From: Victivallis lenta
GTDB taxonomy: Bacteria > Verrucomicrobiota > Lentisphaeria > Victivallales > Victivallaceae
Direction: 5' to 3'
DNA length: 64,000 bases
NCBI RefSeq assembly: GCF_009695545.1
Contig: NZ_VUNS01000001.1
Location: 310,001 to 374,000, forward strand
Shown here: positions 1-64,000 of the stretch, piece by piece
Layout: every line of letters begins with the position of its first letter
How positions within the stretch are numbered: position 1 is the first letter of the stretch
Program-made: the position numbers and the translations under genes
The notes under the pieces: generated by a model
What the model saw: the letters and a program-made list of their open reading frames with translations, nothing else
What the model was told of the DNA's origin: nothing
Databases searched by the model: none

Positions 1-172
1 CATCATGTACCTCCGTTTTGGCAAGAATACTGGCTTTCGCCACTTGATGAACGTGTTTTGCAATTTCCCTTTGGAGAGGGCGTGATACTTCTGAGGACAA
101 ATCCAAGAGCTCATCGATTTTATCGGATGGGATCATTGCAATCAAGCGCTTTGCAAAATCAGTTGTTGTCAT
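1..172 (-). CDS. Hypothetical small element protein (3' end off left edge)
   Basis: Open frame from an ATG at 172 to the window edge, starting MTTTDFAKRLIAMIPSDKID and continuing with no stop through at least 57 codons. The start lies inside the end of the upstream gene (its TGA is 161-159), a 14-nt overlap that suggests translational coupling. It is predicted helical and charged; I recognise no family. Base composition is AT-rich like the integrase region, so I infer it is cargo of the integrative element. Function unknown. Confidence 0.5.
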   Translation of the reverse strand, partial: MTTTDFAKRLIAMIPSDKIDELLDLSSEVSRPLQREIAKHVHQVAKASILAKTEVHD

Positions 173-323
173 GATAATCCTCCTCCATGGCATGAAAGCA
201 GTCCATGCAGCATACGTTGCTGACTTCTTCCTCAATTAGATTAACTCGATAAGCGACATTTTCATCCTGAGTAATTGGGCGGAAACAGTTCGCACAGATT
301 TTTTCATTCTTTATATTCTTCAT
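159..323 (-). CDS. Small Cys-rich hypothetical protein (54 aa)
   Basis: Start chosen at ATG 323 because GGGAG lies about 9 nt upstream; two upstream in-frame codons lack this. The protein has one CxxC near the N-terminus (KICANCF) and a CCxxC further on (VCCMDC), a spacing typical of a small zinc ribbon. No family recognised. It is the first gene of a minus-strand pair with the gene at 172-1 and has its own promoter and a structured leader. Probably element cargo; function unknown. Confidence 0.55.
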   Translation of the reverse strand: MKNIKNEKICANCFRPITQDENVAYRVNLIEEEVSNVCCMDCFHAMEEDYHDNN

Positions 324-344
324 TTTAATTTCTCCCATTTTAAA

Positions 345-431
345 GCGCAAAAAGGGCGTTCCGAATCATACATGAACAATTCTGCCGCGACTGCGGCAGG
401 TGTCATATACAATTCAGAACGCCCCTTGCGC
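345..431 (-). promoter_or_regulatory. Long nested inverted repeat in the leader of the small element genes
   Basis: Arms at 345-366 and 412-431 (GCGCAA..GGGCGTTC.GAAT and its near-exact complement) enclose an inner hairpin at 382-399 (CTGCCGC/GCGGCAG). On the minus strand the 3' arm carries a run of five Ts, so the structure could act as an attenuator between the promoter at 482-455 and the start at 323. It could instead be a recombination or protein-binding site. Confidence 0.5.
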
Positions 432-454
432 TCTGTTTTAACTTTATACTAATT

Positions 455-482
455 AATATAGCATCAATATTCCAAAAGTCAA
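455..482 (-). promoter_or_regulatory. Candidate sigma-70 promoter for the small element genes
   Basis: Reading the minus strand: TTGACT (482-477), 16-bp spacer, TATATT (460-455). Transcription would begin near 448 and run through the nested hairpin into the gene at 323. Confidence 0.45.
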
Positions 483-565
483 ATCATGTTGTATTGATTT
501 AATATTGATCATGTTACATCATATTTTACCCAAACAATACAGATATATAAATTAGTGTTTTATAT

Positions 566-593
566 TTGATTTTTCATTTTTTAATGCTATATT
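566..593 (+). promoter_or_regulatory. Candidate promoter for the xis-int operon
   Basis: TTGATT (566-571), 16-bp spacer, TATATT (588-593). The leader begins with a small hairpin GGGAC/GTCCC (607-619) inside an outer pair CAGCTT (601-606)/AAGCTG (646-651), just before the start at 667. These may be binding sites or a folded leader. Confidence 0.4.
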
Positions 594-666
594 ATTCCTA
601 CAGCTTGGGACTCAGTCCCTAACGGTTAAACTGAAACTGTTGCCGAAGCTGATAGGAATTCTAACT

Positions 667-993
667 ATGGAGAATGATTTAAGGGAAAAACTTCTCACTA
701 TCGTCAAAAATGGCATCATGTTCGGAACTTTTACAGAAGATGAATTTGTAAAAATCAAAGCCAGCCTTGAAACTCAAGGTCAATTACAGCCTTCCGAACA
801 AAAACTTCCTCGCCTCGTGGACAGTAAGACCGCAATGGCAGAGCTTCATTGCAACAAACACCGCCTCAACGATTATCTCAATCGAGGCTATCTCAAGAGA
901 GTAAAGTTTGGGCATCGCAAGATCATGGTGGAGTATGACAGCCTTCGCAATTTCATGAAAAACGGCATCGCTGTTGGCGGAGGTGAGGCATGA
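667..993 (+). CDS. Excisionase-like helix-turn-helix protein
   Basis: A 108-aa protein, if started at ATG 667 (GGAA 8 nt upstream) rather than the TTG at 640. The C-terminal half (roughly residues 50-97) reads like a MerR/excisionase-type winged HTH: a helix with MAELHCNKHRLNDYL followed by a basic wing (KRVKFGHRKIM). It overlaps the integrase by 4 nt (ATGA), so the two are translationally coupled. Known systems pair such a protein with a tyrosine recombinase as directionality factor; that role is inferred here. Confidence 0.6.
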   Translation: MENDLREKLLTIVKNGIMFGTFTEDEFVKIKASLETQGQLQPSEQKLPRLVDSKTAMAELHCNKHRLNDYLNRGYLKRVKFGHRKIMVEYDSLRNFMKNGIAVGGGEA

Positions 994-2396
994 GTCAAGC
1001 AAGAAAAAGCCTTAATACCGTTTATCTCCGTCGTGGCAGATGGGTGGTTGAGTATATCGACTTCGAGGGAAAACAGAAAATAAAAACTCTCAAAGGCGAG
1101 AATGGCAATTATCCCGCCAATAAGCTTCAGGCGAAGCGTTTTGCCGAACGAATATTGACGGATATCCGTACCATGCAGAATTTACGTTCTGAGCAGGAAT
1201 TTTTGAACCGTGTTGCAGAATGTCAGCAGTTGATTCAGCGTATTCAGTTTACTCTTGATGATGTATTGCCGATCATTGTAAACAATCCTAAATTGAAAAA
1301 TGGGACTCGCCTTCAACATCGTAAATATCAGTGGGAGAAATTTTATAACTGGCTCAGAGCGCATTATCCTCGTGTCACAGTTCCGCACGACGTAACACCA
1401 CTCATGGCGCAGCAGTTCGCCAATGATCTTTATGCGGAAGGGATGGCGAATTCGACTTATAACGATTACATTACTTCGTGCAGAATGTTTTTCAAGATGA
1501 TTATGATCCATGCGGGCTTGACCTCCAATCCATTTACTCATGTTGAGCGTTTGCCGAAGAATACAATTTCGCACAAGCCGATTCCGAGAGAGTTCATTCC
1601 CAAAATTCTTGCGGCATGTGATGATCCCAATTTCCAAGTATTGGAAACACGTCGCCTTGCTCCTATCACTAAAGCGGAGTTGAAGACATTAATTGTTGTG
1701 GGACTCTGTACCGGAATGCGATTGAAAGATTGTGCTTTGTTGGATTGGAGTTGCATTAATTTTGAAAATAATTACATTAAGACGGTTGCCTATAAGACAA
1801 AGAAGTATGACAAGGGATACCTCTGGATTCCAATGATGCCATATTTGAGAAAACATCTTTTGAGCATTTATGACTGGCAGGCAGCAGGGCCGATAATGCC
1901 GAATATCGCTTGCCGTTATGAGGATAAGGATCGCAAGGAATTGTTAAAAAAATCAAACAAGCTTTCAGTTTCCGTCCCGATGATTCCCGATGACGACAGC
2001 GAGGAATTGAATCTGCCTGAAATCAAAAGCGATAACGGCAATATGTCGAATGAGGTAAAAAATCTTTTGAAGTTCGCAGGATTACCTGTTTCGACTCGCT
2101 TAACGAAAGCGGAAAAGGCGAATGGCGTAACCAAGCCGATTGGGCAACGTAAAAAGAGTCCCAATCTATATGGCTTCCACTCCTTCAGACATTATTTTGT
2201 TTCGACATGTGCCGAGTGCAATATTCCCATGGCATATGTTGAGGCAATTATCGGCAATGAATCGGAAGTAATCAGACAATATTATACGCACATCGATACT
2301 GCTGAAATGATGCGTTCCATTTCGAGAATTGAACCTAAGTTCATCGGAATGCCAACACAAGCGGCATTACCTCAATTGCAAGAAACAATGGGATAA
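990..2396 (+). CDS. Tyrosine recombinase / phage-type integrase
   Basis: A 468-aa protein that would catalyse site-specific integration and excision of the element. The N-terminal SAM-like core-binding domain spans about 85-180 and the catalytic domain 220-440. Visible active-site residues are Arg244 (CTGMRLKD), a Lys in the beta-hairpin near 270, His397/Arg400 (HSFRH) and nucleophile Tyr432 (YYTH). The usual LGH histidine is Asn423 (IIGNES), a tolerated variation. It sits about 2 kb from the tRNA-Thr fragment at 4480-4525. It is convergent with the RloB-like gene, 11 bp away, and is AT-rich compared with the chromosome to the right. Confidence 0.9.
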   Translation: MSQARKSLNTVYLRRGRWVVEYIDFEGKQKIKTLKGENGNYPANKLQAKRFAERILTDIRTMQNLRSEQEFLNRVAECQQLIQRIQFTLDDVLPIIVNNPKLKNGTRLQHRKYQWEKFYNWLRAHYPRVTVPHDVTPLMAQQFANDLYAEGMANSTYNDYITSCRMFFKMIMIHAGLTSNPFTHVERLPKNTISHKPIPREFIPKILAACDDPNFQVLETRRLAPITKAELKTLIVVGLCTGMRLKDCALLDWSCINFENNYIKTVAYKTKKYDKGYLWIPMMPYLRKHLLSIYDWQAAGPIMPNIACRYEDKDRKELLKKSNKLSVSVPMIPDDDSEELNLPEIKSDNGNMSNEVKNLLKFAGLPVSTRLTKAEKANGVTKPIGQRKKSPNLYGFHSFRHYFVSTCAECNIPMAYVEAIIGNESEVIRQYYTHIDTAEMMRSISRIEPKFIGMPTQAALPQLQETMG

Positions 2397-2407
2397 TACC
2401 GCTATCT

Positions 2408-3016
2408 TTACAGAAAACGGTTCATATGCTCCACCAGTTCCGATACATTGGTCGATGGATTGGCTTGGTGGAGTCGATTTTGCCAGTTTTCCCAATTCTC
2501 CAACAGCTTTTGGGCATTCCGAAAAGCGTTGGGTTGTAATTCCAATAGACGCTCATAAATTCCAGGCATCGTTTCGTGATATTGGTCGATATGCTGACAA
2601 AGCAATCTTCCTTTCAGAGAATGGGCATCAGTTTCCGTTTCATGCAACGCATAGTGAAGCAGAAACCACAATTCAAAGCATGGATTGGAGAAAATCCATT
2701 CCATTCGATGTTTCTTTGCAATTTGAATCGCTTCTCGAATTTCATCGGCACTATTGGCATCACAGTCAAAGACCAGATAATACTTGTCGAAGTTGCGGTA
2801 TTGTTCCGTTTTTTTCTTGCATACCGCCTCTTTAGCCAAATATGGTGCATTTCCGCCGCCCAATCCAATACAGCGAATCCTTGCTGAACTCAAATGAAAC
2901 GCATTGAAATAAAGCGCCTCGGTTTCTCCTTCGGTAAATATGCAGAAGCTATCTTTCCGAGGCTGTTTTCGCACCAATCTGCGATTATAATTGTTCTCCC
3001 ATGGTTTCTTTGACAT
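2408..3016 (-). CDS. rloB: RloB-like protein (TOPRIM-like)
   Basis: A 202-aa protein starting at ATG 3016; its ribosome site overlaps the stop of the upstream ATPase gene. Features of the RloB family: a TOPRIM-like acidic motif FTEGETE near residue 26, a DxD motif in LVFDCDAN, and the hallmark SNPCFELWFLLHY. RloB is typically partnered with the AAA ATPase RloA, often inside restriction-modification loci. The related TOPRIM/ATPase pair AriB/AriA (PARIS) is an anti-phage system, so a defence role is plausible. Nuclease activity is inferred, not shown. Confidence 0.8.
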   Translation of the reverse strand: MSKKPWENNYNRRLVRKQPRKDSFCIFTEGETEALYFNAFHLSSARIRCIGLGGGNAPYLAKEAVCKKKTEQYRNFDKYYLVFDCDANSADEIREAIQIAKKHRMEWIFSNPCFELWFLLHYALHETETDAHSLKGRLLCQHIDQYHETMPGIYERLLELQPNAFRNAQKLLENWENWQNRLHQANPSTNVSELVEHMNRFL

Positions 3017-3018
3017 AC

Positions 3019-4260
3019 TCAGTTCACCTTCAAGTCTTGAATGTAGGGGACACCTCCGAAACACCCTCGCAAGTAATCTTGAACAATTCGATGATAATTC
3101 CCTCGAATATGGGTGAAATCAGCAAGAGAAACCAGATGAGAACCGCCATCCGCTTTTTTATCCATGAACCAGATTTGATCACGACGAAAATTATTCTCCG
3201 TAAGCATTGATGGTGAATGGCTCGTAGCAATCAATTGAGCTCCGTTGAGATTTTCATCATGGAATAACTCAATCATGTGTTTTAACAAAAGGGGATGCAG
3301 ACGAGCGTCTAATTCATCAATCAAAAGAGTTTTTCCAGTTTTCAGAACATCAATCAGAAAAGATGACAGAGCAAAAATCTTCTTTGTCCCTTCGGATTCA
3401 TGACGAAACATATCCAATGTATAAGCACGTCCATTGATGGTATGTTCCGTTCCGATTTGAGCATTGAAGTGTCTTTTGGGTTTTCCGTTCTCTTCCGTTG
3501 TTGGTTTTTCTTCGATCTTATGAATTAAATTCGTGATTCCAAGATCTGCTTTTTGAATCAGTCGAGCGATTTCATGAGTATTTTTCCCTTCTTTCAAAGC
3601 TAAAAGGGTATTACCGTAATAGGATTCAAAATCATCGGCAACAATCACCCGCAGTTTCTGTGAAAACCAATCCAATACATTGGCACAGATTCCTCCATCG
3701 AACATTTTTGCCGCAGTAGAAACAAATAATGCTTCCGAGGATAATGATAAATGAGTGTTCTCAATGACCTTGTTCCAAGCATTCAGCTCTTGAAAAACCG
3801 ATGATTTTTCCGTAAAAGTATTCTTTTCTCGTATAAAAAGAGTCCTCATTCTCTGTCGTTTTTCCATCAACCATTCGGATTCGATGGATTCATTCGTACA
3901 TGAGAAACCATAACGATAGCGACGGTTGTTGTAAATGAACTCGATTTCAAATACCACCGGTTCTTGCCGGTTTTTCTCCGTAAGCAGAAACGGTTCCAAC
4001 AAATCTTGAATTGCGTTTCCTGAAATCCCGCCCTGCAATACAATATACTTCATGGTTGTAATTGCTCGAACCAGATTGCTCTTGCCGCTGGCGTTGGCAC
4101 CGTAAATAATTGCCGATTTCAGTAATTTCTCCTTTGGCGATAGCCCTTCACAATGGAAGGCATTGGTATCACTGAATTTTTTGGAGCCGACCATTTCAAG
4201 CGAGAACACATTTCTCTCTCTGAAAGAACGAAAGTTTTCAACGGAAAAACGTATCAGCAT
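3019..4260 (-). CDS. rloA: RloA-like AAA family ATPase
   Basis: A 413-aa ABC/SMC-like ATPase of the AAA_15/OLD-related group. The N-terminus MLIRFSVENFRSF is typical, followed by Walker A GANASGKS (about 54-61), Walker B LLIDELDARLHP (about 305) and switch motif ATSHSP. Start at ATG 4260 with GAGAGGTG upstream; a GTG nine bases earlier is less likely. It is 2 bp from rloB, so the two form one operon. In this family the ATPase senses or regulates a partner effector. I infer a phage-defence pair carried by the integrative element. Confidence 0.85.
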   Translation of the reverse strand: MLIRFSVENFRSFRERNVFSLEMVGSKKFSDTNAFHCEGLSPKEKLLKSAIIYGANASGKSNLVRAITTMKYIVLQGGISGNAIQDLLEPFLLTEKNRQEPVVFEIEFIYNNRRYRYGFSCTNESIESEWLMEKRQRMRTLFIREKNTFTEKSSVFQELNAWNKVIENTHLSLSSEALFVSTAAKMFDGGICANVLDWFSQKLRVIVADDFESYYGNTLLALKEGKNTHEIARLIQKADLGITNLIHKIEEKPTTEENGKPKRHFNAQIGTEHTINGRAYTLDMFRHESEGTKKIFALSSFLIDVLKTGKTLLIDELDARLHPLLLKHMIELFHDENLNGAQLIATSHSPSMLTENNFRRDQIWFMDKKADGGSHLVSLADFTHIRGNYHRIVQDYLRGCFGGVPYIQDLKVN

Positions 4261-4340
4261 AGCGATCACCTCTCATTATATGATTATAGTATACATCTAA
4301 TTCCAAAAAATGCAAATATTTTGCAAATATCAAAATTAGC
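4261..4340 (-). promoter_or_regulatory. AT-rich promoter region of rloA-rloB
   Basis: On the minus strand a TTTGCA, 17-bp, TATACT arrangement and an overlapping TATAAT lie upstream of the rloA ribosome site. A 9-bp tandem direct repeat TGCAAATAT (4311-4319 and 4322-4330) sits at the -35 region and could be an operator. Which -10 is used cannot be told from sequence. Confidence 0.35.
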
Positions 4341-4479
4341 ATCATTCCTCATATGAGAAAGATTTTGTCGACGTCAGCAGTGAAAACACCATGCATCACC
4401 ATGCGATACTAAAGCTCAAAAATGAGAAAGAAGACATACAATAGACAGACAAATGGGTAATTTATGTAAGCTATTCAGC

Positions 4480-4525
4480 CCTCGTAATGAATAGGTCATC
4501 GGTTCGATTCCGATCATTGGCTCCA
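4480..4525 (+). other. tRNA-Thr(CGU) 3' fragment: probable attachment site of the element
   Basis: Anticodon loop CTCGTAA (anticodon CGT at 4483-4485), the 3' side of the anticodon arm, variable loop AGGTC, T-arm (ATCGG TTCGATT CCGAT), acceptor 3' strand CATTGGC, a discriminator T and CCA (4523-4525) are all present. The matching 5' half (acceptor GCCAATG, D-arm) is absent. This is the usual scar when an element inserts into a tRNA 3' end, with the intact tRNA expected at the other end, left of this window. Confidence 0.75.
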
Positions 4526-4537
4526 GTTTAAAACACT

Positions 4538-4585
4538 GGAATCCAGCAGGTTGCAGAAGCAAACCTCGCTGGATTCCTTCTTTTT
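4538..4585 (+). terminator. Rho-independent terminator, original terminator of tRNA-Thr
   Basis: Stem GGAATCCAGC (4538-4547)/GCTGGATTCC (4568-4577) with inner GGTTGC/GCAAACC pairing, then TTCTTTTT. It follows the tRNA fragment by 12 bp, consistent with this being the undisturbed chromosomal side of the insertion. Confidence 0.7.
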
Positions 4586-4903
4586 CACCCAAATTGCCAG
4601 TTACCACACGTTACCCTCAAATACTATTCTAATTTCCGTCAAACTGCAACCAAATTGCAACCACGATTTTGAGGGGACACTGCAACCCGGCAAACTGGAA
4701 AAATCCGGCGCAATTGCAACCCACTGTAAAAACAGCCTTTGCACGGTGTTGAGGACAAACTGTCGGCAGCGGCACTGCCGTGCGGCGTCTGCCGGACCGG
4801 ATACAGGCAATACGGTTCATGGATGTGGAAAGCGTCTATACTCTCCGAAAAACACGGTTTAACGGTCGAGTGTCAAATTGTCGATACTTGGTTGGCTTTC
4901 GGC
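4586..4903. other. Intergenic stretch, no gene seen
   Basis: No convincing coding frame. Four copies of TGCAACC lie within 4644-4722, spaced irregularly. They may be protein-binding sites or chance. Confidence 0.4.
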
Positions 4904-4931
4904 TTGACAAATGGATTTCCCGGTGTATCTT
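4904..4931 (+). promoter_or_regulatory. Promoter of the MATE transporter gene
   Basis: Consensus -35 TTGACA (4904-4909), 16-bp spacer, TATCTT (4926-4931), leaving a leader of about 70 nt before the start at 5011. Confidence 0.55.
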
Positions 4932-5010
4932 CCACGTCGATTCCGTCGGAAGAGTTCGGCGTGGGTAATGGAAGATGAAAGGCGAATAACCGCGAGGGTA
5001 TGGAACAGAT

Positions 5011-6369
5011 ATGAATGTGAAAGAGTTGTTCAGCGATCAGGTGTTCAACCGGAAGCTGCTCCGGCTGGCTTTCCCGATCACTTTGCAGAACCTCATGCTC
5101 GCGCTTGTCGCGGCGGCCGATGCGATCATGCTCGGACGGGTCAGCCAGAATGCGATGGCGGCGGTTTCTCTCGCCACTCAGATTCAATTCGTGCAGAACA
5201 TGCTGCTCGGCGCGATTGTCAGCGGCGTCGGAATTCTCGGTGCGCAGTATTGGGGCAAGCGGGATTCTGGAAAGATGGGCGAAATTTTCAGCCTGAGTAT
5301 CCACGAAGCGGTGTTGGTCTCGGCGGCGTTCTTCCTCGGCTGCCGCTTTATTCCGGAAAAACTCATGCTGCTTTTCGCCCACGATCCGGAACTTGTGGAG
5401 ATCGGCGCGGAGTATCTGCGGGTAGCAAGCTGGTCTTATCTGCTGACTGGCATTTCGCAGTGTTATCTTGCGATCATGCGCGTGAGCGAACATGCTTCCC
5501 GGTCGGCATGGATCAGTTCAGGTGCGGTGATTCTGAACATCGTTTTGAACGCAGTCTTCATCTTCGGCTGGTTCGGGGTGCCTGCGATGGGAGTGCGCGG
5601 AGCCGCATTGGCAACGGTCATCGCCCGCGTCATTGAACTGGCCTGGTGCATCGTCTCAAGTTACGAGAAGAGCTTCATCCCGCTGAGAATCAGGGAACTG
5701 CTTCGGTTTAACGCGGTGTTGTTCCGGGATTTCTGGCATTACACGCTGCCGGTGCTCGGGAGTTTCCTGCTCTGGGGAATCGGATTCACCTCGTATACTG
5801 CGATCATGGGACATCTCGGGCCGGACGCGGCGGCGGCCAACGCGGTCGCTGCGGTGGTGCGCGATTTGATGTGCTGCCTCTGCAACGGCATTGCCGCAGG
5901 CGCGGGCATCCTGATCGGCAACGAGCTCGGGGCGGGAAACCTCTCCCTCGGGAAAACCTACGGACAGAAGGCGATGATTCTCGCGTTCCTCATCGGCGGA
6001 CTCTCGACGCTGGTGATTTTAAGTTCGATTCCGCTGGTTTCCGGTTGTCTCGAACTGACGGAACAGGCGCATCACTATCTGGTCGGCATGTTCGTGATTC
6101 TCTCGGTCTACATGATCGGGCGCTGCGTCTGCACGGTGGTGATCAATGGGATCTTCTCCTCCGGCGGGGACACGCTGTTCGATGTGTACAGTCTGGCGGT
6201 CTGCATGTGGGGAATCGCGCTGCCCTGTGCGTTTCTCGGCGCATTCTTCTTTCATCTTCCGGTGCTTGTGGTTTACGCCTGCACCTGTCTGGACGAGGTG
6301 GGCAAGATTCCGTGGGTGATGCTGCATTACCGCAAATACAAGTGGGTCAGGAATATCACCCGGAATTGA
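5011..6369 (+). CDS. MATE family efflux transporter
   Basis: A 452-aa polytopic inner-membrane protein with about 12 hydrophobic segments in two homologous halves, the MATE arrangement. Family-like stretches include AFPITLQNLMLALVAAADAIM near the N-terminus and the second-half ADxxxANAVAAVVRD region. MATE proteins export cationic compounds or other small molecules using Na+ or H+ gradients; the substrate cannot be told. Single gene with its own promoter; GGAAC just before the ATG serves as a weak ribosome site. Confidence 0.88.
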   Translation: MNVKELFSDQVFNRKLLRLAFPITLQNLMLALVAAADAIMLGRVSQNAMAAVSLATQIQFVQNMLLGAIVSGVGILGAQYWGKRDSGKMGEIFSLSIHEAVLVSAAFFLGCRFIPEKLMLLFAHDPELVEIGAEYLRVASWSYLLTGISQCYLAIMRVSEHASRSAWISSGAVILNIVLNAVFIFGWFGVPAMGVRGAALATVIARVIELAWCIVSSYEKSFIPLRIRELLRFNAVLFRDFWHYTLPVLGSFLLWGIGFTSYTAIMGHLGPDAAAANAVAAVVRDLMCCLCNGIAAGAGILIGNELGAGNLSLGKTYGQKAMILAFLIGGLSTLVILSSIPLVSGCLELTEQAHHYLVGMFVILSVYMIGRCVCTVVINGIFSSGGDTLFDVYSLAVCMWGIALPCAFLGAFFFHLPVLVVYACTCLDEVGKIPWVMLHYRKYKWVRNITRN

Positions 6370-6470
6370 ACGGGATATTGCAGCAGGGCGGTAAGTCCCG
6401 AATCCATTCATGCTTTTCCTGTTCGTTTGGAAAACAGCTTCAGTTTCATGTAGTTCAATGTTTTTTTCAC

Positions 6471-6498
6471 TTAGAGCTTATCCCTGAATAAGCTTTTA
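6471..6498. repeat. 28-bp palindromic element, copy 1
   Basis: AGAGCTTATCCCTGAATAAG followed by CTTTTA forms an AGAGCTTAT/ATAAGCT hairpin. The reverse complement of the 29-bp element at 11054-11082 matches it almost base for base. Downstream of the MATE gene it could end transcription, but it has no T-tract. Bases 6370-6630 otherwise show no gene. Confidence 0.65.
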
Positions 6499-6630
6499 TG
6501 GAGTTTGCGAATACTATTTTTGAATGGAACTGCAAAATGCGAGAATTCATAGACATCTGCCGGTCTCGTCTTCTTCGCATTGCTGCAACTGTTTTTTGCC
6601 GCGAAATGTAAAAAAAAACGGAACTCCCTC

Positions 6631-6659
6631 TTGACATTTCAATCGGAATCCGGTATAAT
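6631..6659 (+). promoter_or_regulatory. Consensus sigma-70 promoter of the first carbohydrate cassette
   Basis: TTGACA (6631-6636), exactly 17 bp, TATAAT (6654-6659). Both boxes are perfect, the strongest promoter match in the window. Confidence 0.8.
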
Positions 6660-6712
6660 TAAATAAAGTTGGCTGATGGTTGGCGAAAATAAAGGAGCTC
6701 AGCGATATCATC

Positions 6713-7729
6713 ATGAGAAAACAGTCCCCTCAGACGATCAGCGAAGTCCAGAAGATCTGGCACCGGGTCATGTCGATCCTCTACCGCTCCGGCGGCTGTT
6801 CGGTGAAGATTCCGTCATCGAACGAGCTTGCGCGGGAGTTCGGCGTCGCACGTTCAACGGTACGCATCGCGCTTGAGAAGCTCACGGAGGAGGGATTCCT
6901 CGTTACCCGGCGCGGCAGCGGGACCTTCACGAATCCGCGGCAGCGGCTGAACGCCGACTGGAGTGCCCCGCTGATCGGCCTGATGGTGCTTGACTGCAAT
7001 TTGTTCTTCTACTCGCCGGAGCTGCAGGGCGAGCTGGAGTGCTTTTTCGGCGAGTTCCGGAACACCGGCTGGAACATCCGGCTCGTCACGGGCCAGATGG
7101 ATACGCCGGAGGCGGCACGGGAAATTTTGACGCACAGTTATCTGGACGGCGTCATTTCCTTCGGCTGCAAGGAATTTGTCGTCAGGGCCGCGGATGAGAT
7201 GATGCCGACCGTCAGCATGGGGTATCGGGTATCGGGCGTCACGAATGTCCACCCCGACTACTCGCGGGTCATCCGGGAGCTTTTCGCCCGCACCGGGCGC
7301 AGCCGGGATATCTTCGTCTGGAGTTCATTCCCCGATGAGAGCCGGAACGATTTCCTGAGCACGCTTCGCCGGGAACCCGGTGTGGAGATCATCGGTTCCC
7401 CCCATGAGGCGGATATCGTCGGCGGTGGAAGCTATGCCGCCGTGCGGAAGCTCTTCAGCAAGCGCTGTCCGGACTGGATCGCCATCCACCCGATGCACCT
7501 GCCGGAGCTGCGGCGGATCGTCATTGACCTCTATGGAGAGGAGCGCGCCCGCAGGCTGCTGTGGATTTTCCTGACGCTGCCGAATCCGGACCCGGAGTGG
7601 CCGGGCTTCACCATCCGGGCGGACCGACGCGCCGAAGTCCGGGCGGCCATCGACATTCTCAGGAGGAAGCTCGGCGGCGAGGCCGGGCCGATTCCCGATT
7701 TTGCGGTGGAAGGCGGAATGATTTTCTGA
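6713..7729 (+). CDS. GntR-family regulator with periplasmic-binding-protein-like domain
   Basis: Cytoplasmic transcription factor of about 338 aa. The N-terminal winged HTH is visible as [20 protein letters not shown] followed by the wing [10 protein letters not shown]. The rest (about 80-330) resembles the LacI/PBP1 sugar-binding fold. Start uncertain: ATG 6713 has AAAGGAG 15 nt upstream; a TTG at 6680 has no good ribosome site. First gene of a cassette with a pseudopilin and a GH13 enzyme, so it probably senses a glycan-derived ligand and controls them. Inference from context. Confidence 0.82.
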
Positions 7730-7761
7730 AGCAGGCGAACCATATAACAGGGAGGTGTATC

Positions 7762-8466
7762 ATGGAAAAATCCGGACGGCGATTCACATTGATTGAATTA
7801 CTGGTTGTGATTGCGATCATCGCGATTCTCGCATCGATGCTTCTGCCCGCGCTGAATCAGGCGCGGGAACGGGCGAAGATGACGCAATGCGTGAACAATC
7901 TCAAACAGATCGGAAATGTCCTGACCTTTTATCAGGAGGATTTCGCGGGGTTCGTCCTCGCGGCCCGGAAACCGACCGCCACGCATATCCTGTGGAATGA
8001 CTTTCTTGTGAACACGGACCGGCTCGACATGAAGGTGCTCTCCTGCCCGGTATCCCTGCCGTACTCCGGCGGCTCCGGCTACTTCCTCAGGAACAAGAAG
8101 CTGCCGGCAGGGAATTCGTCATGGTTCAAGGGCGGGTACGGGATGAACAACTGCCGCGCCTACAACGGAGTGACGGCCGTGCGATGGATCAGGAACTCGC
8201 AGGTCCGGCGCCCGTCGGTCTATATCTCGTGCGCCGACGCCGCCACCGACGAGGAAGGGGGCGCACCGGTTACCGGCGCGGTCATGTACGAGGGAGCCGG
8301 GCAGCACTACTTCGCATATCCGTGGCATCATGGCAGCTGCAACATCCTGCGGTTCGACGGGCATGTGAGCGCCGTGCGCGGCGTCAATGAGAAGGAGCTT
8401 TACGCCGGTCCGCTCAAAGGCGGCTGGAACGGGGCCGGCACGCCGTGGTCGGCGTGGCAGTACTAA
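7762..8466 (+). CDS. Pseudopilin-like exported protein, H-X9-DG type
   Basis: A 234-aa protein with a short basic leader and the prepilin methylation-site helix [20 protein letters not shown] at about 9-28, ending [11 protein letters not shown]. The C-terminal half is globular, with paired Cys and the motif H-X9-DG ([12 protein letters not shown]) near 195. These are hallmarks of the expanded Lentisphaerota/Planctomycetota pseudopilin families. The residue before Phe is Arg, not the Gly normally needed by prepilin peptidase. Strong GGGAGGTG ribosome site. It lies between a regulator and a glycosidase; it may display or position surface glycan-handling proteins, but its role is unknown. Confidence 0.85.
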
Positions 8467-8480
8467 GAGAGGATAGACGC

Positions 8481-10001
8481 ATGAATATGAAAAGAACCGC
8501 ACCGTTTTTCGCCGCGCTTTTCGCCGGCTCCCTGCTTGCGGGCGCCGCAATCGACAACTCCGCGCTGATGCCGCCGTACAAACCGGATGCCGAAGTCGTC
8601 ATGGAGAAGGATGCCGAGGGCGGCGAGACGCCGGATTGGATCAAAAGCCTCATCATCGTCGAACTGCGCATCCACTCCGCTTCGACCGACGGAACCGTAA
8701 AGGGGCTGCTCCCGGCCCTCGACCATCTGGCGGAGATGGGGGTCAACGGCGTCTGGCTCACGCCGCCGATCAACGGCGGGAACGGCTACGGAAACTTCGG
8801 GATCCACACCCTGAGCCCGCTGCTGACCGGAGAGAAGAATCCCGTGAAACAGTGGCAGGTGCTCCGCAACTTCGTGGACGAGGCGCATAAACGGAATATC
8901 CGGGTCTTCTTCGACGTCGTAAACTGAGGCGCCACGAAGCATGAGGGAGGCAGCAGACTGCTGAAGGAGAAGCCGGAGTGGTTCGGAGAGTATTTCGCTC
9001 CGTATGCCGGCTGGTTTTTCAACTGGGAGAACAGGGAGCTCAACGAGTGGTTCTCCTCCCGGCTGGTCGAATGGTTCCTCATGACCGGGGTCGACGGCTT
9101 CCGCTGCGACTGCGCGCCGAACTATTCGGGCTTCGGCCCGTTTGAGACGGCGAAGAAGCGCATGCGCAGCTTCGGCCGCAAGGTCGTCTTCATGGCGGAG
9201 TGGACCTCGAGCGGAAAAAATGTATTCGATCTCGACCAGCTCACCTTCTGCTTCACGGACGCGAAGGGGAAGAGACGCACGCACTGGGTCGGGGACGTCT
9301 ATTTGAAGAAGAACATCGTCGATATGGTCAGAAGCGGCGAGGAGCTCCGCGCGTGGGACGACATGGAACGCGAACCGGGGACGAAACGCTTCTACACCTA
9401 TATGCTCTCCTGCCATGATTCCGACCATTATATCGTGAAGGGCAGTCCGATCACGATCGGATATCAGGCGATCTTCGCGCCGTTCATCCCGCTCTGGTAT
9501 GTCGGCGAGGAGTGGGACAATGCTCCGCGTTTCTTCGTGGACTACTTCTACAGGCGGGACAAACACCCGGTCCCGAAGAAATGGCGGCTCTACGGCAACG
9601 TGATCGACTGGGCGCAGAAGGAGGAGAACCGCGATTTCTTCGAGCTCGTGAAGAAGATGATCCGCATCCGGCGGCAGCACCCGGAGATCTTCGAATATTT
9701 CCCCGGCAGCCACCGCGACTCAAACATCTGCAAGGTTGCGACGGACCGTCCGGGACTCCTGCAGGCGTATGCGCGCTTCCGCAACGGCCGGGCGGTTCTC
9801 ATTGTGCCGAACAACACGGAGAAGGCGGAACGATTCCGCATCACGATCCCGTTCCGGGAAGCGGAGCTTGCGGCCGGAAAGACGTACAGAGTCACCGACC
9901 TGCTGGAGGATCGCACCGCCGCAGAGGTGCGAAACGGCTCCTTCGAAGCAGAAATCGCGGCCGGACAGCTCGGCGTCTTTCTCGTCGCCCCCGCGGAATG
10001 A
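8481..10001 (+). pseudogene. GH13 alpha-amylase-family enzyme interrupted by one in-frame TGA
   Basis: The reading frame runs from ATG 8481 to 10001 (506 codons) with one internal stop, TGA at 8925-8927, in the same frame. A signal peptide (residues 4-22) is present. Catalytic residues survive downstream: nucleophile in DGFRCD (about 210), acid/base Glu in FMAEW (about 240), and HD (about 313). The stop falls after FFDVVN, where a Trp (TGG) before GATKHEGG is plausible, so a single G-to-A change would restore the gene. Either a recent nonsense mutation, an assembly error, or readthrough. Would hydrolyse alpha-glucans outside the cytoplasm. Confidence 0.8.
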
Positions 10002-10885
10002 GAAGGCTGCTGTTTGCCGCGCTCCTGCTGCCTGTTTTTGCCGGCTGCCGCATTCCGGAGGAACCGGGGCTGCTGGTACACGACACGGGGACGCTCCGGA
10101 TCGAGCTGATCGACCCGGCCATTCCGGCCGACGTGAGAAAGACGGGCTGCCGCTTCCTGCGCGGCGGCTGGCTCCGGGGAGTCTATCCGCACGGCTCGCA
10201 GCGGAGCATCCTGCGGACCCGGTCGATACACCCGAGGCTCCCCGCTTTCGGATTCCCATTCGAATTCTATCCGGCCCCGGAGCTGGCGTTCGGAACGGAG
10301 CCGGGGCATTCGACCCGGCTTCAGCTCGGCGTCGGCATTGTCCGCGAGAAGGGCGAAGGCAGGTTCGAAACCGTCCCGGTCGAACTGTTCCCGTGGCGGA
10401 GCTCGAAGGAGAGCGCGGGGGGAGTGACGCGCTTCACGTTCCGGCAGAACTCCGGACTGCATGCCGGATATGCGTATGAGCTGAGCGTGCGCGTCACACT
10501 GGAGCAGGGAGCAGATTCCATCAGCTTCGAGCTGGAGCTTGCCAATACCGGCGGGAAACCGATCGAATCCGAATTGTACGCGCATCCGTTCTTCGAAACG
10601 GTTCCCGGTTTCGGAGCGGGATGGTTCCGCCTGCCGGGAGCGCCCCGGGAGGCGATCGCCGCAGCTCCCGGCACCAGGGAGCTTGTGAAGCGCGCGGAGA
10701 CGGTTTCCGCCGGAAACTTCTCGCCGCTCTGCAATGCGGTTGTGATCCGCACCGTTCCTCCCATGTACCGGGCTGTCTTCTGGAGAAACTCCGTGGACTG
10801 CTTCTCCCTGGAGCCTTTCTGGCCCGTTTCCCTCCGCCCAGGCGAGCGGCGGAAATGGGTGTGCGTGCTGACGCTCATCCGGTAG
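9998..10885 (+). CDS. Mutarotase-like lipoprotein
   Basis: A 295-aa protein beginning with a lipobox (LLLPVFAGC, Cys about 18), so predicted membrane-anchored. It is rich in beta-strand and resembles the galactose mutarotase/aldose-1-epimerase-like fold, including an HPFFE stretch near 197; I am not certain of the exact family. ATGA overlap with the GH13 frame indicates coupling to it. A role in processing the sugar released by the GH13 enzyme fits the context but is inferred. Confidence 0.65.
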   Translation: MRRLLFAALLLPVFAGCRIPEEPGLLVHDTGTLRIELIDPAIPADVRKTGCRFLRGGWLRGVYPHGSQRSILRTRSIHPRLPAFGFPFEFYPAPELAFGTEPGHSTRLQLGVGIVREKGEGRFETVPVELFPWRSSKESAGGVTRFTFRQNSGLHAGYAYELSVRVTLEQGADSISFELELANTGGKPIESELYAHPFFETVPGFGAGWFRLPGAPREAIAAAPGTRELVKRAETVSAGNFSPLCNAVVIRTVPPMYRAVFWRNSVDCFSLEPFWPVSLRPGERRKWVCVLTLIR

Positions 10886-10908
10886 CACGCCCCCTCCCGC
10901 GGTCGGGC

Positions 10909-10936
10909 TTGCATTTTTCCGCGGCGGCGATATAAT
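10909..10936 (+). promoter_or_regulatory. Orphan promoter with no gene downstream
   Basis: TTGCAT (10909-10914), 16 bp, TATAAT (10931-10936). The next 110 bp hold ribosome-site-like GGAGG and GGAAGAG, but the only ATG frame (11008) is 7 codons long. The palindrome at 11054 follows. Could be the front of a deleted gene or a short RNA. Confidence 0.45.
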
Positions 10937-11053
10937 ATGGCCGGCGTTTTGAGAAGGAGAACAGAAACTCCGGAGGAATCCCGACGCAGACGATTCACCG
11001 GAAGAGTTATGTCGCGGGCGGTCACACTTTGAGCAAATGCTCGTGGCCTGCGG

Positions 11054-11082
11054 TTAAGAGCTTATTCAGGGATAAGCTCTAA
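11054..11082. repeat. 29-bp palindromic element, copy 2 (inverted relative to 6471)
   Basis: AAGAGCTTATTCAGGGATAA then GCTCTAA: a strong AGAGCTTAT/ATAAGCTCT hairpin. It is the reverse complement of the copy at 6471-6498, so the two bracket the GntR-pseudopilin-GH13 cassette in inverted orientation. Confidence 0.65.
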
Positions 11083-11179
11083 GGATTCTCCATTCCGATA
11101 ATTTTCCCTGATTCCGCCTGTTCTTGAAGAGTACACTGTTCGAGGAAGAAAAAAAAATTCTTTTTTTCCAGATCATCTC

Positions 11180-11228
11180 TTGACTTTTCGTTAAAAAACT
11201 CTCATAATATTAATGAAACAAATTTCAT
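11180..11228 (+). promoter_or_regulatory. Promoter and candidate LacI-family operator
   Basis: TTGACT (11180-11185), 17 bp, CATAAT (11203-11208). Immediately after the -10 is a perfect palindrome ATGAAA CAAA TTTCAT (11213-11228), well placed to block transcription. I infer autoregulation by the LacI protein encoded at 11268. Confidence 0.6.
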
Positions 11229-11267
11229 ATGCAATGAAACAATTCCCAAAAGTTGGATGAAAGTGAT

Positions 11268-12257
11268 ATGAGCCGCGATTCACAAAGTATTTATACCGTT
11301 GCCAAAAAGGCCGGTTGTTCGCCGAGCACGGTGTCCCGGGTACTGACGAATTCCACCCGGGTCAATCCGGATACGCGAGCCCGGATTCTGGCCGCAATGC
11401 GCGAGATGAAATTCATCGCGCGGAAACGAGTGCCGCAAATAGGGATACTGGTTTCCAATCTGTCCGGAGCCAAACTGACGAGTTATATTTCGCAATTGCT
11501 TCGCCTGACGATGCTGGAATTGGTGAAACGCGATTGCGTGATTCGCCTGCTGAACGGAGAACTCGAGGACTGGGGACTCGATGATCATTTTGATGCGATT
11601 ATTTCACTGGCATACGATGAGAGCGTCAACCGTTTGATGTCGGAATATCCGGCGCCGGTAATTTCATTGAATAATCCTTTGGCCGCAAGCTGTTTATATG
11701 AAATTCACTCTGATCACCGCCAAAGTGCCCGGATCGCGACCGAATATCTGCTGACCATGGGACACCGGAACATCATGATGATCTGCTATAAAAAAGCGGT
11801 CGGCGGCATCGGGGACTGGGGGATGCTGGAACGGATCGCCGCATTCCGGGAAACCCTCGAAAGATTCGGATTGCGCGCTGACCGGATCGCGTATACCGAC
11901 GCAGAACCAATTGATAATATTCTGCTTCGCGCCCGGGCGGACAATGTCACCGGACTTGTGGTGTTCTCTGAAGATGAAATGCGGATTCCTTATTTGCTCG
12001 GGCATGTCATGAAAGTACGGATTCCTGACGAGATGTCGGTGATTATGGAAGATTTGCCGGGCGTATTAGACCAGACCATTCCTCCGATTACCGCGGTGCG
12101 TCAGCCGTTTGCGCGGATGATCGCTGAAATCATGACACGTCTGGATAAAATTCTGGCCGGAGACCGCGAACCGGCGGAACCGGTGATTTTCGAGAACGAA
12201 CTCATTATCCGGGAGTCCGTGTCACGGATCGGGGATGCATTGCGCCCTGCGAAATAG
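11268..12257 (+). CDS. LacI-family transcriptional regulator
   Basis: A 329-aa repressor. N-terminal LacI helix-turn-helix: [20 protein letters not shown] (about 8-27) and the hinge region with [12 protein letters not shown]; a periplasmic-binding-protein-like effector domain follows. ATG 11268 chosen over a TTG at 11253 because AAAGTGAT precedes it. Heads the second cassette (pseudopilin, GH-A enzyme, GH42-like enzyme), all co-directional, so it likely represses them in the absence of an oligosaccharide. Confidence 0.88.
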
Positions 12258-12333
12258 AACCGCATACAAAGGAGGTTGCTGCTTCATGGGTATCAAAAAG
12301 GTTACAAGGGCTGAATCACAAGAGGAATTCATC

Positions 12334-13073
<740 letters not shown>

Positions 13074-13089
<16 letters not shown>

Positions 13090-16000
13090 AAATGAATTTC
13101 CGCTACCCTGTCCTTGCCGTTGTGCTGGCAATCGGAAATCTTCTGCCGGCCGCTCCGCAAATGGCGGTCACCCGCGATGCCGATGGAGTCATCCACGCCG
13201 GCGACAGCGATTTCAGGATCGTTCACTGGAATAAATCCTGGAGCGGCACGCTTCAGAACAATCGCAGCGTCATCCTTTCCGGCGAAGGCGGCGACAATAT
13301 CAGCGGCAAAGGCATTCGGCGCACCGGAACCTTCAACGTCGCCGGCGGCGCATTCCGCTATGCGGAAACCGTGCAATCCCCGGCTCCCAATCGGCTTGAT
13401 GTGGAATATGAGCTGGACTCCGATACCCCGGTGCCGACCGCCATGGTCGCTCTCTGCGCCACGTTTCCCGCGGATACGCTTCTGAAGCGTATGCCGAAAT
13501 ACAACGGAAAACCATTTGCGATTCCCGAGGCGTTTGACGAGAAACGCTTTCAGATCTGGACCGAAACCAGGAAACTTAACACACTGGAACTGCCGCTGCC
13601 GTCGGGAATCCTTGTGATTCGCGGAAGATTCTCGGCGATGTGGCAGGACAACCGCAAATACGGGGAAAATAATGCCCAGCTGCGACTCTGTTTCCTGCCG
13701 GAAATGAATGGCGGCATCCGCCATGCCGAAGCCGCATTCTCGTTTGAAATGTGCCCGTATGAAGTGATTCCGCTGGACCTGTCATCGGCAATGAACATGG
13801 GATTCAAGGATGAATGCGCAGATGACCAAAAGGGCGGCTGGACCGATCAGGGCCCCGACAACGACCTTGCCATGATGAAGCCCGGCGCTCAATCCATGGG
13901 CGGAATCACATTCCGGATCGTCGACCCGGAAAAAAATCAGGGCAGATCCTGCATCGCGCTTCGCGGCCGGCAGCGGGAATATTTCCCCGCAGAAGCCAGA
14001 GTCAAGGTCAACGGACAGGGGCGGACGCTCTTCCTCCTCAACGGCCTTGCGTGGCCTCCGGCCCGGAATCAGGTCTGCGGTGAAATCGAAATCGTTTACG
14101 ACGACAACTCCTGTCAACGGGTGGAATTGCACAACGGCATCGACACCGGTAATTTCTGGTTCCCCTCCCCGCTGAAAAACGGCGTCGTCGTCTGGGAAAA
14201 TATGAATGCGACTTCCAATATCGGCCTGTACGCCACCGGAATCCCGCTGAAAAACCAGCCGGTGAAGGAGCTGTGCTTCCGAAGCCGCGGCACGGTCTGG
14301 ATGATCGTTGCGGCCTCCATCGCCAAAACGGAAATGAAACCCGAACTGGCCGGCCCCATCGAGATCAGAGCCAACGCCGTCTGGGGAGCCATTGAGCAGG
14401 ACAATGACGTTATTCCGGGTTCCATCGCCGACTTTTCGAATCTTCTCGATGCACCGGCGGGAAAATACGGTTTCTGCCGTGTCAACGGCGATCATTTCGA
14501 ATTCACGGACCGGCCGGGAATCCCGGTGCGGTTCTGGGGAACCAACCTGACCTTCCTTGCCAACTTCCTGAGTCATGCGGAAACAGACCGAATGGTTGAC
14601 CGGATCGCCGCTGCCGGTATGAATATCGTGCGGCTGCATCACTTCGATCAGGAATATGCGGCCGGAACATATTGCAAAATCGCAGACTTCATGGAACGGC
14701 GCGACCGGATCGATTATCTCGTTGCCGCCTGCAGGAAACGCGGCATCTATCTGACACTGGATTTGTACACCTACCGTTTTGTGAACGGCAAGGAGTTCGG
14801 GTACCCCGACCGCCGCCTGACGCCCCTGGAATACAAGGCGCTGGTTCTTTTTGATTCCAGGGTGCGGGAAGATTTTCTGGCCTTCACCAAATCCCTGGTG
14901 GAGCCGGTCAATCCCTACACCAATCTGGCCTGGAAAGACGATCCGGCTTTTGCGTTCATCGGGTTGATCAACGAAACCATGCTCCCGGATTCGGTGGAAC
15001 GCAGTCCGCTTCTGCAGAAAATCGTCGATCGGCAATTTGCGGCGTACGCCGCAGAACACAAGCTCGATGTCACCCCCGATAACCGGAACACGCTCCGGGA
15101 GCGCTTCGTCATGGAGAAGACCCGCACCAGTGTGGCGGAGCTGGCGGAGGAAGTTCGGAAACTCGGGATCAAGATTCCGCTCACCGACCTCAACGTGGGT
15201 TGCGACCCGCGCATCGGCATCATGCGGAATGATCTGGAATTTGCCGATAACCACATGTACTGGGGGCATCCCACCTATCTCAGGAAACTTTGGCAGCCGC
15301 CGGTGGCCATCACCGCCGCCAGTGCCGCGGGAGCGTTTGCCGGCGGACTCAACGTGATGTTCCCCGCCAGGATGTTCGGAGTGCCCTACACCATCACGGA
15401 ATGGAATTTCGTTGATCCCAACCCCTATAATGTCGAAGGCGCATTTCTGACCGGAGCATATGGCGCACTCCAGAATTATGCGGGCTTCTGCCGCTTTGAA
15501 TGGGGAATCGTGGCGGATCGCAGCAAAATGGGCGGATTCGGGTTCTGCAACGATCCCCTGCAGCTGCTGGCAATGCGAGCCGGAAGCTGTTTTTTCCTGC
15601 GCGGGGACGTGCGTTCCGCGACAACGGCAATCCCGATGCAGGTTCCCAAAGTGCTGCCCGAAAATCCCGGCTGGCGGAGATTCCCCGAAGTCATGCAGCG
15701 GCTCGGGCTGCTGGTGAAAACCGGCATGCTGGTTCAAGGGAGTCCAATCCCGGCGGGAACCCGTGCATTCATCGCCCCCGAAGCCATGCCGGATATCGAT
15801 GGGAAACCGGTATTTTCCGGACATTTTGCTTCAGATGTGTTGACGGCTATGGCGGCAGGCAATATTATCCCTGCACGGCTCATCGATTTGAAAAAAGGCC
15901 GGTTCACCTCGGAAACCGGCGAGATTGAGCTGGTTTCCACGCAAAGAAGCCTCAAGGTTGCAACCGGCAGGAGTGAAGCGGTTCTCGGTGATGCCGGAAC

Positions 16001-16388
16001 GGAATTCCACGGCAAATTTGCCCGGGTGAAAATTCAGGAGGCATTCGGCGCCGTACTGATTGCCGCCCGGGACAACAGGCCGCTGACGGAAAGCCGCCGG
16101 ATCTTCATCTGTCACCTGACCGACCTGAAGGGCGACGGGATGCGCTTTCTTGACCGCGGCATGTCCATTGTCGATGACTGGGGGACGGATACCATGCTGA
16201 TGAGACGCGGCAGTGCCGAGATCACGCTGAAAGGCGGAGCCGGAATGAAGCTCTACGCCTGCACCACCGCCGGGAAGCGTCTCTTCCCGGTTTCGACGAC
16301 CCCCGGCGGCGACGGCGGAATCTCGTTCCTCGCCAGAAATTTCGTTGGCGATCAGGCCGTCTGCGTTTACGAACTGACTGCGGAATAA
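13074..16388 (+). CDS. Exported clan GH-A glycoside hydrolase-like protein (1104 aa)
   Basis: Large secreted protein with an N-terminal signal peptide ending about LLPAAPQ, roughly 450 residues of beta-sandwich, a TIM-barrel (about 470-830) and a C-terminal beta domain. Barrel strands contain [10 protein letters not shown] and [11 protein letters not shown]. The likely acid/base is Glu634 ([10 protein letters not shown]) and the likely nucleophile Glu776 (TITEWNF), the clan GH-A layout. Paralogous in architecture to the gene at 27673-30837. ATG 13074 overlaps the pseudopilin gene and has GGGAG 7 nt upstream; ATG 13092 is the alternative. Substrate unknown, probably a plant or host polysaccharide side chain. 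Confidence 0.78.
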
Positions 16389-16411
16389 AACAACTGAAAA
16401 GGAAATCGTTT

Positions 16412-18520
16412 ATGAAGCCGATGGATGACGACATTCACTCCCGGCAGCGAACCGGATGGAAGGTGCTTGCTTCCAATTCGGCCTTCTTTTCGAAGCTGGG
16501 TTTCACCTACGATCCGCCGCGTTTTGATGCAAACGGCGAACTGATCCGTTTCTACGACACCGAAAGGATGCTCCGCTACCACCGCGAGATGTTCGCCCGC
16601 GGTGTGAAGCTCCACTCTTCGCTGTTATTTTCCGGCTGGATCGGTGACGGAAAATTCGATTATGCCGAAACCGACCGGGTGCTGTCCGCAATTGCCTCGC
16701 TGGGGCCGGGAGTGCGCTATCTGCCCCGCGTCAAGTTCAATGCTCCGCTGGACTGGGGGAAAAACCACCCGGAGGAGCTCTGTGTCTACTTCGACGGTCC
16801 CCGGGACCGGGAAGGGATCCGGAATCTCGCCGGAGGTCTGCGTCAGGATATTCTGGGCTACGACGGCGACGGCTACTACGCCATCAATTACCGCGATGAC
16901 CGCCCCAACCGCAATGGTCTCATTGCCAATCAGAGTTTTTCCTCCGAAGTCTGGCGGCGGGATGCGGTTGACGCCCTGATCCGGCTGATCCGCCACGTTC
17001 AGGCAACGCCGTGGCACGATATGATTATCGGCTGGCACATCGCTTACGGCAACTGCGGCGAAACCGCGTTGTGGGGCGGCTTCAATCAGCCGGTGATGAG
17101 AACGGGCGACTTCGGGATCTCCCATCGCAAAGCATTTTTCGACTGGGGGATGAAGTGTTACGGATCGCTGAAAAAAATGCGCGAAACCTGGCTGCTGCCG
17201 GAATTGACCCGGGAGAACATCGAACCGCCGCCGCCGTCCCTGCGGCAGGGCGGCACCCGGAATGCCGAAGAATTTTTCCGAACCTCTCCCGCGGCTCAAA
17301 TCTGCATCGACTATGACCGTTTTCTTTGCGAAAAAGATGCGGAATCCCTTGAAATTCTCTGCCGGGCAGCCAAAACAGCCGATGACAGGCCGGCGGGAGG
17401 TTTTTATGGATATTACCTGACGCTGCCCCGGGCGGCCTATGCCGGTCACTGCGCCTATGACAGGGTTTTGAATTCTCCGTGGATTGATTTTCTCTGTGCT
17501 CCGGCCGGATATTACCGCCGGGGGGTCGGGGAACCCGGCGGCGAACAGGTTTGCGCCCAGTCGATCACCCGCCGCAAGCTCTTTCTGGACGAACTGGATC
17601 TGCGTACCCATCTGGCGCAGGAAAAACCCCGTGCCGCCAACTGGCCGGAAACCCGCTATCTATTGTGGCGCGAATTCGCCCGATGCCTGATGTATGACAA
17701 TAATTTCTGGTGGATGGATCTGGGCGGCGGCTGGTTCGATTCCCCGGAGATCGCGGCGGAAATCGGCAAGCTCGAAAAACTGGCGCGCCGCCTGCGGAAA
17801 CGTTCTGTGCCGCATTTCCCGGCACAGGTGCTGATACTGTCCAGCGACGAGGCGTTTCTGTATCATCGTCCCAGTTTCGATCTGCACCGCGATCTGATGC
17901 AGGAAACGCCGGCCGAGCTTCAACTGTGCGCGGTGACAATCGACCATTACCGCACTTCCGATCTGAACTCCTTGCCGCTGGACCGCTATCGTCTTGTGAT
18001 CATTCTGAATTCCTTTGAACCGGATTCCGATGCGGCGGCAATATTGGCAAAAGGAGTTGCTGCGGAAACACCGATTCTCTGGATGTACGCTTCAGGCCGG
18101 GTTCACGGCGACGATCCATCCGGCTTGCCTTTGAAGGCCTTTACGCCGCCGCCGGAGTTCGGAATCAAATTCGGGAATTTGCCGGAGCGGCGGTTTCTGA
18201 GCGAAGAACATGAATATCCGATGTTCGGCATAGATGTCTCCGATTCCGAAGATATTACAGTTCTGGCACGCTACTCGGACGGAACTCCCGCCGCAGCCGA
18301 ATGCCGGCGGAATGGACGCCTGACGCTCCGGGTTGCAGTACCGCTTCTTAGCAAGTTCGAGTTCCGGGAGATTCTTCGCCGCGCCGGAATCCAACCGTAC
18401 CGGGAGGGCTTTGCCGCCTGTTACGGAAATGACCGGTTCCATGGAATCTTTGAAGACGGAGGCTCGTCATTCGAATTTTACGAAAAATTGCCTGGAAATC
18501 AAAGCCGGCATCTGGCTTGA
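16412..18520 (+). CDS. GH42-like beta-galactosidase-type enzyme, cytoplasmic
   Basis: A 702-aa protein without a signal peptide. An N-terminal TIM-barrel-like region (residues about 40-430) is followed by a GATase-like domain (DRYRLVIILNSF about 530), the order seen in GH42-type enzymes. Candidate catalytic Glu residues are in GNCGETALWG (about 215) and FLDELDLRTH (about 395); assignment is tentative. AAGGAAA ribosome site; 23 bp after the exported GH-A gene, so it probably finishes off imported oligosaccharides from that enzyme. Last gene of the LacI cassette. Confidence 0.7.
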   Translation: MKPMDDDIHSRQRTGWKVLASNSAFFSKLGFTYDPPRFDANGELIRFYDTERMLRYHREMFARGVKLHSSLLFSGWIGDGKFDYAETDRVLSAIASLGPGVRYLPRVKFNAPLDWGKNHPEELCVYFDGPRDREGIRNLAGGLRQDILGYDGDGYYAINYRDDRPNRNGLIANQSFSSEVWRRDAVDALIRLIRHVQATPWHDMIIGWHIAYGNCGETALWGGFNQPVMRTGDFGISHRKAFFDWGMKCYGSLKKMRETWLLPELTRENIEPPPPSLRQGGTRNAEEFFRTSPAAQICIDYDRFLCEKDAESLEILCRAAKTADDRPAGGFYGYYLTLPRAAYAGHCAYDRVLNSPWIDFLCAPAGYYRRGVGEPGGEQVCAQSITRRKLFLDELDLRTHLAQEKPRAANWPETRYLLWREFARCLMYDNNFWWMDLGGGWFDSPEIAAEIGKLEKLARRLRKRSVPHFPAQVLILSSDEAFLYHRPSFDLHRDLMQETPAELQLCAVTIDHYRTSDLNSLPLDRYRLVIILNSFEPDSDAAAILAKGVAAETPILWMYASGRVHGDDPSGLPLKAFTPPPEFGIKFGNLPERRFLSEEHEYPMFGIDVSDSEDITVLARYSDGTPAAAECRRNGRLTLRVAVPLLSKFEFREILRRAGIQPYREGFAACYGNDRFHGIFEDGGSSFEFYEKLPGNQSRHLA

Positions 18521-18809
18521 CGGAGCTTCCCACAAATTTGCAGACAAATGTTCGACTGGAACAAACTCCAGGTCGGGCGCTCTTCCGGATTTCATCGGCC
18601 GTGCCGCGCGGCACGAAGCCGGATATTCTCCGTTCCAGCCGGACAGATTCGGAGCCGGATTTTCATTCCGCCGGCCTCCCAGTCTCCCGGCACAATGAAA
18701 TCGATGTAAGACAGCCTCCCGTCACCGATCCATGCCGCAGAATCGTCGTTCCCGGTTCCCCGCGAAACCATCTCTCGAAATCAATACTCTTATTATTCGC
18801 ATAAACCAT
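18521..18809 (-). pseudogene. Possible frameshifted gene relic
   Basis: On the minus strand an ATG at 18809 opens MVYANNKSIDFERWFRGEPG; one frame over, the text continues protein-like as NDDSAAWIGDGRLSYIDFIV and on to a stop near 18596. A third-frame stretch follows toward 18521. The pattern suggests a small degraded gene with frameshifts, but I cannot name a family. From 18810 to 19170 I see no gene. Confidence 0.25.
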
Positions 18810-19170
18810 CTGTTTTCACTTCACTTTTGCGGTAATCGTCCGGAGCACCCGAAAATAAACTTAATGAATAGATAATTTTATTGATCTTCGACATTCCCTC
18901 TCCGGACAGAACGGAATTCCGGGCCGTTTTTCAAAACAGCCGCTTCGGAAATTTTTGAAAACACGGGAGCCGCGAAGCATGAAACATGATGGACGTTTGC
19001 GGTTTCCGGTACATCGGACCGCCGCCGCCGGAAAAGCCCGCGGCCGGAATTCCTCAGCCGGAACGATCCGAGCGCACGAAAGCGCCTTTCCGCCGTTTAT
19101 TATTATAAGTCCAAACAGATTCACTCGATAAAATTATTGTCACATTTTCATAATTGTCCGGTTTTTCGAC

Positions 19171-19199
19171 TTGTATTTGCGAATTGTATTCATTATATT
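19171..19199 (+). promoter_or_regulatory. Promoter of the AraC-family gene
   Basis: TTGTAT (19171-19176), 17 bp, TATATT (19194-19199). TTGTATT occurs twice here, a possible direct-repeat binding site of the AraC protein itself. Confidence 0.5.
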
Positions 19200-19240
19200 G
19201 TCCTCGGTATCCGATAACGATTAAAACAGGGAAAACAGAA

Positions 19241-20071
19241 ATGGGTGCAATATATAATAATAAGGACAAGTTCAGCTATTCCCTTTTGCGGGACTATCAT
19301 TCGCTCCTGGAACTGCGGCTGCTGGAACTTGCCAACGCGCGTTTCGTATGGAAGGGAAAGAACTCTTTTTCGTTCAACCGCTGCTTCCTGATGCTCGAAG
19401 GCGGCGGCCGCATGATCAACCATACCGCGAACCAGGAATACGAGCTGCGGCCCGGCTATGCGTATTTCATTCCGCCCAGGGTGGAGCTCTCTTATGATTT
19501 CCAGCCCGGCATCAGTCTGCTGAGTTTGCATTTCCAGCTTTATATCCTGCCGGGCGTCGACGTCTTCGACGGTGAAACCCGCTGCCAGGAGCTGACGCTT
19601 GATCCGGACCGGCTGAAGGAGTTCGCCTGCGTCATGGCGAAATCGCCGGACTGGGACGCATTCTGCCGGTTCGAATCCCTGATCTGGAAGCTGCTCTCCG
19701 GCATCAGGGAACCCGATTCGAAACGGCTTGAAAAGCTGACCAGCCTGCATGAAAAATACGGCAAGGTTCTGCAGTACATTCACAGCAACATCAGCGCCGA
19801 CATGGGGGTGGAGGAGATCGCGCGGGAAGCGGGCGTCAAGCGGGACACCTTCTCGCGCCATTTCTCCAACGACTTCGAGGTTCCGCTCAAAACCTTCATC
19901 ATGAACGAGCTGGTCGCCATCTCGGAGCGTTATCTGCTGCACAGCGAACTGCCGGTGCGCGAGATCGCTTCGGAGCTGAAATTCAGCAGCGAATTCTATT
20001 TCTCGACCTTCTTCAAACGGCTGAAGGGCGTCTCCCCGACCCAGTTCCGCGCGATGCGCCGGAAAATCTGA
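19241..20071 (+). CDS. AraC-family transcriptional regulator
   Basis: A 276-aa protein started at ATG 19241 (AGGGAAA upstream) rather than the longer frame from 19154. The N-terminal half is cupin-like (LRPGYAYFIPP). The C-terminal double HTH includes GVEEIAREAGVKRDTFSRHF and IASELKFSSEFYFSTFFKRL, ending GVSPTQFRAMR, the classical AraC signature. It stands alone after the LacI cassette, in the same direction, and may activate neighbouring carbohydrate genes. Target inferred only. Confidence 0.88.
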   Translation: MGAIYNNKDKFSYSLLRDYHSLLELRLLELANARFVWKGKNSFSFNRCFLMLEGGGRMINHTANQEYELRPGYAYFIPPRVELSYDFQPGISLLSLHFQLYILPGVDVFDGETRCQELTLDPDRLKEFACVMAKSPDWDAFCRFESLIWKLLSGIREPDSKRLEKLTSLHEKYGKVLQYIHSNISADMGVEEIAREAGVKRDTFSRHFSNDFEVPLKTFIMNELVAISERYLLHSELPVREIASELKFSSEFYFSTFFKRLKGVSPTQFRAMRRKI

Positions 20072-20090
20072 CCGGAAAGTCAGGTCCCAC

Positions 20091-20132
20091 GGAAAAAACA
20101 GCGCCTCCCGCTTCAAATGAAACGGGAGGCGC
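20091..20132 (-). terminator. Rho-independent terminator of the queF-argJ-purQ operon
   Basis: Stem GCGCCTCCCG (20101-20110)/CGGGAGGCGC (20123-20132). Read on the minus strand it is followed by TGTTTTTT, so it terminates transcription arriving from purQ; a T-run is missing on the plus side. Confidence 0.8.
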
Positions 20133-20147
20133 CGTCGTGTCGATTTC

Positions 20148-20954
20148 TCAGAAATGGTCGGCGATATAATCGACCGCATTGCGGAAAAACACCACGCCTT
20201 CGCCTTCGCGCGGCAGCTTGCCCGCCGCCTTGTCGAACGTCCAGGTCGGGGAGTTGTAGGGCGACAGAAACGCCTCCGGATGCGGCATCAGGCCGAAAAC
20301 GCGGCCGGTCGGATCGCAGATGCCGGCGATGGAATTCAGCGAGCCGTTCGGATTCGCGGGGAATTCGGTCGCCGGCGTGCCGTCCTGATTCACATAACGC
20401 ACCGCGGCCAGGTGACGCGCCTCGATCTCCCCGAGAACCGCGTCGTCAACGACGAACTTGCCCTCTCCATGGCGCAGCGGCAGGCGGATCTTGTCGATCC
20501 CCTTCGTGAACACGCAGGGCGATGCCGGGTCGGCCTTCAGGATGCACCAGTCGTCGCGGAAGACCCCCGAATCATTGTGGGCCAGCGCCGCGGTCTGCGT
20601 GAAATAGTCGCCGTCGAGCGCCGGGACCATGCCGAGGCGGGTCAATGTCTGGAAACCGTTGCAGACGCCCATCACCAGTTTGCCGTCCGCAATGAACTTC
20701 TCGAGCTGGTCGCGCAGTCTGAACTTGACGCGGTTCGCAAAGATCGTCCCGGAGCCGAGATGATCGCCGAACGCGAAGCCGCCGATGAAGATCAGGAACT
20801 GATATTCGCCGAGCGTATGTTTCCCGGCGATCAGGTCGTTGAGGTGAACCAGTTCGGGAGTCGCGCCGACCAGCCTGCACGCCGCGGCGGTCTCACGCTC
20901 GCAGTTCAGCCCGAATCCGGTGATGATCAATACTTTGACATCAGATCTTTTCAT
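20148..20954 (-). CDS. purQ: Phosphoribosylformylglycinamidine synthase, glutaminase subunit
   Basis: Class I glutamine amidotransferase supplying ammonia for conversion of FGAR to FGAM in purine synthesis. 268 aa, longer than typical 220-230 aa PurQ. Nucleophile Cys98 in GVCNGFQ, catalytic His-Glu in MPHPEAF (about 225), and the N-terminal VLIITGFGLNCERE. It is third in a minus-strand operon with argJ and queF, 17 bp after argJ. No purL or purS is seen in the window. Confidence 0.9.
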   Translation of the reverse strand: MKRSDVKVLIITGFGLNCERETAAACRLVGATPELVHLNDLIAGKHTLGEYQFLIFIGGFAFGDHLGSGTIFANRVKFRLRDQLEKFIADGKLVMGVCNGFQTLTRLGMVPALDGDYFTQTAALAHNDSGVFRDDWCILKADPASPCVFTKGIDKIRLPLRHGEGKFVVDDAVLGEIEARHLAAVRYVNQDGTPATEFPANPNGSLNSIAGICDPTGRVFGLMPHPEAFLSPYNSPTWTFDKAAGKLPREGEGVVFFRNAVDYIADHF

Positions 20955-20971
20955 GTATGATACCCTGAATT

Positions 20972-22198
20972 TTAGGTGTGGTAATCCGCGTTGATTTTGA
21001 CATACTCGTAGGAGATGTCGTTGGTCCAGACCCAGTAGCTTTCGTCACCGTCGTGCAGGTCGACCGAGACGGTGAATTCCCGTTTCCGGACGATATCGAC
21101 GAGATCCGATTCGGGAGTGCCGGCGTCTCCGCCCTCCCGCACGACCGGAACGCCGTCGTAAAAGACATCGACCTTCTCCGGCTTGAACTTCGCGCCGGAA
21201 TAGCCGAGTGCCGCGACAACGCGGCCCCAGTTCGGGTCGCCGCCGAACCAGGCGGTCTTGCAGAGCAGCGAATTCGCGACCGACTCCGCGCAGAGTTTCG
21301 CATCTTCCGTGCTGCGCGCGTTGAACACCTCGACGTGAACGAACTTCGTCACCCCCTCGCCGTCCATGACCATCTCGCGGGCGAGCTGCTGCATGACGGC
21401 GAGCAGCGCCTCGCGGAAGGTCGCGGCCTGCGGCGTATCCGGCCGGATTTCGACGCCGGAGAGGCCGTTCGCCATGGCGATGACCGTGTCGTTCGTGCTC
21501 ATGTCGCCGTCGATGGTGATCCGGTTGAACGACTGCGCGACGTTCTCCTCGATCATGTCGGAAAGCAGCGCATTCGAAATCTTCACGTCGGTCGTGATGT
21601 AGCAGAGCATCGTCGCGTGCGGAACTTTCAGCGACGGGTCGATCATGCCGGCCCCCTTGGTCATCGCACCGATGCTGCAGACGACGCCGTCAAGTTCGAG
21701 CTCGACCGCGATCGACTTCGGCACGGTGTCGGTGGTCATGATCGCCTGCGCGGCGAGCTCGCCGCCCTCCTCCGAAAGCGACGCGACCGCAAGCTCGATC
21801 CCCTTCTTGACCGTATCCATCGGCAGCTGGGTGCCGATCCGGCCGGTGGAGGAGACCACCACCTCGTTCGAGTTGATGCCGAGTTTGTTGGCGGCCAGCA
21901 CGCAGGTGGCTTCGGCATTCGAAATGCCGGTGTCCCCGGTGCAGGCGTTCGCGTTGCCGGAGTTGATGACCGCCGCGCGGATCGTGTCGCAGAACAGCAC
22001 GCGCTTGCGGCAGACCTGAACCGGAGCGGCCGCAAAAGTGCAGCTAGTGAAAGCTCCGGCGAAGTTGGCCGGCACGTCGCTGACGAGCATCGCGAAATCG
22101 GGAGCGCCGCTCCGCTTGAAGCCGGCCGTGACGCCGGCGGCCCGGAAACCGCGCGGAGTCGTAACCGACCCGTTGGCAAGACGTTTGAAACTACTCAT
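20972..22198 (-). CDS. argJ: Bifunctional glutamate N-acetyltransferase/amino-acid acetyltransferase
   Basis: ArgJ (408 aa) transfers acetyl from N-acetylornithine to glutamate, and in the bifunctional form also uses acetyl-CoA, in arginine biosynthesis. The self-cleavage region is clear: TKGAGMIDP followed by HATMLCYITTD, with Thr as the new N-terminal nucleophile. Also VINSGNANACTG and STGRIG motifs typical of the family. Start at ATG 22198 (GGAGATAAAATCG before it), overlapping the end of queF by 8 nt. Probably cytosolic; autoprocessed into alpha and beta chains. Confidence 0.93.
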   Translation of the reverse strand: MSSFKRLANGSVTTPRGFRAAGVTAGFKRSGAPDFAMLVSDVPANFAGAFTSCTFAAAPVQVCRKRVLFCDTIRAAVINSGNANACTGDTGISNAEATCVLAANKLGINSNEVVVSSTGRIGTQLPMDTVKKGIELAVASLSEEGGELAAQAIMTTDTVPKSIAVELELDGVVCSIGAMTKGAGMIDPSLKVPHATMLCYITTDVKISNALLSDMIEENVAQSFNRITIDGDMSTNDTVIAMANGLSGVEIRPDTPQAATFREALLAVMQQLAREMVMDGEGVTKFVHVEVFNARSTEDAKLCAESVANSLLCKTAWFGGDPNWGRVVAALGYSGAKFKPEKVDVFYDGVPVVREGGDAGTPESDLVDIVRKREFTVSVDLHDGDESYWVWTNDISYEYVKINADYHT

Positions 22199-22625
22199 CG
22201 ATTTTATCTCCGTAGGTTGCTTTGACATTGATCGCGATGCCGCCGCGCGGACGGAACCGGCCGATGACCTCGGCCCGGCGCGGCGAACAGGTTTTCACCA
22301 CGGCGTCGAGAATCGTGTTGACCGACTCCTCGTGGAAGGTATTCGTATTGCGGAACGAATACAAGTAGAGTTTCAGCGATTTGCTCTCGATGCACTTTTT
22401 GTCCGGCACGTACCGCACGATGATGTGCCCGAAGTCCGGCTGGCCGGTCACCGGGCAGAGCGAGGTGTATTCCGGGCAGTCGAACTCGATGACGTAGTCG
22501 CGGTCGGCGTAGACGTTCTCAAACGCCTCAAGCCGCGCGGCGTCGGGGGAGTTCGGATAGTTGCGTTCCGAGGCCGACAGCAGCGTCAGGTCGCGAAACC
22601 GTTCCCGGTTCTTTTCGGAGTTCAT
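22191..22625 (-). CDS. queF: NADPH-dependent preQ0 reductase
   Basis: Converts 7-cyano- to 7-aminomethyl-7-deazaguanine on the way to queuosine in tRNA. 144 aa, the short unimodular type. Key residues: Cys57 in SLCPVTGQPD, Asp64, and the QueF motif ESKSLKLYLYSFRN at about 80-93, with His-Glu in NTFHEESVN. ATG 22625 selected (AGGA upstream); a TTG at 22652 would add nine residues. First gene of the queF-argJ-purQ operon, an unusual mix of tRNA modification, arginine and purine functions. Confidence 0.93.
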   Translation of the reverse strand: MNSEKNRERFRDLTLLSASERNYPNSPDAARLEAFENVYADRDYVIEFDCPEYTSLCPVTGQPDFGHIIVRYVPDKKCIESKSLKLYLYSFRNTNTFHEESVNTILDAVVKTCSPRRAEVIGRFRPRGGIAINVKATYGDKIDE

Positions 22626-22732
22626 ATCGGTCCTGTTTTGTAATAAGTTCAAGTTTCTGGATATTTTCCCTATAAAATAGCATCTTTTCGGAGTATTTTC
22701 GATATTAAACTGAAAAAATGAGATTTTTTTTC

Positions 22733-22761
22733 TTGAATTTTGTGGAATCAGTCATTATATT
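22733..22761 (+). promoter_or_regulatory. Promoter of the TIGR04073-type gene
   Basis: TTGAAT (22733-22738), 17 bp, TATATT (22756-22761); leader of about 75 nt before the start at 22842. Confidence 0.6.
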
Positions 22762-22841
22762 GCACTCAGGATTGGGAAGAATAAGGTTATCGTGACAGAC
22801 GATTTATGTCCGTAAATTAAACTTGTGAGGGATGAACCAAA

Positions 22842-23273
22842 ATGAAATTCGGTAAGACAATTCTGGCGTCGGCGATTTTTGCTGTGATGGTGATCGGTGC
22901 GTCGACCTCCCAGGCGGCTGACGATCCGTGGATCATGAAACCGGTCGAAAAGCTCGGCCGCGGCATCGCCAACGTTGCATTCGGTCCCCTCGAAATCCTG
23001 ATGAAAGGTTATGACGTCACGCAGGAAATGGGCGGCATCGCCGGCCTGACCTACGGCCCGCTGAAGGGCGTCAGCTATACGATCGCCCGTGAAATCGTCG
23101 GCGTGGTCGATATCGTGACCTTCCCGTTCCCGCTGCCCGGCTGCCCGGACGACCCGAACGACGCCGGCTGGGGCTACGGACCGATCATGCGCCCGGCATG
23201 GGTGGTCGACATCCAGCACAACTGGGGCGACTTCGTCTACGATTCGAACGCGATCGTCTCCAGCGACTACTGA
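22842..23273 (+). CDS. Exported protein, TIGR04073-like (exosortase-system-associated family)
   Basis: A 143-aa protein with a clean signal peptide (cut after TSQA, about 25). The core matches what I remember of TIGR04073: KLGRGIANVAFGPLEI, GGIAGLTYGPLKGVSYTIAR, then FPFPLPGCPDDPNDAGWGYG and MRPAWV. That family is known from Verrucomicrobiota, Lentisphaerota and relatives and was linked to exosortase systems; no exosortase is seen here. Monocistronic, with its own promoter and terminator. Function unknown; probably periplasmic or outer surface. Confidence 0.75.
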   Translation: MKFGKTILASAIFAVMVIGASTSQAADDPWIMKPVEKLGRGIANVAFGPLEILMKGYDVTQEMGGIAGLTYGPLKGVSYTIAREIVGVVDIVTFPFPLPGCPDDPNDAGWGYGPIMRPAWVVDIQHNWGDFVYDSNAIVSSDY

Positions 23274-23297
23274 GTCTGTCGCCGGTATTTGATTCCG

Positions 23298-23332
23298 CTT
23301 CCGGAAGCTTTCGGGTTTCCGGAAGTTTTTTT
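23298..23332 (+). terminator. Rho-independent terminator
   Basis: CTTCCGGAA (23298-23306)/TTCCGGAAG (23317-23325) followed by seven Ts. Ends the TIGR04073-type transcript. Confidence 0.85.
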
Positions 23333-23366
23333 ATGCCCCGTCCGCCGGGAGTCCGACGCACCCGGC

Positions 23367-23395
23367 TTGAAAGAGCAGTCATGTTGTGATATATT
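23367..23395 (+). promoter_or_regulatory. Promoter of ychF
   Basis: TTGAAA (23367-23372), 17 bp, TATATT (23390-23395); the gene starts at 23458. Confidence 0.6.
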
Positions 23396-23457
23396 ATTGA
23401 TTTTATGAATCATGGAAGCGACGGGGCGGAGCCCTCATCAACAACGGACTGTGAATT

Positions 23458-24558
23458 ATGAGCTTTTCCTGCGGATTCGTCGGGCTGCCGAATGTCGGAA
23501 AGTCCACTTTGTTCAATGCATTGTGCAAGGGGGGCGCCGAAGCGGCCAACTTCCCGTTCTGCACGATCGAGCCGAATACCGGCATCGTGCCGGTGCCGGA
23601 TGAACGGCTCCAGGTCCTTTCGGATCTCGAAAAATCGGGGCGCATCGTCCCCTCCACGCTGAAATTCATCGACATCGCCGGACTGGTCAAAGGGGCGAGC
23701 CAGGGCCAGGGGCTCGGCAACCAGTTTCTCGGACATATCCGCAGCGTCGACGCGATCGCCCATGTCGTGCGGCTCTTCGAGGACGGCGACGTCGTGCATG
23801 TCGACGGCAGGATCGACCCGGTGAACGATCTCGACGTGATCCTGACCGAGCTCATGCTCGCCGACCTCGAGTCGCTTGAGAAACGGCGCGACAAGGCGCA
23901 CAAGCTCGCGCGGGCGAACGATCCCGACGCCAGGCTCGAATACGAGCTCATCAAGTCGCTGGCCGGGCAGCTCGGCGACGGCAGGATTCCGGAATACGAC
24001 AAAAACAATCCGAAACTGGTTGAATGGGTGAAGGGCTACGGGCTCCTGTCGATGATGCCGGCTTTCGTCTGCGCCAACACCGACGAAGAGAATTTCCGCA
24101 ACTTCGGCACCTCGGAAAAGGCCAAAGCCCTGGTCGAATTCGCCGCGAAGCACGGCATGGAGGTCGTTCCGGTCTGCGCGAAGCTCGAGGAGGAGCTCGG
24201 CCAGCTTGAGGAGGAAGAAGCCGCCATGTTCATGGAGGAGCTCGGAATCAAAGAGACCGGTCTCGCCCGGGTGATCCGCACCGGCTACCGGCTGCTCGAT
24301 TACATCACCTTCTTCACGGCCGGGCCGATGGAGTCGCGCGCCTGGACGGTCACCCGCGGCACGCCCGCGCCGCAGGCGGCCGGGAAAATCCATACCGACC
24401 TCTGCCGCGGCTTCATCCGCATGGAGACGGTTTCGTACGAGGATCTGGTCGCCGCCGGCGGATGGGCGAAAGCGCAGGCGGCCGGAAAGCTCCGGATCGA
24501 AGGGAAAGAGTACCTGATTCAGGACGGCGACGTCATCCACGTCCGTTTTTCGGTCTGA
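23458..24558 (+). CDS. ychF: Redox-regulated ATPase/GTPase YchF (OLA1 family)
   Basis: A 366-aa cytoplasmic P-loop NTPase of the Obg group that prefers ATP and binds ribosomes. G1 GLPNVGKST (about 8-16), G2 region NFPFCTIEPN, G3 DIAGLVKGAS, G4-like FVCANTDEENF (Asn-x-x-Glu style, explaining ATP preference), a central coiled coil, and the C-terminal TGS domain (about 280-366, ending DGDVIHVRF). Length is typical. Single gene with its own promoter. Confidence 0.95.
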   Translation: MSFSCGFVGLPNVGKSTLFNALCKGGAEAANFPFCTIEPNTGIVPVPDERLQVLSDLEKSGRIVPSTLKFIDIAGLVKGASQGQGLGNQFLGHIRSVDAIAHVVRLFEDGDVVHVDGRIDPVNDLDVILTELMLADLESLEKRRDKAHKLARANDPDARLEYELIKSLAGQLGDGRIPEYDKNNPKLVEWVKGYGLLSMMPAFVCANTDEENFRNFGTSEKAKALVEFAAKHGMEVVPVCAKLEEELGQLEEEEAAMFMEELGIKETGLARVIRTGYRLLDYITFFTAGPMESRAWTVTRGTPAPQAAGKIHTDLCRGFIRMETVSYEDLVAAGGWAKAQAAGKLRIEGKEYLIQDGDVIHVRFSV

Positions 24559-24728
24559 GTCATTGAATTCATATGTGAAAATGCTTTAGCGGGAATAGTT
24601 TTTCCTGTTTCATCATTGAAAAATGATAAAAAAGGTGTATGTTATGATTCCCCGGGGAATGACAACGGTTGCATTCCGGAAAAGGGGCAGAGCACGATTA
24701 TAACATTTCAGCGATAAGAGGTTCAAGC

Positions 24729-25115
24729 ATGGCGAAAAAGAAAACCGAGCTTGCCTTCGAAGGCAAGGATAAGGAATATTACGAGGCCCTGATGCATGCC
24801 CGTGATATCGTGACCAAACAGATGCAATACCATGCCGAAGACGCGCTGGACTGCACCAACGCCGACAAGCGCGGCGTGACCACTCACATGGCCGACGTCT
24901 CCAGCGACAACTCGCGGCATGAAATGGAGCTGCGGATGCTGACCGAAGAGGGCAATGTGCTCCAGCTGATCGAAGACGCGCTTCAGCGCCTGGCCGACGG
25001 CGAATACGGCCGCTGCCAGGAGTGCGGGGAGATGATCTCCGAAGGGCGTCTCAAGATCCGTCCGTACGCGGTCTTCTGCGTAAAGTGCAAATCCCGGCAC
25101 GAACAGATGAGGTAG
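24729..25115 (+). CDS. DksA/TraR-family zinc-finger regulator
   Basis: A 128-aa protein starting at ATG 24729 (AAGAGGT upstream). An N-terminal coiled coil is followed by a C4 zinc finger CQECGEM...CVKC (Cys96, 99, 117, 120). DksA-type proteins bind the RNA polymerase secondary channel and modulate transcription, often with ppGpp. It is followed after 3 nt by lspA, so they are co-transcribed. A TTGAAA, 16-bp, TATGTT promoter-like pair lies near 24618-24645. Whether it is a true DksA or a paralogue is unclear. Confidence 0.85.
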   Translation: MAKKKTELAFEGKDKEYYEALMHARDIVTKQMQYHAEDALDCTNADKRGVTTHMADVSSDNSRHEMELRMLTEEGNVLQLIEDALQRLADGEYGRCQECGEMISEGRLKIRPYAVFCVKCKSRHEQMR

Positions 25116-25118
25116 CGT

Positions 25119-25658
25119 GTGACGGAGCGGTGTTCCGGAACAATGGAGCCGAACTCCCGGCGCGAGCGCACGGTGCTGGGCTGGGCGCTGGGAGTCTCCC
25201 TCGCGGCGCTGCTGCTCGACCAATGGACCAAAATCGTCGTCGAGCGGCAGTTTGTCCTCGGAGAGAGCCGGCCGGTCTGGGAGCCGTTCTTTTCGCTGAC
25301 CTTCGTCCGCAACGAGGGAGCCGCCTGGAGTATTCTGAGCGGCCACGGCTGGTTCCTGCTGCTGGTCGCCGGAGTGGTGACGCTCGGCGTCATCTGGTAT
25401 TTCCGCCGGCTGGCCGAAGGGTACGCCGAGCGTTATTTCGCGCTGCTGCTCGTACTCGGCGGGGTGGTCGGCAATTCGATCGACCGCATCTGGCGCGGCG
25501 CGGTCGTCGATTTCTTCGATTTTCACTGGTATGACAAATTCCGCTGGCCCGTATTCAATGTGGCCGATATCGCGATCTGCATCGGAGTCGGGCTTTTCGT
25601 CCTCTCGACCCTGCTGCGGCCGTCGGGAAAGAAGGAGGAGCCGGAGTCCGGCGCTTGA
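25119..25658 (+). CDS. lspA: Lipoprotein signal peptidase (signal peptidase II)
   Basis: A 179-aa inner-membrane aspartic protease that cleaves prolipoprotein signal peptides after lipidation. Four hydrophobic segments. Conserved blocks are LLLDQWTKIVV, FVRNEGAAWSI, GGVVGNSIDRI (catalytic Asp) and VVDFFDFHWYDKFRWPVFNVADIAI (second catalytic Asp). GTG start at 25119 has GATGAGGT upstream; ATG 25143 is an alternative. The lipoprotein at 9998 would be a client. Confidence 0.93.
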   Translation: MTERCSGTMEPNSRRERTVLGWALGVSLAALLLDQWTKIVVERQFVLGESRPVWEPFFSLTFVRNEGAAWSILSGHGWFLLLVAGVVTLGVIWYFRRLAEGYAERYFALLLVLGGVVGNSIDRIWRGAVVDFFDFHWYDKFRWPVFNVADIAICIGVGLFVLSTLLRPSGKKEEPESGA

Positions 25659-25683
25659 ATTCCGGCCCGCCGAATGATATTTT

Positions 25684-25721
25684 ACTCCTGTTCCGAACCA
25701 AACGCGAACAGGAGTTTTTTT
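25684..25721 (+). terminator. Rho-independent terminator abutting the nnr start codon
   Basis: ACTCCTGTTC (25684-25693)/GAACAGGAGT (25706-25715) with T7 ending one base before ATG 25722. The 3' arm contains AGGAG, the only ribosome site available to nnr, so the same hairpin may end the dksA-lspA transcript and hide the nnr ribosome site. Confidence 0.7.
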
Positions 25722-27203
25722 ATGAAGATCATTCGAATCGATACCATGCGGAAGCTCGAACAGCAGGCCATCGCGTCCGGCGTGCCGGGCTACGAACTGA
25801 TGCGCCGCGCCGGAGAGGGGGCCGCCCGGGAGATCCGCGCCTTCGCCCGCGGCCGTGAATTCGGCCGGGCGGTCGTTCTGGCCGGCCGCGGCAACAACGG
25901 CGGAGACGCGCTGGTCGTCGCCGCCCGGCTCGGGCTGCCGGTGACAATCTATGCGACCGGTCCGCTGAATGAACTGCGCGGCGAAGCCGCCGAAGCCGCG
26001 CGCGACCTGCCCGAAAACATCGAGGTCCGGGTATGCGACGGCCTGACCGGGCGGGATTTCCGCCGGGACGACCTGATTATCGACGGGCTGCTCGGCACAG
26101 GATTTACCGGCGAACTGCGCCCCCGGTTCCGAAACTGGATCGAGACGGCCAACCGTTCCGGCTGCCCGATCGCGGCGCTGGATCTCCCCTCCGGGATCAA
26201 CGGCGATACAGGCAAGGCCGACTCCGGGCTCGCAATCCGGGCGGAGCTGACCGTCACCTTCGGCTGCCCGAAATGCGGCCTTTTCCGAGCGGACGGTCCG
26301 GCGGCTTCCGGGCGGCTGCGGCTGGTCGATATCGGGGTGCCGGAGCCGGAGGAGTCCGAGGGCGAGGCGTTCTTCGCCGCCGACGCGGAGGAACTGCTGC
26401 ACCGGCCGGCCTACGACACCTACAAGAACCTGCGCGGCCGTCTGCTGATCGCGGCGGGGTCCTCCGATTACAGCGGAGCGGCCGTGCTCTGTTCGCGCGC
26501 CGCGCTGCGGGCCGGCGCAGGAATCGTGCGCCTGGCCACTCCGGTGCGGCCTTACGCCGCGCTGCCGGGCGCACTGATCGTCCGCGAAGTCGACACGGCC
26601 GCCGGGAGCTTCGACAAGGAGTCGATCCCGGCTCTCGCGGAAATGATGCAGCAGTCCGATGCGGTGGCGGCCGGTTCCGGCTGGAGCCAGTGCCGCGGCA
26701 GCGCGGCCGTTCTGTCGGCATTGCAGGAGTTCCCGGGGCCGCTGCTGCTGGACGCCGACGCGCTGAATACGGCGGCGCGGGAACCGCAGCGCTGGCTTCG
26801 GCACGGAAAAACCGTCATCACGCCGCATCCGGGCGAAGCGAAACGGCTGGCTGAAGCGTTCGGTGTTCCGCAATTCGAGGATCGCACGAACTTCGCGCTG
26901 GCGCTTGCGGCGAAGCTCGACGCCGTGACCGTGCTGAAGGGGCCGCACACCGTCGTCGCCGATCCGTCGGGGCGCTGGAGTCTGAACACCTCCGGCTGCG
27001 CGGCACTCGCCACGGCGGGTTCGGGCGACGTGCTGGCCGGGATCATCGGCGCCCTGCTGGCCGGAAATCCGGAGCATCCGTTCGAAATGGCGAAGCTCGG
27101 CGTCTTCCTGCACGGCCTCGCCGGTGAAACCGGAAAGGCCGGGCTGATCGCCGACGACCTGCCGGAATTCGCCGCCGAAGCCAAAGCGCGCCTGACCCGG
27201 TAA
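25722..27203 (+). CDS. nnr: Bifunctional NAD(P)H-hydrate epimerase/dehydratase
   Basis: A 493-aa metabolite-repair enzyme. N-terminal YjeF_N epimerase (about 1-215) shows LAGRGNNGGDALVVAARL and IIDGLLGTGFTGELRP. The C-terminal ADP/ATP-dependent dehydratase (about 225-493, ribokinase-like) shows AGSSDYSGAA, LLLDADALN, ITPHPGEAKRL and the GSGDVLAG anion hole. It restores damaged NADHX and NADPHX. Start at ATG 25722 with the ribosome site inside the preceding terminator hairpin. Sometimes fused in the same way in other bacteria. Confidence 0.93.
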   Translation: MKIIRIDTMRKLEQQAIASGVPGYELMRRAGEGAAREIRAFARGREFGRAVVLAGRGNNGGDALVVAARLGLPVTIYATGPLNELRGEAAEAARDLPENIEVRVCDGLTGRDFRRDDLIIDGLLGTGFTGELRPRFRNWIETANRSGCPIAALDLPSGINGDTGKADSGLAIRAELTVTFGCPKCGLFRADGPAASGRLRLVDIGVPEPEESEGEAFFAADAEELLHRPAYDTYKNLRGRLLIAAGSSDYSGAAVLCSRAALRAGAGIVRLATPVRPYAALPGALIVREVDTAAGSFDKESIPALAEMMQQSDAVAAGSGWSQCRGSAAVLSALQEFPGPLLLDADALNTAAREPQRWLRHGKTVITPHPGEAKRLAEAFGVPQFEDRTNFALALAAKLDAVTVLKGPHTVVADPSGRWSLNTSGCAALATAGSGDVLAGIIGALLAGNPEHPFEMAKLGVFLHGLAGETGKAGLIADDLPEFAAEAKARLTR

Positions 27204-27339
27204 TGCCGGAGGCAAAAAACACGTCGGAAACTTGAGGACGGACATGTGTCCGCTCCGCCCGGAAAAATAGCCGGTGCTGCGCCGTTTTTTGCATGACGGC
27301 GCGTCTTTTCATGGCCATGGGATACAATAACGGAGGAAC

Positions 27340-27586
27340 ATTTGACTGTTTTGCAAAAACTGCTGACTGCCGGATTGCCGGCAGTGGGACTGATGATCGC
27401 CGCATGGGCGAATCCGACGCTGAATGTGACGACAGCCGCACCGTGTTGACGGTAGAAGTGCAGCTGAAACCGGACAGCGAATACCGGCTGTGGCTGAATC
27501 GCAACGTCAATAAAAACTTTGCCAGCTCCGACGGCGGCGTGCTGCCCGATACGGAATATGTGTTCTACACCGGGCCGGCGCGATGA
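27340..27586 (+). pseudogene. Relic of an exported Ig-like (SbsA-type) protein
   Basis: A TTG at 27340 with CGGAGGA upstream opens a signal-peptide-like frame (MTVLQKLLTAGLPAVGLMIA, cut near AWA) that stops at TGT TGA (27443-27448). In another frame, from 27440 to 27586, the text reads TVLTVEVQLKPDSEYRLWLN and ends PDTEYVFYTG, typical of the last strands of an SbsA-type Ig-like domain. The middle of the gene seems deleted. The 15-bp direct repeat CACCGTGTTGACGGT flanks the surviving tail (27439-27453 and 27587-27601). Confidence 0.5.
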
Positions 27587-27672
27587 CACCGTGTTGACGG
27601 TTCGGCCGCATGGCCCGGCATCGGTCCGGCGACGACCGGAAAAACCGCCGGAATTCCCGGCGGCATCATGGA

Positions 27673-30600
27673 TCAGTCAGCCGTCTCAATGAGGTAGACC
27701 ATCGTTCCGCCGAACTTCGCGGTGTCGATCCGGAACTTCAGGCCGTCCGCCGTGTATTCCGCGGGGACCTCCCCCTTCGGCACTCCGTCGAGCCCGACGG
27801 CCCGGACCGTATGGCGGCCCGGAGCGAGCTTCAGCGTCACATCGGCGGAGGCGCGGCGGATCAGCGCCTCCCTCTTCCCCCAATGCTCGACCGCATTCAT
27901 CGACTCCGAACTGTAACGGATGTGGCGGCTCGTCACGTCGCTCTGATGGAAGAGCAGAATCCTGCCGCTCTCCCGCAGCGGCCGGCCGTCCATGCCGCTC
28001 GCGGTCACGACCTGAAAGGTCGGCGTGCCGTTCGCTATCTGCAGCACGTTCCCGGAAAGGGAGCCGTCGAAAAAGCTCAGGCTCTCGGAACGCGGCGAGA
28101 CAATCCGCAGCGTCCCCTTCGCGGTATCGTAGACGATCTCGCCGGTCTCGCTGGTCTTGACCGGTTCCCTGACCGCCTGCAATTCGGCGGGGGAGAGCTC
28201 CTTCATGAACTCCTTCGGCGTTTTGATGAGCTTTACGCCCGGGAAACCGCGGTTTTCGCGAAGGCTCCCGATGCGGCAGTAGAAACCGAGCATGCCGAAA
28301 TCAACCGGGAAATTGCTGTCGCCGAGCGCATTCATCTCGCGGAAGGTCGACTCGCCGTACGGCCAGCCGACGCCGGAGGCGGCCGGCTTCACATCTCCGC
28401 GCATGAACAGCAGATTCGTCACACGTTCCGCGATCTGCGAAAGGCTGTCCTCGGCGATGTCGAACCGGTTGATCGGCTCCTCGTGACGCACGCCGGTATC
28501 GTTGTGGGCCCAGGCGAACCGGTAGAGCCCGTCCCAATCCTGCAGCGCGGCATAAGCGCCGAGGATCGGTCCCGACTCGGCCCGGTGCCGGTTCGGATAA
28601 ACGAAATTGATCTCGGTCACCGTGAACGGCTTGCCGAAGATGCGCGACGGCATGAGCATGCGCGCCGCCCACGATGCGGTTCTGAGCGCGCTGGTCTGGT
28701 TGTGCAGGAACGGGAAGCTCCAGGCGTGTCCCGGCAGAGAATTCGGGTGATCCCAGTAGTTGTGGTTGTCGACAAATGCGAGCGAATCGCGGATCTCCGA
28801 AATCGCCGCGTTCTGCTGAAAGTTGATCTCGGTAATCAGCCCCTTGTAGCCGAGTTCGTCGCGGACGAAACCGCTCAGGTCGCGGATCATTTCGACATTC
28901 AGGTCGGCCAGATAGCGGTAGAAGAGGCCGCCGCGCGATTCGAGGTTCTCCTTCGTCGCCAGGCCGCGCTCCTCAAGATACGCCCTGTAGCCGTCCAGAT
29001 AAAGCTGTTTCGCCTTGCCGCTCCAGTTCCCGAAGGTGATGTTCTCGTTCGAGAGCGACACCGCGAAAAGCGCGGGGTCTCCGCCCCAGGTCAGCCCGGT
29101 GTATGGGTTGCGGTGGGTCAGCAGATTGCGCACGAACTTCTTCCAGTTCTCCCGAGCGGGGGCGTAGACCGGCAGGAGCTGCTTCATCGCGTAACCGTCG
29201 CGCACCGGGGCCTCCGGCAATTCCCCGTCGCGGAAGCGGCGGCTGCAGTAGAGATCGAGCGTGATGTAGATGCCGCGCTCCTTCATGCAGTAGAACAGAT
29301 AGTCGAGCCGGTCGAGCTTCTCCGGCAGCAGTTCGGTCGAATCGCCCCCCTTCCGGTCCGACAGCGCATCGTCATAGTGGTGAAAGCGGACCGATGTGTA
29401 GCCGAGGCGCGCCAGCTCGTCGGCCAGCTTTTCAGCAGTCGGCTTGTCGAGGCAGAGAGCCGAAAAACAGAGGTTCGGGCCATAGAACCGGAACCGTTTC
29501 CCCGCCGCTTTTTCCGCGGTGAAATGGCCAGCTTCGTCGGTCGTGATCCAGCCGTACTTTCCGGCCGGCGCGTCGAGCATGCCGGAGAAATCGAGGATCG
29601 ACCCTGCGACGACCGGCTTCACGGCTTCCATCGGCGCCCACTCCTCACCGGCATCGACGTAATAGATGCTTTCAACGGATTCGGGGCGGGTCACGCCCTC
29701 GGCCAGCGTGGCCGCGGCAAGAAGCCAGCCGTCCGTGCCGCCGTTTTCCAATTTCAGCTCCTTCAGACTGCCGGGGCGCAGCGCGAAATACGAGAAGTAG
29801 AAGCCGTCGAACGTCGTGTTGTCCGAGGTGGCCAGCGCCCCGTTCGGCAGCCGTCTGAGCGGTTTCTCCGTACCGAACTCCCGGCCGGGCGCGAGATCGA
29901 ATTTCTGAACGGAGCCGTCGGCATAAACGGCGGTGACGGCAGGAGCGGCGCCGGGACCGGCCGCGTTCTGCAGCAGATAGAGCCCGGAGGCCTTCGCTCC
30001 TCCCAGCGGCAGAACGGCCGTTTCCCCCGCCCCGAGCCGCAGCAGGGCGCCGCTTTTCTTCTTCGCATCGCCGAGGCGGAACTTCACGCTGCCGACGGTG
30101 AAGTCGCCGCCGTTCGTCCCGTGCCGCCGCAGCAACTGCGCCATTTCGCTGCCGGTCACTTTCGCGGCCGAAGCATCCTCCAGCACAAGCGGCGTCACCG
30201 CAAGCGGCGTTACGGAAACCGAAAACTCAAGTTTCGTCTCCTTCACCAGTCCGGACGGCGGAGCGAACAGCAGCCGCAGCGAAAAGTTCGGAACCGAAAA
30301 TTTACGGTTGTCCTGAATGACGACGGTGAAATCGCCCTTCAGCGCAATCCGCCGGTCGCCGTTCGTAATCTCAAGATCCTTCACGTGATATGCCGGCTCC
30401 CGGAAGTTTTCAACTTTGCGCTCCCGGCCGTTGACGACGATCGTTTTACCGTCGAACAGATGGGCGGGGAGCGCAATCGAATAAGCGACGGCCTGGCAGC
30501 GGATGCCCTCTTTATTCTTCATGGTCATCGAGTAAGTCGCGGTATCCGGCCCGGCCTCCTTCACCCACTGCTGAATCGTGAAGCCGTCGCTGTTCGGCAC

Positions 30601-30837
30601 CTTGAGTGTCCCCTTGAGCTCATAGACCTTCGCCGAAGGGACCGGGTAGCTCGGTTCCGGCACAATCGAACTTTTCCCCTGAATGCTGACGCGCCAATCC
30701 CTGTCGTAAACATTGACTGCGGCGGAAAGGCCGCCAAGCGTCATGGCGCCGGACTCATCCACCGCCACTCCGGGCGGCAATGCGGCAACGGAGAGAGCGA
30801 ACGCGGCGGCAAAGGCCGTTGAAATCTGTCTGATCAT
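27673..30837 (-). CDS. Exported clan GH-A glycoside hydrolase-like protein (1054 aa)
   Basis: Start at ATG 30837 with AGGAGG about 10 nt upstream. The signal peptide (about 1-24, AAAFALSVAALPPG) is followed by beta-rich domains, a TIM barrel (about 430-790) and a C-terminal beta domain. The barrel has GYTSVRFHHYDD and GIYITLDLYCSR; likely acid/base Glu598 (SLSNENITF) and nucleophile Glu742 (TVTEINFV). Same architecture as the gene at 13074, so they are paralogues in different cassettes. Third gene of a GntR-pseudopilin-hydrolase run on the minus strand. Substrate unknown. Confidence 0.8.
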   Translation of the reverse strand: MIRQISTAFAAAFALSVAALPPGVAVDESGAMTLGGLSAAVNVYDRDWRVSIQGKSSIVPEPSYPVPSAKVYELKGTLKVPNSDGFTIQQWVKEAGPDTATYSMTMKNKEGIRCQAVAYSIALPAHLFDGKTIVVNGRERKVENFREPAYHVKDLEITNGDRRIALKGDFTVVIQDNRKFSVPNFSLRLLFAPPSGLVKETKLEFSVSVTPLAVTPLVLEDASAAKVTGSEMAQLLRRHGTNGGDFTVGSVKFRLGDAKKKSGALLRLGAGETAVLPLGGAKASGLYLLQNAAGPGAAPAVTAVYADGSVQKFDLAPGREFGTEKPLRRLPNGALATSDNTTFDGFYFSYFALRPGSLKELKLENGGTDGWLLAAATLAEGVTRPESVESIYYVDAGEEWAPMEAVKPVVAGSILDFSGMLDAPAGKYGWITTDEAGHFTAEKAAGKRFRFYGPNLCFSALCLDKPTAEKLADELARLGYTSVRFHHYDDALSDRKGGDSTELLPEKLDRLDYLFYCMKERGIYITLDLYCSRRFRDGELPEAPVRDGYAMKQLLPVYAPARENWKKFVRNLLTHRNPYTGLTWGGDPALFAVSLSNENITFGNWSGKAKQLYLDGYRAYLEERGLATKENLESRGGLFYRYLADLNVEMIRDLSGFVRDELGYKGLITEINFQQNAAISEIRDSLAFVDNHNYWDHPNSLPGHAWSFPFLHNQTSALRTASWAARMLMPSRIFGKPFTVTEINFVYPNRHRAESGPILGAYAALQDWDGLYRFAWAHNDTGVRHEEPINRFDIAEDSLSQIAERVTNLLFMRGDVKPAASGVGWPYGESTFREMNALGDSNFPVDFGMLGFYCRIGSLRENRGFPGVKLIKTPKEFMKELSPAELQAVREPVKTSETGEIVYDTAKGTLRIVSPRSESLSFFDGSLSGNVLQIANGTPTFQVVTASGMDGRPLRESGRILLFHQSDVTSRHIRYSSESMNAVEHWGKREALIRRASADVTLKLAPGRHTVRAVGLDGVPKGEVPAEYTADGLKFRIDTAKFGGTMVYLIETAD

Positions 30838-30860
30838 ACGATTGTTTCCTCCTGTATTTC

Positions 30861-30883
30861 GGGACTTATCTGCCGACAAGCTC
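30861..30883. repeat. Small imperfect hairpin, ACTTATC-4-GACAAGCTC family
   Basis: GGACTTATCTGCCGACAAGCTCC directly follows the pseudopilin stop (minus strand). A very similar hairpin at 50107-50131 directly follows the SGNH hydrolase stop. Possibly a processing or partial termination site within the operon. Confidence 0.4.
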
Positions 30884-31627
<744 letters not shown>

Positions 31628-31655
31628 AGGGTCCTCCGAAAGTTGGTTGACTTGT

Positions 31656-32744
31656 CTAAGTGGTTTCCCGGATCATCAGCAACGGCTGGATCAGCTGAAT
31701 CGTCCGCGGCCGGTTCGGGTGGTCCAGCTGGTTCATCAGGATGCGCAGCGCATGCCGGATCTGCTCCCCGAACGGCTGCCGCATGGCGGTGACCGAAAGC
31801 CGCAGCATGCGCTGAACCGCATAATAGTCGTCGTACATCAGCAGCGCCACATCGCGCGGTACTTCAAGGCCGTGTTCCCTCAGTTCGGTCACGGCGCCCA
31901 GCGTCGCCCAGTCGCCGTGTACGATCAGCGCATCGAATTTCTGCCCTTCGTCGAGCAGCCGGCGGACGACGGCGGCCCCCTCCTCCTCGATGTACGGGGT
32001 GCTCTCATAGTGGCGGCGTTGTTCCGGAGAGGTCAGTCGGAACTCGTCGAGCGCCTGTAGGAAACCCTCCACCTTCTCGCAGTTGATCTTCTCCTGCAGG
32101 CTCTTGTGGAGAAAAACGATATTCCGGTAGCCGCGTTCGAGCAGATGGCGCGTCGCGGCATAGGCTCCGTTGAAATTGTCGATCGTGATGTAAGAGATTT
32201 CGCGGTCGCCGGCGGGGGCCTGCAGCGCGACGAAATTCCGGCGGCCGCCTTCGAGTGCGTCGATCTCCTCGTCGGAAAGCTGCTTTGCGAAAATGAGTCC
32301 GTCGTAGTCGGAGAGATTGATGTTCTGTCGCCCGAACGCCTCCATGAAGCTCTGCTCCTCCGGCCGCATCGTAATCAGGTTGGCCGCGTAATCGTAGATA
32401 TTGCCGTGGCGGAGCAGGCCGCTCATCAGCTGTCCGAAATACGGATCGACCTCGTCGAAGTCGTTCGCCCGGACCTCAACCGCGACGATTGCGATGTTGC
32501 GGCGGCCGGAGAAGCGCACCCCTTCGCTGCTGACATAGGTTCCGTTGCCGCGCACGCGCCGGATCAGCTTGAGTTCCTCGAGCTGACGCAGCCCCGACCG
32601 CACGGTGATGCGTGAACAGCCGTACTGCTCGGCCAGCTCAAGCTCGGTCGCCAGACGCGCACCGTTCGGAATCTCTCCGCAGCGGATCGCCTCGTAGAGC
32701 TGCCGGAACAGCAGTTCGTTTTTGTTGAGTTCTTTCTGTATCAT
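31656..32744 (-). CDS. GntR-family regulator with sugar-binding effector domain
   Basis: A 362-aa protein. The N-terminal wHTH is seen in [20 protein letters not shown] and wing [12 protein letters not shown]. The effector domain (about 80-360) is LacI/PBP1-like with [20 protein letters not shown] and [13 protein letters not shown], as in AraR-type repressors. First gene of the third carbohydrate cassette, so likely controls its own operon in response to a sugar. Confidence 0.87.
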
Positions 32745-32776
32745 CCCGGTCTCCCGCTTCGATTGTTCTGATTTTA

Positions 32777-32805
32777 ATTATACCGGAAACCGGAGCGAAT
32801 GGCAA
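32777..32805 (-). promoter_or_regulatory. Promoter and possible operator of the third cassette
   Basis: Minus strand: TTGCCA (32805-32800), 17 bp, TATAAT (32782-32777). The spacer ends with CCGGTTTCCGG (32793-32783), a short palindrome that the GntR protein could bind. Confidence 0.6.
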
Positions 32806-33021
32806 TACCTTCGGCCGGAAAACAAGATATTTATATACATCACAATACAAATATATAACATATTAAGTTTCCTCCGATACCGGAAACTGCGCGAAAAACA
32901 ATCCGTTCCTTCTGAAAAACAGCAAAAGGCGTTAATGGCCCTTAACTTTTCCGCCGATATTTCCCATAATTATATTTAAGTTCACACGAAACAATTTCAA
33001 ATAACTGTTCAGGAAGGCGAA

Positions 33022-33415
33022 TCATGAGGAAGAAGCGTAGCATTTGACGGCATTGCGGACAGGCATCCCGCCGAAGGGCCGGAATTTCGTTCACGACCAT
33101 TTTCGAATTCCGGCAAGGCATCCGGAGTTGATCCGGGACTTGAAACTGCCCGCCGCCGTGGCGGAGCACCTCTCCGAAGCTCTTCGCATCCGATATGAAG
33201 ATCCGGAAAAACCGTTCCCAGGCAGTCCGGACATGGAACCGGAACGGAAGGGACTCGCCATCCTGATCCGAAACAATCTGAAACCGGAAACGGGGCAGTA
33301 TACCGGATTCCGGTAAATAAACAGCTCCTGCGCGTACCGATCGGAATCGATATCAATCCCATTCCCTTCGAATGGATATCAGACCCGGATTACCGGCAGT
33401 CGCTCCTGCCGTAAT
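33022..33415 (+). pseudogene. Possible frameshifted gene relic
   Basis: After an ATG at 33024 that stops within 8 codons, an open frame from about 33044 to 33316 reads protein-like (NFVHDHFRIPARHPELIRDL). After a shift near 33298, YRIPVNKQLLRVPIGIDINP continues to a TAA at 33415. I do not recognise the family, and the evidence is only compositional. From 32806 to 33021 the sequence is AT-rich with no gene. Confidence 0.25.
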
Positions 33416-33459
33416 TCACTCCATACCGGGCGAACAGGCCGAAGCAGCCGGAATTCCGG

Positions 33460-35292
33460 TTATTTTCGATTGAACTCGAGCTCGGGGTAATGTTCTTTGA
33501 GCTCGTCCGTGTATTTCGGGTTGCCGGGGAAGCGGCGGCACGCTTCGAGCAGGAGTTCACCCGCCCGGCGACGGTTGCCGCGCACCCGTTCGATGCGCGA
33601 AAGCCGCTCGTAGGTCGACGGACGGGCCATCGTCCGCTTCTGCGCCTCCGCAAAACAGCGCTCGGCTGAACGGTAGTCGCGCCGCATCAGGTAGAAATCT
33701 CCGGCGCTCTCCCACGGGAACGGCGAATACGGGCGCGCTGCGACCGCATCGCGAAGCGCCCGCTCGATCTTCTCCGGCGTCACCCGCAACTCAAGGTCGC
33801 CGGGCGTCTGCGGCTGCAGGTATTTCATCAGGCCGTCGTAAGCGAGTTCGGCCCGCAGCGTATACCAGCTGCCGCCGAGAGCAGCAACTCCGAGCAGCAC
33901 GCCCGGAAGGAGCCAGAGCAGCCACTTCTTCGACCCAACGGCGGAAGCCGCATCGTCCGCCGTTCGCGGCACGACGAGCGCCGCAATCAGAAGCCCCCCG
34001 GCCAGCGCCATGCAGGCCGGGATCTGCAGATCCACATCCATCAGCGCATGCAGAAGAAACGCAGCCTCTCCCCAGAAGATCGCAACCGCAAAGCCGTCCG
34101 CCTCCTTCCGGAAGATCCGCCGCCCGAGCGCCGCCAGCGGATAGAACAGTGCAAAGGCGACCAGCAGCCCGGCCGGAATCCCCGCCTGCGTCGCAAAGGC
34201 GGCGACGATGTTGTGGGGATCGTGCGCCGCTTCGTCGGTGCCGGTGGTTTTGAGCTGCATATGACGGTAGAAGAATCCCCCCCAGCCGTGCCCTGCCAGC
34301 GGTTTCTCCATCACCATCGTGAACGAAGTCTTCAGATAATCGACCCGCTCCGCGACCGATCCGAAACCGCGACCGGCGCAGTGTGCAAACACGACCCCGC
34401 CCGCAATGGTGAAAACGGCAAGCGCAATCAGCCCGGCGCGCCAGAGCCGGCGCATCGGCAGCGTCAGCACGAAACCGGCGGCGGCCAGCACGGCGGCAAG
34501 CAACGCGCCGCGTCCCCGGGTCAGCAGCAGCACGGCACCGAGAAAAACGGCGCCGATCCCGGCCAGCAGCGGACGCGACACCTTCTCCGGCTCGAACCGG
34601 TCGCCGAAGCGCCAGAGCGTATAGCAGACCGGAGGAATCACGAGAACCAGGTAACCGGCCAGCACGTTGCATGAGGCGAAGGTCGCAAACACACGGTCGT
34701 CCTCAAGCTTGATGCGGAGGATTTCGCTGATCAAGATTCCCTCCTCATACTGCCTCCGGGCGAACTCGCGCGTTTCGGCAAAGCCGACGAAGTACTGCCG
34801 CAGCCCCGAATAAACCACCAGGCCGGCCCCGGCGGCCAGCAGCCAGAGGAACGTCTTCCGCCACTCCGGACGGCATGCGAGCACGAGGTACAGTGCCCAG
34901 AGATACGCCCCGACTCCGGCCAGATGCAGAATCTCCCAGATACCGTAATCGGGCGTATCGCAGTTGATGAGTCCGGGCAGCGCCGCCAGCGGAAGCCCGA
35001 GCGCCCAGAGCAGCATGGTCCGGCCGCACGGCGACCGGAGCGGAGATGCGGCGCGCCACCCGAAAACGGCGAGCGCCAGAAAGAGCGCCGCGCCGGAGAA
35101 AAGCCCGAAGCTGTGAGCCGGCCAGGTGATGTCGATGTAAGCCGACCAGTAACCCGGAAAAAAGCTTGTCGCCTCCGGCATGACCGCGAGACTCGCGAAC
35201 TTGAGCGGCAGCAGCAGCGTCAGGAGCCCGACGACTCCGCCCGCCGCATATTCGAGCGGTCCGATCCGGCCCGGTGTTTCCGTTTTCTTCAT
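33460..35292 (-). CDS. O-antigen ligase/polymerase-like membrane protein with C-terminal TPR-like region
   Basis: A 610-aa protein with about 11-12 transmembrane segments, and a Wzy_C-type block with GHGWGGFFYRHMQ followed by the His-Asp-Pro-His-Asn motif (AAHDPHNIVAAF). The periplasmic or cytosolic tail (about 500-600) contains helical TPR-like repeats (SAERCFAEAQKR, RRRAGELLLEACRRF). Such proteins join or polymerise surface polysaccharide, or glycosylate exported pilins (PglL/PilO group), which is tempting given the pseudopilins. Specific role unproven. Start overlaps the purU stop (ATGA). Confidence 0.75.
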   Translation of the reverse strand: MKKTETPGRIGPLEYAAGGVVGLLTLLLPLKFASLAVMPEATSFFPGYWSAYIDITWPAHSFGLFSGAALFLALAVFGWRAASPLRSPCGRTMLLWALGLPLAALPGLINCDTPDYGIWEILHLAGVGAYLWALYLVLACRPEWRKTFLWLLAAGAGLVVYSGLRQYFVGFAETREFARRQYEEGILISEILRIKLEDDRVFATFASCNVLAGYLVLVIPPVCYTLWRFGDRFEPEKVSRPLLAGIGAVFLGAVLLLTRGRGALLAAVLAAAGFVLTLPMRRLWRAGLIALAVFTIAGGVVFAHCAGRGFGSVAERVDYLKTSFTMVMEKPLAGHGWGGFFYRHMQLKTTGTDEAAHDPHNIVAAFATQAGIPAGLLVAFALFYPLAALGRRIFRKEADGFAVAIFWGEAAFLLHALMDVDLQIPACMALAGGLLIAALVVPRTADDAASAVGSKKWLLWLLPGVLLGVAALGGSWYTLRAELAYDGLMKYLQPQTPGDLELRVTPEKIERALRDAVAARPYSPFPWESAGDFYLMRRDYRSAERCFAEAQKRTMARPSTYERLSRIERVRGNRRRAGELLLEACRRFPGNPKYTDELKEHYPELEFNRK

Positions 35293-36137
35293 GAGAACAC
35301 GATCGTCCTGCGGCCGGAGACGATCACGCGATGCTCGAGATGGGCGCGCACGGCCCGGGTCAGCACGCGCCGCTCGATGTCCTTGCCGATCCGCTTCAGG
35401 TCTTCCGGCAGGTTCATATGGCTGATGCGCTCGACATCCTGCTCGATGATCGGCCCTTCGTCGAGTTCGGCCGTCGCATAATGGGCGGTCGCGCCGATCA
35501 TCTTGACGCCGCGCTCCCAGGCGCGCTCATACGGGTTGCCGCCCTGGAAAGCCGGCAGGAAGGCGTGATGGATGTTGATGATCCGCAGCGGGAAATGCGC
35601 GATGAAGTCGTCCGACAGAATCTGCATATAGCGCGCCATGACCACGAGGTCGATGCGATGGCTCTTCAGGAGGTCGATGACCTTCGCCTCCTGCTCCGCC
35701 TTCTTCCCCTTCTCCATCGGGCAGCAGAAATACGGGATGTTGAACCGGTCCGCGACATATTCGAGATCCGGGTGGTTGCTGATGACCAGCGGAATATTGC
35801 AGTTCAGATCGCCCTCGTCGGCGTGCATGAGCAGGTCGTACAGGCAGTGCGAGGTCTTGGAGGCCATAATCGCGACATTCGGCTTCGACTCCTGATAGAA
35901 CACCGAATATTCGAGCCCGAGTTTCGACGCAAACCCGGCGAACTCCTCTTCGAGCCGGCGGCGGGTGACTTCGGGCCGGAGTTCGAGCGCGATACGCATG
36001 AAATAGCGTTCCGTCCGGACGTCGGAATACTGGCGGCACTGCAGAATATTGAATCCGCTGCTGTAAAAGAAACCTGAAATCTCGGCCAGCAGCCCTTTCC
36101 GGTCCGCGGTCTGAATCAGAAAAACGACTTCCCGCAT
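35289..36137 (-). CDS. purU: Formyltetrahydrofolate deformylase
   Basis: A 282-aa cytoplasmic enzyme hydrolysing 10-formyl-THF to formate and THF. N-terminal ACT domain (VVFLIQTADRKGLLAEISGF, about 4-80) and C-terminal formyltransferase-fold domain. Catalytic elements are IINIHHAFLPAFQG (Asn, His), ATAHYATAELDEGPII (Asp). ATG 36137 chosen with AAGGAG upstream. Overlaps the downstream O-antigen ligase-like gene by 4 nt; no functional link is obvious. Confidence 0.93.
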   Translation of the reverse strand: MREVVFLIQTADRKGLLAEISGFFYSSGFNILQCRQYSDVRTERYFMRIALELRPEVTRRRLEEEFAGFASKLGLEYSVFYQESKPNVAIMASKTSHCLYDLLMHADEGDLNCNIPLVISNHPDLEYVADRFNIPYFCCPMEKGKKAEQEAKVIDLLKSHRIDLVVMARYMQILSDDFIAHFPLRIINIHHAFLPAFQGGNPYERAWERGVKMIGATAHYATAELDEGPIIEQDVERISHMNLPEDLKRIGKDIERRVLTRAVRAHLEHRVIVSGRRTIVFS

Positions 36138-36246
36138 GGCAAACGGCTCCTTCGGATAAAAATATTGATAAAAAAACATTCACCCTAAAAATAGCACGTC
36201 CGGGGCGATTTTTCCAGCAAAATCCCCGGGAATCCGGAATTATGGG

Positions 36247-36275
36247 TTGAAACTGCCGCCGGAGCCGCTTACAGT
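36247..36275 (+). promoter_or_regulatory. Promoter of the sialidase-fold gene
   Basis: TTGAAA (36247-36252), 17 bp, TACAGT (36270-36275); start codon at 36312 has AAGGAG 9 nt upstream. Confidence 0.5.
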
Positions 36276-36311
36276 AATGGATATGCCAACTGAAATCAAG
36301 GAGCACAGGCG

Positions 36312-37589
36312 ATGGATACAGAATTGTTTGCGGCGAATCCCGAGCTTGGCCGGACCTCTCCGGACTATGTGATCTACGTTCCGAAGGGGACGGATGAACG
36401 GATTCCGGATACCGGCAACGAGCACTTTCTCGTCTTCCGCCGAAAGGACGGCACCTTCGCCGCAGTCTGGACCCAATCCGGCCACGAAGGACAGTACAAC
36501 CAGCACATCGTGTTCGCGGAATCCGACGCCTCGGCCCGGAGCTGGAGCGCGCCGCGCATCATCGCCGGAGAGAAGTTCGACCCGGAAACCGGCAGAGACA
36601 TGTGCAGCTGGGGATATCCGCTGGTCAGCCGGTCGGGACGCATCTACGTGCTGTACAGCAAGCATATCGGCGTCAACGACGTATTCACGCATACGACCGG
36701 CAGACTGGCCGGCATTTACAGCGACGACAACGGGAAAAGCTGGTCGGCCGAAGCATACCCGGACTTTCCGCGCTCCGAATACGACAGCCCCGATCCGGCG
36801 ATGCCGGGAAACTGCATCACCTGGCAGAAGCCGCTGCGGTTCGGCGACGGCCGTTATCTGGCCGGAATCACGCGCTGGATCAGCCCGGCGCGCGCAACTC
36901 CGTCGGACGGGAACTGGATTCACGCGCCGAGCGTGGTCGATTTCCTGCGGTTCGAGAATCTCGACGACGACCCGGAAATTCCGGACCTGAAGCTGACGCT
37001 GCTGACCGCCGGGAAATCGCTGCGCTTCCCGATTCCGGACGATCCGCGCGGAAATTCGCTGATTCAGGAGCCGACGCTGAACGAGCTGCCGGACGGCCGC
37101 CTCTTCGCCGTCATGCGGACCGTGGCCGGAACGGCGGCCTGGAGCGTCAGCGCGGACGGCGGCGAAAGCTGGAGCGAACCGGAGACGCTGCGCTACGGCG
37201 ACGGCCTTCCACCTGTCGAACAGCCGCTGAGCCCGTGCCCGTGCTACACGCTGTCGGAAGGGGAATACGTGCTTTTCTATCACAATCACAACGGACACTA
37301 CGGGCCGTGGACCGCGCATGCGACCGAAACGCGCCGGCCGATCTGCATGGCATACGGCAAATTCGATCCCGAAGGCAGGCAGCCGGTCCGTTTTTCAGCT
37401 CCGCTTTCGTGGATCGACAGCGACAACATCGAACTGAACCACCGCTGCGACCTGGCGATGTATTCGAGCTTCGAGTACGTCGACGGCAGGCTGGTGCTGT
37501 TTTTTCCGGACCGCAAGCATTTTCTGGTCGGCAAGGTCATCGACCGGGCACGGCTGGCAAATGCGGTGTTTCCGAAAAAACGCGCCTGA
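36312..37589 (+). CDS. Sialidase-superfamily (BNR/Asp-box) beta-propeller protein
   Basis: A 425-aa protein without signal peptide, so predicted cytoplasmic. Two clear Asp-box repeats, SDDNGKSWS (about 140) and SADGGESWS (about 282), and propeller-like repeats with YVLYSKH, RLFAVMRT and EYVLFYHNHNGHYG. The family includes GH33 sialidases and other exo-glycosidases; a complete arginine triad is not something I can assign. May act on a host mucin or uronate-type sugar. Single gene, divergent from purU. Confidence 0.75.
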   Translation: MDTELFAANPELGRTSPDYVIYVPKGTDERIPDTGNEHFLVFRRKDGTFAAVWTQSGHEGQYNQHIVFAESDASARSWSAPRIIAGEKFDPETGRDMCSWGYPLVSRSGRIYVLYSKHIGVNDVFTHTTGRLAGIYSDDNGKSWSAEAYPDFPRSEYDSPDPAMPGNCITWQKPLRFGDGRYLAGITRWISPARATPSDGNWIHAPSVVDFLRFENLDDDPEIPDLKLTLLTAGKSLRFPIPDDPRGNSLIQEPTLNELPDGRLFAVMRTVAGTAAWSVSADGGESWSEPETLRYGDGLPPVEQPLSPCPCYTLSEGEYVLFYHNHNGHYGPWTAHATETRRPICMAYGKFDPEGRQPVRFSAPLSWIDSDNIELNHRCDLAMYSSFEYVDGRLVLFFPDRKHFLVGKVIDRARLANAVFPKKRA

Positions 37590-37628
37590 TTCCCGCGGCA
37601 CAGGCGAACGGCAGGAGCGATGTTTCCC

Positions 37629-37696
37629 TTAGAGCTTATTCCTAAAATAAGCCAAATCGGCATGATGCCGATTCTTTATTTAGGAGTAAGCTCTTA
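37629..37696. repeat. 68-bp long hairpin related to the AGAGCTTAT palindromes
   Basis: Arms AGAGCTTATTCCTAAAATAA and its near complement (ending TAAGCTCT) enclose ATCGGCAT/ATGCCGAT. The outer ends match the elements at 6471 and 11054, but the interior is longer. It lies between convergent genes and may be a terminator or a mobile repeat. Confidence 0.6.
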
Positions 37697-37814
37697 TTTC
37701 GGTTCACTTACATGCGGGAGCGCGAGCTCAATCGCGGGGCACCCCGGCCGGTCAGGAAAATCGGGTTGGTCCGCGGCAGCTCGAACGGGTCAGCAGCATT
37801 TCCGCCGGCAGACG

Positions 37815-39314
37815 TCAGCGCTCGCGCCGAAGCGCTTCGAGCACGGCACGCAGCCGCCCGTTCTCCGGATCAAGCCGGATGCCCGCCGGATCGTCGGAGT
37901 GTTCGAGCGACCAGCCGTCCCACTCCCGGAAGGCGTGGTAACTCCAATCCCATCCGTACTCTTCGAAGAGTTCGAGCGAGTCGCGAAGATACCGGTCGGC
38001 GCCGGGAGCCCAGCGGATTGCGCTGAATTCGCCGACATAAATGCGTGCGCCCGTTTTCAGCTGGAACTCCCGCGTACCGGCGAGCATCCGGCGCAAATAC
38101 CGTTTGTCCCAATTGCGGTTCGCATCGGGATAGCGCAGGAACGTCCCGGCTCTCCGGTCCAGCTGATGGGTGAATTCGTTCGGCCGGTAGAAGTGGATGG
38201 TGTAGACGATGTTCTTCTCGGGATAAACCGGCAGAAATTCAAGGCCGCCGTGGGAACCGTAATGTCCGGTGACGATAACCTGCGTATCCGGGTCAATCTC
38301 GCGGACCGCCCGGACCAGTCGCCCCTGATACTCCGCAAACATCTCCAGCCCCGGTTCGGAACTGGCGGTATTCGGTTCATTCAGCAAATCGTATCCCCAG
38401 AGCATGGGCTTTCCTTTGCAGTGGCGGGCCAGGCCGCGCCAGATTTCAACGACGGTATCGCGTCCGTCGGCGGTTTGCAGGATGGAACTTGCCAGATGGA
38501 GGTCCACGACAATCCATATTCCATATTTTTCACCCATTTCGAAGAGGCGGTCGAGCACGGAATACTGTTCCCGGACCCAGGCGGCATAGGAAGCCGGATC
38601 GCCCTTGCCCTGCGGCTGGTTGAGCTGCCAGCGCAGCAGGTTGACCTTCCAATCGGCCAGTGTCCGAAATGCGTCCTCATCCATCCTGTCGATGCTGAAG
38701 GGCGACATCACTCCCCGGCCGCGCGGCGGCAGGACGGCATCGTAGCGGGCTTTGGGAACCGGAGAAAGCGTCAATATGGAAACCGGCGCCTCTTCCGTGA
38801 AAAAACGTACGTTCCGGAACTCCGCATACCCGGAAGAGGTTTCCAGCCCGAGCGTCAGTTTGCAATCCTTCGCGTCGGCCGGATAAGCGTACCGCCAGTA
38901 GGCGCGCCGCCGGTCATGCCTTCCCCACCGCTCCGCCTGCGGAAAGCCGTCCCACTGCGGATAGACTCTCCTGCCTTCTCCGTTCAGGAAGGAGGCCATG
39001 AATTTGACGCCGTTCCAGGGAGCACCGACAGGATACGTGACGTTTCGATATGCGATTTCAGCCTCAAAAGTGACATACTTGCCCGCCAGCTTCCCGGCCG
39101 GCAGCGGAACGGTGACGGCGCCGCTCCTGCCGGCCGGAGCGTCCAGAACCAGCGTCCAGACACCGTCTGCGCCTTTTTTCAAAGAAGCGCAGGGACTTTT
39201 CCGGACCGCCTCGCGGATTTCAGGACGGGTGAAATCGCACTCCCAGACGGGTGCGGCCGCGGCCGGGAGCAGGCAGGCTCCGGCAAGGAGAAAAAGCAAC
39301 AGTCTGTAATACAT
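37815..39314 (-). CDS. Exported GH5-family glycoside hydrolase
   Basis: A 499-aa secreted enzyme: signal peptide (about 1-20), an N-terminal beta-sandwich domain (about 25-180), then a GH5 TIM barrel. Acid/base Glu313 in GYDLLNEPNT and nucleophile Glu429 in IYVGEFSAIRW; also WIVVDLHLASS. GH5 covers cellulases, mannanases and related enzymes; subfamily not assigned. Third gene of the GntR-pseudopilin-GH5 cassette (minus), 12 bp after the pseudopilin. Confidence 0.9.
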   Translation of the reverse strand: MYYRLLLFLLAGACLLPAAAAPVWECDFTRPEIREAVRKSPCASLKKGADGVWTLVLDAPAGRSGAVTVPLPAGKLAGKYVTFEAEIAYRNVTYPVGAPWNGVKFMASFLNGEGRRVYPQWDGFPQAERWGRHDRRRAYWRYAYPADAKDCKLTLGLETSSGYAEFRNVRFFTEEAPVSILTLSPVPKARYDAVLPPRGRGVMSPFSIDRMDEDAFRTLADWKVNLLRWQLNQPQGKGDPASYAAWVREQYSVLDRLFEMGEKYGIWIVVDLHLASSILQTADGRDTVVEIWRGLARHCKGKPMLWGYDLLNEPNTASSEPGLEMFAEYQGRLVRAVREIDPDTQVIVTGHYGSHGGLEFLPVYPEKNIVYTIHFYRPNEFTHQLDRRAGTFLRYPDANRNWDKRYLRRMLAGTREFQLKTGARIYVGEFSAIRWAPGADRYLRDSLELFEEYGWDWSYHAFREWDGWSLEHSDDPAGIRLDPENGRLRAVLEALRRER

Positions 39315-39326
39315 GTTCGACGTTCC

Positions 39327-39998
39327 TTACGGCATGGTATTGATCAGGCAGGCTTCGTCGGCGCGGGTCCAGGAAACATGTTCATTGCGGGTGGCGCTGC
39401 CGACATGCCCGTCCCAGTAAGCGACATTGCACCGGTTGGCATGGCGCGGCTCGGCACTGTGGTCGAAACTGGTGCTTTCGGGCAGCCCCCAGACCCACAT
39501 GCCTGCCCAGGAGAATTGCGCATAAGCCGACGAGAAGCCGTCGACCATCATCACCCGGCGGGAATGACGGGTCATGAGTTTGGCAAAATTCCCGTCCGGC
39601 CCGCCGTTGGGGAGTCCCCGGAAATGGTTCAGTGAATAAATTGAGCGCCTCGCCTCGCTGTTCAGGCCGATGGTTGGACAGAGAGTGACGCCGCTCCCGG
39701 TCCATCCCGTGCCGGATTCTTTTTGCGCAAGATAGCCGCCGCGCACAAGCGTCCACCACCAGGCGCGGTTTTCATTTGCGTCTCCCCCATATGACCAGAG
39801 AGTGTTGATCGCCGCCCAGCCGGTGTCGTCCACATAAAGCTGCTGGCATTGGGCAAGCTGTTTCAGGTTGGCGGAACAGGTGGAGCTCCGCGCCTTTTCA
39901 CGCGCCTGATTCAGCGCAGGCAGCAGCATTGACGCCAGGATGGCGATGATCGCGATCACAACTAAAAGTTCAATCAGTGTAAAACGCTTCTGTTTCAT
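39327..39998 (-). CDS. Pseudopilin-like exported protein, H-X9-DG type
   Basis: A 223-aa protein with leader MKQKR and the methylation-site helix [20 protein letters not shown]. Arg, not Gly, precedes Phe. The perfect H-X9-DG motif is [14 protein letters not shown] near 200; Cys pair near 39 and elsewhere. ATG 39998 has GGGAG close upstream. It sits between the GntR gene and GH5, as in the other three cassettes. Confidence 0.86.
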
Positions 39999-40124
39999 TT
40001 TTTCTCCCTGTACCTGTGTCATGTGGAATCGGATGCCTCGAATGAATTTCAGACAAAGTGTTTCTGTTTCGCTTCCTCCTGGATGTGTGTTATGTAAAAC
40101 CGGATGCCGCGGGAGCGATGGGAT

Positions 40125-41207
40125 TCAAGGCGGCGGCAGGAATACCGGGGCGTCCTCCGGGGTCCTGATGCGGCATACATCGCAGGGAATCCGGCAAAAC
40201 CGGGGCTGCGGCTCCTCCCCGCGCAGACGGGAAATCAACTGCCCTGCCAGCGCCTCTGCATGCGCCTCTTCCGGATGGGTGAACAGGATGCCGCGAAAAT
40301 CCGGACCCGGCAGGGAGTGCCGGTTGACGATCAGCCTGCAGCGCCCGGGCGGAATCCGGTTGTCATTAAGCGTCTTCCACGCCCGAACGGAGCTGTAGCC
40401 GTGGGCGTAAACCGCGTCCGGCACGTCGCCGGCGGCGACATCCCGCCCGAACTGTTCGAGCCCCGGCTGTTCGGGGAAACGGTAGTAGAGCCGGAATTCC
40501 GGTTCCGCGCCGGCTTCACGGTAAGCGCGGACAATCCCGTCCTTCACCAGATCGGTGACTTCGTGGCTCAACAGAATCGCAATTGAACGGCATCCTTCGT
40601 CCAAAAGCATCCGGCCGATCCGGCATCCGGTTTCTTCGAAGTCGTATCCGGCCCCCGGAATTCCGGGCAGCTCCTGTTCGCCCGTCACCACCGGAATACC
40701 CGCTTCCGCAAGGCGCTCACACGGTTCCGCCGCCCACTCAGGCGGTGAGATCCAGACTCCTCCGGAAAGGCCCGTCCGCAGGAAGCTCTCTGAAATTTCA
40801 CCGGCATTGAACGGCCCGGAGACATAACTGACATTGCATTGGCGCTGCGTCAGTTCCAGCCCGGTCCGCGCCAGCATGCTCCAGGCATAATGTTCATAGA
40901 AAAACCGCTGCCCGTCGCCGCAGAGCAGACCGATCAGAGGAGAAGCGTGTTCCGTTTCGGGAAAAATGTATTCGATCGCAGGATTGGTGAAGGTGCCGAC
41001 CCCGCGCTTGCCGATGATGATTCCGTCTTCGGTCAACGCCTTAAGCTCCAGCGTCACCGTGCTGCGGGCCACGCCGAACATCTTTGCAAGTTCCACGGAG
41101 GTTGGAATCCGGAACGCCTTGCCCGGATTGCGATAACGCAGGCTGACGATATAATGGCGGATTCTGACTCCCTCCCGCGCAGCGGTACCATCGGGCTGCA
41201 GTGACAT
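40125..41207 (-). CDS. GntR-family regulator with sugar-binding effector domain
   Basis: A 360-aa protein. w[23 protein letters not shown] and wing IIIGKRGVGTFTNP, close in layout to the regulator at 6713. PBP1-like effector domain follows (PLIGLLCGDGQRFF). First gene of the fourth cassette on the minus strand; AAGGGAT precedes the ATG. Likely local regulator of the pseudopilin and GH5 genes. Confidence 0.87.
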   Translation of the reverse strand: MSLQPDGTAAREGVRIRHYIVSLRYRNPGKAFRIPTSVELAKMFGVARSTVTLELKALTEDGIIIGKRGVGTFTNPAIEYIFPETEHASPLIGLLCGDGQRFFYEHYAWSMLARTGLELTQRQCNVSYVSGPFNAGEISESFLRTGLSGGVWISPPEWAAEPCERLAEAGIPVVTGEQELPGIPGAGYDFEETGCRIGRMLLDEGCRSIAILLSHEVTDLVKDGIVRAYREAGAEPEFRLYYRFPEQPGLEQFGRDVAAGDVPDAVYAHGYSSVRAWKTLNDNRIPPGRCRLIVNRHSLPGPDFRGILFTHPEEAHAEALAGQLISRLRGEEPQPRFCRIPCDVCRIRTPEDAPVFLPPP

Positions 41208-41254
41208 CGTGATCCCTTTATTTTACAATCAGACATTATCGGACATTTGACTAT

Positions 41255-41283
41255 ATTATACCAGACTCCGTCTCAAAAAGCAA
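41255..41283 (-). promoter_or_regulatory. Promoter of the fourth cassette
   Basis: Minus strand: TTGCTT (41283-41278), 17 bp, TATAAT (41260-41255). The leader to the start at 41207 is about 40 nt. Confidence 0.6.
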
Positions 41284-41430
41284 GAAGCATTCCGGAAAAA
41301 TTTACTGTTTTGTTCGATTTGCAGGAATTTTCAATAAAAACACGGTTTCCCCAAGTTTCGTTCTTGACTTTTCCGTGCTTCCGGCCCATGATAATTCCGT
41401 ACAAGTAATTCATACAGGTACGTCATCATT

Positions 41431-41751
41431 ATGGAACAGAAAATTCCGGTTTTCAAAGAGACCGCCGGTACTCTTTCTGCGCAGATCAGGGAACGCAACT
41501 TCGCGCCTGGTACGGCGCAGCCGTCGGAGAACGAGCTTTGCCGCCGATACAGCATCAGTTGTTTCCCGGTACAAAAAGCGCTGAGCCTTCTGGAAGCCGA
41601 CGACCTGATCGTGCGCCAGCCCGGCATCAGGTCAATCGTGCGTGAATATTCCGGCGGACGCCCGCGCTGTATCCGGAGAAGTCCGGCATCTGCCGCTCCC
41701 CGTCCGTCCGCAGCGAACTGCGTTTCCCGTTCCGGGACACGGCAGAGATGA
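41431..41751 (+). pseudogene. Truncated GntR-family regulator
   Basis: The first 70 residues or so are a normal GntR wHTH (SENELCRRYSISCFPVQKAL, LLEADDLIVRQPGIRSIV). After that the frame becomes low-complexity Arg/Ser/Ala-rich and stops at 106 aa, with no effector domain. A TTGACT at 41364 with CATGAT 17 bp on is a possible promoter. It lies between a minus-strand GntR cassette and a LacI gene, and looks like the front of a deleted cassette. Confidence 0.55.
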
Positions 41752-41759
41752 CACCCCGG

Positions 41760-42752
41760 TCAAAGTTCCCGCCCCCTCCCGCCGTCTCCGGCGGAAAAAC
41801 CGGGCGGCGGAGCCGTCGAAGCGCGGACGATGAGCCGCCCCGGAACGACGATCTGCCGCAGCTTGCCGCACCCCTCGAGTTCAAGCTCGAGCCGCCCGGC
41901 GGCCGCGGCGGCGAGACCGCGGTAGTCGTAAGCCAGCGCGGTCAGCGGAGGAGTCAGGTGGGCGGTCATCTCGGCCGACTCGTAGGCGACGAGCGAAATA
42001 TCCTCCGGAATCCGTTTCCCGCAGTTCCGGATCGCGTCGATGACCTTCGGAGCGCCGTCGATGAAAATCGCGATGAAACCGGTAAAACCCTCCCCGACAA
42101 GTTCACGAATCCGCAGCTCGAGCCTCTCCCAGTCCGGCGCATGGCAGTAACGCACACTGTCGCGGATTCCATACTCCGAAGCCACGCGCAGAAACTCGTC
42201 GTAACCGCGGTTCGTCTCCTGTTCCGATGCGTTCTCCCCGATCAGCCGCAGCCGGGCGATCTTCCGATGTCCGAGGGAGATCAGGTGCTCCATGGCAAGG
42301 CGCGACTCGCCGTTCGAATCCGGGAACACCGAGCAGACCCGGTCCAGCATCCAGCCGTAGCTGTTGATGACCACCAGCGGAATGCGGTGCCGCTCGTGCC
42401 AGGTGCGGGAGAGTTCGCTGGCCGCAAGCCCGATCGCCCCGTCGAACAACCGGTCGTCCAGGAATTCCAGATGCTCGTGCGGCACGATCACCATGCGCCA
42501 CCCCTTCTGCCGCGCCACGGCCAGCAGCTCGTTCACGAGGCTCGAAGAAAACTCGTCCATGCGCCCGGCCAGCACGGCGACCGTCCGGCGGTGGACCGCC
42601 GTGCAGTTCCGGTAGTTCTTCTCGCGCGCGAGTTCGAGAATCCGCCGCCGCAGCTCCGGCGCGACGTCCGGCTTCCCGGCCAGCGCCCGCGACACCTGCG
42701 AAACCGAAACTCCGGCCGCCGCGGCCAGGTCTTTCATCAAGGTCCGTCTCAT
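41760..42752 (-). CDS. LacI-family transcriptional regulator
   Basis: A 330-aa repressor. HTH: MKDLAAAAGVSVSQVSRALA (about 6-25), hinge LRRRILELAREKNY, then PBP1-like effector domain with LVAYESAEMTAHLTPPLTAL. ATG 42752 selected (GGAGGGA upstream) over the longer frame from 42911. Divergent from the ARH-fold gene; two candidate operators lie in the shared intergenic region, so it probably represses that gene and itself. Confidence 0.88.
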   Translation of the reverse strand: MRRTLMKDLAAAAGVSVSQVSRALAGKPDVAPELRRRILELAREKNYRNCTAVHRRTVAVLAGRMDEFSSSLVNELLAVARQKGWRMVIVPHEHLEFLDDRLFDGAIGLAASELSRTWHERHRIPLVVINSYGWMLDRVCSVFPDSNGESRLAMEHLISLGHRKIARLRLIGENASEQETNRGYDEFLRVASEYGIRDSVRYCHAPDWERLELRIRELVGEGFTGFIAIFIDGAPKVIDAIRNCGKRIPEDISLVAYESAEMTAHLTPPLTALAYDYRGLAAAAAGRLELELEGCGKLRQIVVPGRLIVRASTAPPPGFSAGDGGRGREL

Positions 42753-42799
42753 CCTGCGTTCCCTCCATTCGGCATACCATACACCGGGAACGGCGGCGC

Positions 42800-42832
42800 C
42801 GCAAACCCGTTTGCGGTTATTTGCGGTGCAAA
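42800..42832. promoter_or_regulatory. Two candidate LacI-family operators
   Basis: CGCAAA CCCG TTTGCG (42800-42815) is a perfect palindrome; TTTGC GGT GCAAA (42820-42832) is another, 20 bp away. Both share the TTTGC/GCAAA half-site and lie between the divergent LacI and ARH-fold genes, upstream of the -35 at 42848. Confidence 0.65.
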
Positions 42833-42847
42833 ATCCGCTTTCGCGCC

Positions 42848-42876
42848 TTGTTTCCGGGACCGGGCCGAGGTATAAT
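42848..42876 (+). promoter_or_regulatory. Promoter of the ARH-fold gene
   Basis: TTGTTT (42848-42853), 17 bp, TATAAT (42871-42876); start at 42938 with CAGGGAG before it. Confidence 0.6.
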
Positions 42877-42937
42877 GAAGCCGTGACGGGAAACGCATTC
42901 CGTGTCAGCACCAGAAAACATTCAGGGAGAAAAAGAC

Positions 42938-44494
42938 ATGTTCCACACGAAAGTACCGGGCAAAAGCTTCATGAACCGCGAAGAGTACCGCGACAAGGTG
43001 CTCGGCTGCTGGACCGGCAAGAACATCGGCGGCACCCTCGGCGCTCCGATGGAGGGAAAACGCGACATCTTCGACGTGACGTTCTACACGCAGGACCTGA
43101 AGGGGCATCCCGCCCCGAACGACGACCTCGACCTTCAGCTCGTCTGGCTGCGCGCCATCGAGGACAACGGCCTCTACCGGGTTGACGAGCGCATTCTCGG
43201 CGAATACTGGCTCCGCTTCATCACCGGACCGTGGAACGAATACGGCATCGGCAAGTTCAACATGATCAACGGTCTTTTCCCGCCGCTCTCGGGGCTCTGC
43301 AACAACGGCCAGTGGAAGAACAGCAACGGCGCGTGGATCCGCTCCGAAATCTGGGCGTGCCTGTTTCCGGGCGAACCGGACGAGGTCGCGCCGTTCGCCT
43401 GGTGCGACGCCTGCGTCGATCACGCCGGCGACGGCATCTACGCCGAAATCTTCACCGCAGCGCTCGAAGCGGCCGCCTTCGTCGAAAGCGACATCGGCAA
43501 ACTGATCGAGATCGCGCTCGCGCGGATTCCGGCCGACTGCCGCGTCGCCCGCAGCGTCAGGATCGCGGTGGACGAATTCGCCGCCGGTCACGACTGGAAA
43601 ACCGCCCGCAGCCGGATCGTCGAAGACAGCGCGGACCTCGGCTGGTTCCAGGCCCCGGCCAACGTCGCCTTCACCGTGGTCGGACTGCTCTGGGGCCGGG
43701 GAGATTTCGGCAGATCGATCTGCACCGCGGTCAACTGCGGCGACGATACCGACTGCACCGGCGCGACCTGCGGCGCGGTGCTCGGCATCCTCCTCGGCCG
43801 TTCCGGCATCCCGAAGGAATGGATCGAACCGATCGGGGAAGGAATCAAGACGGTGGCGGTGAACCCGTTCCAGCTCGACGTCCCCGAAACGCTCGGCGAT
43901 CTGACCGACCGCGTCATCTGCTGCAAGATCGAGGCCGACTTCGAGAATCCGACCCTCATGCGGCTGACCGATGGAGAGACGGCCGTTGACGGCGAATTGC
44001 AGAAACGCCTCGCCGACGGCGGCGAAACCGCGAAGCGCGTGCTCGCCAGGTCATCCGGAGAACTCTCGTTCCCGCTGCCGTACGGCAAATTCAAAGTCGA
44101 GTACGAAAAGAGCCCGGTCATGCAGCCGGGAGAGAGCCAGAAGCTCCGGCTGACCTTCTACGGCTGCCCGTTCGACTGCCGCGCTTTCACGGCGGAGTGG
44201 CAGCTGCCGGAGGGGTGGACGATGTCGCCGGGTCCGCAGCAGGTTCTCATGACCCGCAACGGCGCCGGCCATTCGATCGAAGTCGAACTGACCGCCGGCG
44301 AATTCGCCGACGTCATGACCTATCTCCCGGTCGAACTGCGGATGTCGGACCGGAACTTCCCGAGCTGGATCGCCGTGCCGTTCCAGCAGACCGGGGCGGT
44401 GAAAAGCGAGTGGCCCGACGCGGTCGACCAGCCCGCCTGGGACGCCCTGAACCGCCGCGCCGCGCGCCGCGCCGTCATGCTCGGGCGCGACTGA
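42938..44494 (+). CDS. ADP-ribosylglycohydrolase-fold protein with C-terminal beta domain
   Basis: A 518-aa cytoplasmic protein. The DraG/ARH-type helical fold (about 12-330) shows the two metal-binding motifs: PNDDLDLQLVWL (about 65-76) and NCGDDTDCTGATCGAVLG (about 268-285). A beta-sandwich-like tail (about 400-500) follows. Classical members remove ADP-ribose from proteins. Here, the divergent LacI repressor and the surrounding glycosidases suggest the group that acts on sugars instead; this is inferred. ATG 42938 chosen by ribosome site. Confidence 0.8.
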   Translation: MFHTKVPGKSFMNREEYRDKVLGCWTGKNIGGTLGAPMEGKRDIFDVTFYTQDLKGHPAPNDDLDLQLVWLRAIEDNGLYRVDERILGEYWLRFITGPWNEYGIGKFNMINGLFPPLSGLCNNGQWKNSNGAWIRSEIWACLFPGEPDEVAPFAWCDACVDHAGDGIYAEIFTAALEAAAFVESDIGKLIEIALARIPADCRVARSVRIAVDEFAAGHDWKTARSRIVEDSADLGWFQAPANVAFTVVGLLWGRGDFGRSICTAVNCGDDTDCTGATCGAVLGILLGRSGIPKEWIEPIGEGIKTVAVNPFQLDVPETLGDLTDRVICCKIEADFENPTLMRLTDGETAVDGELQKRLADGGETAKRVLARSSGELSFPLPYGKFKVEYEKSPVMQPGESQKLRLTFYGCPFDCRAFTAEWQLPEGWTMSPGPQQVLMTRNGAGHSIEVELTAGEFADVMTYLPVELRMSDRNFPSWIAVPFQQTGAVKSEWPDAVDQPAWDALNRRAARRAVMLGRD

Positions 44495-44508
44495 CTCCCG
44501 CGAAACAC

Positions 44509-44535
44509 GCCGGACCGGAATCCCTCCGGCCCGGC
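44509..44535 (+). terminator. GC-rich hairpin after the ARH-fold gene
   Basis: GCCGG.CCGGA/TCCGG.CCGGC with a short loop, 15 bp past the stop. No T-run, so termination is only a guess. Confidence 0.3.
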
Positions 44536-44594
44536 GGACAACGATCGCAAGCGGATCCTGTTCGAAGCGTTCCGGAAAAACGAAAGGCTCTGAC

Positions 44595-44915
44595 TCAGGC
44601 CAGCGCGAGCAGCGCAATCCCGGCAGCCGTCAGAAACACACCGCTCCACTGACCGGGCGACAGGCCCGTCGTGAAGCAGGCCGCCATCGCCAGCTGGATC
44701 AGCAGGAACGAACCGCCCGTGCAGACCGCCGCCGCCAGATTCGGGTGAAGCTCGCGGTAAATGCGCATCAAAAACAGGATGCTCGTTATGCCGATCAGGT
44801 TTCCGCCCGCAAACCCGAACCAGTAACGGCCGCCGCCGGCGCTGCCCCATTTGAAGAGCAGCGCCGCCGCGACCTGAAACAGCAGAAACAGGGTGATGCT
44901 AACGGCGATCCGCAT
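44595..44915 (-). CDS. Small four-helix membrane protein, SMR/DMT-like
   Basis: A 106-aa protein with four hydrophobic segments (about 1-20, 35-50, 60-82, 88-105), the size and layout of small multidrug resistance/DMT half-transporters, e.g. FALLFKWGSA followed by GNLIGITSILFLMRIYRELH. The usual EmrE-type Glu in the first helix is not visible, so the substrate is open. Overlaps the end of the alpha-galactosidase-like gene by 17 nt and is probably co-transcribed with it. Confidence 0.6.
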   Translation of the reverse strand: MRIAVSITLFLLFQVAAALLFKWGSAGGGRYWFGFAGGNLIGITSILFLMRIYRELHPNLAAAVCTGGSFLLIQLAMAACFTTGLSPGQWSGVFLTAAGIALLALA

Positions 44916-47379
44916 CTTTCCTCCGGTAGAAGACGAGGCGGCTTGAACGTTTTTCCGGAAGCGACAGTGTGATTCCGTCTTCCATCAATTGTTTTCCGGC
45001 AGCGGTGAAGGGTTCGAAGCCGCCGTCCGCATCCTCGACGCAATATTCCGCGGCGGGTTCAAGTCCGCGCAGCCGGACGTCGGCGGAGCGGTAGAAGCTT
45101 CGCTCCCCCCGGAACGCCTCGAGGATGCCGCGCCCGAGATCGGGCCGGTCGAACTGCATGAGCGTCCACGCCCCGATTCCGGCATGAAATGCGTCGAGGC
45201 AGTAATAATCTCCGGAGAAGCACTCCTTCGCGCGCAGGTATTCGGCGAGCCGTTCCTTCAGCCACGCATGCGGCCACGCCGGGTCCGGCGGCCGGCAAGC
45301 ATACATGAAGTAATGCACCACAAGCCCCGGCCCCATCGAAGCGCGGAAGTTATAGGTGTCGCCGCCCGCCTGATTCTGCACGCCGAAGCTGAAAGCGGGC
45401 AGATAGTGAGAAAGCCCGGCCACATGGGTCAGCTGCCACTCCGGGTCGAAGCCGTCCGCGCACTGCATATCGCTGGCCCAGAGCGGAATGCTGTAACGCA
45501 GCGCCTCGAATTCAAGCCTCCGCCCGCCGGAGGCGCAGTTATCGATCACCAGCTGCGGAAACTTCTTTCGCAGCGACCGCCAGAGCCGCCGGAGCCCGGC
45601 AACGTAACGAATCTCGTTCGCGCCGCGGCGGTCCGGAGCGTCATTCTCGCGCCACGGGCCGAGCGGTGAAATGTTGAAGTCGATCCTAAGCCAGTCGAGC
45701 GCATTCTCCTCTATCAACTCCGACAGCGTATCGAAACACCACTGCCACGCCTCCGGGCGGCCGAGATTCAAAAGCAGGTTCTCGCCGGTCTCCGAAGAGG
45801 CCAGAAAATACTCCGGATGCTCACGGTAAATCCGGGTGTTCTTCACGGCCCGTTCCGGCTCGATCCAGAGCATCTGCTTCATTCCGGCGGCATGGCTCGC
45901 GGCGGAGATGTTCCGCAGCTTCTCCGGCAGGATCGCCGGATTGAACTTCCAGTCGCCGGTCGTACTGCTCTAGGTCGAATCGAATTCATCGGGACTGTAC
46001 GATCCGGGCGGCCCGTACCAGCCCGCATCGATCCAGTGCAGTTCGAACGGCATTTTCCGCGCCGCGATATTCGCAATCCGGGTCAGGTGCTCCGCTTCGG
46101 TCATGCCGCCCCAGTTCGAGCTGCTGAGCGGCACCTCCACGATTTTCCCTCCGATGCGCGGCTGAATCTTTTCGCGCAGGAACCGGCGCCAGAGATTCAC
46201 GCCGCGTTCCGTGCCGCCGGACTCGTTCCAGACCAGCGCGACCGACGGCAGCTCGATCCGTTCGCCGGGCTCAAGCACCATATCGATCTCTTCGATTCCG
46301 GCCCGGATATCCACAACGGCGGCCGAAGGCTGCGGCACGAGCTCCGCACTCCACTGACCGGACCAGCCGATGGCGATGCGCAGATTGCAAACGCCGTCGG
46401 TCAGGTCGAAACAGGGCAGCCAGTCAACCGACGGGCGGCCTCCAACCGCTCCGAAACGGATCGTTTTCTCCGCCCCGTCAAGGGACTCCTCCACGGGCGT
46501 AAACGAATCGCGGAAGGCTTCCCTGAAACCGCAGTCAGGCAGCTGAAAACTGCCGTGCCGCCGCAGCAGCCGCAGCGTTTCCGGCATGCCGACGGACAAT
46601 TGCAGCGAATCGACCCCGGAGAGGCGCCGGGAACGGTCCGCCGCCGGATTCTCAAAGGCGACCCGGTACTCCAGCACCGGCAGCTCATGGAACAGTTTCA
46701 TGGTCACCGTGAGCCGCAGCCCGGAATCCGCACCGCCCGACACTGCGGAGAAAAGCGTATGGTCGCCGCGCTCTTCACTGCGGCGTTCAATCCCGTACCG
46801 GCGGTAAAACTCCGCAGCGTCGAGCCCGCCGAAGCGGAAGCCGACCGGAAGCGATCCCGCGCCGAAACCGAATTCGCGTGTGCCGAGCCGCATCACGCAG
46901 CCGGAAACCGTCTCGACTTCCGGCGCGCACCAGTCGACATTCGCAAGGTCGATTCCCGCCGGCGACTCGACGATGAGCTCAAACTCCGCTGCCCCGTTCA
47001 GCTCCGCTTCAAACGCGACTCCGCCGTCGGCATAACGGACGGCGGGTGAAATGGAGACGCATTTCCCGCCGATTTCGACCGAAAAGAACGCCGGAGCGAT
47101 CCGAGCGCGCCCGGAATCCGTGGCGGCGTTCCGTTCGATCCCGACGACCGCGCGGAAGCGGCGCAGCGGTTCCGTCGAAGCGATCCGTATCCGGCTCGGC
47201 GAGTGGGTTCCGAAGCCGTACGCATACTCCGTCTCCCCGACCTTCAGCGGACCGGTGCGGACCAGATTCACACCGCGCGCCAGCGTGCCCCACCCCTGTT
47301 CGATCAATTCGCAGCGGCAGGGTGTGCCGCAGCCTTCCGCCAGTTTCCGCAAAAATCCGATGTCCATACTTTTTCCCAT
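44899..47379 (-). pseudogene. GH36-like alpha-galactosidase interrupted by one in-frame TAG
   Basis: From ATG 47379 (GGAGG 6 nt upstream) one frame runs to 44899, about 826 codons, broken only by TAG at 45972-45970. Upstream text ends SYSPDEFDST and downstream resumes SSTTGDWKFNPAILPEKLRN, so Trp (TGG) is the natural residue at the stop, a single G-to-A change. GH36-type features follow: MLWIEPERA, nucleophile region WLRIDFN, CASGGRRLEFEALRY and acid/base region ASDMQCAD. Would release alpha-linked galactose. No signal peptide. Either a fresh nonsense mutation or an error. Confidence 0.8.
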
Positions 47380-47419
47380 GACAGCCTCCGTGTTGCTGCC
47401 ATTAATGATACCGCACATT

Positions 47420-47437
47420 TGCATTTTCCGGAATGCA
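47420..47437. promoter_or_regulatory. Candidate operator between the GH36-like and AraC genes
   Basis: TGCATT TTCCGG AATGCA (47420-47437), an inverted repeat midway between the divergent starts at 47379 and 47497; it overlaps a TTGCAT, 16-bp, TATTGT promoter-like pair reading toward AraC. A likely site for the AraC protein, inferred by position. Confidence 0.45.
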
Positions 47438-47496
47438 GGATATTGTTATCTTTATGTAAAAAATCACTTTTTTTCAACTGAAACCGGGAGAAATTC

Positions 47497-48321
47497 ATGG
47501 AACAAATCGAAAATGTGCCTCTGGATTTCGAGTTTCTGGACGGCGGCGTCACACCGGTGAACCGCGGTAACGACACCGGCCGGCGGCGCTTTCCGTTTCA
47601 CGTGCTGGTCTGCAACGACGGCATGTCGAGCCGGGCGGAACGCGAAACCCGCGTCACCGCAGTAAGCGACGGCGAGGGTTACCTGATCCGCAAAAACGAA
47701 CTGCACCGGCTGCGGACCCGTGAAGGAGAACACCCTGTTTCCGTCTGGTGTCACTTTCGGATCACGCTGCTGCACGGGATGGATTTTCTCGATTTCTTCG
47801 AACTGCCGGAAAAGTTCACGCCGCCGGAAAGCACACGCATCCGGGAGGCGTGCCGCAATCTCTTGGCCGGGCCTCCGGCTTCCGCGCTCCGGCAGATGCT
47901 GTTCCGCAAGAGCGCGGGGCTGCGGCTCGTGGAAGCGGTTACCGCGGCCTGCCGGGAACGCGAGGATACGCCGGAGAGGCTCGGACAACTCCGGCGGCTC
48001 GTTCCGGCGCTCGACTTCATGAGCCGCAACCTTGCCGGGAAGTGTCGGCTTGAAGAGGCCGCCGCTCGCGCGAACCTGTCGGAATCGCGCTTTACCGTGT
48101 TGTTCAAGCAGACCATGACCAGTTCGCCGGGCGCCTACTGGCAGTCGCTGAGATTGCGCCGGGCGCACGAACTGCTGAGCGCGGGTTCGACGCCGGCGGA
48201 AACCGCCGCCGCCCTCGGTTTCTGCGACGTCTTCCACTTCAGCCGCAGTTTCAAACGCCACTTCGGAGTGACTCCGGCGGAATACCTGCGCCGCCGCCGC
48301 GAACGCCTCTCGCCGTTTTAA
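47497..48321 (+). CDS. AraC-family transcriptional regulator
   Basis: A 274-aa protein. An N-terminal cupin-like sensory domain (VTAVSDGEGYLIRKNELHRL) is followed by two C-terminal HTHs: CRLEEAAARANLSESRFTVL and AAALGFCDVFHFSRSFKRHF, ending GVTPAEYLRRRR. Divergent from the GH36-like gene with a palindrome between them, the usual setting for an AraC-type activator of an alpha-galactoside gene. Confidence 0.88.
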   Translation: MEQIENVPLDFEFLDGGVTPVNRGNDTGRRRFPFHVLVCNDGMSSRAERETRVTAVSDGEGYLIRKNELHRLRTREGEHPVSVWCHFRITLLHGMDFLDFFELPEKFTPPESTRIREACRNLLAGPPASALRQMLFRKSAGLRLVEAVTAACREREDTPERLGQLRRLVPALDFMSRNLAGKCRLEEAAARANLSESRFTVLFKQTMTSSPGAYWQSLRLRRAHELLSAGSTPAETAAALGFCDVFHFSRSFKRHFGVTPAEYLRRRRERLSPF

Positions 48322-48640
48322 TACGGAAAACAGGGAGCACGGGCGACCGGGTTCAGGGCCTTCGGCCCCCGCGAGGTTCCAAGGGGCGCGAAGCCCCCCT
48401 GGCGGAGTTTGAGGCTGCGCCTCAAGCCGATCCGGGCGAAGCTCCAGCCCAGAAGACCGCAACGCAACAAGCGCTGCACGGCCGACATACGGAAGGGGAG
48501 CGCAAGCGACCGGGTTCAGGGCCCTCGGCCCTGGCGAGGTTCCAAGGGGCGCGAAGCCCCCTGGCGGAGTTTGAGGCTGCGCCCCAAGCCGATCCGGGCG
48601 AAGCTCCAGCTCAGAAGACCGCAACGCAGTTGCGGCGCTT
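48322..48640. repeat. Two tandem copies of a 163-bp structured repeat
   Basis: Copy 1 starts near 48322 and copy 2 near 48487. The best-matching 122 bp are 48345-48467 and 48508-48629 and differ at few places. Each copy has a string of short hairpins: GGGCC/GGCCC, GGGGC-GCGAA-GCCCC, and GAGGC-TGC-GCCTC (one arm degenerate in copy 2). Frames crossing it are low-complexity, so I read it as non-coding and possibly an RNA or mobile repeat. Confidence 0.6.
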
Positions 48641-48975
48641 CGCACGGCCTGAGCGACGCGGCAAAAGCCGCGGAGCGACCAAAAGGTCTATCGCACCGTC
48701 ACCCCGGCAAGCATGGATTGACCGGAGCCGCCGACATGGTTGAAATGCGAAGCAACATTGATTGGTGAGTTTGCACGCCCCTTCCGGGGCGCGGTCTTTA
48801 TGCGCATTCGCGCAACAGACCGTGCGGGCTCCCCGTCCGAATCTCCGATTCGGTTTGTGAGCTGGTCGTTCCGCCCGCAGCTTGTCTCCGACGGCCAAGG
48901 CGCTTCACCCTTGGAACCCGACCGGCAAGGTGCCGGTGCCGTCGGCGGCTTCGCCGCCTTTATGCGGCCTTCCAT
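48641..48975. other. Intergenic stretch, no gene seen
   Basis: GC-rich, with several small hairpins (CCCCTTCC/GGGGCGCGG near 48778, GGCGGCTTCGCCGCC near 48950). The frames that cross it look like shadows, not proteins. Confidence 0.35.
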
Positions 48976-49161
48976 CTACCCTTCCCCGTCGGCCGGCTTC
49001 TGGTGGCGGCTGCGGAACTCGGTCGGGCTCATCTTGCAGATCCGCCGGAAAGCCAGGCTCAGGTTCTTGCCCGACTCGAAACCGGATTCGGCCGCGAAGC
49101 TTCCCCGGCTCAGCAGTCCGCATGGTGTCCGGCACAATCATGACAGCCTCCTCCCGCGTTG
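48976..49161 (-). pseudogene. AraC-family C-terminal relic
   Basis: Minus strand from about 49116 to TAG at 48976 reads SFAAESGFESGKNLSLAFRR followed by ICKMSPTEFRSRH, the classical end of an AraC second HTH. The open start just upstream (ATG near 49131 with GGAGGAGG before it) is in another frame and lacks the rest of the gene. The picture is of a gene reduced by deletion to its first codons and its last 45. Confidence 0.55.
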
Positions 49162-49277
49162 ATCCGTTCGACAGCGTTTCCTCCGTCAATATACCCCGTC
49201 CGAAACGCTTCGGCAACCGGAACCGTCAAAAAAACGGCTGAAATTCGCAGATAAACGCCATTTTTTGATCAGACTGT

Positions 49278-50066
49278 TCAGCAGTTCCGCCAGAAACGGT
49301 TCACAGCAGCCAGAGCGACCCGGATTTCCGGCAGATACGGGTGCCAGAGCTTCTCGTATTCGAGCGTGACCAGAGCGGTGTAATCGACCTCTTCAAGCAG
49401 TTCGAGCAGTTCCGGAACCGCCAGATCCCCCTCGCCCGGAACGGTGGCGACGAGCTTGCCGTCCGAATCGAGTCTGCTGTCCTTCACGTGGATATCGACC
49501 ACATGCCCGGCCAGCAGCTCCCAGCTGTCCCGGAAAGTTTCGCCGGCAAAACGGCAGGTGTGATGCGCATCCCAGATGACCGGCAGCTCCCCGTCGACCC
49601 GGTCGAGCAGCCGGCGGCAGCGCGCTGCGGACGAATAGCCGTCGTGCGTCTCCAGCGCAAGCTTCGCCTTCAGGTTCTGCCCGCGAAACCAGGCGAGGTT
49701 TTCGAGCGCGACCGTGAGCTTTTCGGAATCGAGTTCCTCGGCAAAATCGAATCCGCCGAACACCCGCAGATACGGAACCCCTGCCTCGTCGGCCAGGCGG
49801 CCAAGCGCCGCCAGCTCCTCGTAATTGTTCCTGCGGGACGAAATGCCGAACGAACTGCCGAAAACGCGAATCCGCCCTTCCCCGGCCAGACGCTTCAGCT
49901 GCGCGCGCTTCTCCGGTTCCTCAAACACCTTCGGCAGATCGATCGAACCGTCGACCGAACGAAGCTCCAGCATCCGGAAATCATACTCGTCAGCCAGTGC
50001 AACCGCTTCGCCCAACGAACACTCCGGGCACCCGAGCGTCGAAAATCCCCACTTGAAATCACGCAT
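49278..50066 (-). CDS. Sugar phosphate isomerase/epimerase (xylose isomerase-like TIM barrel)
   Basis: A 262-aa AP_endonuc_2-type barrel. Metal-site residues visible are Glu in LALETHDGYS (about 138), Asp/His in VIWDAHHT (about 165), His in VDIHVKDSR (about 190) and Glu in VTLEYEKLWHP (about 240). Members isomerise or epimerise sugars or inositol derivatives; the substrate is not assignable. It may be the last gene of the minus-strand run starting at 57261, after a 64-bp gap holding a small hairpin. Confidence 0.82.
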   Translation of the reverse strand: MRDFKWGFSTLGCPECSLGEAVALADEYDFRMLELRSVDGSIDLPKVFEEPEKRAQLKRLAGEGRIRVFGSSFGISSRRNNYEELAALGRLADEAGVPYLRVFGGFDFAEELDSEKLTVALENLAWFRGQNLKAKLALETHDGYSSAARCRRLLDRVDGELPVIWDAHHTCRFAGETFRDSWELLAGHVVDIHVKDSRLDSDGKLVATVPGEGDLAVPELLELLEEVDYTALVTLEYEKLWHPYLPEIRVALAAVNRFWRNC

Positions 50067-50106
50067 TTCCGCTTCTCCTTCCCGCCAGACAAAACCTCAA
50101 AGAACT

Positions 50107-50131
50107 AAGAACTTATCAACTGACAAGCTCT
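50107..50131. repeat. Small imperfect hairpin, ACTTATC-4-GACAAGCTC family
   Basis: AGAACTTATC AACT GACAAGCTCT, directly at the 3' end of the SGNH hydrolase gene on the minus strand. Compare 30861-30883, in the same position after another gene. Confidence 0.4.
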
Positions 50132-50982
50132 CAATCGAACAGCAAACAGCGCCGCACAACCGCCGCCATTTTCCCGTGACCGTAATTCGACAGATGCAAT
50201 CCGTCCACCGTTGACCCGCCCCCCGACAGCACCGCGGCGAAACGGCGGCGCGGAATCAGCGTCACTCCATATTTCGCCGCCAGCTCCCGCTGTGCCCGCA
50301 GATACGAGCTTCGGAACGGCGGCAGCGGCAGTTCGAACATCAGAACCGGCACATCGAACGACGCCGCAACGCCGAGCAGCCCGTCGAGCTTCCGCCGGAA
50401 TTCGGCTCCCGGCACGCCGCCGAGCAGGTCGTTGCCGCCGAGCTCAATCACCAGTACATCACCGGGACAGAACCGGAACTGTTCGAGGGTCCGGCGCGAC
50501 GTCGAGACCCGGCTGCCCGGCACGGCGCGATTCTCGATCCGCCCCGGGTGCTCCTCATCGAGCAGCACGCTCCAGACCCGCTCGCCCGCAAAACCGATCC
50601 CCGAGCTGATCGAGTCGGCCAGAATCCGGACGCGCCCCCGGACCGCAACCGGCTCTCCGTCCAGCCAGTACGGGAGTTCAAACACCGCCGCAGCCAGAAT
50701 AACGGCCCCGAACACCCCTTGCACAATCCGGCGCTTTCCGTACCGGAACTGCAGCGCCGCCATCGTACCGGCCGTGGCCAGGAGCAGAAGCCACCAGAGC
50801 CAGCCGGGAACCGGTGTGGATGACAATGCGATCTGGAGAATGCCGAGCACGGCCGCCGTCTGCGCCAGATGGAGCCGCCACCCCTTCCCCGCTCCGATCC
50901 CCGACAGACAGGAGACCAGCAAAGTGATCACGCCGCCCCAGAAGATCCAGCCGGAACCGATGTAAATCAACAGCGGATGCAT
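50131..50982 (-). CDS. Membrane-anchored SGNH/GDSL hydrolase
   Basis: A 283-aa protein started at ATG 50982 (AAGGAGG 6-8 nt upstream). Three hydrophobic segments in the first 100 residues, then an SGNH domain: catalytic Ser in ILADSISSG (block I), Gly-Gly-Asn-Asp in IELGGNDLLGG (block III) and Asp-x-x-His in VDGLHLSNYGH (block V). Likely an esterase acting on acylated sugars or lipids at the membrane face; topology is not determined. Confidence 0.85.
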   Translation of the reverse strand: MHPLLIYIGSGWIFWGGVITLLVSCLSGIGAGKGWRLHLAQTAAVLGILQIALSSTPVPGWLWWLLLLATAGTMAALQFRYGKRRIVQGVFGAVILAAAVFELPYWLDGEPVAVRGRVRILADSISSGIGFAGERVWSVLLDEEHPGRIENRAVPGSRVSTSRRTLEQFRFCPGDVLVIELGGNDLLGGVPGAEFRRKLDGLLGVAASFDVPVLMFELPLPPFRSSYLRAQRELAAKYGVTLIPRRRFAAVLSGGGSTVDGLHLSNYGHGKMAAVVRRCLLFD

Positions 50983-50999
50983 CGAACGCACCTCCTTCG

Positions 51000-51272
51000 T
51001 CAGCGCTGTTCCCAGACCACCCGGAGAAGCACAAGCCAGACTGCAAGAAACAGAAATGCCGAAAAAATTCCGACCACGATTTTCGTCCGCTTCGCCGTCC
51101 GCACCGCCCGGCTGAAAAAGGCATACCAGTCGAGAATACCGGTCAGATAGAGAACCATCACACAGACAACCAGCATCTGCAGCGGCCGGCTCACCCCTTC
51201 GAGCGCGATCGCCGCACCTGCCGGAATACAGCCGATCAGAAACAGAAGCAGAGGTATGAGAAAGCGCTTCAC
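51000..51272 (-). CDS. Small hydrophobic membrane protein (90 aa)
   Basis: Three hydrophobic stretches (about 4-22, 32-48 and 68-86) separated by short basic loops; no family recognised. GTG start at 51272 overlaps the apbE stop, so it is translationally coupled to apbE, and it ends 18 bp before the SGNH gene. Confidence 0.5.
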   Translation of the reverse strand: MKRFLIPLLLFLIGCIPAGAAIALEGVSRPLQMLVVCVMVLYLTGILDWYAFFSRAVRTAKRTKIVVGIFSAFLFLAVWLVLLRVVWEQR

Positions 51273-52270
51273 GGCTTCTCCGGCTCCGGGCGGGTGATGA
51301 TCACGGCGACGCCGCTGAACGCGGACTCCGCCCGCCGGGCCAGCTCCTCCCCGCCGAGGAAAACCGCCGTCGAAAGCCAGTCGGCCAGCAGAGCCGACGG
51401 CGCGATCACCGTAACCGACCCGCCGTCCTGCGTCGGCAGCCCGGTCACCGGATTCATGATGTGTCCGTACCGCCTGCCGCCGATCGTGACGAACCGCTCG
51501 TAATCCCCGCTGGTCGAAAGCGATACATCGCAGAGCTCGAGAACATCGTCAAGCAGCTCGCTCCGCTTCTGCGGATTCCGGATGCCGACCCGGTAGGCCT
51601 CCTGTCCCGGCGGCGGCTTCGGCAGCAGCCGCAGATTTCCGCCGAGGTCGATCACACCGCGCCGAATGCCGGCCTTCCCGGCCTCCTCCGCCGCCCGGTC
51701 GACCGCGTAGCCCTTCGCAATTCCGCCGAGATCGAAGCTCATGCCCGGAACCGTGAATTTCACACTGCGGGCGGCGTCGTCAAAGGAGGCTTTGTCGAGA
51801 CCGACCTTCGCCTGCGCCTCGGCAATCTCCTGCCGCGACGGCAGCGTATCGCCGCGTTTGCGGTAAAATCCCCAGAGATCCATAAGCGGCTTCGCCGTGA
51901 TATCGAAGGCGCCGTCCGAAAACAGATACGCCTTCCGCGCCTCGAGCAGCAGATACCAGAGCTCGGGGGAACAGACGAACGGCTCCTCCGCCGCCTTCGC
52001 ATTCAGGCGCGAGAGCTCGCTGCCGGAGTCGTACAGATTGCAGAGCTCCACCACCCGGTCGAACGCGGCGCCGGCCCGGTCCGCCGCTTCGCGGGCGGCC
52101 TCGGGCGGGCCGTAGAAGGTGAACTTCGCAACCGTACCCATTACCGGAAACGTCCGCTCGAACTTCGCATTCCGCTCCGCCGTCCGGTCCGCCAGCCGCA
52201 CGACCAGCAGAACGAGCACCGTAAGCAGCACCAGGCCAAGCGCGATTCCGTAACGGGTGCGGTTCGTCAT
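51269..52270 (-). CDS. apbE: FAD:protein FMN transferase
   Basis: A 333-aa ApbE protein that attaches FMN to Thr/Ser residues of redox proteins (e.g. NqrB/C, RnfG). An N-terminal membrane anchor (about 6-25) places it outside the cytoplasm. Family blocks: FPVMGTVAKF, FDLGGIAKGYAVD (about 188-200), VIDLGGNLRLLP, and a C-terminal HIMNPVTGLPT with His-Asn. Co-transcribed with ileS (5 bp away); no Nqr/Rnf target in the window. Confidence 0.92.
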   Translation of the reverse strand: MTNRTRYGIALGLVLLTVLVLLVVRLADRTAERNAKFERTFPVMGTVAKFTFYGPPEAAREAADRAGAAFDRVVELCNLYDSGSELSRLNAKAAEEPFVCSPELWYLLLEARKAYLFSDGAFDITAKPLMDLWGFYRKRGDTLPSRQEIAEAQAKVGLDKASFDDAARSVKFTVPGMSFDLGGIAKGYAVDRAAEEAGKAGIRRGVIDLGGNLRLLPKPPPGQEAYRVGIRNPQKRSELLDDVLELCDVSLSTSGDYERFVTIGGRRYGHIMNPVTGLPTQDGGSVTVIAPSALLADWLSTAVFLGGEELARRAESAFSGVAVIITRPEPEKP

Positions 52271-52274
52271 AACG

Positions 52275-55200
52275 TCACGCCCTCTCCACCGAGATACGGC
52301 AGCTTTCGCCGTTCACATCGGCTTCCGCGCCGTTTTCCGCCGGACCGGTTTCGAAGGCGACCGCCAGCGTTTCTTCACAGATGTACGCCCGGTTCGCCTC
52401 GAGAGCCGCTTCCCGCTTCTCCGGCACCAAGCAGACGACCCGGATCCGGTCGGTCACATCGAATCCCTTCTCCTTGCGGAGATTCTGGATTTTGCTGACA
52501 AGTTCGCGCGCAAAGCCTTCCCCCTCAAGCTCCGGCGTCAGCTCGGTCGCCAGCGCGATCGTGATGCCGTTCTCGCTCGCGGCGACCAGGCCCGGCTTCT
52601 CTTCGCGCTGAACGACGAGATCCTCCGCCGTGATTTCGGCTTCGGTGCCGTCCGCCAGCACAAGCTTGTACGGCTTCCCGGCGAGGACGTCGCCGATTTC
52701 GCGGCCGGTCAACGCCTGGATCTTCGCGGCGGCCTCCTTCATGTTTTTGCCGAGGCGGCTGCCGAGCACCTTGAAGTTCGCCTTGGCGGAGCGCCTGACC
52801 AGCGCCTCTTCGTCGTCGCTGAACTCGACGCTCTTCACGTTCAGCTCCTCGGCGACGATCCAGGCGGTCTCCTCGAGCATTTTGCGCGACGCGGCATCCG
52901 GGGAGGCCAGCACCGCCTTCGCAAGCGGCTGGCGCACCTTCAGGTTGTTCGCGGTGCGCAGGAAGCGGCCGGACGACACCGCCGTCATGGTCAGCTCCAT
53001 CTGCTTTTCGAGATATTCGTCACGGCAGTCGTTCGGCTCCGGATAGTCGCAGAGGTGAACCGACTCCGGCATCTCCTTCGTCCGGAGCGTACGGTAGATC
53101 GCCTCGGTCGTGAACGGGATGAACGGCGCGGCGGTCTTCGCAAAGGTCAGCAGCACATAGTGCAGCGTCCGGTACGCCTCGCGCTTGTCGGCGTCGTCGC
53201 TCGATTTCCAGAACCGGCGGCGGCTGCGGCGGATATACCAGTTGGTCAGGTCGTCGATGAACCGGCTGAACCGGTTCGCGGCCTTCTGCAGGTTGTACGC
53301 ATCGAGCTCGCCGCGGATCTCCTCGACCATCTGCGAGGCCGACGACAGAATCCAGCGGTCCAGCACGTTCGACGCCTTCGCGGGCGGCTGCACCTCCCCG
53401 GCGGGCGGTTCGTAGCCGTCCACATTCGCATAGGTCGTGAAAAACGACAGCGCGTTCCACATCGGGATCATCACGCCGCGCAGGATCTCCTTCACGCCCG
53501 CCTCCGAAAACTTCAGGTCCTCGGCGCGCACGACCTGGCTGCCGAGCATGAAGAGCCGCAGCGCATCCGCGCCGTAGGTATTCACCACAACCATCGGGTC
53601 CGGATAGTTCTTGAGGCGCTTCGACATCTTCTGGCCGTTTTCAGCCAGGATCAGCCCGTTCACCAGAACGTTCTTGAACGGCGGCCGGTCGAACAGCGCC
53701 GACGCGAGCACGACCAGCGTGTAGAACCAGCCGCGGGTCTGGTCGAGCCCCTCCGCGATGAAGTCGGCCGGAAAGTGCTCCTCGAACTGCTTCTTGTTTT
53801 CGAACGGATAGTGCATGCGCGCATACGGCATCGAACCGGATTCAAACCAGCAGTCGAACACCTCTTCGACCCGCTTCAGCGGGGATTTTCCGGTCGGCGA
53901 CGGGATTTCGAGCTTATCGATGAAATGCTTGTGCAGATCCTCGATTTTCCGCCCGGTCAGCTTCTCAAGCTCCGCGACGCTGCCCGGCACGATGACCTCG
54001 CCTTCCGGATTGCGCCAGATCGGCAGCGGCGTCCCCCAGAAGCGGTTGCGGCTGATCGCCCAGTCGCGGGCATTCTCGAGCCACTTGCCGAACCGCCCGT
54101 CACGCAGATGCGCCGGGACCCAGTTGATCGACTGGTTGTTTTTGACCATCCTGTCGCGCAGCTGCTCGGCCCGGACGAACCAGGTCGAAATCGTGCGGTA
54201 GATCAGCGGGCCGTCATCGCGCCAGCAGTGCGGATAGCTGTGCCGGATCTGGTCGCGGCGGACGAGCTTACCCTCATCCTTCAGCCGCTGGATGATCTCC
54301 TTGTCGGTCTCCTTGACCGCGCGGCCGGCGTAGTCCGGAATTTCGTCCGTGAAGCGGCACTCCGCATCGATCGGGCAGACCTCCGGAAGCCCCGCCGCCT
54401 TGCAGAGCGCATTGTCGTCCTCGCCGAAGCCCGGCGCGCAGTGCACGATGCCGGTGCCGTCGCTGATACTGACGAAATCACCGCAGAGCACCTGAAACGC
54501 CCCCTGCGCGTCCAGCTCCGCGAAATAGTTGAAAAGCGGCTCGTAGCGCCGCCCGGCCAGGTCGGCGCCTTTGCCGCGCCAGACGATCTCCGGCGTCTCC
54601 CTGTAATACGCGCCGAGACGGTTTTCGGCCAGATAGAAAAACTCGTCGCCGTCCTTGACCTTCACATAATCGACCTCCGGACCGACCGCGAGCGCAAGGT
54701 TCGACGGCAGCGTCCACGGCGTCGTGGTCCACGCGAGGATGTAGCTGTTCTCCTCATCGCGCAGCTTGAAGCGGATCGTGATCGCCGGGTCGACGACCTC
54801 CTTGTACCCCTGATTCGTCTCGAAGTTCGACAGCGGCGTCGCGCAGCGCGGACAGTACGGCAGGATCTTGTAGCCTTCATACACCAGCCCCTTGTCCCAC
54901 AAAGCCTTGAACACCCACCAGACCGACTCCATGAAATTGCGGTCCATGGTGCGGTAGCCGCGGCGGAAATCGACCCAGCGGCCCATGCGGGTCACGACCG
55001 TCTCCCACTCCGACGTGTAGCGCAGCACGATCGAACGGCACGCCTCGTTGAATTTGTCGACGCCGTACGCCTCGATGTCGCGCTTGCTCTGCAGCTTCAA
55101 CACCTTTTCCATCTCGTTCTCGACCGGCAGCCCGTGGCAGTCCCAGCCGAACGAACGCTCGACGTAGTTGCCGCGCATGGTCTGGTAGCGCGGAACCACG

Positions 55201-55400
55201 TCCTTGATCGTGCCGGCCAGCAGATGTCCGTAATGCGGCAGGCCGGTCGCAAACGGCGGACCGTCGTAAAAGACGTATTCGGGGCCGCCCTTGCGCTGCT
55301 TCAGCGATTTCTCGAAGATGCCGGACTCCTTCCAGAACTCGAGTACCTCGCATTCCAGCGCCGGAAAATTGACCTGATTTGAGATGTTTTTGAACGCCAT
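52275..55400 (-). CDS. ileS: Isoleucyl-tRNA synthetase, long type
   Basis: A 1041-aa class I aminoacyl-tRNA synthetase. HIGH-like motif PHYGHLLAG (about 58-66), RSFGWDCHGLPVE, editing CP1 domain with WTTTPWTLPSNLALA, and KMSKS-like ENGQKMSKRLKN (about 605). The wording of the HIGH region (DGPPFATGLPHYGHLLAGTI) resembles the eukaryote-like IleS2 type, known for mupirocin tolerance; not tested. Start ATG 55400 with GGTGA upstream. Lies in a minus-strand operon, 5 bp after the symporter. Confidence 0.95.
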   Translation of the reverse strand: MAFKNISNQVNFPALECEVLEFWKESGIFEKSLKQRKGGPEYVFYDGPPFATGLPHYGHLLAGTIKDVVPRYQTMRGNYVERSFGWDCHGLPVENEMEKVLKLQSKRDIEAYGVDKFNEACRSIVLRYTSEWETVVTRMGRWVDFRRGYRTMDRNFMESVWWVFKALWDKGLVYEGYKILPYCPRCATPLSNFETNQGYKEVVDPAITIRFKLRDEENSYILAWTTTPWTLPSNLALAVGPEVDYVKVKDGDEFFYLAENRLGAYYRETPEIVWRGKGADLAGRRYEPLFNYFAELDAQGAFQVLCGDFVSISDGTGIVHCAPGFGEDDNALCKAAGLPEVCPIDAECRFTDEIPDYAGRAVKETDKEIIQRLKDEGKLVRRDQIRHSYPHCWRDDGPLIYRTISTWFVRAEQLRDRMVKNNQSINWVPAHLRDGRFGKWLENARDWAISRNRFWGTPLPIWRNPEGEVIVPGSVAELEKLTGRKIEDLHKHFIDKLEIPSPTGKSPLKRVEEVFDCWFESGSMPYARMHYPFENKKQFEEHFPADFIAEGLDQTRGWFYTLVVLASALFDRPPFKNVLVNGLILAENGQKMSKRLKNYPDPMVVVNTYGADALRLFMLGSQVVRAEDLKFSEAGVKEILRGVMIPMWNALSFFTTYANVDGYEPPAGEVQPPAKASNVLDRWILSSASQMVEEIRGELDAYNLQKAANRFSRFIDDLTNWYIRRSRRRFWKSSDDADKREAYRTLHYVLLTFAKTAAPFIPFTTEAIYRTLRTKEMPESVHLCDYPEPNDCRDEYLEKQMELTMTAVSSGRFLRTANNLKVRQPLAKAVLASPDAASRKMLEETAWIVAEELNVKSVEFSDDEEALVRRSAKANFKVLGSRLGKNMKEAAAKIQALTGREIGDVLAGKPYKLVLADGTEAEITAEDLVVQREEKPGLVAASENGITIALATELTPELEGEGFARELVSKIQNLRKEKGFDVTDRIRVVCLVPEKREAALEANRAYICEETLAVAFETGPAENGAEADVNGESCRISVERA

Positions 55401-55405
55401 TGGTT

Positions 55406-57076
55406 TCACCCGTCTATTTTATATGATTCAAAACAATTTTTAATATGCGCCGGCGACGGCTTCGCGGAGCACCAGCTGCCGATCACCAGCGCGAGAAACG
55501 AAAGCGGCAGCGAATACACGAGGGTATCCACATACGGCCACGGAAATTCCGAAACAAGCTCATTCCTGCCGAACAGCGCCCGGCAGATTCCGAGCGCCGC
55601 CGACTCCTTGCTGTGCAGGAACACCAGCCCGAAGAGACTCACGCCGACGCCGACCGAAATCGACAGCCAGACGCCGAACCGGGTCGCTCCCCGCCAGTAG
55701 ATCGCGGCGCAGTAGGAGGGCAGAAAAGCCGCCGCGCAGACGCCGAAGAAGATCGCAGTGCCGCGCGCAATGATTCCGGGCGGCAGAATGATCCCGAGGA
55801 CCACACTGACCGCGATCCCGAATATCACCCCCAATCGGGTGATGAGCACGCTGTCGCGCTTCACACTTGAAAGGTTGCGGAACAAATCGTGTCCGATCGC
55901 CGAACCGGTCACGTGGAACAGCGAACTCAGCGTCGACATCGCCGCCGACAGCAGCGTCAGCGAAAAAATGTAGAGGATCACCGGCGGCAGCGCCTGACGG
56001 ATGAAAAGCGGAATAATGAGATCCGGATTCCCCCCGGCCGCCTCGATCGCGAGCTTGCCGGAGATGCCTTCCGCAATCCCCTTGTCGGCATGGTAGAAAA
56101 ACACGTTCGACAGCGCGCCGACCATGTAGGCCGCACCCGCCGTGCAGAGAATGAAAACCGAACCGATCACGACCGCCCGATTCAGCTCGCGCGTACTCTT
56201 GACCGTCATGAAGCGGACCGCGAGCTGCGGCTGCGCCAGGGCGCCGATGCCGACGCCGAGCATGAGGCTCGAAACCAGCGTCCACCACCAGACCGAATTG
56301 AATTTCGGCATGGCGGTCCATCCCTGGTGGCCGAGCGCCGCCTCCTTCGGCAAACGCTCCGCGACCAGCGGCGCCATATCGGTCAGAGCCTGGTGCGCGC
56401 TTGCGACGCCGCCGAGCTTCCAGTAGCACATGACCAGCAGCGAAAGCATGCCGGCGATCATGACCGTCCCCATCATCGCATCGACGTACATGACTCCTTT
56501 GAGCCCGCCGAAAACGACATAGACCGCGACCACGAGCGCGAAAACCGCCAGCGCCCAGCCGTAGTCGATCATCATGACCTCCTGAAGGAACCGCGCGCCG
56601 CCGATCAGCACCACGCTCGAATAGAGCGGCATGAACAGAAAGATGATCGCGGCGAGAAACACCTTCAGATAATTCGACTCGAAGCGGTTGCCCATGAATT
56701 CCGGGAAAGTGTGCGCATCGAGCGCGAGGCCGATCCGGCGCGTGCGCGGCCCGAAGAAGATGAAAGCGACCACGATGCCGATCGCGATGTTCATGAATAC
56801 GAGCCACATGAGCCCCATGCCGAACTGCCCCGCGATGCCGCCGAAGCCGACCAGCGCCGACGTGCTGATGAAAGCCGCGCCGTAACTCATCGCCATGACG
56901 AACGGATTGACCGAACGCCCGGCCAGCAGATAGTCCTTGTTCGAAGCGGTCCGGCGGAAACCGCGGTAGCCGAGACAGCCGATGATGCCGAGATACACGG
57001 CGATAAGGGTGCCGAGCACCCAGGTATTCATGCCGCTGCCGGAGTCGGCGGCGGCCAGCAGCAGCGGCGGCGTCAT
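55406..57076 (-). CDS. Sodium/solute symporter (SSS family)
   Basis: A 556-aa integral membrane protein with about 13 hydrophobic segments. Start at ATG 57076 (GGAGGGG upstream). SSS-like elements include the N-terminal DYLLAGRSVNPFVMAMSYGA, SALVGFGGIAGQFGMG, and LLSAAMSTLSSLFHVTGSAI around the core TM8-9 region that binds Na+. Substrate unknown. It follows a 62-aa accessory protein with a 4-nt overlap. Confidence 0.88.
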   Translation of the reverse strand: MTPPLLLAAADSGSGMNTWVLGTLIAVYLGIIGCLGYRGFRRTASNKDYLLAGRSVNPFVMAMSYGAAFISTSALVGFGGIAGQFGMGLMWLVFMNIAIGIVVAFIFFGPRTRRIGLALDAHTFPEFMGNRFESNYLKVFLAAIIFLFMPLYSSVVLIGGARFLQEVMMIDYGWALAVFALVVAVYVVFGGLKGVMYVDAMMGTVMIAGMLSLLVMCYWKLGGVASAHQALTDMAPLVAERLPKEAALGHQGWTAMPKFNSVWWWTLVSSLMLGVGIGALAQPQLAVRFMTVKSTRELNRAVVIGSVFILCTAGAAYMVGALSNVFFYHADKGIAEGISGKLAIEAAGGNPDLIIPLFIRQALPPVILYIFSLTLLSAAMSTLSSLFHVTGSAIGHDLFRNLSSVKRDSVLITRLGVIFGIAVSVVLGIILPPGIIARGTAIFFGVCAAAFLPSYCAAIYWRGATRFGVWLSISVGVGVSLFGLVFLHSKESAALGICRALFGRNELVSEFPWPYVDTLVYSLPLSFLALVIGSWCSAKPSPAHIKNCFESYKIDG

Positions 57077-57261
57077 TGCCGCCCCTCCGCTTTCATGCGG
57101 CGCCGGGCCCGGCTGCGGCGCCGGCAGCGCATCTGCGCCTCTTCCTTCCTCGGGTCGGAACCGCGGTTCCAGTTCACCGTTCCGTAAACCACGCCGAAAA
57201 GCGTGATTCCGACGCACCCCGCCAGAGCGGCGACAATCTGAAAATCCCCTAATCCGAACAT
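57073..57261 (-). CDS. Symporter small accessory protein
   Basis: A 62-aa protein: one transmembrane helix (about 8-30, QIVAALAGCVGITLFGVVYG) followed by TVNWNRGSD and a very basic tail. This matches the small subunit often encoded just before SSS-type symporters. ATGA overlap with the symporter start; it would stabilise or regulate the transporter. Confidence 0.75.
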   Translation of the reverse strand: MFGLGDFQIVAALAGCVGITLFGVVYGTVNWNRGSDPRKEEAQMRCRRRSRARRRMKAEGRQ

Positions 57262-57289
57262 ATCCGTTCCACCGAAGAATTTATATTAG

Positions 57290-57324
57290 AAAGAACAAGC
57301 GGACGAGTTTTCGCACTCGCCCGC
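57290..57324 (-). terminator. Rho-independent terminator of rpmB
   Basis: Stem (on plus strand) GCGGACGAGT (57299-57308)/ACTCGCCCGC (57315-57324); on the minus strand TTGTTCTTTC follows. The accessory-protein gene begins 38 nt beyond it. Confidence 0.75.
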
Positions 57325-57359
57325 TCTCATATCGACAATACGGCTCCGGGAGCCGGGAA

Positions 57360-57587
57360 TTACGCCTTGTCGAAGTTGCCGGTGCGGATGCAGCGCACGC
57401 ACATCTTGACGGTCTTGACCGTTCCGCCGGCATTGATTTTGACGTTCTGGAGGTTCGCTTCGAAGGTACGCTTCACGTTCTTGACCACGTGCATACCGAT
57501 GCCGCCGGCTTTCTTGGCCAGACCCTTGCGGGTAATGCAGCCGCCGTTGGCCTTGGTCTTCCCGCACATTTCGCAGACTTTGCTCAT
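57360..57587 (-). CDS. rpmB: Large ribosomal subunit protein bL28
   Basis: A 75-aa protein of the 50S subunit starting at ATG 57587 (GAGGAA upstream). The C+ form with zinc-binding Cys5, Cys8, Cys63 and Cys66 (CEMCGK...CVRC), and the basic core THRKGLAKKAG-like KGLAKKAGGIGMHVVKNVKR. It lies downstream of tRNA-Lys in the same direction, about 80 nt away, with no terminator visible between them, so they may be co-transcribed. Confidence 0.95.
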   Translation of the reverse strand: MSKVCEMCGKTKANGGCITRKGLAKKAGGIGMHVVKNVKRTFEANLQNVKINAGGTVKTVKMCVRCIRTGNFDKA

Positions 57588-57666
57588 TTTGTTCCTCATT
57601 TCCCCGGCGCATCCGAACAACGGCCGGCCGGCTTCTATCGTTAAACCAAACTTATTTCAATAAAAA

Positions 57667-57742
57667 TGGTGGGTTGACCGGGACTCGAACCCGGGACCAC
57701 CGCCTTAAAAGGGCGATGCTCTACCGACTGAGCTATCAACCC
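57667..57742 (-). tRNA. tRNA-Lys (anticodon TTT)
   Basis: 76 nt including an encoded CCA (57669-57667). Acceptor GGGTTGA/TCAACCC, D-arm with AGCTCAGTCGGTAGAGC, anticodon loop CTTTTAA, variable loop GTGGTC-like, T-arm CCGGG TTCGAGT CCCGG. All stems pair well, so it should be functional. Confidence 0.97.
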
Positions 57743-57773
57743 ACCGGAAAATAACCGATGGCAACAGCTTCTT

Positions 57774-57801
57774 AAGATACCGCGTCTTTCTGTTTTTTCA
57801 A
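57774..57801 (-). promoter_or_regulatory. Promoter of tRNA-Lys (and possibly rpmB)
   Basis: Minus strand: TTGAAA (57801-57796), 16 bp, TATCTT (57779-57774); start would be about 25 nt before the mature 5' end. Confidence 0.55.
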
Positions 57802-57872
57802 ATGTTTTTTCGGATTTTTTCCAAAAAATTTGCCCGTGCCGCACTCCGGCTGAACTTTTCCGCTGCTCCGGC

Positions 57873-57900
57873 TTGATTTCCGCCGGAACCGGTGTATAGT
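57873..57900 (+). promoter_or_regulatory. Promoter of small RNA copy 1
   Basis: TTGATT (57873-57878), 16 bp, TATAGT (57895-57900), about 8 bp before the closing stem of the RNA. Confidence 0.65.
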
Positions 57901-57906
57901 GAATAC

Positions 57907-58004
57907 CAGAAGGCAGGTCATACTCGGAATAGTATCAGCATCGGGCTCTCTTTTGAGCTTATTGTACACGGTAAACACGAGTGAATACAACCTGCCTTCT
58001 TTTT
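57907..58004 (+). ncRNA. Putative small RNA, copy 1
   Basis: About 98 nt. The closing stem AGAAGGCAGGT (57908-57918)/ACCTGCCTTCT (57990-58000) is followed by TTTT, giving a terminator-like end. Inside are ATACT/AGTAT, GGCTC/GAGCT, and a possible ACTCG/CGAGT pair. No coding frame is supported. It is nearly identical to copy 2 at 58086; they differ in the closing stem by an A-T to G-C swap that keeps pairing, good evidence for a folded RNA. Family not recognised; not tRNA or 6S-like in length. Confidence 0.65.
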
Positions 58005-58051
58005 CATCGTCTTTCCGGATCTCCCGCTTGCGCCGGCCATCCATTCCGCCC

Positions 58052-58079
58052 TTGATTTTCCCGGAAAACCGTATATAGT
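58052..58079 (+). promoter_or_regulatory. Promoter of small RNA copy 2
   Basis: TTGATT (58052-58057), 16 bp, TATAGT (58074-58079): same boxes and spacing as for copy 1, while most of the spacer differs. Confidence 0.65.
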
Positions 58080-58085
58080 GAATAC

Positions 58086-58182
58086 CAGAAGGCGGGTCAT
58101 ACTCGGAATAGTATCAGCATCGGGCTCTCTTTTGAGCTTATCGCACACTGCAAATCGAGTGAATACAACCCGCCTTCTTTTT
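58086..58182 (+). ncRNA. Putative small RNA, copy 2
   Basis: About 97 nt. The closing stem AGAAGGCGGGT (58087-58097)/ACCCGCCTTCT (58168-58178) plus T-run; it differs from copy 1 by a compensatory pair change, while the internal 3' part (TCGCACACTGCAAAT) varies more. The ACTCG/CGAGT helix is kept. Tandem with copy 1 and with its own promoter; the downstream gene (58264) is on the other strand, so this is not a leader. Confidence 0.65.
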
Positions 58183-58263
58183 ATTCCGGAGATTTCGAAA
58201 CGGCATTCCCGACGGCGGCGCTTCCGGCAACAGCCGCAGGGGAGCCCGCGCCGGAGCAGCCGT

Positions 58264-60021
58264 TCACTTCACGCCGGAGATCTCGCTCACGTACAGCACG
58301 GACTCCTGATCCGGCGTACGGCCGCTGTACAGCCTGCCGCGGAAAACGCCGGATTCTCCGGGCTGAATGCCGCTTTTGCCGATCCAGGCGGACGGAACGA
58401 CGGCAACCAGCCGAACCGGACTTCCGCCCTTCTCCGGGTCGAGACGGAACGCCAGCGTGTCGCTCATCACCACCTCGAACTCATCCGGCGCCGTCGCGGG
58501 AGAGCCGTACACGGCGGAGATTTCGACCTCCTTGCCGTCGAAGTTCCCGGCAAGCTGTTCGAACCCCACCCGCGAAACCCGGTCCGGCATGAACGGCGAA
58601 GTGACCACCAGCCCGATCCAGACCACGCCGCCGGCCAGCAGCGCCGAGAGCGCGCCGACCTTCAGCCAGGCGAAGAAGCCCATCTGATGCGGCGCTTTCT
58701 TCTCCAGCATGCCGAGCGCCACGATGTTCGCGGTGCTGCCGATCATCGTGATATTGCCGCCGATGCAGGCGCCGAAAAGCAGCGCCCACCAGAGCGGGAA
58801 CGCCTTGACCGAAACCGAAAGCTGCTCGATGACCGGGCAGAACGCCGCAACGAAAATCACATTGTCCACAAACGCCGAGCCGATCGCGCTGGTCGCGAGG
58901 ATGAACGGAATCAGCAGCATCGGGCTGCCGCCGCAGACGCTCGTGAAGTAATCGGCCATGACCCGGTCGACATGCGTATGTTCGAGCGTCCCGGCAATCG
59001 CAAAGAGCAGCATGAAAAAGAGCAGCGTCCACCAGTCCACTTCGCGTTCGACGTAATGCCGCGCGCGGTCCGGCCGCAAAATCATGACCAGCCCGGCGCA
59101 GACCAGCGGAGCCACCAGCAGCACGCTGTTCCGCCCGAGTCCGAGCAGCGTTTCGAGCTGATGGTGCGATGCGATCGCCAGAATCGTGAAAATCAGCAGC
59201 GCGAGTCCGCGCCTGTACGGAACGTCCACCACCGGAGCCAGAGAAAGGTTCCGGCTCAGCCGCTCCTGCAAATTGACGTCGAACTGCCGCAGCTCCTTCC
59301 GGTAGAAATAGAGCAGAAACAGCACCGTCACCCCCAGCGCGACGAGCATGAGCGGGAACGACCAGAGCATGAAGTCCCCGAAGGTCAGCCCGCCCTTCGT
59401 GCCGATATAAATTCCGACCGGATTGCCCATCATGGTCCCGGCCGAGCCGACGTTCGTGGCCAGCACCGCAATCAGGATATACGGCGTAGGATTCAGCTTC
59501 AGCCGGTCGCAGACCTGAAAAATCAGCGTGGAAATGAAGATGATCGACGTCACCTCGTCCACCGCGCACGCCAGCAGCGCCGAGGCGACCGCGGTCACCG
59601 CAATGAATTTCCTGCCGGAAATATTCGGCATCGAAACGATCAGCTGCACGACCCAGGTGAAAAAGCCGAGGTCGCGCAGCGCGCCGACCACGATCATCAT
59701 GCCGACCAGGAACAGGATGACCTCAAGCGCCGAGGACTGCACGAACTGGGCGATCGAAAGCGAATTCGTACAGATCAGCACCGCAAGCCCGAGAAAGGCG
59801 ATCGCCAGGCGGAAGCCCCAGAAGAAAAGCGTGCCCATGATGATCGCGAGAAACACGCCGACCGCCGTCGCCTGATGCGCCTCCAATACCGTCGCGCCGC
59901 CGGCGGCTCCCACGCCGATGCTCACCAGAAGAAGTATGGCGAAACGGCTCATCATCGTTTTCGGCGACAGGGCGGCGGAACTCTCTTCTCCATGCATGGG
60001 GACCATCCTTTCCGTATTCAT
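58264..60021 (-). CDS. ArsB/NhaD/SLC13-type ion transporter with C-terminal soluble domain
   Basis: A 585-aa protein with about 12 transmembrane segments. Typical features of the ion-transporter superfamily: SSALEVILFLVGMMIVV, ACAVDEVTSIIFISTLIFQV, LATNVGSAGTMMGNPVGIYI and GACIGGNITMIGSTANIVA, the paired Asn-Pro/Thr loop motifs of the two halves. A soluble tail of about 100 residues after 480 (GKEVEISAVYG...GVFRGRLYSG) resembles a small beta-barrel and is unusual. Start uncertain: ATG 60021, 60006 or 59997, the last with AAAGGAT best spaced. Substrate (Na+/H+, arsenite or dicarboxylate) unknown. Confidence 0.8.
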   Translation of the reverse strand: MNTERMVPMHGEESSAALSPKTMMSRFAILLLVSIGVGAAGGATVLEAHQATAVGVFLAIIMGTLFFWGFRLAIAFLGLAVLICTNSLSIAQFVQSSALEVILFLVGMMIVVGALRDLGFFTWVVQLIVSMPNISGRKFIAVTAVASALLACAVDEVTSIIFISTLIFQVCDRLKLNPTPYILIAVLATNVGSAGTMMGNPVGIYIGTKGGLTFGDFMLWSFPLMLVALGVTVLFLLYFYRKELRQFDVNLQERLSRNLSLAPVVDVPYRRGLALLIFTILAIASHHQLETLLGLGRNSVLLVAPLVCAGLVMILRPDRARHYVEREVDWWTLLFFMLLFAIAGTLEHTHVDRVMADYFTSVCGGSPMLLIPFILATSAIGSAFVDNVIFVAAFCPVIEQLSVSVKAFPLWWALLFGACIGGNITMIGSTANIVALGMLEKKAPHQMGFFAWLKVGALSALLAGGVVWIGLVVTSPFMPDRVSRVGFEQLAGNFDGKEVEISAVYGSPATAPDEFEVVMSDTLAFRLDPEKGGSPVRLVAVVPSAWIGKSGIQPGESGVFRGRLYSGRTPDQESVLYVSEISGVK

Positions 60022-60091
60022 TGGCGGGAAAACTCCGGTTCAACGGTAATATAACCGCAATTCGTCCAAACGCAAATCTCCGCGCCGCTTC

Positions 60092-60835
60092 TCACTCCGG
60101 GAGATAACCGTGCACTTCCAGCAGCGTGCCGACGAAGGCGAAGAGGTTCACGAAAGCGTGCATCAGCATCGAGGCGGCCAGATTGCGCCGCCAGAGATAG
60201 ACGAGCTGGAAGGCGACCCCCATCAGGAACAGGCTCGGCGCTCCGAGCAGAAACAGGTGCGCGGCGGAGAAAAGGGCGGCGCCTCCCGCAACCGCCGCCC
60301 AGGCGCCGAGCGGCCGGAGCAGCCCGAAGAGCAGCCGGCGGAAAAAGATCTCCTCGCAGACCGGAACCACGATGATGACGCAGACCCCCATCCCGACGAG
60401 CACCGGCAAAGAGGCGTCCGCCACGGCGACCAGCAGATCCTGCTTTTCCTGAAAATCGATGTCGAGCGATTCGAGCAGCATCTGCCAGAGAGCGGCGGCA
60501 ACGGAACTGACCGGCAGAAGCGCCGCAAGCCCGATCAGCGCAGCACGGAAATCCCGCCATTTCGGCGGGCGGAGTCCGAGCTTGCCGCAAAGCCGCCCGG
60601 GCGGCGGCCAGACGCCGGCGATCAGCAGCAGCGCCGGCAATTCCACACACTGTCCGGCCATGGTCAGCATCATGACGGCCGGCTGCCCGAGCTTCAGGAC
60701 GCCCCCGATCACGGCGCCGACGGTGGCGCCGAGCATCGCCGCTCCGAAGCTGCCGAACAGGGCGAACAGCAGCAGCGGCCAGGGAAGTTCCGACCGCCAG
60801 GGAATTCTCGTGAAACGGCGTCCGATACCGGTCAA
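60092..60835 (-). CDS. CPBP-family intramembrane glutamic protease
   Basis: A 247-aa membrane protein. Abi/CPBP motifs: CEEIFFRRLLFGLL (Glu-Glu-x3-Arg, about 155), FSAAHLFLLGAPSLFLMGVA (second His region) and ASMLMHAFVNLF (third). The family includes Rce1-like proteases and bacteriocin-immunity proteins; role here unknown. Start chosen as TTG 60835, because AGGAG sits 7 nt upstream inside the end of tsaE; no ATG offers a ribosome site. Confidence 0.82.
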   Translation of the reverse strand: MTGIGRRFTRIPWRSELPWPLLLFALFGSFGAAMLGATVGAVIGGVLKLGQPAVMMLTMAGQCVELPALLLIAGVWPPPGRLCGKLGLRPPKWRDFRAALIGLAALLPVSSVAAALWQMLLESLDIDFQEKQDLLVAVADASLPVLVGMGVCVIIVVPVCEEIFFRRLLFGLLRPLGAWAAVAGGAALFSAAHLFLLGAPSLFLMGVAFQLVYLWRRNLAASMLMHAFVNLFAFVGTLLEVHGYLPE

Positions 60836-60837
60836 AC

Positions 60838-61278
60838 TCAGCTCTCCTGTTTCAGGATGATTTCCCGCTCCGTATCCGAAAGATGGCGGATTTCGATCCG
60901 CAGCGCGGAGTCGGGCAGAATATCCGCGATCCGTTCCGGCCACTCCACGAGCGCCGTCGATTCGGGATCGTCGAGAAACTCGTCCACGCCGAACGCCAGC
61001 GCCGACGCGGAGTTTTCGATCCGGTAAAGGTCGAGGTGGTAGAGCATCCCCCGCCGCCCCGGCAGCGGATACTCCTGCACAATCGTGTAGGTCGGGCTCG
61101 ACACCGGCTCGGTGATGCCCAGCCCGCGCGCGAAGCCGCGCGAAAAGACCGTTTTGCCCGCTCCGAGATCGCCGTCGAGCGCCAGCACGCTGCCGGGCGG
61201 GAGCTCCCGCGCCAGCGCCGCGGCGAACGCTTCGGTCTCCTGTTCGGAGCGGCTGATGATTTTCCGTTCAATGTTCAT
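60838..61278 (-). CDS. tsaE: tRNA threonylcarbamoyladenosine biosynthesis ATPase
   Basis: TsaE (146 aa) is the ATPase partner of TsaB-TsaD in t6A synthesis at A37 of ANN-decoding tRNAs. Walker A GDLGAGKTVFSRG (about 36-48), SPTYTIVQEY and LYHLDLYRI follow family order, ending LVEWPERIADILP. Start ATG 61278 overlaps the thiL stop by 11 nt; the downstream CPBP gene is two bp away. Confidence 0.92.
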   Translation of the reverse strand: MNIERKIISRSEQETEAFAAALARELPPGSVLALDGDLGAGKTVFSRGFARGLGITEPVSSPTYTIVQEYPLPGRRGMLYHLDLYRIENSASALAFGVDEFLDDPESTALVEWPERIADILPDSALRIEIRHLSDTEREIILKQES

Positions 61279-62155
61279 AACCGCACTTTCCATTCCGTAA
61301 CAACGACCGGCCGGAACAGTCGCAGACATCGGGCTCGCCCGGCTCCGCGACCCCGATCCGGGTCAATTTTGTCAGCTTCCACACCTGCTTCAGCTCCTCC
61401 TCGCGGCCGGGCGGAACGGTGAACAGCAGCTCATAATCCTCCCCGTCGGACAAAGCCGACTCCCGCTCCGCACCGGCGCGGAGCGGAACCGCAGCCGGGT
61501 CGATGCACAGCCGCAGCCGGGACGCTTTCGCCAGACGCTCCGCATCGAGCAGCAGCCCGTCCGAAATATCCAGCATCGCCGACGCGAAGCCGTTCTCCGC
61601 CAGGAACCGCCCCTCCGCGAGACGCGGCTCGAAATCGAGATGGTGACCGCTGGCGAGCGAATTGCCGATCTCTCCGGTCACATACAGCAGGTCGCCCGGC
61701 TTCGCTCCGCTGCGCAGCGTGAACGCCGCGGCATCGGCCTCGCCGAGAATCGTCAGCGACGCGACCTCCCCCTCCGCCGGCAGCGACGCGAGGTCCCCGC
61801 CGATGACCGACACGCCGAAGCGCTTTCCGGCCTCCGCCGCGCCGCGGCAGAAGGCGAGCACCCACTCCGGGCTGCGGCCGCCCGCCGCCACGCAGAGCAG
61901 CGCCCACTTCGGCACGCCGCCCATCGCGGCGATGTCGGAGAGATTCCGGCACATGAGCTTCCGCCCGGCCGCCTCCGGTGAGGTCGTCTCCCGGTAATAG
62001 TGAACGCCGCCGACCAGCTGATCGGCGGCGGCGAGCAGAATGCGCCTGCCGCCGCACGCCACGGCCGCGCAGTCGTCCCCCGGACCGGCCACGACATCTT
62101 CGGCCTGCGGCAGGGACGGCAGGAGCTGTTTCAGGATGTTCAATTCGTCGAGCAT
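61268..62155 (-). CDS. thiL: Thiamine-phosphate kinase
   Basis: A 295-aa kinase making thiamine pyrophosphate from thiamine monophosphate. Family signatures: GPGDDCAAVACGG (about 27-39), Mg-binding LLAAADQLVGGVHY, NLSDIAAMGGVP, and LDISDGLLLDAERLA. ATG 62155 chosen because it sits 7 bp after a good -10, implying a leaderless mRNA; a TTG at 62164 lies at the -10 and cannot be used by that promoter. No riboswitch seen. Confidence 0.92.
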   Translation of the reverse strand: MLDELNILKQLLPSLPQAEDVVAGPGDDCAAVACGGRRILLAAADQLVGGVHYYRETTSPEAAGRKLMCRNLSDIAAMGGVPKWALLCVAAGGRSPEWVLAFCRGAAEAGKRFGVSVIGGDLASLPAEGEVASLTILGEADAAAFTLRSGAKPGDLLYVTGEIGNSLASGHHLDFEPRLAEGRFLAENGFASAMLDISDGLLLDAERLAKASRLRLCIDPAAVPLRAGAERESALSDGEDYELLFTVPPGREEELKQVWKLTKLTRIGVAEPGEPDVCDCSGRSLLRNGKCGYEH

Positions 62156-62162
62156 GGAATTC

Positions 62163-62191
62163 AATATACCCCTTCAAAAAAGAGAAGTCAA
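62163..62191 (-). promoter_or_regulatory. Promoter of thiL-tsaE-CPBP, giving a leaderless mRNA
   Basis: Minus strand: TTGACT (62191-62186), 17 bp, TATATT (62168-62163). Seven nt after the -10 is the A of the thiL ATG (62155). Confidence 0.65.
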
Positions 62192-62192
62192 C

Positions 62193-62221
62193 TTGAAAAG
62201 GGCTCCTTTCCCGGGTATATT
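62193..62221 (+). promoter_or_regulatory. Promoter of asnB
   Basis: TTGAAA (62193-62198), 17 bp, TATATT (62216-62221). Its -35 box starts 1 bp from the thiL -35, so the two polymerases may compete. Confidence 0.65.
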
Positions 62222-62269
62222 AATCAAACGGAGAAAATTTGCTTGATCCACCAGAAAGTCGGGGTTGCC

Positions 62270-64000
62270 ATGTGCGGAATTGCCGGAATCATCAATCACC
62301 ACGCCGATCCGGCAGCAGGTGAAATCATCGCCGCAATGAACGAGTGCCAGATCCACCGGGGCCCGGACGGAGCGGGAACTTATCTCGACAACGATGTGGC
62401 CCTCGGTCACCGCCGCCTTTCGATCATCGACCTCGAAAAAGGCGGCCAGCCGATCTCGAACGAGGACGGCAGCGTCATCGCCGTCTTCAACGGCGAAATC
62501 TACAACTACCGCAAGCTGCGCGAAGAGCTGCTCGGGCGCGGCCACAAATTCCGCTCGGAAAGCGACACAGAGGTGATCGTCCATCTCTACGAGGAGCTCG
62601 GCGGCGAATGCGTCCAGATGCTCGAAGGGATGTTCGCCTTCGCCGTATACAGCCGCAAGAGCCGCCGTGTGCTGCTCGGGCGCGACCGCATGGGGCAGAA
62701 GCCGCTGCTCTATTTCATGGCCGGCGGCACGCTGGTCTTCGCCAGCGAATTCCCGGCGCTCAAGTGCCACCCGGCCATGCCGTCCGAACTCGACGCAAAC
62801 GCGGTCAGCGACTATCTTTCGTTTCAATACGTGCCGGGGCCGGGCACCATTTACCGGAACGTCCACAAGCTTGCGCCGGGGCACCAGCTCGAATTCCGGC
62901 TCAACGACGGGACGACCTCGATCCGCAGCTACTGGAGGCTCGATTACTCGCTCAAGCTGACCGAGCCGTTCGACGAGGCCGCCCGCGAACTCCGGCGGCT
63001 CGTCGAAAAGTCGGTCGAGCGGCGGCTCGCGGCCGATGTGCCGGTCGGAACCTTCCTCTCCGGCGGCCTCGATTCGACCATCGTCACCGCCGTCGCCGCC
63101 GAAAAGACGCATCCCGGCAAACTCAACGCCTACACGATCGGTTTCAGCGACGCGACCTATGACGAACGTCCCTATGCGACCAGAGCCGCCGAAGCGATCA
63201 ACCGCCGGATCGGCGGCGGCCTCGTCCAGCGCGAAGCGGTCGTCGATGCGGAGGACTTCTCCCTCGTCGAAAAGATGGCGGCCCACTGCGGAGAGCCGTA
63301 CGCCGACGCCTCGATCCTGCCGACCGCGCTGCTGTCGAAATTCGCGGCGTCGGAAATCAAGGTCGCGCTTTCCGGCGACGGCGCCGACGAAATCTTCTGC
63401 GGCTACGAGCGTTACCTGGCGGTCCGTTACGCATCGCGGCTCGCGCTGCTGCCGGAGACGCTTTCCGCGCCGCTTTTCAAACTGCTGGCTTCGTTCGTGC
63501 CGGACGGCGGCGAACGGACCCGCTCCGGCCGCCTGCGCCGGTTCCTGCGGGCGGCGGCGGCTCCGGCCGACCGCCGGTATTACACGCTGCTGAACCGCTG
63601 CGACGCTTCGCTCAAGAGCTCCCTGTTCGGCGAACGGCTGCGCGACGCGGCGAAGCGGGATTCCGCCGAACTTTTCGAATCTCTGCAGTGGTCGCTGACC
63701 GGCGCGGACCGGATCGAGCGCCTGTCGGAACTCGATCTGCACACCTACCTGCCCGGCGACATCCTGCCGAAAGTGGATATCGCGTCGATGGCTTCGTCAC
63801 TTGAAGTGCGTTCCCCGTTCCTCGACCGCGAGGTGCTTGAATTCGCGGCGCGGCTGCCGCTGTCGTACAAACTGCACGGCTCCAGGCGCAAGCACATTCT
63901 CGCGGAAGCCTTCCGGGACCTGGTGCCGCATGAAATTTCCGCGCGCCCCAAAAAGGGGTTCGGTGTGCCGGTCGCCTCGTATCTGCGCAAAGAGTGGCAC
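62270..64000 (+). CDS. asnB: Asparagine synthase (glutamine-hydrolysing), 3' end off right edge
   Basis: Open frame from ATG 62270 to the window edge (577 codons). The start leaves Cys2 as the glutaminase nucleophile (MCGIAGI). N-terminal glutaminase to about 210 (HRGPDGAG, FNGEIYNY), then the synthetase domain with PP-loop LSGGLDSTIV (about 263-272), SGDGADEIFCGY and the SLEVRSPFLD and KKGFGVPVA regions. Converts Asp plus Gln to Asn; some paralogues act on surface polysaccharide or peptide amidation. Divergent from thiL. Confidence 0.93.
   Translation, partial: MCGIAGIINHHADPAAGEIIAAMNECQIHRGPDGAGTYLDNDVALGHRRLSIIDLEKGGQPISNEDGSVIAVFNGEIYNYRKLREELLGRGHKFRSESDTEVIVHLYEELGGECVQMLEGMFAFAVYSRKSRRVLLGRDRMGQKPLLYFMAGGTLVFASEFPALKCHPAMPSELDANAVSDYLSFQYVPGPGTIYRNVHKLAPGHQLEFRLNDGTTSIRSYWRLDYSLKLTEPFDEAARELRRLVEKSVERRLAADVPVGTFLSGGLDSTIVTAVAAEKTHPGKLNAYTIGFSDATYDERPYATRAAEAINRRIGGGLVQREAVVDAEDFSLVEKMAAHCGEPYADASILPTALLSKFAASEIKVALSGDGADEIFCGYERYLAVRYASRLALLPETLSAPLFKLLASFVPDGGERTRSGRLRRFLRAAAAPADRRYYTLLNRCDASLKSSLFGERLRDAAKRDSAELFESLQWSLTGADRIERLSELDLHTYLPGDILPKVDIASMASSLEVRSPFLDREVLEFAARLPLSYKLHGSRRKHILAEAFRDLVPHEISARPKKGFGVPVASYLRKEWH

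Follow-up and report, generated by a model that had tools for sequence, protein, structure and literature searches.

What is encoded by two nearly identical short units that stand one behind the other in the genome of Victivallis lenta, each with its own promoter boxes and its own terminator-like end? A sequence-only reading of the 64,000-nt window (by which we mean the whole stretch of DNA that was analysed) had taken them for a pair of small RNA genes, and its description of the locus proved accurate base for base. The first unit, like the second on the forward strand, has TTGATT (57873-57878) and TATAGT (57895-57900) separated by a 16-bp spacer and followed by a predicted transcript of about 97 nt (57908-58004); the second, at a spacing of 179 bp as read directly, has the same boxes at 58052-58057 and 58074-58079, again 16 bp apart, and a predicted transcript of 96 nt (58087-58182). 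An 11-bp closing stem, P1, joins the ends of each: AGAAGGCAGGT (57908-57918) pairs with ACCTGCCTTCT (57990-58000) in copy 1, where the 3' strand with its U-run to 58004 doubles as an intrinsic terminator, and AGAAGGCGGGT (58087-58097) pairs with ACCCGCCTTCT (58168-58178) in copy 2, where the T-run extends to 58182. Alignment of the units gives 91% identity across 152 columns, with the differences clustering in the spacer of the promoter, in the flanks and on the 3' side of the internal loop; as originally observed, the spacers differ while promoter boxes and RNA core are preserved. Since the copies differ at several sites of the RNA as well as in the spacers, duplication by assembly is unlikely.

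The two closing stems differ by the swap of one pair, A-U in one copy and G-C in the other, with pairing kept, as had been noted. Taken alone, a single swap between two copies would prove little, and it is the homologues that settle its reality: this stem is paired in every one examined, and the refuting condition named at the outset, homologues that fail to maintain it, was looked for and not found. Both units fold far better than shuffled sequences (z of -5.3 and -4.9; none of 200 shuffles as good), which, together with the two-sided changes and the re-pairing of the closing stem in homologues described below, upholds the view that this is a real, duplicated, structured RNA. The predicted structure goes beyond the one stem originally recognised: inside it come another helix (P2), a large internal loop and, at the apex, a hairpin. 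That no known family could be matched also stands: cmscan with Rfam 15 gave no match to the RNA at gathering thresholds and none of relevance at E ≤ 5, the only hits being the tRNA and chance matches.

To survey the distribution of the RNA we used two covariance models, R1, of the RNA itself (106.6 bits for copy 1 and 98.7 for copy 2), and R2, of the core with the closing stem left out. BLAST detected 17 clear homologues and one weaker one in other Victivallaceae genomes, and R1 matched 64 of the 78 genomes of the family (33 of the 36 of good quality), almost always with one copy per genome, as well as genomes of other families of the order and class. The record NZ_QEKH01000021.1 of Victivallis vadensis DSM 14823, where the RNA is single-copy, is among the carriers. 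R2 matched 159 of 198 genomes of the class Lentisphaeria; the 39 class genomes where an R2 match is absent perhaps reflect divergence, incompleteness or strict filters. In a draw of 376 genomes from the phylum, 102 of 103 matches fell inside the class, the sole exception being weak (E 0.007) and in a genome that has a real 6S RNA, and none of at least 147 sister-class genomes with an Rfam 6S had a convincing copy of the new RNA. Two candidates were rejected: an R1 match in G215 (L097), apparently spurious, in a genome that carries a canonical 6S, and a pattern match (L201) in a record labelled Methanomassiliicoccaceae, which is not this RNA. Beyond what the window alone could reveal, the RNA is thus class-wide and normally single-copy, about 86-100 nt long in nearly all homologues, and the tandem pair, found among the genomes surveyed only in that of the window, is the exception. 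In this Victivallis genome the gene stands twice in a row, and a separate promoter and terminator go with either copy. A few other genomes (G048, G277 and G453) have two copies, on different contigs and not in tandem, which may be genuine or assembly duplicates.

Its size near that of 4.5S RNA and its presence as a single-copy, class-wide gene might suggest an overlooked housekeeping RNA, such as the SRP RNA or tmRNA of this genome. For SRP RNA (RF00169) this is refuted, as a separate bacterial small SRP RNA lies outside the window, at G000:C1:402246-402344, and passes the cut-off (45.6 bits, with the gathering score set at 40), while cmscan of the window gave no such match; to the housekeeping explanation as a whole we give next to no credence. 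Another option is that the units serve a neighbouring gene in cis, as riboswitch, leader, attenuator or terminator pair; the closing stem with its U-run resembles a terminator. The units do lie between a tRNA-Lys/ribosomal protein L28 pair and an antiporter-like gene, all on the minus strand (the protein names come from reading translations alone), but this places the downstream gene on the opposite strand, and in other genera both the neighbours and their orientations vary. Gene neighbours are partly common within the genus and not conserved beyond it, and therefore we regard the RNA as a stand-alone gene; in other families no consistent linkage to one gene class was seen. Moreover, promoter and full structure travel together, and no Rfam riboswitch matches, making a cis element very improbable. 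A sigma70-type promoter precedes most homologues at the expected distance: upstream of 80 of them, the promoter-like pair at that distance has on average 8.56 of 12 matches, as compared to 6.70 ± 1.07 in shuffled sequences.

The overall fold is a rod of 90-100 nt made of P1, a small asymmetric loop, P2 and a large central bubble, capped by P3, an apical hairpin of 6 bp. P1 has about 8-14 bp and a sequence that is unconserved outside the family (in L088, for example, it is the unrelated GGUGAUGUCAC/GUGACAUCACC), and yet it is paired in every homologue examined. When the flanks of 39 homologues that had been found with the model lacking P1 were swapped, own 5' and 3' flanks paired far better than exchanged ones (mean score 21.4 vs 11.3; 0 of 10,000 permutations). 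P2 is typically CUCUG/(C/U)AGAG, with the compensatory forms CUCCG/UGGAG and CUCG/CGAG; in copy 1 it consists of CUCG (57923-57926) and CGAG (57978-57981) plus the pair A57922-U57982, and in copy 2 of 58102-58105 and 58156-58159. P3 is GGGCUC-UCUUUU-GAGCUU in copy 1 (57943-57960) and pairs 58122-58127 with 58134-58139 in copy 2. Because MAFFT alignment of full-length distant homologues misplaced the 3' strand of P2, cores were cut at the helix ends and then realigned. In P2 and P3 together, 89.5% of cells are paired and 50 two-sided changes are found, at six core pairs, against 18.6 ± 2.9 after shuffling; a one-column shift of the partner abolishes both the pairing and the two-sided changes. 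For P3 alone, 97.3% of cells are paired and four of the six pairs show two-sided changes. Its stem has 6-7 bp in 71 of 77 homologues and its loops are tetraloops or larger, while the 5' strand of the bubble is 14-15 nt long in 62 of the 77 and the other strand mostly 14-20 nt. Two members of the family, L086:2772-2871 and L087:933-1063, have longer apical arms with an extra inner hairpin and keep the A(-11)/U(-7) pattern described below; these arms are possibly intermediates or re-expansions. In L161, L162, L164 and L165 there is no clear U-run after the closing stem, and in such distant members the 3' end may arise by processing instead of intrinsic termination.

Conserved bases also lie at the edges of the bubble. 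On its 3' strand, at the end of the apical stem, a paired U occurs in 73 of 77 homologues, followed by an unpaired A in all 77 (although in a few of these cores the hairpin edge was corrected by hand and anchored partly on that A) and, four positions further, by a U in 70. This arrangement, U(-12) A(-11) NNN U(-7), appears to reproduce the register of a promoter -10 element. In an open promoter, as the primary sigma factor reads it, position -12 of that element is still paired, whereas -11 and -7 are flipped into pockets. Copy 1 has U57960 as the last pair (-12), A57961 at -11 and U57965 at -7. At the base of P3 the U's of the 3' strand are retained opposite partners that vary between G and A, and thus selection appears to act on the U. 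In copy 2, A(-11) is 58140, and the equivalent of -7 is C58144, not U (58140-58144; UAUCGC, vs UAUUGU in copy 1 and most homologues). With this C, copy 2 may bind more weakly or may be a specialised duplicate.

The 5' strand of the bubble, at 57928-57942 in copy 1, would correspond to the template strand, in a register placed by the conserved GAA-pyrimidine and by strand length, which fits about +3 to -11. The base after GAA, the expected +1 of the template, is C in 62, U in 15 and A in three of 80 homologues, i.e. a pyrimidine in 77, so that a product RNA would start with a purine. The predicted product is 5'-GUUCAGAG... in most species, this being the commonest sequence, and 5'-AUUCCGAG... 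in the window, where copy 1, with U57930 as the predicted +1 template base, would give 5'-AUUCCGAGUAUGAC. The product RNA (pRNA) of Bacillus subtilis 6S-1 is 5'-GUUCGGUC... (PMC12005410).

A strongly conserved strand of an internal loop, facing one that is mostly variable, is also what would be expected of a trans-acting base-pairing sRNA (Hfq/ProQ-like), in which the single strand GAACAAUA..GCAUC would pair with mRNAs in a class that lost 6S RNA independently; the RNA's own promoter, U-run and unconserved neighbourhood fit this as well. An antisense role, however, requires neither the bases conserved on the opposite strand at the edge of the loop (U A NNN U) nor a loop strand fixed at 14-15 nt. 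The closing stem ties up the RNA's 3' end, several distant members have no U-run, and base-pairing sRNAs are rarely conserved as a single-copy gene throughout a class; on balance this explanation is unlikely. One could also imagine another type of RNA polymerase-binding RNA, such as a binder of the core enzyme without sigma like Ms1, which has a length of about 300 nt. The rod shape with its central bubble is compatible with this, and the pattern of replacement is the same in Actinobacteria, a group without 6S RNA that has Ms1 instead (PMC9130861). Nevertheless, the conserved bases at -12, -11 and -7 are those that sigma region 2 reads, favouring the holoenzyme, and no other Rfam family matches, leaving a binder of this type less probable still than a base-pairing sRNA.

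The remaining candidate is an RNA of the 6S type. 6S RNA, an off-switch for RNA polymerase that is abundant and builds up in stationary phase, is nearly universal; groups apparently without it are informative. The Rfam model RF00013 matched at least 147 genomes in a draw of 289 from the phylum, all labelled as outside the class, and none of 198 class genomes over the cut-off. A single weak match within the class (E 0.011) lies inside sequence that reads as coding. Neither the RNA stretch of the window nor 20 distant homologues gave an RF00013 match at E ≤ 5, and conversely R2, run against sister-class 6S RNAs with filters off, gave chance matches only. By the Rfam model test the new RNA is not a member of RF00013 and is filed as 6S-like. 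It shares with 6S a rod shape that has a central bubble between closing stem and apical stem (given the covariation of P1, P2 and P3) and has, by its sequence, a -10-like element in the 3' bubble strand; it does not reach the RF00013 gathering threshold in the window, the 20 homologues or the 198 class genomes, lacks a -35-like region in a long apical arm, and at about 95 nt falls short of the roughly 180 (180-200) nt of canonical 6S, its apical arm being cut to the 6-bp hairpin.

Comparison with the 6S RNAs of the sister classes nonetheless revealed a common layout. Both are rods in which an inner helix and a central bubble lie between closing stem and apical stem, normally encoded by one stand-alone gene; the apical stem begins with GGG, and, of 40 sister 6S RNAs, 26 have CUCU at the inner helix and 38 have, where the new RNA has it, an A directly after the 3' strand of the apical stem. 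The closing-stem sequence, in contrast, is unrelated, and that A is preceded by U-U in the new RNA and not by C-C. Cross-recognition was then tested with a gapped profile against column-permuted profiles: in 22 of the 40 sister sequences the 5'-strand profile of the new RNA landed on the P2/bubble site, a count reached by 1 of 400 permuted profiles (6.2 ± 3.8). The sister 6S RNAs are mutually related and the 22 hence not independent events, a kinship that the permuted-profile control accounts for. The RNA is likely to descend from canonical 6S. Since the models do not recognise each other, homology rests on the short profile match, the position and the mutual exclusivity of the two RNAs, and exclusivity could also be explained by a class that lost 6S and gained an unrelated RNA. 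The less likely alternative to descent would be an independent promoter mimic. Papers on 6S in Lentisphaerae or Verrucomicrobia were searched for, with no relevant result.

The reading that we favour, with a probability of roughly three in four, is a naturally minimal 6S-type RNA, a mimic of the open promoter that would occupy the RNA polymerase holoenzyme carrying the primary sigma factor; its anatomy, at least, appears to be that of a minimal 6S RNA. We infer polymerase binding, product RNA synthesis, transcription and physiology alike from sequence. The RNA would sit in the holoenzyme as a false open promoter, with sigma region 2 reading U(-12) A(-11) NNN U(-7) where the 3' bubble strand meets the apical hairpin, the 5' strand of about 14 nt (+3 to -11) lying in the active site as template, and P2 and P1 placed as the downstream duplex. 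A polymerase so held could not start at DNA promoters. Upon the return of nucleotides, a product RNA would be copied from the conserved GAA-C/U, and its synthesis would open P2 and free the enzyme, all in an RNA from which the -35-bearing arm would have been lost. The broader proposition, on which we are evenly divided, is that Lentisphaeria exchanged canonical 6S for an RNA half as long in which the -10 element is enough to capture polymerase, whether by extreme reduction or by convergent emergence of a new promoter mimic, so that the -35 arm, regarded as a key recognition element, is dispensable in nature.

If the minimal 6S-type reading is correct, the 6S gap of an entire class is filled by an RNA that keeps nothing but the central bubble and short arms, one that can be annotated in gut and environmental Lentisphaeria genomes. 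Such an RNA would define the minimal promoter mimic accepted by evolution and separate the roles of -10 and -35 contacts, and its conserved positions -12, -11, -7 and +1 would offer a simple template for experiments on the imitation of an open promoter by RNA. In addition, it would be the natural counterpart to a construct known from the test tube alone, 6S78 (see below).

Among known systems, Acido-Lenti-1 (RF01687) is a named RNA of Lentisphaerae (PMC2864571), and cmscan found no match to it in the window or in the RNA stretch. 6S-Flavo (RF01685, 108 positions), which occurs in Bacteroidetes (PMC2864571), is likewise a short 6S variant forming a family apart from the general 6S model, and has no match in the genome of the window. 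Ms1 is similar in being a lineage-specific RNA polymerase-binding RNA of a group without canonical 6S (PMC9130861), but it binds the core enzyme without sigma and has no match here. The tandem ssrSA/ssrSB genes of the Bacillus cereus group (PMC7726162) also place two 6S genes side by side; these, however, are co-transcribed from one promoter (PMC7726162), whereas each Victivallis copy has its own promoter and terminator-like end. The -35 mimic of Escherichia coli 6S lies in the apical arm, and the -35 region has been reported to be non-essential for basic function in B. subtilis (PMC8876501). The closest parallel is 6S78, an artificial 78-nt version of B. subtilis 6S-1 from which the -35 region is gone and which in vitro still binds sigmaA-RNAP, if about 10-fold less tightly, serves as a template for pRNA and can be released (PMC8876501). 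Like the new RNA it consists of a central bubble between two short helical arms, but while 6S78 is a laboratory construct, the RNA described here is a natural, class-wide gene whose binding to polymerase is predicted from its sequence.
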